Assembly: GCA_025774615.1 (NCBI GenBank) | Contig: JALGVQ010000015.1 | Location: 1 to 21,351, forward strand | From: a bacterium | GTDB taxonomy: Bacteria > Blakebacterota > Blakebacteria > Blakebacterales > Blakebacteraceae | Length of the DNA: 21,351 nt | Direction of reading: 5' to 3' | In this document: positions 1-21,351 of the stretch, piece after piece | How positions within the stretch are numbered: position 1 is the first letter of the stretch | Layout: each line of letters begins with the position of its first letter | The notes under the pieces: model-generated | What the model saw: only the letters and a program-made list of their open reading frames with translations | Databases searched by the model: none | Told to the model about the DNA's origin: nothing | Program-made: the position numbers and the translations under genes

Positions 1-800
1 TAGAGGGCGGCGGCCGCGACTCCGCCTGCGCCAAGGGCGACACCGAGGATGAGTTTGTCTGATGTTCTGTTCCCTATCTCTGCGAGTGACACTGCGAAAA
101 CCTTGATACCGAAGCCGCGCAATTCTTTGAAGGTCTTGCGGCTCACATTCCGGGGAGTGACCCGCAGTGAGGGATAAATTGTATATCCGATGATGAGCAG
201 GAGGATCAGACTCAGTGCTGAGCTGGCCAACCATACAATCGCGAGTTCATGGATGCCCCCTCCGCGGTTGAGGGAATAGATAGAACCCACCGCGATTACA
301 ATATGGAATATCACCAGTACAGCATTGGTGAATTCCATCCTCTGCAGGCCGTTAATGAGAGCTCGGAACGGGGTGCCGAGGTTGCGGAGAATATAGGCGA
401 TGAGGATGAGCAGGAATTCATCATGGAATCCGGGTTCAATGACTGCTTCAAGAACCCTCTTCCACAGGGGGAGTCCGAGAAACCAGAGGAGAACGATCAG
501 AGCGGAGACGCCAAGGTAGAAAAGGAGACCGGTGGATACGATCCGGGATACTTCCTGCCTGTCACCCGCTCCATGCGCTTCGGCGATAAAGCGCCCGAAG
601 GAGGCACCTATCCCGAAGGTGAAAAACTCCGAATATTCGACGAGGGCGAAAATAAGGACCCAGATACCGTAGCCCTCAAGTCCCAGTCCCTTGATGAGGA
701 TCGGAGTCAACCAGAGTACGACTACGAGACGGACCAGTTGTGCCGAACCGGTGAAGATTGTGTTCCGGGTGTACCGGTCTTTCGGGAAGTGGGGACTCAC
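1..800 (-). CDS. Polysaccharide flippase (Wzx/MATE-like), 3' end outside window
   Basis: This minus-strand frame stays open from a GTG at 800 to the window edge, giving about 266 residues of an integral membrane protein. The N-terminus contains NTIFTGSAQLVRLVVVLWLT and, soon after, GLGLEGYGIW, the typical first-helix signature of O-antigen/teichoic-acid exporters of the MOP superfamily. Several further hydrophobic helices follow, with the FGIGAS and DKLILGV stretches usual for this family. Such proteins move undecaprenyl-linked oligosaccharides across the inner membrane. The gene follows thiD by 31 bases. The GTG was chosen because a GGGAGAGG stretch lies 11 bases upstream; the only other in-frame start after the preceding stop is a TTG at 860 that would overlap thiD and has no visible ribosome site. 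The substrate cannot be told. Family call firm, exact start uncertain. Confidence 0.85.
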   Translation of the reverse strand, partial: MSPHFPKDRYTRNTIFTGSAQLVRLVVVLWLTPILIKGLGLEGYGIWVLIFALVEYSEFFTFGIGASFGRFIAEAHGAGDRQEVSRIVSTGLLFYLGVSALIVLLWFLGLPLWKRVLEAVIEPGFHDEFLLILIAYILRNLGTPFRALINGLQRMEFTNAVLVIFHIVIAVGSIYSLNRGGGIHELAIVWLASSALSLILLLIIGYTIYPSLRVTPRNVSRKTFKELRGFGIKVFAVSLAEIGNRTSDKLILGVALGAGGVAAAAL

Positions 801-831
801 AGGTTCGGGGACCTCTCCCTTCTCTGCTGCC

Positions 832-1665
832 TCAATCTGATTCCGGTCTGAAAGGTACAAAATGGTTCAGTGGCCCGACTCCTTTGCCGATTTCCGGCGC
901 ATATCTGATCGCATCCGTAACAAATAGCTTCGCTGTGTCCGTTGCTTTGAGTAGTGACATCCCCTTCGCAAGTCCGGCTGTGATCGCCGCCGACAGGGTA
1001 CAGCCGGTACCGTGGATGTTTTTCTGGTCGAGGCGTGGGCTGCGGAACTCCATAGTGGTGATACCATCGTACAGAATATCTACTGCGTCCTCCTCCCCCG
1101 GTAGATGCCCTCCCTTGATAAGAACCGCTCCTGGTCCGAGTGATCGGATCTTCGCCGCGGCTTCCCGCATCTCCTCGATTGTGGAAATGGTGTCTATTCC
1201 AAGGAGTGCAGAGGCCTCATGGAGATTCGGTGTCAGCAGGTCGGCCAGTGGCAGGATCCGATCGATCAGGGCCTCTACCGCATCCGGCTCGAGCAGATGC
1301 GCTCCTGTCGAAGAGATCATCACCGGATCGACGACCAGGTTGACCGGTGGGTATTTCTCGAATGCATCTGCAAGCGCGGTGATGATAGCCCCGGTGGCGA
1401 GCATCCCCGTCTTCATGGCATCGATAGCAATGTCGGCTGTCACGGCGAGATATTGCTCCGCGATGAACTCAGGCGGAGGAGTATGGATAGCGCTCACCCC
1501 AAGAGTATTCTGGGCTGTCAGGGCGGTGATCACCGAGGTGCCGTACACGCCGAACTGATGGAACGTCTTCAGGTCCGCCTGGATCCCGGCTCCACCACCT
1601 GAATCGGAACCGGCGATGGTCATGGCGATTGCCATGCCTGTGGACTTGCTGGAAGAATCGGACAT
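832..1665 (-). CDS. thiD: Hydroxymethylpyrimidine / phosphomethylpyrimidine kinase ThiD
   Basis: ThiD is the cytoplasmic thiamine-pathway kinase that phosphorylates HMP to HMP-P and then to HMP-PP. The 277-residue product begins near the diagnostic [19 protein letters not shown] substrate-binding segment and ends with the [11 protein letters not shown] segment of the ribokinase-like fold, which carries the anion hole and the catalytic-site cysteine; KTGML and [11 protein letters not shown] lie between. Length fits the family (about 260-280). The frame is open further upstream to a TTG at 1749, but those 28 extra residues are not family-like, so I use the ATG at 1665; the ATG at 1635 is the other candidate. 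No strong ribosome site precedes either. No other thiamine gene is nearby, so it is an isolated salvage/biosynthesis gene, transcribed towards the flippase. A truncated second copy lies at 2688-2789. Confidence 0.93.
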
Positions 1666-1756
1666 ACTGTGAGTGTCCCGGGCGATCGGAGGTGAAGTGA
1701 TGACTGAATCGGACAGTGGAGTGTAATCAGATATCAGAATCGGAGACAATCAGGAT

Positions 1757-2695
1757 ATGCACAGTGTCGTGGATCCTTCATCAGGAACAACCCGGATGAT
1801 CCATCTGATCAGGAGATGGCGCCAGGCGATCATGGATTATCCACTGGTTTCCGGTCCACTGAGGTTTTGCTCCCTGAAGGGGGTCTTCCCACAGTACCTG
1901 CGGCTCCATCTGCCGGTGGCACACAGGTTCGTCGTGAAGATAGATAGGAACCGGTCATTCATCTATCATCGTGCCGGACAGCTCGACTCTCTGGCGTATC
2001 GTATCTTCTGGTGGCAGGCATTCGGGTTCGAACCGGAGACGTCTTGGGTGATCGCCCGTCTGACTCAGACCCGCAGCACGTTTCTGGATATCGGGGGGTT
2101 CACCGGTTTCTACACCACGGTGGCCCTGACCCTCAATCCCACTATCAGGACCTGGACCTTTGAGCCGTCACCAAGACTCTTTCCGGTACTGACCCGGAAC
2201 ATTCAGGAGAATGGATTCGAGGACCGTGCGGTACTCATCAACAGGGCAGTGTGCGATACACAGAGTACGGCGTCCCTTTTCATGCCGCGTGACGTTGCCT
2301 CCTCCATGAGCACACTGAGCCTGGACGAGGTCGATGGAGAACAGGGAGAGATCGTGGAGGTCGAGACCATGCGGCTGGACGATATGTTCCCGCTTGAACA
2401 TCCGGTGGAACTGATCAAAGTAGATGTGGAGGGATGTGAGGATCTGGTCATGAGGGGTGCCAGGGCGATATTACAGAACCAGCGTCCCGTCTGGATCATC
2501 GAGACACAGATGGATGGTCCGAATGATGAGTTGAATGGGATCATCACCGAACATTCATATCGCCCATACCACCTTCTGCCGGAGGGGCCGGTCCTCAGTA
2601 ATGCCATCATCCCTGACCCCTCACGGCGATACCTGAACTACCTGCTGCTACCCGAGGAAAGTGCAGGACAGGTTTTGAGTGAGCTGATCAGGTGA
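1757..2695 (+). CDS. FkbM-family SAM-dependent methyltransferase
   Basis: The 312-residue product carries the FkbM-domain signature in order: the SAM-binding motif FLDIGGFTGFYT (about residues 113-124), the FEPSPRLFPVLTRN acidic-loop motif, the post-II segment with MRLDDMF, and the highly typical ELIKVDVEGCEDLVMRGA followed by the WIIETQ strand. FkbM proteins methylate hydroxyls of sugars, polyketides or other small molecules and are common in surface-glycan clusters, which fits the flippase and glycosyltransferases in this window; the substrate here is unknown. It is the only plus-strand gene in the first 5 kb, sits divergent to thiD, and its stop overlaps by 8 bases the thiD remnant on the other strand, suggesting it arrived by recombination. 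The start ATG has only a weak CAGGAT ribosome site close upstream; an ATG at 1796 is an alternative. Confidence 0.88.
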   Translation: MHSVVDPSSGTTRMIHLIRRWRQAIMDYPLVSGPLRFCSLKGVFPQYLRLHLPVAHRFVVKIDRNRSFIYHRAGQLDSLAYRIFWWQAFGFEPETSWVIARLTQTRSTFLDIGGFTGFYTTVALTLNPTIRTWTFEPSPRLFPVLTRNIQENGFEDRAVLINRAVCDTQSTASLFMPRDVASSMSTLSLDEVDGEQGEIVEVETMRLDDMFPLEHPVELIKVDVEGCEDLVMRGARAILQNQRPVWIIETQMDGPNDELNGIITEHSYRPYHLLPEGPVLSNAIIPDPSRRYLNYLLLPEESAGQVLSELIR

Positions 2696-2789
2696 CCTCC
2701 GCCTGGATACCTGCCCCTCCACCCGAATCGGATCCAGCTATAGTCATAGCAACAGGTATTGAAGGGTGATTTCCATTTATGTTCGACAT
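2688..2789 (-). pseudogene. thiD: Truncated 5' remnant of a second thiD
   Basis: On the minus strand an ATG at 2787-2789 opens a 33-codon frame. After about 12 unconserved residues it reads [17 protein letters not shown], the conserved N-terminal motif of ThiD, then EVT and a stop. The same motif starts the complete thiD at 832-1665. Within the motif the two copies differ at about ten codons, nearly all synonymous wobble changes, so this is a diverged allele rather than a fresh duplicate, and it was under protein-level selection before truncation. Conservation ends at the FkbM stop region. The remnant keeps its start and an AAGG-like ribosome site, so a short peptide could still be made, but it lacks nearly all of the kinase fold. 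Confidence 0.85.
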
Positions 2790-2820
2790 CTGCCTTGATC
2801 CTGATTGAATTATTCCTTCA

Positions 2821-3342
2821 TCACTTTACAAATGAACCATACACCTTCATGGCAGGAAAAATGCGAAGCGGACTGGATTCATATAGATATGGCCACCGGT
2901 TGGCGATCCACTCCACGAGGTAATTATAGAGTGCTCGGCCTTTCCCGAATTCAAGCCTCACCTTTACTTGGGAAAACTGAAAACCGAAGTATCCTCCACG
3001 GTTTACATAGTAGAAGAAAGTCTGATATCCCCAGAATGACTGATGAGTTGGATCGTGGAATGCATATTGCCATGTAAAATGAGGCACTGAGATTTCGGCT
3101 GTTCCACCTGCTGACAGGATTCGGTGAATTTCCGCCATTGCCCTGTTGTGATCATTCAGATGTTCAAGTACCTGATGCATTTCAATATGGCTGATGGACT
3201 CATCACTCCATGGCCAGGGATATTCATTTAGATCGTGTGTGACATCGATACCCGGCATTTCCCGAAGATCAACATTGACATGACCTTCCATTGGTCGCGC
3301 ACCACAGCCAAGATTCAGTCTAATCTGGTTATCCGTATCCAT
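2821..3342 (-). CDS. Small class I SAM-dependent methyltransferase
   Basis: The 173-residue product starts with IRLNLGCGARP, the glycine-rich SAM motif I of class I methyltransferases. It continues with VNVDLRE (acidic end of strand 2), DESISHIEMHQVLEHL (type 11 motif IV region) and RILSAGGTAEISVPHF (post-motif). It therefore contains the core of a Methyltransf_11-type enzyme with a short aromatic-rich C-terminal segment (YGYFGF-like region rich in Phe/Tyr). Such proteins often sit in glycan or lipid modification clusters; no substrate can be named. The ATG has a strong GAGGAG site 5 bases upstream that overlaps the stop of the preceding gamma-glutamyltransferase, so the two are probably cotranscribed and translationally coupled. 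The gene looks clearly more A/T-rich than its neighbours, as does the thiD remnant next to it, a sign of different origin. Confidence 0.85.
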   Translation of the reverse strand: MDTDNQIRLNLGCGARPMEGHVNVDLREMPGIDVTHDLNEYPWPWSDESISHIEMHQVLEHLNDHNRAMAEIHRILSAGGTAEISVPHFTWQYAFHDPTHQSFWGYQTFFYYVNRGGYFGFQFSQVKVRLEFGKGRALYNYLVEWIANRWPYLYESSPLRIFPAMKVYGSFVK

Positions 3343-3351
3343 CCGATCTCC

Positions 3352-5079
3352 TCAGCCACCGCTCCCGATCGCTGCCGCGTCAGCCTGACGCGTGTCGGCG
3401 GCGCCGATCACTTTACCGGTGAGCGGATCGATCCCGATGCAGTTGGTCCGTCCCTGAGACCCGCGCATCTGTACCGTGTGTCCCATCGACCGGAGCTGTG
3501 TGAGCACCGCCTCCGGCGCTCCGTCCCGCTCAATACTGATACTATCAGGCAGCCACTGGTGATGGAATCGGGCCGCGTCGACCGCGGACTGGATATCCAT
3601 CCCGAAGTCGATGAGGTGCACGATCACCTCAAGAACACTGTTGATGATGGTGCGTCCGCCGGGAGCGCCGACGACTGCAACCAGTTTCCCATCCTTCGCC
3701 ACGATCGAAGGAGTCATGCTGGAGAGCATGCGCTGCTGAGGCCGGGCGAGATTCGGCTCGGTCCCGATGAGCCCGCGGTCGGTGGTGAGTCCCGGTGCCC
3801 CGTTGAAGTCACCCATCTCGTTGTTGAGCAGGAATCCACCTCCAGGGACTGTGATCTTCGAGCCGTACCAGCCTTCGATAGTGTAGGTGACCGAGACGGC
3901 CATGCCGGCAGCGTCCACGACCGAGTAGTGGGTCGTCTCCGGGCTCTCGTACGGCATCTCGACATCGGTGACACTTGATGGTGTGGCCCGCTGAGGATCG
4001 ATACCCTGCCTGAGTTCGGCGGCGTACTCCTTGCTGAGCATCCTTTCGAGCGGTACATCCACGAAATCCATGTCGGCTATCCAGCGGGCCCGGTCCCGGT
4101 AGGCCCGTCGCATCGCTTCGGTCAGGTGGTGGATGTAGGCGGCCGAATTGTGCCCCATCTCCGCAAGATCGTATCCCTCGAGGATGTTCAGCATCTCGAT
4201 GAGGGCGGGTCCGCCGCTCGAAGGGGGATGCATGCTGATGATGTCGTACCCTCGATAGGTGCCCTGCACCGGTACGCGTTCCTTCGCCTCGTAGCGAGCC
4301 AGATCCTCTTCAGTGATCATCCCTCCGCCGCGTTCCATCTCTTCAGCGATAAGCCGGGCGGTCTCTCCGCGATAGAAGCCGTCACGACCCTCACGCATGA
4401 TCCGTTCCAGGGTGTTGGCCAGGTCGGACTGCACCAGAGTCTCACCGGCCGCGTATGGTTCCCCATCCTTTGAGAAGGAAGCCATACTGGCCGGATAGGG
4501 TTGGAATCCCCGGCGCACGTAGCGGGCCAGATCGTTCGCCCGGCTGTTGGTCAGTGAAAATCCGTTCCGCGCCAGCTCGACAGCGGGTCCAACGAGGTCG
4601 GCCCATGGGAGCTTTCCGAGACGTTCGTGGGCCAGCGCGAATCCCGCCACGGTCCCCGGTACCCCGACCGCCAGGTGGGAATTGTGGTGGATCCGGCTCG
4701 AGTACTCCCCGTTCTCATCGAGGAACATGCGGGCGTGGGCTGCCAGCGGCGCCTTCTCCCTGAAATCGAATGCCGTTGATGTGCCGTCAGGGAGGCGCAC
4801 CACCATGAATCCTCCCCCACCGATGTTGCCGGCCCCCGGAAAGGTGACCGCCAGCGCAAACCCGGTTGCCACCGCCGCGTCGACTGCGTTCCCCCCCGCC
4901 TCGAGGACAGCTGCGCCGATACGGCTGGCCAGCGTGTCGGCCGAGACCACCATGCCCTGATCGTACCGGTAAGACGCCTGTACACCGCAACCTGAAGTCA
5001 GGGCGGTAACTGATGTCAGGAGAATGAGTACCGAAACGAGAATGTGTCTGGAACAGAATCGTGCTGACGGTGTTTTCAT
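3352..5079 (-). CDS. ggt: Gamma-glutamyltransferase (glutathione hydrolase)
   Basis: This 575-residue protein belongs to the N-terminal-nucleophile gamma-glutamyltranspeptidases, which cleave the gamma-glutamyl bond of glutathione and related compounds in the periplasm. Family motifs run in order: the N-terminal GGNAVDAAVA, GGGGFMVV, DFREKAP, SVGVPGTVAG-like segment, PPSSGGP, then the autoprocessing site ETTHYSVVD, where the first Thr (about residue 382) would become the nucleophile of the small subunit. After it come LLNNEMGDF, SSMTPSIV and GAPGGRTII. Length matches E. coli Ggt (about 580). The N-terminus is a signal peptide with hydrophobic core followed by LTSGC, which fits a loose lipobox, so it may be a lipoprotein. 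The frame is open 63 codons further upstream, but the signal peptide places the start at the ATG 5077-5079. It heads a minus-strand run with the next methyltransferase. Confidence 0.95.
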   Translation of the reverse strand: MKTPSARFCSRHILVSVLILLTSVTALTSGCGVQASYRYDQGMVVSADTLASRIGAAVLEAGGNAVDAAVATGFALAVTFPGAGNIGGGGFMVVRLPDGTSTAFDFREKAPLAAHARMFLDENGEYSSRIHHNSHLAVGVPGTVAGFALAHERLGKLPWADLVGPAVELARNGFSLTNSRANDLARYVRRGFQPYPASMASFSKDGEPYAAGETLVQSDLANTLERIMREGRDGFYRGETARLIAEEMERGGGMITEEDLARYEAKERVPVQGTYRGYDIISMHPPSSGGPALIEMLNILEGYDLAEMGHNSAAYIHHLTEAMRRAYRDRARWIADMDFVDVPLERMLSKEYAAELRQGIDPQRATPSSVTDVEMPYESPETTHYSVVDAAGMAVSVTYTIEGWYGSKITVPGGGFLLNNEMGDFNGAPGLTTDRGLIGTEPNLARPQQRMLSSMTPSIVAKDGKLVAVVGAPGGRTIINSVLEVIVHLIDFGMDIQSAVDAARFHHQWLPDSISIERDGAPEAVLTQLRSMGHTVQMRGSQGRTNCIGIDPLTGKVIGAADTRQADAAAIGSGG

Positions 5080-5157
5080 CTGTATCACCCGGGTTTCAAG
5101 GGGATGAAGAAGTTCCCAAGTTGAATGATGACGCGCGGCCTGTTGATTGTATGTAAC

Positions 5158-5186
5158 TTTACAGGCTGAACGCCCAAATATGTATT
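5158..5186 (+). promoter_or_regulatory. Candidate sigma-70-type promoter of the adaptor operon
   Basis: TTTACA (5158-5163, five of six to the -35 consensus) is followed after exactly 17 bases by TGTATT (5181-5186, four of six to the -10). It lies in the 176-base gap between the divergent gamma-glutamyltransferase and the first adaptor, about 65 bases before the chosen adaptor start. Motif match only. Confidence 0.4.
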
Positions 5187-5255
5187 GTGAGCTTTTCCAC
5201 AAACCATTCAGAACGCGAACAAGTTTATCCAGAGGGATGGTGTCGAACAAGCAGG

Positions 5256-7310
5256 ATGAATAATACAAACGAGAATCAGCGACGCGGGATACCCCGCTGG
5301 CTCTACGGAGTCGGAGTGGCGGCGGTAGCGATCATCACCTTCATGATCCTCACCCGCCCCGGGGAAGGTACCGCTGTTGAAGAGCACCTGACGGTCGAGG
5401 TCGTTCAGGGTGAGATGGAGATCAGGGTCACCGGGTCGGGCCGCATAAGGGCGGCCAGGGCACGCGAGGTCGAGGTGCCTAATGATGTGGGGGGGGAGGT
5501 GCAGATCAACTTTCTGATCGACGAAGGTACCGTGGTGACGGCCGGGCAGGTTATTGCTGAGCTCGACACAGCGAATGCCGTCGAGGAACTGGAGAACGAA
5601 CTCGATGCGCTCGACACGACCGAAGCAGCCTACGAACAGCTTCTCGATGATCATATCAACAACATCAAGAACCTCGAGAACTCGGTCCGATCGGCTCAGA
5701 TAAGTCATGAACAGGCATTGCTCCAGCGGGAGAACCTGGAATTTTCCTCCGAACTGGAACAGCAGCAGGGTGACCTCAACATCGAAAAAGCCCGCATCTC
5801 CCTGAATGAAGCGAGGCGGAAGCTCGAAGCGCAGAAGATTATCAACGAAATGACCCGCCTGCAGTCCTTCAAGAACCTGGAAGAACAGCGGCAGGATGTT
5901 GTCGAGGTGAGGGCCGAACTGGCATCTCTCACGATCCGGGCTCCGATCGACGGAATGGTGATACATGCTGAACAGGGACGGTGGACAGCGCGGACCAAGG
6001 TCCGCGAGGGGGATCAGGTACGAAGGGGGCAGACGATTCTTGAACTGCCCGACCTCACCGAACTCCTGGTCGAGGTCAGGATCAATGAACTCGATGCTGA
6101 ACTGATCGAAGTCGGCCAGCAGGCCTGGGTCCGCCTGGAAGCGTATCCCCGGGTCCAGATTCCCGGCCGGATCATTGACATCTCCACCCTCGCCCAGGTA
6201 TTCCAGGGTAATGTCAAGGTATTCCCCGCCGTTATCCGGCTCGATGAGGCCGATCCGCGGGCGCGGCCAGGCATGACGGCCAGCGCCGACATCGTGGTTG
6301 TGCATCTGGAGGATGTGGTCCAGGTTCCGCTGGCTGCGGTGGGTGTAATGGATGGGCGTACCCACGTTCGACCGCATAATTCACATCAGCCGATAGAAGT
6401 CACCTTGGGCCTGTGGAACGAATCGATGGCGCAGGTGTTGGACGGGCTCGATGTAGGTGAAGAAGTCGACTTGGCCTGGCTTCAGAACCCGGCGGCGGTA
6501 CTGGCGACCCTGGCCGGCACCAAGGCGGTCCCGGATGAAGTCGCTCAGGCGATCATCTCCATGGGTGATGAGTACGGTGCAGCCAGCCCGGTGGTAGCGA
6601 TGGATCAGATGATGATGCAGGGTGGTGACGAGCGTTCCGCACGCGGCGGAGAAAGCCGGACACGGGGTATGGGGGAGGCGGGTGCCACTATGGGAGGATT
6701 CGACATGTCGCGGATCACGCCCGAGATGATGGAGCAGATGCGGCAGGGCGGCACAGAGCAGATGCAGGGTATTACCAGAATGGGTGCCGACAGGACAGGT
6801 GGCGCAGATGTGACGGGCGGTAGCGACAGGGCAGCTGGAACCAGCAGGACTCAGCAGGGTGGCGGGATGGCCGGCCGGTTCACTGAACTACTACAGGGGA
6901 GGCTCGACACCCTGCCAGCCGATCTGCGAGCCGAGGCGGAACAGTTGATGAGTGGCCAGGGGGATTTCCGTTCCATATCACAGGCGCTCCGTGACAGCCT
7001 GGGTATGGGAGGAATGAGACAGAGCATGCCGGGAGCGGCCGGACAGTTCACCATGGGAGCCGCGCCGGACAGTGCCGCCATGGCAGCAAGGATCGAACAG
7101 TTACGCGCGAAGCGCGATTCCCTGCCGGATGAGCTCAAGATGGAACTGGACAGCTTTATCGAGGGGGGAGCCAGTGATTTCCGGTCCCTCTCACCTGCCC
7201 TGATGGACAGTGTCCGGGCATGGGGAGTATTAGGCAGAAGTGGACGCCAGCGTACGCCTCCACCGCCGCCGGCAGATGAATCAGGTATATCCGGGAGGTA
7301 TCGGTCGTGA
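5256..7310 (+). CDS. Membrane-fusion (HlyD/MacA-type) efflux adaptor with long repeat-bearing C-terminal extension
   Basis: This 684-residue protein is a periplasmic adaptor anchored by one N-terminal helix (about residues 15-33). It then has a split lipoyl domain (GSGRIRAARAREVEVP... DEGTVVTAGQVIAELD), a long glutamate/glutamine-rich coiled-coil hairpin (about 105-220), the second lipoyl half (LTIRAPIDGMVI ... VREGDQVRRGQTILELPD) and the beta-barrel with RPGMTASADIVV. The conserved part ends near residue 420. The remaining ~260 residues are unusual for the family: a Met/Gly/Gln-rich stretch, then two related ~40-residue repeats and a proline run PPPPP near the end. Such adaptors bridge an inner-membrane pump and an outer-membrane channel. 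The frame is open to a GTG at 5187, but the residues before MNNTNENQ look non-coding, so the ATG at 5256 is preferred. Its stop overlaps the next gene's GTG by four bases. Confidence 0.88.
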   Translation: MNNTNENQRRGIPRWLYGVGVAAVAIITFMILTRPGEGTAVEEHLTVEVVQGEMEIRVTGSGRIRAARAREVEVPNDVGGEVQINFLIDEGTVVTAGQVIAELDTANAVEELENELDALDTTEAAYEQLLDDHINNIKNLENSVRSAQISHEQALLQRENLEFSSELEQQQGDLNIEKARISLNEARRKLEAQKIINEMTRLQSFKNLEEQRQDVVEVRAELASLTIRAPIDGMVIHAEQGRWTARTKVREGDQVRRGQTILELPDLTELLVEVRINELDAELIEVGQQAWVRLEAYPRVQIPGRIIDISTLAQVFQGNVKVFPAVIRLDEADPRARPGMTASADIVVVHLEDVVQVPLAAVGVMDGRTHVRPHNSHQPIEVTLGLWNESMAQVLDGLDVGEEVDLAWLQNPAAVLATLAGTKAVPDEVAQAIISMGDEYGAASPVVAMDQMMMQGGDERSARGGESRTRGMGEAGATMGGFDMSRITPEMMEQMRQGGTEQMQGITRMGADRTGGADVTGGSDRAAGTSRTQQGGGMAGRFTELLQGRLDTLPADLRAEAEQLMSGQGDFRSISQALRDSLGMGGMRQSMPGAAGQFTMGAAPDSAAMAARIEQLRAKRDSLPDELKMELDSFIEGGASDFRSLSPALMDSVRAWGVLGRSGRQRTPPPPPADESGISGRYRS
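6879..7217 (+). repeat. Two degenerate copies of a ~40-residue protein repeat
   Basis: Copy 1 (6879-7004) and copy 2 (7092-7217) of the first adaptor share the pattern R-x-D-[TS]-L-P-x-[DE]-L, then about 13 residues, then D-F-R-S-[IL]-S-x-A-L-x-D-S. By eye about 16 of 40 aligned positions are identical. They are separated by a Gly/Met-rich linker. The copies look like a degenerate internal duplication; I do not recognise the motif from any named family. Confidence 0.8.
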
Positions 7311-8704
7311 GTGTGTTCCAGAGATTGATGGCGGGAAAGAACGGAGACCGGAAGAAGATCACCCTCATCAGCGGGATCGGTCTGATCGTGGTGGTAGTAG
7401 CCGCGGTCACGCTCCTGGGGCCTTCTGGCGGCGCCAGAGAGGTGATGGCCGCTGAGGTGGAGGTCAGGGAGTTCGTATCCATCGTTGTAGAGAAGGGGGA
7501 ACTGAAAGCTGCCCGGACCGCGACATTCAATGCCCCCCGTCTGCGATATGGCGGCGGTCAGCTGATCCTGGCCCTCGCTCCCGAGGGGGAAGTGATCGAG
7601 ACCGGGGACCTGGTCGTGCAGTTCGACGAGGCGTCGCTTCTGGATCTGGTAGCAAACCAGCGGAGTGAGGTCGAGGAAGTGGAGTCCGAGTTGACCAAGA
7701 TGATCGCAGAGCAGGAGAGCCAGATGGCCAGCCTGCAGGCTTCTCTGGAGAATCAGCAGCATTCTTTCGCTCAGGCCGAGCTCAGGATACGGGCAATGGA
7801 GTTCGAATCGGAGATCGCCCGGATCCAGGAAGACTTCAACTACAAGAAGAGTGAACTTGCCCTCGAACGGGCGCAGGAGCAGCTCAATACCCAGATCCTG
7901 AGAGATCAGGTACAGCTCCAGCAGAGGCAGCAGACGCTGGACCGGGAGCGGCGTGAACTCACCGATCTTGAGGCGGAATTGGGAGCAGCCCTCCAGTACG
8001 CCGAGTACCCCGGTCTCGTCATCCATGAGAAGACCTATGGGCCCGAAGGGCAGGGTAAGGTAAGTGTGGGGACCACCGCCTACCCTGGTCAGGCGATCAT
8101 CTCCATTCCCGATCTGACAACCATGACGGTCGAGGTGGGGATATCGGAACTCGATATCCGCCGCGTGGCCATGGGGCAGAAGGCGCTGATCAGGGTGGAT
8201 GCCTATCCCGACGCCGTTTACACGGGGGAGATCACCGATATCAGTCCCCTGGCACGGCGATCCGGTCTTTCACAGATGAAGGTCTTCGACTGTGTCGTGA
8301 CCATTGACGGTACCGACCTCAGCCTCAGGCCAGGCATGACCGCCCAGGTGAGCATCATCACCCACTACCGGCCTGAAGCAGTCGTTGTTCCCCTCGACGC
8401 GATCTTCCGCCAGGAGGACCGTACGCTGGTGTTTACCGTGGGCAACAACATCGAGGAAGTCGACGTGGTCCTGGGCCCTGAGAACGGGAATTACGTTGTC
8501 ATCGAAGAAGGACTGGCAGCAGGAGTGAGAGTTGCTCTGCGTGATCCCTTCATGCCGCTGGAAGAACTAGAGACCGCCGGTATAGATGCCCTGCTGGCAA
8601 ACCGGGAGGCTGCCGGTGGACAGAGTGGAGACGTCGGCCAGATGGTGTTCCAGATGATGCGGGGACGTGGCGGTGGTGGTGATATGATGAGAATCTTCCG
8701 GTAA
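7307..8704 (+). CDS. Second HlyD-family periplasmic adaptor
   Basis: A 465-residue adaptor with a single N-terminal membrane helix (about 17-37), a first lipoyl half (VEKGELKAARTATFNAP ... EGEVIETGDLVVQFDE), a Gln/Glu-rich coiled coil (about 115-235), an atypical second lipoyl half (GLVIHEKTYGPEGQGKVSVG ... GQAIISIPDLTTM), and a beta-barrel with LRPGMTAQVSI. It belongs to the same broad family as its neighbours but is clearly diverged, so the three genes are old paralogues, not recent copies. The C-terminus ends in a short Gly/Arg/Met-rich tail (MMRGRGGGGDMMRIFR). The GTG start lies inside the previous gene's end in a GTGA overlap, which implies translational coupling. It ends 9 bases before the third adaptor. 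Partner transporter is inferred to be the permease at 10083. Confidence 0.87.
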   Translation: MSVFQRLMAGKNGDRKKITLISGIGLIVVVVAAVTLLGPSGGAREVMAAEVEVREFVSIVVEKGELKAARTATFNAPRLRYGGGQLILALAPEGEVIETGDLVVQFDEASLLDLVANQRSEVEEVESELTKMIAEQESQMASLQASLENQQHSFAQAELRIRAMEFESEIARIQEDFNYKKSELALERAQEQLNTQILRDQVQLQQRQQTLDRERRELTDLEAELGAALQYAEYPGLVIHEKTYGPEGQGKVSVGTTAYPGQAIISIPDLTTMTVEVGISELDIRRVAMGQKALIRVDAYPDAVYTGEITDISPLARRSGLSQMKVFDCVVTIDGTDLSLRPGMTAQVSIITHYRPEAVVVPLDAIFRQEDRTLVFTVGNNIEEVDVVLGPENGNYVVIEEGLAAGVRVALRDPFMPLEELETAGIDALLANREAAGGQSGDVGQMVFQMMRGRGGGGDMMRIFR

Positions 8705-8713
8705 AAGGTTATC

Positions 8714-10045
8714 ATGAAACTACTTGCAAGAAACAGGATGGTGCAGGCCGGGGTAGTACTGGTAGTGCTGCTGGTGATACTTGCCTCAGGTATGTTCCGG
8801 GACAAGTACAAGGATCTCCGCTATACCGAAGCGACCGAGGGCGAGTTCGTTCTCGATGTGATCGTACGCGGCGAGCTCCTTTCCGAGCGCTCCCGGAGTG
8901 TCGTTGCGCCCACGAGTCGCGGTATGCTTCAGCTCGTCTGGTTGGTGGAGGAAGGCGTCTACGTCGAGGAAGGAGACGTGGTCGCCAGGATCGACGAGTC
9001 GAGCATGTTGACCCAGCGCGAGTCACGCGAACTGCAGCTCGAGAACCAGGAGGCGAACCTCAATAACTTCCTGGCCAACAAACCGAATCAGATCAGGAGT
9101 TCTGGATCATCCCTCCAGACGGCACGATACGATCTTGAACTCGCCGAGATCAGACTCGGGCTCGCGGAGTTCGAGTCGGTCCAGCAGCAGGCGCAGCGCC
9201 AGCTTTCCTATGAGAATGCCCTCCTCAATGTGGATGAGGCCGAACGAAGCCTGGCTTCCCTGATCAACAAACTTGAAGTGGATGAGATGCGCCAGCGGAC
9301 GAGGATCCGGCAGGCCCAGCAGCGTCTCGATGACGTGATCGAGCAGATAGAGGCCTTCACCCTGCTGGCCCCGATCCCGGGGATCGTGGTCTTCGGCGAG
9401 ACATACGGCGGCGCGACCGAGGGGATGCGTAAGATACGGGCGGGTGACAACATCCACCGAGGCATGACGATCATCACCATCCCCGATCTCTCGGAGATGC
9501 TCTCGAAGGTCAACATCATCGAAGGTGATTACCGCAAGGTGGAAGTGGGTGATCCGGTCGAGATCAGACTCGACGCGATCCCCGGCCCCGTGTTCACGGG
9601 AAAGATCGACGCGATCGCTGCGCTGGCCAGTTTTGATGAAATGGCCAACAGGAGCTACTTCAATGCCGTGGTCCGGCTCGATTCCGTGGATGCCGGGATG
9701 CGCCCCGGAATGACCGCCAGCCTGCGCATCACCTACGAGAAACGCGAGAACGCGCTCTACATCCCGAATGAAGCGGTCTTCGAAGTCGATGGCAGAACCG
9801 TCGTCTTCCCGCGCAGGGACCTGCCCAGGCCGCGCGAGGTACGGCTGGGTGACCGGAACATGATGAGCGTTGTCGTACTCGAGGGGCTTGAGTTGGGAGA
9901 AGAAATATCCTTGATCGATCCGCGCACCCTTGAGGTGCAGGCCGAGGCTGGTTCACCGGTAACAGGTTCACCGTCCGGGCAGAAGAACCGGAGCCAATCG
10001 ACACCACCACCGCCACCGCCTTCAACAGGCCGGGGTGGACGGTAA
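8714..10045 (+). CDS. Third HlyD-family periplasmic adaptor
   Basis: A 443-residue adaptor. Residues about 10-27 form a hydrophobic anchor. The lipoyl halves are seen as RGELLSERSRSVVAPTSRG ... EEGDVVARIDES and FTLLAPIPGIVVFGETYGG ... IRAGDNIHRGMTIITIPD, separated by a coiled coil (about 100-220). The barrel carries MRPGMTASLRI, and a C-terminal membrane-proximal domain follows (NEAVFEVDGRTVVFPR). The final ~40 residues are low-complexity, rich in Ser, Gly and Arg, with PPPPPP just before the end, echoing the tail of the first adaptor. An AAGG ribosome site lies six bases before the ATG. It is separated by 37 bases from the permease gene, the largest gap in this operon. Confidence 0.87.
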   Translation: MKLLARNRMVQAGVVLVVLLVILASGMFRDKYKDLRYTEATEGEFVLDVIVRGELLSERSRSVVAPTSRGMLQLVWLVEEGVYVEEGDVVARIDESSMLTQRESRELQLENQEANLNNFLANKPNQIRSSGSSLQTARYDLELAEIRLGLAEFESVQQQAQRQLSYENALLNVDEAERSLASLINKLEVDEMRQRTRIRQAQQRLDDVIEQIEAFTLLAPIPGIVVFGETYGGATEGMRKIRAGDNIHRGMTIITIPDLSEMLSKVNIIEGDYRKVEVGDPVEIRLDAIPGPVFTGKIDAIAALASFDEMANRSYFNAVVRLDSVDAGMRPGMTASLRITYEKRENALYIPNEAVFEVDGRTVVFPRRDLPRPREVRLGDRNMMSVVVLEGLELGEEISLIDPRTLEVQAEAGSPVTGSPSGQKNRSQSTPPPPPPSTGRGGR

Positions 10046-10082
10046 CAGACCGACATCATCTGGATGATAAGGAAGAGCGACA

Positions 10083-11324
10083 GTGAATATCAGTGAGAGT
10101 ATCAATATCAGTGCTGGCGGTCTGAAGAGCCATAAACTCCGCAGTTTCCTCACCATGCTTGGTATCATCTTCGGGGTGGCGGCTGTGATCGCGATGCTCT
10201 CGATCGGTGAAGGGGCCAAGCAGGAGGCGCTTGAGCAGATCAAACTGATGGGGATCGACAACATCATCGTCCGTGACACCGGTGTGGTCGGGACCGATGA
10301 TGATGCTGAAGAGCAGCGGAGCAACTTCTCGCGCGGTATCACGCTGCAGGATGTAGCCGCCGTGGCTGAAGTACTGTCCAACACGATGGCGGTGGCACCT
10401 CAGAAAGAATACCTCCTCGATGTCACGTATGGAGATCTGACCCTTCCCGCCACCATTCTCGCCACCACACCCGATTATCCGCGCATCTTCACGTTCCGTG
10501 CCACCCAGGGTGCCTTCATCACCGATCTCGACATGCAGGAACGCTCCCAAGTCTGTGTCCTGGGAGCGAAGATCAAAGATCAGCTCTTCTACTACCGCGA
10601 TCCGATCGGGGAGAAGGTCCGTCTCGGAGAGGAATGGTTCACGGTAGTCGGGGTCATGGAAGAACGGGCGGTATCGGCCGGCACCAGCAGTGAGGTCGTC
10701 GACCGGGATGTGAACCTCGATGTCTACATTCCCCTCTCGAGTGCGTACTCACGCTTCCAGCTCTCCAGTTACGCCAGTCAGGTCGATCAGATCACGCTTC
10801 GGGTGAAAGAATCCGAGCAGATCGCTGAGAGCGCGGTTATCCTGAACCGGATGCTTCTCAGACGGCACAACGGAGTCCAGGATTTCAGGATCATCATCCC
10901 CGAGAAACTGATGAAGCAGAGTCAGGAGACGCAGCGGATCTGGGGAATCGTCATGGGTGCGATCGCCGGCATCAGTCTGCTGGTCGGCGGCATCGGGATC
11001 ATGAACATCATGCTCGCCACGGTTCTTGAGCGCACCAAGGAGATAGGTATCCGGCGGGCAGTAGGAGCGACCAGGCGTGATATCAGCACCCAGTTCCTGG
11101 TGGAGGCGATCTTCCTCTCCTTCCTGGGAGGGATCATCGGGATCGTTGTCGGTTTTACCCTCACCAAACTGATCAGCATATACGCCGGGTGGGCTACACT
11201 CGTGTCCGGGTTTGCGGTTGCGTTGGCGTTCTTTGTATCGGCCGGGATTGGGATCGTATTCGGATTCTATCCAGCGACGAAGGCGGCGAAGCTGGATCCT
11301 ATCGAGTCCCTCCGCTACGAATAA
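10083..11324 (+). CDS. MacB/FtsX-type ABC transporter permease
   Basis: A 413-residue inner-membrane protein with the MacB permease layout: a first helix after a short N-terminus (KLRSFLTMLGIIFGVAAVIAM, then SIGEGAKQEALEQIK), a large periplasmic domain (about 50-285), and three C-terminal helices beginning with the family hallmark GGIGIMNIMLATVLERTKEI and GIRRAVGATRRDI, ending in PATKAAKLDPIESLRYE. MacB-type pumps use ATP to expel lipids, peptides or macrolides through an adaptor and an outer-membrane channel. MacB itself fuses an N-terminal ATPase, but this protein starts directly with the membrane part, so the ATPase must be a separate gene; none lies in this window. The GTG start has an AGGAAGAG-like site upstream. 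It is the last gene of the plus-strand operon and converges with the next gene over 16 bases. Confidence 0.9.
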   Translation: MNISESINISAGGLKSHKLRSFLTMLGIIFGVAAVIAMLSIGEGAKQEALEQIKLMGIDNIIVRDTGVVGTDDDAEEQRSNFSRGITLQDVAAVAEVLSNTMAVAPQKEYLLDVTYGDLTLPATILATTPDYPRIFTFRATQGAFITDLDMQERSQVCVLGAKIKDQLFYYRDPIGEKVRLGEEWFTVVGVMEERAVSAGTSSEVVDRDVNLDVYIPLSSAYSRFQLSSYASQVDQITLRVKESEQIAESAVILNRMLLRRHNGVQDFRIIIPEKLMKQSQETQRIWGIVMGAIAGISLLVGGIGIMNIMLATVLERTKEIGIRRAVGATRRDISTQFLVEAIFLSFLGGIIGIVVGFTLTKLISIYAGWATLVSGFAVALAFFVSAGIGIVFGFYPATKAAKLDPIESLRYE

Positions 11325-11340
11325 CTGAAGCGGGAATGGA

Positions 11341-12774
11341 TTACTTGTGGCGTGCGATGATCAGCCAGGAGAGGCCGACAGGGGGAGTGATCCAGCGTTC
11401 CAGCTTCACCAGCGGCATGAAGAGTTTGAAGACCCGGATCTGCCAGGGACTGATCTGTGAAGAGCCCGAGAACAGACGCCCGAACCACCAGCCGATAGCT
11501 CCAATGAAGTTCACCTGAACGATCCTTTCAGCACTCAGTTCTGCCTCATCCAGCAATGAATGGATCGATTTACGGGTAAACCTCCGGGAACGTCCCAGTC
11601 CCCGATCGACGGAGCTGAAGAGGGCCTGATGGGCGGGGAGGAGCAGAACCATGTTGCCCTCTGGTTTCAGGTGGGCAGCCATCGCTGTCAGGGCCGTGCC
11701 CTCATCCTCAAAACATGCCATGCTGTGGAACGCGATCACCGTATCAAACCGTTCCGGTGGTGAACTGAACGGCCCGGTGCAGGGATCCCACTGTGCCACT
11801 TCCATATTCGGCCGATGGGAGAAGCTGATCCGGAGTCGTTCTGTCTCCCCGTCTCGAGGATCGGTGAGTAGCACGCGAGTCCCCTGTGAGAGGTGGCGGG
11901 CGATCTCGCCAGCCCCGGAAGCAACTTCCAGGATGCTGTCACCGGGAAGGGGTCTGATCCTTCTCAGTAGTTCGGCGTAGTAGGACCCGAGTCGGCTGAG
12001 AGCAAACCGGGTGACCGATTCGGGAGATGTTACCGGTGTCTCAAGAAGCCCGGCCCGCAGGATCGTTCCCATCGCCCGGATCGCGTCTCTCCATCCGATC
12101 TTTTTCCCCTCCTCATACGATCGTCCTGAATAGCGGATCGGTATTTCATAGATGCGCTGGCCCAACCGGCCGAGTTTGACCGTCACTTCCGGTTCATACC
12201 CGAAGCGCTCCGATCTCAACCGCATCTCCTTCAGCGTGGCCGTTCGGACCACTTTGAAGCATGTCTCCATGTCGGTGAGGTTGAGGTTGGCGAACATGTT
12301 GGCCAGTGCGGTCACCAGTCGATTTCCCAGAGCGTGCCAGAAGAACAGGACCCTCCGTTCCGGAGAGAGGAAACGCGATCCGTACACCGCATCAGCCCGA
12401 CCATCAAGAATGGGAGCAAGCAGTGCCGGAATGTCACCAGGGTCGTATTCGAGGTCGGCGTCATAGATGAGGGTGAGTGTACCCGTGGCCGCTTCAAGAC
12501 CGGTACGTATCGCAGCGGTTTTCCCTTTGTTACGCTCGTGTCGGAAGAGAAGGAACGGGAGCGGACTTTCCTCTTTCAGTCGGCCGGCTATTTCCCAGGA
12601 GGCGTCAGAAGAACCGTCGTCGACCAGGATGATCTCGGTCTCCAGGGGATAGGACATCGACCAGAGACGATGGATAGCCTCACGGAGCGTGGCAGCCTCA
12701 TTGAATGACGGGACGATGATCGAGAGGGATTCGTCAGGCGGTTGTGAGAGCGTCTGACCGTGCGGGTACTCCAT
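11341..12774 (-). CDS. Bifunctional GT2 glycosyltransferase / class I methyltransferase
   Basis: The 477-residue protein fuses two enzymes. Residues about 15-240 are a GT-A-fold family 2 glycosyltransferase of the dolichol-phosphate-mannose-synthase type: SIIVPSFNEAATL, ILVDDGSSDAS, NKGKTAAIRTGLEAA, the DxD-like YDADLEYDP, then GSRFL, CFKVVR, GYEPEVTVKLG and the IPIRYSGRSYEEGKKI segment. Residues about 275-430 are a SAM methyltransferase with motif I ILEVASGAGEIARHL and a late-strand DTVIAFHSM. No transmembrane pair is evident, so it is probably cytoplasmic and membrane-peripheral. It likely transfers a sugar to a polyprenyl phosphate, with the second domain methylating an unknown acceptor. 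It follows the small HTH gene by 7 bases on the same strand. No clear ribosome site precedes its ATG, which suggests translational coupling. Domain fusion of this kind is known in bacteria. Confidence 0.9.
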   Translation of the reverse strand: MEYPHGQTLSQPPDESLSIIVPSFNEAATLREAIHRLWSMSYPLETEIILVDDGSSDASWEIAGRLKEESPLPFLLFRHERNKGKTAAIRTGLEAATGTLTLIYDADLEYDPGDIPALLAPILDGRADAVYGSRFLSPERRVLFFWHALGNRLVTALANMFANLNLTDMETCFKVVRTATLKEMRLRSERFGYEPEVTVKLGRLGQRIYEIPIRYSGRSYEEGKKIGWRDAIRAMGTILRAGLLETPVTSPESVTRFALSRLGSYYAELLRRIRPLPGDSILEVASGAGEIARHLSQGTRVLLTDPRDGETERLRISFSHRPNMEVAQWDPCTGPFSSPPERFDTVIAFHSMACFEDEGTALTAMAAHLKPEGNMVLLLPAHQALFSSVDRGLGRSRRFTRKSIHSLLDEAELSAERIVQVNFIGAIGWWFGRLFSGSSQISPWQIRVFKLFMPLVKLERWITPPVGLSWLIIARHK

Positions 12775-12781
12775 ATACAGG

Positions 12782-12964
12782 TCAGCGGATCTTGGATCTT
12801 ACTTCGTGTTTCTTGAGCCACTCCACAACCGCGTCAAAATCGTAGCGTACGGTTCGACCTACCTTGATATAGGGTAGACCCTTCTCTTTTCGCCAGTTGT
12901 TCAGTGTCGATTTGGATATGCCGAACGCCTGGCATATCTGATCTGTGTTCATGATGTTCGACAA
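12782..12964 (-). CDS. Small excisionase/MerR-like helix-turn-helix protein
   Basis: A 60-residue protein with the compact winged-helix fold of the excisionase-type DNA-binding family: a helix-turn-helix QICQAFGISKSTLNNWRKE, the LPYIKVGRTVRYDFDAVVEWL wing and a basic end. This family includes phage/ICE excisionases and small regulators. The TTG at 12964 is preferred as start because AAGGAG lies 8 bases upstream; an in-frame ATG at 12952 is 13 bases further from a shorter AGGA. It lies immediately before the GT2-methyltransferase gene on the same strand and probably shares its transcript. A perfect palindrome just upstream (12982-12993) is a plausible autoregulatory site. No integrase or recombinase is in the window, so a regulatory role is likelier than excision, but that is inference. 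Confidence 0.85.
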   Translation of the reverse strand: MSNIMNTDQICQAFGISKSTLNNWRKEKGLPYIKVGRTVRYDFDAVVEWLKKHEVRSKIR

Positions 12965-12981
12965 TTCCTGAACTCCTTCAC

Positions 12982-12993
12982 ACTGATATCAGT
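12982..12993. promoter_or_regulatory. Perfect 12-bp palindrome (candidate operator)
   Basis: ACTGATATCAGT reads the same on both strands and lies three bases upstream of the AAGGAG ribosome site of the small HTH gene. Placement over the likely leader or promoter fits an operator, possibly for the HTH protein itself. No binding evidence exists. Confidence 0.4.
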
Positions 12994-13012
12994 AAATGTT
13001 CGGAAGGATACT

Positions 13013-13180
13013 GGTGCCCTGTCATGCAACAACCGTTGCATTCGAGCAGCGCCGTATCCCGTCCGCCTGCGTTGCACCTCCTCGTCATAGCCACCGCTAT
13101 GCCTAGTCGCCACGCCTTGCCGGTCAAGCACGGCGTCACTCTCGGTGCCGACATTTGCTACGTGACATGACACTAGCAAC
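13013..13180. repeat. Compact intergenic element made of successive hairpins
   Basis: About 165 GC-rich bases contain four clear inverted repeats: TGCAAC/GTTGCA (13025-13040, 4-base loop), CATAGC/GCTATG (13086-13101, 4-base loop), CGCCTTG with CAAG...GGCG (13112-13136, bulged), and TTGCTA/TAGCAA enclosing GTG/CAC (13155-13179). TGTCATG at 13020 and CATGACA at 13166 form an outer inverted pair. A 77-codon frame crosses the element on the minus strand, but it looks incidental. The organisation suggests a dispersed palindromic repeat, a non-autonomous mobile remnant or a structured RNA; copy number cannot be judged from one window. Confidence 0.5.
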
Positions 13181-13309
13181 AAAGGTAAGGGTTGTAAAGA
13201 GAGTTATAAAGCGTTTTTACGTTCAACAGGACACAGGAACGATTGCTGTAATGTGCGAGAGGATTCTATCTTTAAATATGGTCGCATGACAGGTGATCAT
13301 GATGCAGTC

Positions 13310-13345
13310 ACCGGTTCAGAGGGACCGTAATTACCGGTTCAGAGG
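13310..13345. repeat. 13-bp direct repeat at 23-bp spacing
   Basis: ACCGGTTCAGAGG occurs at 13310-13322 and again, identical, at 13333-13345. The start-to-start distance is 23 bases, about two helical turns. This could be a pair of protein-binding sites, or a simple duplication. Confidence 0.6.
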
Positions 13346-13536
13346 TACTGCTATATCAGCTCGGAGGAGGGGCATGTATCGGTGCTCCGGATCTCCGAGG
13401 CACCATGAGGTCAAACCGGCATGGCAGCGACAGAACGGCAGATGAATCTGCCAGATTTACATTATTGCGACATTATGGCAATAGCTGGGCGAGGCCGCAC
13501 CACATCCCGGGTGAATGATCTGATCGTGCTGGCGGT

Positions 13537-13548
13537 GTAACATGTTAC
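13537..13548. promoter_or_regulatory. Perfect palindrome GTAACATGTTAC
   Basis: A 12-base perfect palindrome lies about 43 bases upstream of the sigma-54-like promoter of hsp20. It could be an operator or an activator site, or chance. It is not a CIRCE element. Confidence 0.35.
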
Positions 13549-13590
13549 CAATTAAAAAGATAGACGATATTGCAGGACATCTGAATTAAT

Positions 13591-13606
13591 TGGCACGATA
13601 TTTGGT
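13591..13606 (+). promoter_or_regulatory. Candidate sigma-54-like (-24/-12) promoter of hsp20
   Basis: TGGCACG-ATAT-TTGGT closely resembles the TGGCACG-N4-TTGC[AT] consensus. The GG of the -24 box is followed by the correct 10-base spacing, but the -12 box reads TTGG instead of TTGC. It lies about 107 bases before the hsp20 ATG. No good sigma-70 pair with proper spacing was found in the same stretch. Motif match only. Confidence 0.35.
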
Positions 13607-13638
13607 TATACCAGTGATCAATACACTGAACAGAGTTT

Positions 13639-13704
13639 CGACTCCCGGTATGGGAGTCGCTAATCTCAGATAAACAAGGGAGCCGCATAAGGCGGCCGGG
13701 GAGG
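13639..13704 (+). promoter_or_regulatory. Structured 5' leader of hsp20 (possible RNA thermometer)
   Basis: The leader contains a perfect 8-bp hairpin, CGACTCCC / GGGAGTCG (13639-13646 and 13652-13659, loop GGTAT), and a second small hairpin, GCCGC / GCGGC, just before the GGGGAGG ribosome site (13698-13704). The CTCCC arm of the first hairpin is also complementary to the ribosome site, so two exclusive pairings are possible. Small heat-shock genes are classic targets of RNA thermometers, but this switch is an inference. Confidence 0.4.
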
Positions 13705-13712
13705 TAGTGAAC

Positions 13713-14159
13713 ATGACACTGGTAAGATGGCAGCCGAGGCAGCAGATGCACTGGAACCTTCAGCGTGAGATGGATCGACGCATGAACTACGCCCTGCACC
13801 GTCGTTGGGCAAACTCTGAGGATCGTGACTGGATGCCCGCGGTCGATGTCGAAGAGCGTGAGAACGAATACGCCGTCTCAGTCGACATTCCGGGAGTGGA
13901 CAAGAAGGATGTGAAGGTCTCCGTCGAGAGCAACGTTCTGACCATCAAGGGTGAGCGTAAAGACGTGCGCTCCGAAGATGAGGATGGAACCTGTTACTGC
14001 TCAGAGCGCCGGTTCGGCACCTTCAGCAGGTCCTTTTCGCTCTCGAAGAAAATCGACACCGAGAAGATCACAGCGAAGCACACGAATGGCGTGTTGACGA
14101 TCACTCTGCCGATGGCAGAAGAGGCTCGCGAGCGGGAGATCGAGATACAGGTGAAGTAA
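13713..14159 (+). CDS. Small heat-shock protein, Hsp20/alpha-crystallin family
   Basis: The 148-residue chaperone binds unfolding proteins in the cytoplasm and holds them for DnaK-type refolding. The alpha-crystallin domain spans about residues 40-140: WMPAVDVEERENEYAVSVDIPGV, VSVESNVLTIKGER, ERRFGTFSRSFSLSKKID and the hallmark GVLTITLP. The C-terminal IEIQV supplies the I-x-I motif used for oligomer assembly. The N-terminal arm is short and Arg/Gln/Trp-rich. The ATG at 13713 is chosen because GGGGAGG lies 8 bases upstream; the in-frame GTG at 13707 is too close to that site. It is followed by dnaK after 128 bases containing a strong hairpin, so the two may be cotranscribed but differently expressed. 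Its leader is structured and a sigma-54-like promoter lies upstream. Confidence 0.95.
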   Translation: MTLVRWQPRQQMHWNLQREMDRRMNYALHRRWANSEDRDWMPAVDVEERENEYAVSVDIPGVDKKDVKVSVESNVLTIKGERKDVRSEDEDGTCYCSERRFGTFSRSFSLSKKIDTEKITAKHTNGVLTITLPMAEEAREREIEIQVK

Positions 14160-14215
14160 AACCGGTACGCTCTCCACGGAGCGAACGGGATACATCATGG
14201 ATAGAGGAACCAGTG

Positions 14216-14246
14216 AATACCCATCCGGAAAACCCGGGTGGGTATT
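14216..14246 (+). terminator. Strong hairpin between hsp20 and dnaK
   Basis: AATACCCATCCGG (14216-14228) pairs with CCGGGTGGGTATT (14234-14246) around a 5-base loop: 13 base pairs with a single T-G pair. No T-run follows, so it is not a standard intrinsic terminator. It may be an attenuator, an mRNA-processing site or a stabilising 3' structure for hsp20. Confidence 0.5.
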
Positions 14247-14287
14247 TGCGGGATATCCGGGCAGCAATCAAAGAGTGAGGCATTGAC

Positions 14288-16222
14288 ATGGGAAAGATCA
14301 TCGGCATCGACCTGGGAACCACCAACTCGGTGGTGGCAGTCATGGAGGGTGGCGAGCCCGTCGTCATCACGAACGCTGAGGGTGGCAGGACCACGCCGAG
14401 CGTGGTCGCCTTCACCAAGAGTGGTGAAAGACTGGTGGGACAGGCAGCCAAGCGACAGGCGATCACAAATCCCCAGAACACGATCTTCAGTATCAAGCGG
14501 TTCATGGGCCGGTTGTTCGAAGAGGTCGGTACCGAGCGCGAGGAAGTACCCTTCGAGACGAAGCCGGGTCTCTCAGGAGACGTCAGGGCCGTTGTGAGTG
14601 GCACCGAGTACAGCCCTCCTGAGATCTCAGCGATGATCCTTCAGAAGATGAAGCAGACTGCCGAAGACTATCTGGGTGAGGAAGTCACGGAAGCCGTCAT
14701 CACGGTTCCGGCCTATTTCAACGACAGCCAGAGGCAGGCCACCAAGGATGCGGGCGAGATCGCCGGTCTCGAGGTGATGAGGATCATCAACGAGCCGACG
14801 GCTGCGTCGCTTGCCTACGGACTCGACGAGGTCAAGGATCAGAAGATCGCGGTGTATGACCTGGGTGGAGGCACATTCGATGTTTCCATTCTGGAACTGG
14901 GTGACGGTGTCTTCGAGGTCAAGTCGACCAACGGCGACACCCACCTCGGTGGAGATGATTTCGATCAGCGGGTGATGGAATGGATCGCCGAGGAATTCCG
15001 GAAGACAGAGGGGATCGACCTCAAGAAGGACCCGATGGCCCTCCAGCGGCTCAAGGAAGCCGCTGAAAAAGCCAAATGCGAGGTCTCCACGACCATGGAG
15101 ACCGAGATCAATCTGCCCTTTATAACGGCCGATGAGAGCGGGCCGAAGCACCTGAACATCACGCTTTCCAGGGCCAGGTTTGAATCTCTGGTCGAAGATC
15201 TGGTCAATCGTACGGCCGGACCGTGTGAACGGGCTCTGGCCGATGCCGGGATGGGTAAGGGTGAGGTGGATGAGGTGATTCTCGTCGGCGGCTCAACGCG
15301 CATCCCGAGTGTGCAGAAACTGGTCAAGGATCTGTTCGGTAAAGAACCCCACAAGGGTGTCAATCCCGATGAGGTTGTGGCGGTCGGTGCCGCTATCCAG
15401 GGAGGTGTACTGGCAGGTGAGGTGACCGATGTACTCCTGCTCGACGTCACGCCCCTTTCACTCGGTATCGAGACGCTCGGCGGCGTGCTCACGCGACTCA
15501 TCGAGAAGAACACCACCATCCCGACCCGGAAGGCCGAGATATTCTCCACTGCGTCTGACAACCAGACCCAGGTGGATATCCATGTTCTTCAGGGCGAGCG
15601 GGACATGGCGATCCATAACAAGACGATCGGACGGTTCCAGCTCGACGGGATACCCCCGGCTGCCCGCGGGGTTCCCCAGATCGAGGTGAGCTTCGACATC
15701 GACGCCAACGGGATCATGAACGTCCAGGCCAAAGACAAGGCGACCGGCAAGGAACAGAGCATCAGGATCGAATCTTCAAGCGGTCTTTCCCGCGAAGAGA
15801 TCGATCGCATGGTGCATGATGCCGAATCGCACAAGGAGGAAGACAAGGAGATTCGGGACAGCGTGGAGACACGTAACAGCGCCGAGCAGATGGCGTACAT
15901 GACCGAGAAACAGCTTGAAGAACAGAAGGATACGCTGTCAGCCGAAACGGGCGCTGAAGTCGCGCAGGCACTCTCTGACCTGAAGGAAGCTCTCAAGGGA
16001 GAGAGTATCGAACCGATCAGGACAGAATCCGCGAAACTGGAAAAAGCCTGGCATAAGGCCGCAGAGGAGATGTACCAGAAGAGTGCCACAGAACAGGCAG
16101 AAGGCGCTGGCACTGCTGGTGACACTACTCAGGACCAGGGTAGTGATGACGGGGGCGAGGAAGCAGTAGAGGCTGATTATGAGGTCGTGGATGACGAGAC
16201 GGGTAATGAGGAAGAGAAGTAA
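14288..16222 (+). CDS. dnaK: Molecular chaperone DnaK (Hsp70)
   Basis: A full-length 644-residue Hsp70. It uses ATP to bind and release unfolded proteins together with DnaJ and GrpE. The nucleotide-binding domain (about 1-385) shows [50 protein letters not shown] and [11 protein letters not shown]. The [16 protein letters not shown] linker leads into the substrate-binding domain, with the helical lid from about residue 505. The C-terminus is acidic ([14 protein letters not shown]), in place of the EEVKDKK end of E. coli DnaK. GAGG lies 7 bases before the ATG. Upstream is hsp20, downstream a DksA-type protein. grpE, dnaJ and hrcA are absent from the window, and I found no CIRCE element, so regulation by HrcA is not supported here. 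Confidence 0.98.
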
Positions 16223-16350
16223 AGAGAGGCGCCCGGTCGGATTCATTTGGCAAGTATGGTGAAATCGCATACATTTGAGCGTCCAAATTTCAGCGTTCGC
16301 TGGTCTCATCCTGATATCTGTGCCAGAACGGCTCAGCGTGGAGACAAGAC
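16223..16350 (+). other. dnaK to DksA-like intergenic spacer
   Basis: These 128 bases hold a small CAGCG-TT-CGCTG inverted repeat but no T-run, no clear terminator and no confident promoter. Read-through from dnaK is possible. Confidence 0.3.
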
Positions 16351-16803
16351 ATGAACAAGAAGGACCGCGATCATTTCACCAAATTGATCCTGGAAGAGCG
16401 CCAGAGGAAACTGTCAACACTGGGACGGCTGCAGGGAACCCTCGACGAGATCAATGACAGCCGATCAGCAGAATATGAAGAAGAGGTTACCCTTTCAGAT
16501 GACAAGGAATATCTCTCGAAGCTGATCGAGCAGGATGCTCGTGGTCTGGGGGGGATCAACCACGCGCTGGAAAAGATACTCGATGGATCATATGGAAAGT
16601 GTGAAGGGTGCGGCAAGGAAATCAACCGGGACCGGCTGGAAGCGCTTCCCATGACCCTGCTATGTCTTGACTGCAAGCAGGTTGAAGAACTCGATGGTAC
16701 GGCCGGTCAGATACAGCGTCAGGAACGTGTTCAGCGCACAACATTGCCTGGAGATGATGACAGCGTGCAGGCCGATCTCCAGATCGGCTCTGACGAGGAG
16801 TAA
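16351..16803 (+). CDS. DksA/TraR-family zinc-finger protein
   Basis: The 150-residue product is a DksA/TraR C4-type zinc-finger protein. An N-terminal helical coiled-coil stretch (about 5-75) is followed by KCEGCGKEI ... LLCLDC, with Cys84, Cys87, Cys105 and Cys108 forming the zinc site, including the conserved RLEALP between them. Proteins of this family bind the secondary channel of RNA polymerase and, with ppGpp, tune promoters during stress and starvation. The acidic tip residues of true DksA cannot be confirmed by eye, so it may be a DksA-like protein (as in YocK-type relatives) rather than DksA itself. The C-terminal ~40 residues are polar and extended. GGAGA lies about 8 bases before the ATG. 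It follows dnaK by 128 bases, so a shared stress transcript is plausible. Confidence 0.9.
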   Translation: MNKKDRDHFTKLILEERQRKLSTLGRLQGTLDEINDSRSAEYEEEVTLSDDKEYLSKLIEQDARGLGGINHALEKILDGSYGKCEGCGKEINRDRLEALPMTLLCLDCKQVEELDGTAGQIQRQERVQRTTLPGDDDSVQADLQIGSDEE

Positions 16804-16827
16804 TTAGAGAGCAGACGAGGAGTCAGA

Positions 16828-16843
16828 ACAGGACGGCTCCTGT
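16828..16843. terminator. Short hairpin between convergent genes
   Basis: ACAGGA-CGGC-TCCTGT forms a 6-bp stem with a 4-base loop in the 41-base gap between the convergent DksA-like and metallophosphoesterase genes. It lacks a real T-run on either strand, so it is only a weak candidate for a shared terminator. Confidence 0.3.
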
Positions 16844-16844
16844 A

Positions 16845-17498
16845 TTACATCAGTGAAACAGTCAGGTCGCCGTCACTGATCTCGATAACCGTTCCATGTC
16901 CCCTGGCGGCCATTCCTCCATTTACAACCAGGGTTTCACCGATCATATCGGTCCCCCGCGCTTCATGAATATGTCCACAGACCACGAGCTCGGGCTGATC
17001 CTTCTCGCAGAATTCACGGAACATTCGAACACCGGTATGCATTCCAAGGAGGGTTCTGTCGCATTTCGTGCGGTACGGTGGCGCGTGGTGTACCACAATA
17101 CGCGTTGACGCGCCCTGAATCTGCTGCCAACCGGCATCCAGTGATGCGGAGAGTTCTTCTTCAGTGTACTCCAGTGGTGTCCCGAACGGGGTTCGGTTCG
17201 ATCCCGAAACGCCGCAGATACCGATGGAATCCCCTATCATACGCCCACGCCCGTTCAGGGAGATGCCCTGATCCGTCAGGAACGACTCGATCGCCAGGGA
17301 ATCACAATTCCCGGCTATCGCGAAGCAGGAGGCATTATAGCGGGCGATATCGTCGATGATGGCAGCTACATCTCCAGGAGTGCCAAAACTGGTCAGATCC
17401 CCACACAGAAGTATGGTATCGACCGTCTCTGCGGCAGCAATGAGCTCCGAGGTCCACTTCACCGAACCATGTATGTCACCCAGGGTGAGGAACGTCAT
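16845..17498 (-). CDS. Calcineurin-like metallophosphoesterase
   Basis: The 217-residue protein has the full set of metal-binding motifs of the calcineurin-like phosphoesterase fold: GDIHG near the N-terminus, GDLTSFG, GNCD, then VVHHAPP and GHIHE. It resembles YfcE/UPF0025-type and archaeal-type small phosphoesterases, which hydrolyse phosphodiester or phosphomonoester bonds using two metals; the natural substrate is unknown. The ATG at 17496-17498 gives a classical ATGA overlap with the PIN-domain gene's stop. An in-frame GTG at 17507 would add three residues. It is the last gene of an antitoxin-toxin-phosphoesterase operon, so it might act with, or counter, the PIN ribonuclease; that link is only contextual. 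Confidence 0.9.
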   Translation of the reverse strand: MTFLTLGDIHGSVKWTSELIAAAETVDTILLCGDLTSFGTPGDVAAIIDDIARYNASCFAIAGNCDSLAIESFLTDQGISLNGRGRMIGDSIGICGVSGSNRTPFGTPLEYTEEELSASLDAGWQQIQGASTRIVVHHAPPYRTKCDRTLLGMHTGVRMFREFCEKDQPELVVCGHIHEARGTDMIGETLVVNGGMAARGHGTVIEISDGDLTVSLM

Positions 17499-17923
17499 TT
17501 CAGCCACAGAACCTGGATTTCTTCCTCAAGACGCCGGAATGCCAGGTCGCCCGTCATGACCGGACACGACTGACTCTGTGCCAGGCTTGCCGCGAAGCAA
17601 TGCCCGTTGGCCATATGGAATTTTTCCCGGAAATGGCTCGCACTCCGGACCAGATTCATGTCCATATTGACGATCTCGATAGGGAGCTGGTCGAGTACGT
17701 GAGTCGCTTCCTGGGCGCTTTTTTCGCCCTTTGTTCTCAGAATGCTGTAATAGACCTCACCCCAGTTGACGATGGTCATCATGCACTCGAGCCCGCCCTG
17801 TTCGGCCATGCCGAGCGCATTGGCTACGAAGTCGGCACCCGGTTCCCCCTCAAAATATGAGAGCATCGCGTGACTATCGAGCACCAGCTGCCGGGAGGTG
17901 ACCGGTTCGAAGGGCGTGCTCAT
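17495..17923 (-). CDS. PIN-domain toxin (VapC-like) with altered active site
   Basis: A 142-residue PIN-domain protein, the ribonuclease half of a VapBC-type toxin-antitoxin pair. The fold is seen in VLDSHAMLSYFEGEPGA (first acidic residue Asp16), TIVNWGEVYYSI (Glu56) and PVMTGDLAFRRLE (Asp126). The helix that normally reads [AS]-D-[CA]-F-A-A-x-x-A with the third essential Asp reads NGHCFAASLA here, with His108 in that place. This could lower metal binding or activity. It is preceded by an AbrB-type antitoxin gene whose stop overlaps this ATG (ATGA), and overlaps the phosphoesterase gene in the same way, so all three are likely cotranslated. VapC toxins usually cleave tRNA or rRNA; the target cannot be predicted. 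Confidence 0.88.
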   Translation of the reverse strand: MSTPFEPVTSRQLVLDSHAMLSYFEGEPGADFVANALGMAEQGGLECMMTIVNWGEVYYSILRTKGEKSAQEATHVLDQLPIEIVNMDMNLVRSASHFREKFHMANGHCFAASLAQSQSCPVMTGDLAFRRLEEEIQVLWLK

Positions 17924-18150
17924 GCGAGACTACCCTCCCGCCGCTCTCTCATCAGTTCCTGAATGGATGACTGCCCCCCCCTGAACAGCCCTTTGGCCTG
18001 GTTCACAGCATCCTGTAAAACAGGTCTGAGAATGATCTCTCCATCGCCATCCACGACATTCAGTCGGGTACCCTGCACGATACTGTACTTGCGGCGCAGT
18101 TTTGCCGGGATGACAATCTGACCCTTGGATGATGTATTCACGATCGGCAT
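17920..18150 (-). CDS. AbrB/MazE/SpoVT-type antitoxin (VapB-like)
   Basis: A 76-residue swapped-hairpin AbrB-type protein: the N-terminal DNA-binding part reads MPIVNTSSKGQIVIPAKLRR, followed by YSIVQGTRLNVVDGDGEIILRPV. The C-terminal ~25 residues (AVNQAKGLFRGGQSSIQEL...) are the usual toxin-binding tail. Such proteins neutralise the PIN toxin and repress their own operon. The ATG at 18150 has GGAGG seven bases upstream and begins exactly at the domain; the longer frame to 18231 is not domain-like. Its stop overlaps the PIN start. GTAAG repeats and a candidate promoter lie upstream. Confidence 0.9.
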   Translation of the reverse strand: MPIVNTSSKGQIVIPAKLRRKYSIVQGTRLNVVDGDGEIILRPVLQDAVNQAKGLFRGGQSSIQELMRERREGSLA

Positions 18151-18211
18151 GGTCCAACCTCCATCCGCAGGGAATACAGAACAGGAACGAAATGCCCCAT
18201 TTCGGAACAAA

Positions 18212-18286
18212 GTAAGAATATAGCACGACAAATCTGAAATGTAAGAGAGTAATGCATCAGGTAAGAATGATTATCCAGGAGTAAGT
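18212..18286. repeat. Phased GTAAG direct repeats
   Basis: GTAAG occurs at 18212, 18241, 18261 and 18281. The last three are spaced exactly 20 bases apart, about two helical turns, and the bases between show partial resemblance (CATCAG before one, TCCAGGA before the next). They overlap or flank the likely antitoxin promoter, so they may be operator half-sites for the AbrB-type antitoxin. Confidence 0.45.
18217..18245 (-). promoter_or_regulatory. Candidate promoter of the antitoxin-toxin operon
   Basis: On the minus strand CTTACA (18245-18240) and TATATT (18222-18217) are separated by 17 bases. The -10 box matches five of six and the -35 four of six consensus positions. Transcription would begin about 60 bases before the antitoxin ATG. 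Confidence 0.35.
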
Positions 18287-18427
18287 CAAATTCGGGTATA
18301 TTCCTACAACTCGTCTTGTAGTGATTAATCCTCGATACCACAATATATCTGCCCGTGTTGAGAACCAGGTACGTGTAGCTATCATGAAAATTGCTGCGGA
18401 TCCCGGAAATGGGATGTATCGAATCGG

Positions 18428-18456
18428 GCACATCGCGTAAATGAGACACGATGTGC
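18428..18456. promoter_or_regulatory. 8-bp inverted repeat GCACATCG...CGATGTGC
   Basis: A perfect 8-bp inverted repeat with a 13-base centre lies about 20 bases upstream of the -35 box of the Xre-like gene. Its placement suggests a dimeric regulator site, perhaps autoregulatory. Confidence 0.4.
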
Positions 18457-18476
18457 ATGCGTCATCCTGGCAAGGT

Positions 18477-18505
18477 TTGACACAGGATTGTCAGGTAGAA
18501 ACAAT
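18477..18505 (+). promoter_or_regulatory. Candidate sigma-70-type promoter of the Xre-like gene
   Basis: A perfect TTGACA -35 box (18477-18482) is followed after 17 bases by AACAAT (18500-18505, four of six). The expected transcript would begin close to the GGGGG ribosome site of the 18520 ATG, leaving a very short leader. Confidence 0.5.
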
Positions 18506-18519
18506 ACAGGGGGCGCGTC

Positions 18520-18891
18520 ATGACATATGTCATACATGCCTGGTATCATGTTTTCATGGAACCGGATCACATGCGAAAACTGCGCCTTGCCTTCGGGCTC
18601 TCCCAGGAACGTCTGGCCAGACTCGTAGGTGTCAGTGTACGCACGGTCGCGCGGTGGGAAGGTGGGCAGAGTCAACCGAGTCCGCTTGCGGAGCGACAAC
18701 TGCGCGGATTGGAGAACCTGGAACGACTGCTCTCCCGACTGATGCGTCCTGATTCGGTGGGAGAATGGATGAATCGACCCAATGTCAGGTTTGGTGGTCG
18801 CAATCCGAACCAGGTACTGCTCAGCGATGGACCAGAACCGATCCTGCGTATGCTTCAGGATGCCCCGGCCAACCCGGGAGGAACAGGGTAA
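18520..18891 (+). CDS. Orphan Xre/MbcA/ParS-type antitoxin-like protein
   Basis: The 123-residue frame holds an N-terminal Xre-type helix-turn-helix (MRKLRLAFGLSQERLARLVG, then VSVRTVARWEGG) and a C-terminal segment reading W-M-N-R-P-N-x-x-F-G-G-x-N-P-x-x-x-L, then DGPEPILRML. That matches the Trp-to-Gly-Gly pattern of the MbcA/ParS/Xre (DUF2384) toxin-binding domain found in antitoxins of RES-type toxins. A RES toxin would normally follow directly, but the next gene is a convergent hydrolase 15 bases away, so this antitoxin appears solitary. The ATG at 18520 has AGGGGG six bases upstream; ATGs at 18556 and 18571 are also possible and the first ~17 residues look unlike the family. It may act as a transcription factor or guard against an external toxin. 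Confidence 0.75.
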   Translation: MTYVIHAWYHVFMEPDHMRKLRLAFGLSQERLARLVGVSVRTVARWEGGQSQPSPLAERQLRGLENLERLLSRLMRPDSVGEWMNRPNVRFGGRNPNQVLLSDGPEPILRMLQDAPANPGGTG

Positions 18892-18892
18892 G

Positions 18893-18915
18893 GTGCGGCA
18901 GGATTGCTACCGCAC
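18893..18915. terminator. Hairpin between convergent genes
   Basis: GTGCGG (18893-18898) pairs with CCGCAC (18910-18915), with additional AG/CT pairs inside. It overlaps the stop codon of the serine hydrolase and lies two bases after the Xre-like stop. No T-run follows, so a shared terminator role is only possible. Confidence 0.3.
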
Positions 18916-20916
18916 ACGCTCAAAGCGCACGTCCCGCGTCCGACCGTTCGACAGATAGAAACCGATCACCTGGCCGTTGCGATCGCGCTCGAATGAGAAA
19001 GTGAAGCCCCCGCCAGAAAAGGTATCTTCCTTACCCGCTGTCAGGTTCGCGTCATCGAGACGCCGCTGGAACACAACGAGCGTCTCGTCCTTCAACTTGA
19101 TGGTGTAGAACGTCTCCAGTTCTTCGCTGAAGTAGCGGCCCTCGAAGTCTACCAGATTCTCGACCGTCGGTTCCCACGCAGTGGTTTCATCATCGTCGAG
19201 CCGAGTTGCGTGGTTCTCACCGTTCTGATGCAGGGTGAGTCCGTCCACTTCTCCATTGTCGTTACGGTGGAAGGTGACCGAGGCTTCGACGGTCAGCAGC
19301 CTGAAGCTCGACTCCGACATCGGCACGATCTCGATCCGGTCCTGGCCGGTCGCCTGGGTGTGGAAAGTATCGCCTTCGCGGGTGAACGTCAGAATGAAGT
19401 CCGGAGCAGCATCGAGTGAATACCGGCCGACGAAATCGTCGAATTCCTCCGGATCATAGGCTTCAAGGTCGAACTCGCCAGCAACCGGTTCCTCCTCGCT
19501 CTCCATCGTATCGGCGAAGAACGCCGCGGCAAGCTCGAACGCCACGTTGCTGTTGAATCCCGCGTGGTTACTCTGGGTAGTGATGCCGGCGTTGATCTCG
19601 GGGTAGTAGACGAGCATGGAACGGTGGGCGACGTCGGCTCCACCATGGTGCACACGCTGGAGTCCGCCCTGTTCATCGATGAAGAGACCTAAACCGTAGC
19701 CCGACTCGTCTCCGCTGGTTAGCACAAACGAGGTCATCATCTCATCGAAGATCCCGGCGTTGCCTACGCGCGGATCGGCGTAATTCTGGACCCACGTCTG
19801 CAGATCCCCCACGGTGGAGTAGATACCACCGGCTCCTACGGCACCCGCCAGGTCGCCGATCTGGAGGAAACCGTCGGCGCCGGGAGTGTAACCCTCCGAC
19901 ATATCAGGGACGATGTGCTCGGGTGAGGGACGGACCATCGTGCGGGTCATCCCGAGCGGTCTGAACACGTTCTCCTGCATGAAGACGTGGAAGTCCTGAC
20001 CGGAGGTGCGCTCAACGATCGCCGCCGCGAGTCCGAAGGCGGTGTTGTTGTAATTGAACTCGGCGCCAGGCACGTTCTGCAGTGCCGGCTGCCTCTGCAC
20101 GATGTCGATGATCTCAGACCGATCGATCCAGTCCCCGTGATCGAGCCGGCGCCCCGTCATCGCGAGGAGGTTCAGGAATTCCCTGAGACCCGAGGTGTGG
20201 GTGATCAGGTGCCGGATCGTGATCGTCTCCTCGAATTCGGGAAGTTCGGGGACATACTCGCGGATGTCGTCGTCCAGCGACAGCAGGCCTCGATCCGCCT
20301 GGAGCATGATCGCGAACGCCGTAAACTGCTTCGAAGTGGAACCGATGTTGGTGCGGGTATCTGTCCTGAAGGGAATCCCGTAGGCAAGGTTCGCCATGCC
20401 ATACGCTTTTGAGTACAGTGTCCGACCATTGCGCCATACCTGGACCACCGCGCCAGGAGAGTCATCCTCGTCATAAGGAGCCATGAACTGGTCCGTAAGC
20501 CTCTTCGGATCGGTCTCGATCGGTTCCACGCGATGGAGCGTGATCGTGTAATCGCCGGTCTCGTCCTCGAACGGGATCACCTCGATCGTATAGACCCCGG
20601 CCTCTCTCATGCGTCTTGTAAAACGCTCTCCGCCCCGGCTGGGAGTATCGTATCGTCCAAGCAGGTTGCCGTCGGTGTCCAGTAACCGCACGATGACATC
20701 GACCGAGATCTGATTCACCTCACCGTAAAAGAAAAAGTCGTCACCGACCTCGAACGCGTACCGGGCTGTATCCCCCTCAGCGAGTATACCACTCAGCGTG
20801 CGCCCCTCGCGCAATTCGGTGATCTGGGCTGTGACATCACCAGCGAATGGTATTGAAACCAGCGTGGTCACGACTGCCAGGATGAAGAGTAACAATGAGT
20901 ATGCACGACGGATCAT
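18907..20916 (-). CDS. Secreted beta-lactamase-fold serine hydrolase with PPC-like domain
   Basis: The 669-residue product starts with a signal peptide (basic MIRR, then a hydrophobic core, likely cut near VTA-QI). Residues about 33-130 form a beta-rich domain resembling bacterial pre-peptidase C-terminal (PPC) domains. Residues about 135-480 are the class C beta-lactamase/DD-peptidase fold, with the catalytic S-x-x-K as Ser193-Thr-Ser-Lys196, the Y-x-N as Tyr289-Asn-Asn291 and HHGG (423-426) in place of KTG. Two C-terminal beta domains of the DUF3471/lipocalin-like kind follow (about 500-580 and 585-669). Such esterase/peptidase-like enzymes act outside the cytoplasm on unknown esters or D-peptides; beta-lactam hydrolysis should not be assumed. 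GGGAG lies seven bases before the ATG. It is convergent with the Xre-like gene. Confidence 0.92.
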   Translation of the reverse strand: MIRRAYSLLLFILAVVTTLVSIPFAGDVTAQITELREGRTLSGILAEGDTARYAFEVGDDFFFYGEVNQISVDVIVRLLDTDGNLLGRYDTPSRGGERFTRRMREAGVYTIEVIPFEDETGDYTITLHRVEPIETDPKRLTDQFMAPYDEDDSPGAVVQVWRNGRTLYSKAYGMANLAYGIPFRTDTRTNIGSTSKQFTAFAIMLQADRGLLSLDDDIREYVPELPEFEETITIRHLITHTSGLREFLNLLAMTGRRLDHGDWIDRSEIIDIVQRQPALQNVPGAEFNYNNTAFGLAAAIVERTSGQDFHVFMQENVFRPLGMTRTMVRPSPEHIVPDMSEGYTPGADGFLQIGDLAGAVGAGGIYSTVGDLQTWVQNYADPRVGNAGIFDEMMTSFVLTSGDESGYGLGLFIDEQGGLQRVHHGGADVAHRSMLVYYPEINAGITTQSNHAGFNSNVAFELAAAFFADTMESEEEPVAGEFDLEAYDPEEFDDFVGRYSLDAAPDFILTFTREGDTFHTQATGQDRIEIVPMSESSFRLLTVEASVTFHRNDNGEVDGLTLHQNGENHATRLDDDETTAWEPTVENLVDFEGRYFSEELETFYTIKLKDETLVVFQRRLDDANLTAGKEDTFSGGGFTFSFERDRNGQVIGFYLSNGRTRDVRFERVR

Positions 20917-21015
20917 CGAAGAACTCCCAGCTTGAGGATGGTAGTGTGACTTCTCAACGGCTGAGCTAAGGCGTGCGGTTTACTGCGTTGCCTTCAGCTC
21001 GTTGTTCTGTGAGCG

Positions 21016-21351
21016 TCATTTCCGCGTTCCCACGATGGCAAATTCAGAAGCAGACTCAGCAAATGGCGCCCCTGCCACATTGCCGTAGAACTCGTGTCGT
21101 GTGAATCCCGCTTGTTCGAACTCGCTCTGCAGGGATTCCGGGGAGAAGTACTGCAGCCAGTTGTAGACTGTCCGTGTCCGCTTAGCCTCGACGACGGTGT
21201 ACTTGTCCAAGACCACGTTGACATCGTCATACTTGAAGATGGTCAGGAAACCGTAGTACTTCTCAGGTGACCAGAATCCGTTTAGCAGGTTCTCCTCGTA
21301 GGAGACAGCCTCCTCGCGGTGCTCGAAAGCATTCAGGGAATAGACGTCGAG
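21016..21351 (-). CDS. SAM-dependent methyltransferase, C-terminal part only
   Basis: The last 111 codons of a minus-strand gene that begins outside the window. The visible part reads LDVYSLNAFEHREE, NGFWSPEKYYGF, then KRTRTVYNWLQYFSPESL, EFEQAGF and ends EFAIVGTRK. The pattern of W/Y residues with F-S-P-E-x-L-x-x-E-F-x-x-A-G-F is the usual C-terminal beta-strand/helix arrangement of class I methyltransferases that act on small molecules. The SAM-binding motif is off the edge, so this rests on the C-terminal pattern alone. It ends about 100 bases before the serine hydrolase start, on the same strand, with no evident terminator. Substrate unknown. Confidence 0.65.
   Translation of the reverse strand, partial: LDVYSLNAFEHREEAVSYEENLLNGFWSPEKYYGFLTIFKYDDVNVVLDKYTVVEAKRTRTVYNWLQYFSPESLQSEFEQAGFTRHEFYGNVAGAPFAESASEFAIVGTRK

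Follow-up and report, generated by a model that had tools for sequence, protein, structure and literature searches.

The window (the whole stretch of 21,351 nucleotides that was analysed) is contig C238 of the metagenome-assembled genome G000 (3.3 Mb, 82 % complete, 324 contigs). When its open reading frames were compared with Pfam and NCBIfam, an operon of four genes was observed, all on the forward strand (5256-7310, 7307-8704, 8714-10045 and 10083-11324). The first three genes encode MacA/HlyD-type adaptors, here named A1 (684 aa, ATG start; the mechanical ORF starts at 5187), A2 (465 aa, GTG) and A3 (443 aa, ATG), and each of them matches both HlyD_D23 and HlyD_3. The fourth gene (413 aa, GTG) encodes a permease that corresponds to MacB without the N-terminal NBD. 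The A1 and A2 genes overlap by 4 nt (GTGA), which suggests that their translation is coupled, while A2 and A3 are spaced by 9 nt and A3 and the permease gene by 37 nt. The first-pass annotation had described three diverged adaptors in tandem, an overlap of the first two genes and an FtsX/MacB permease without its ATPase domain, and all of these were borne out by the reading frames and the domain matches. Judged by its gene content, the operon probably encodes a MacAB-type machine for export across the cell envelope, which lacks a gene for the ATP motor and has three different, putatively tube-forming adaptors.

On both sides the operon is flanked by unrelated genes on the opposite strand, a gamma-glutamyltranspeptidase gene and a glycosyltransferase-methyltransferase gene. 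The latter (11341-12774, reverse strand) encodes a family 2 glycosyltransferase fused to a methyltransferase domain and is kept as the convergent neighbour in the related genomes G001 and G002. A PIN-domain and MazE/AbrB-type gene pair, representing a VapBC-like toxin-antitoxin module, was also observed in the window (17495-18231, reverse strand).

The phylum of the window genome is represented by four genomes in the comparison set. In the genus sister G001, all four genes are intact and share 80, 87, 88 and 96 % identity (A1, A2, A3 and permease, respectively). In the family member G002, the surviving part of the operon matches and the contig end cuts inside A2. The order of three adaptors and a permease, for which a search in related genomes had been proposed, was thus found complete in the former and partial in the latter. 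When codons were compared between G000 and G001, the dN/dS values were 0.13 (A1), 0.07 (A2), 0.08 (A3) and 0.017 (permease). As these values are low at all four loci, the genes are considered to be functional and not relics. The operon could otherwise be read as a degenerate MacAB operon that lost its ATPase gene locally, by deletion or misassembly, and the bare absence of that gene is the one point in favour of such a loss. However, the arrangement recurs in the two sister genomes, purifying selection is strong and the ATPase is missing across about 20 families (see below), which leaves this explanation with a negligible probability. Local deletion of the ATPase was ruled out by the relatives; ATPase-carrying relatives had been named beforehand as the observation that would point to a deletion, and none in the ATPase-less group carries an ATPase gene in the operon.

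Fold and coupling helices of the permease

The permease (10083-11324, forward strand) matched MacB_PCD (5.6e-42) and FtsX (1.5e-20) in the Pfam search, in which a match to ABC_tran was absent. It has the four TM helices of a MacB-type permease and aligned to MacB residues 256-646 (3e-75). Therefore, the missing part is exactly the N-terminal NBD. The best Foldseek match of its AF2 model (mean pLDDT 83) was MacB (5gko_A, TMq 0.80), and the assignment as a MacB/FtsX-type permease without NBD also agrees with the permease tree described below.

The absence of an adjacent ATPase belongs to the definition of the ADOP family as well. Matches to the ADOP model were obtained for the C-terminal half of the permease (1.1e-37) and for all 30 group members tested. 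However, the score is 129.6 against a cut-off of 622.3, the MacB match is better, and the protein consists of a single 413-aa permease unit with no internal duplication. We consider it very improbable that the gene encodes an ADOP-family orphan permease with unusual adaptors. When the whole genome G000 was searched, 72 MacB_PCD matches were obtained, most of them in ORFs of 750-950 aa; they form a large set of paralogues that are duplicated permeases of the ADOP-like kind.

In MacB, the NBD is contacted by two coupling helices, the major one located between TM2 and TM3 and the minor one C-terminal (PMC5985334). The AF2 model of the window permease predicts both. The major coupling helix (aa 318-327; 11034-11063, forward strand) lies inside the loop ERTKEIGIRRAVGA, and the minor, C-terminal one (aa 406-411; 11298-11315, forward strand) lies in LDPIESLRYE. 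When 43 ATPase-less permeases were compared with 32 ATPase-linked permeases, the conservation of the major coupling loop was 3.04 versus 3.11 bits and that of the C-tail was 3.24 versus 3.41 bits, respectively. The loop pattern ERTxEIGIRRAxGA is equally conserved in both sets, and R317, E320, G322, R325, G328 and A329 are found without exception in the 43 ATPase-less permeases. From fold and conservation together, the retained coupling helices are predicted to be capable of NBD docking, and this suggests that selection preserves the surface on which a motor docks, although the gene for that motor is absent from the operon.

Distribution of the ATPase-less group and candidate ATPases

With a match threshold of E<=1e-84, related permeases were found in 34 genomes of a 386-genome sample; the genomes compared are mostly MAGs. 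Twenty-five of these genomes, belonging to about 20 families, carry the ATPase-less type. In another eight, the related permease is accompanied by an ATPase and by no more than one adaptor, and in the remaining one the ATPase is absent, yet the permease groups with the ATPase-linked ones. The ATPase-less group under study consists of 43 permeases from about 20 bacterial families, and none of the 43 is adjoined by an ATPase gene, two of them lying at contig ends where the upstream side is unseen. In the permease tree, 41 ATPase-less rows fall on one side of a branch with moderate support (SH-aLRT 85) and two more are placed beside it; the ATPase label changes 6 times on this tree versus 25 times when labels are shuffled.

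In another phylum, 18 of 39 genomes carry a permease with 43-50 % identity, mostly in the order adaptor-permease-OEP and in no case with an ATPase. An OEP gene adjoins the permease in most relatives and is absent from the window operon. When a plasmid collection was searched, the only relatives had 39 % identity or less, and several of them adjoin an annotated ATPase. In the open-licence literature, no account of ATPase-less MacB permeases with several adaptors was found, and prior art elsewhere is possible. The group is widespread and apparently undescribed.

FtsX-type permeases and MacB-class ATPases were also listed in 13 genomes and paired when they lay within 8 kb of each other. Family f39 showed one pattern in 9 of 9 genomes: the ATPase-less permease has no ATPase partner, and a MacB-class ATPase beside an OEP gene is left as an orphan (unambiguously in eight). 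The other unpaired genes in this family are LolC or LolD, or FtsX, with the exception of one extra unpaired ATPase in G044. The orphan ATPase gene and the OEP gene form a conserved pair with neither an adaptor nor a permease gene (G041-G049; L301 and L342-L349). A co-occurring ATPase, as the first-pass annotation had proposed to look for, is therefore present throughout f39. No spare ATPase was found in the near-complete genomes G185, G382 (single contig) and G009. There, the ATPases are all paired with permeases of their own, and the ATPase-less permeases remain without a partner (in G009, one further permease is unpaired as well). Thus, borrowing is indicated in these three genomes, and a dedicated orphan ATPase in every genome was ruled out. 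Operons with one ATPase and at least two permeases are common in the genomes analysed, which makes it plausible that one ATPase serves several permeases. In G169, a lone ATPase is present, but two MacB-class permeases are unpaired.

In the ATPase tree, the f39 orphan ATPases form a separate clade. By the AU test, their union with the MacB-operon ATPases was neither rejected nor favoured (p 0.39), and their union with the G169 orphan was not rejected (p 0.36). The f39 orphan as a proven remnant of a MacB operon was dropped because of the separate clade and the former p value. Given this clade, the motor in other genomes may be a different ATPase. The candidates in the window genome, as far as its 324 contigs and 82 % completeness go, are the ATPases of C195 (adaptor-ATPase-permease-permease) and C320 (adaptor-ATPase-ATPase). 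A MacA-like adaptor with two tandem MacB-class ATPases was observed in G000:C320 (L141:5687-8377), G001:C408 (L142:3509-8550) and G003:C69 (L143), and in G001:C408 the tandem ATPases are followed by an OEP gene and the start of an ADOP-like permease. Dozens of orphan ADOP permeases are encoded in the genome, and a locus of the C320 type may provide them with NBDs.

The finding that an ATPase is present in no operon with readable flanks, together with the near-complete genomes in which a spare one is missing, would also fit a system without ATP hydrolysis, in which the permease and its adaptors would act as a sensor or would span the envelope as a passive or structural bridge. This is quite improbable in our judgement. 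The NBD-docking helices are conserved as in ATPase-linked permeases, with R325 fixed in 43/43, the f39 genomes retain an otherwise partnerless MacB-class ATPase, and the permease has a dN/dS as low as 0.017.

Structure and multiplication of the adaptors

A1 (5256-7310, forward strand) is a MacA-like adaptor of the 'first' type with an N-terminal TM anchor, a long alpha-hairpin and a 260-residue C-terminal tail, according to Pfam, AF2, Foldseek and the adaptor tree. Its AF2 model (mean pLDDT 77) contains a TM helix (aa 14-33) and two hairpin helices (aa 106-163 and 166-224; about 58 residues), and the top Foldseek matches were MacA in MacAB-TolC (9qgy_G and 5nik_D). Together with the hairpin measurement, the model places the alpha-hairpin at about aa 105-229 (5568-5942, forward strand). 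The tail (6516-7307, forward strand) is Gly/Met-rich and predicted to be largely disordered (pLDDT <50 over much of it); it is conserved in G001 and includes two short diverged helical repeats (aa 538-581 and 606-656). Proline runs are found near the end of the A1 tail (TPPPPP) and near the end of A3 (STPPPPPP).

In the adaptor tree, in which some forks are moderately supported (80-81), A1 and A3 (8714-10045, forward strand) group with each other and with the 'first' adaptor of two-adaptor operons, so that A3 is also of the 'first' type. A2 (7307-8704, forward strand) is referred to as the 'core' adaptor. It falls together with the adaptor that comes last in two-adaptor operons, and its grouping with the single adaptors of other ATPase-less operons is less firm. 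Operons with two or three adaptors make up 15 of 42 in the ATPase-less set versus 0 of 26 in the ATPase-linked set (Fisher p=2.4e-4, relatedness ignored), and the tree suggests at least four separate expansions. Two ATPase-less multi-adaptor operons per genome were seen in G185 (L234 and L241; one with two adaptors, the other with three) and in G237 (L231 and L232). Adaptors occurring singly elsewhere had been expected to count against an unusual system, and this turned out to be half true, as in another phylum a core adaptor of the A2 type is the sole adaptor beside the same permease. One adaptor therefore suffices in those lineages, and the extra adaptors are later, repeated additions.

When hairpins were measured with a fixed definition, A1, A2 and A3 each had 125 residues, at a hairpin identity of just 22-23 %. 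Hairpin lengths within multi-adaptor operons are equal in 26 of 26 pairs (125, 126 or 145 residues; core identity 25-46 %), whereas the hairpins of ATPase-linked adaptors range from 33 to 370 residues. Among pairs at 25-40 % core identity, equal length was found in 52/473 for ATPase-linked adaptors and in 697/1173 for ATPase-less adaptors overall, the latter varying less in length as a whole. Inside the window genome, the hairpin lengths are 125 (window operon), 95 (C195) and 129 (C320). In a simple pattern search, the TolC-binding motif R-x3-L-x6-S was not found in the A1-A3 hairpins. Equal hairpin length is what one mixed tube needs, and it suggests such a tube here; it may in part have been inherited from duplications within lineages.

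Alternatively, with the ATPase likewise acting in trans, A1, A2 and A3 could form separate homohexamers. These could replace one another on the permease or serve other pumps, depending on the substrate or the outer-membrane channel. In line with this arrangement, the long tail is unique to A1, and in other lineages the core adaptor is the only one beside a permease of this type. On the other hand, hairpins of the same operon are equal even though the lineages differ (125, 126 and 145), those of different systems in the same genome differ, a single permease accompanies the adaptors, and the A1 and A2 genes overlap. Separate homohexamers are thus rather unlikely, and a mixed tube is preferred.

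Proposed assembly and comparison with known systems

We somewhat favour, as the best explanation of the whole, a MacAB-like (type VII ABC) trans-envelope machine with its NBD supplied in trans and with a mixed adaptor tube. The permease would form the usual dimer, and MacB-class ATPase subunits encoded elsewhere (in the window genome, the candidates are that of the MacB operon on C195 and those of C320) would dock on the retained coupling helices and drive the periplasmic domain by mechanotransmission. A1, A2 and A3 would together build a single mixed hexamer as the tube, plausibly (A1A2A3)2, since a ratio of three adaptors to one permease would match six adaptor subunits on a two-fold permease dimer. 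An outer-membrane channel, probably encoded elsewhere in the window genome and beside the permease in most relatives, would cap the tube. The first-pass annotation had named two alternatives, a mixed hexamer on the one hand and adaptors that work with several pumps, an ATPase being shared, on the other. Sequences and models point to the mixed hexamer and the ATPase from elsewhere jointly, and adaptors for several pumps are not favoured. It is unlikely, in our view, that machines of this class as a rule require two or three different adaptors, each at a fixed place in the tube, and either share a promiscuous MacB-class ATPase among permeases or, in the extreme case, work ATPase-free as a trans-envelope conduit.

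The textbook tripartite ABC pump has one adaptor and a permease with its own motor. A deep and widespread group in which the motor-docking surface is conserved, the motor gene is missing and adaptors were multiplied repeatedly would imply that the motors of type VII ABC systems can be exchanged and that an adaptor tube may be heteromeric, each adaptor having its defined position. Two questions become testable: whether several permeases, among them the numerous 'orphan' ADOP permeases, have MacB-class NBDs in common, and how a tube with six-fold symmetry is seated on a two-fold transporter.

The window operon shares with the type VII pump MacA-MacB-TolC (E. coli 5NIK and A. baumannii 5GKO) the permease fold with its periplasmic core domain and four TM helices, the major and minor coupling helices and the adaptor fold, the MacA-like adaptor being present threefold. 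However, it has no fused or adjacent NBD, three diverged adaptor genes instead of one, and no outer-membrane channel gene in the operon. LolCDE also has the type VII permease fold but no adaptors, and the window permease scores 53.1 bits with lolCE against a cut-off of 362.45. ADOP proteins (TIGR03434) are FtsX/MacB-type permeases without an adjacent ATPase, as in the window operon, but they comprise two permease units in about 800 aa, whereas the window permease is single and has its own adaptors.

The MsmK-type ATPase is common to streptococcal sugar importers, whose permeases without their own ATPase use it in trans (PMC4519317). These systems are importers of another fold class, whereas the window operon belongs to the MacB-class trans-envelope type and would share an ATPase only by the reading proposed here. 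TriABC-OpmH, an RND pump of P. aeruginosa with two adaptors (PMC8277102), likewise has more than one adaptor gene per operon; there, two adaptors accompany an RND transporter, whereas in the window three accompany an FtsX/MacB permease.
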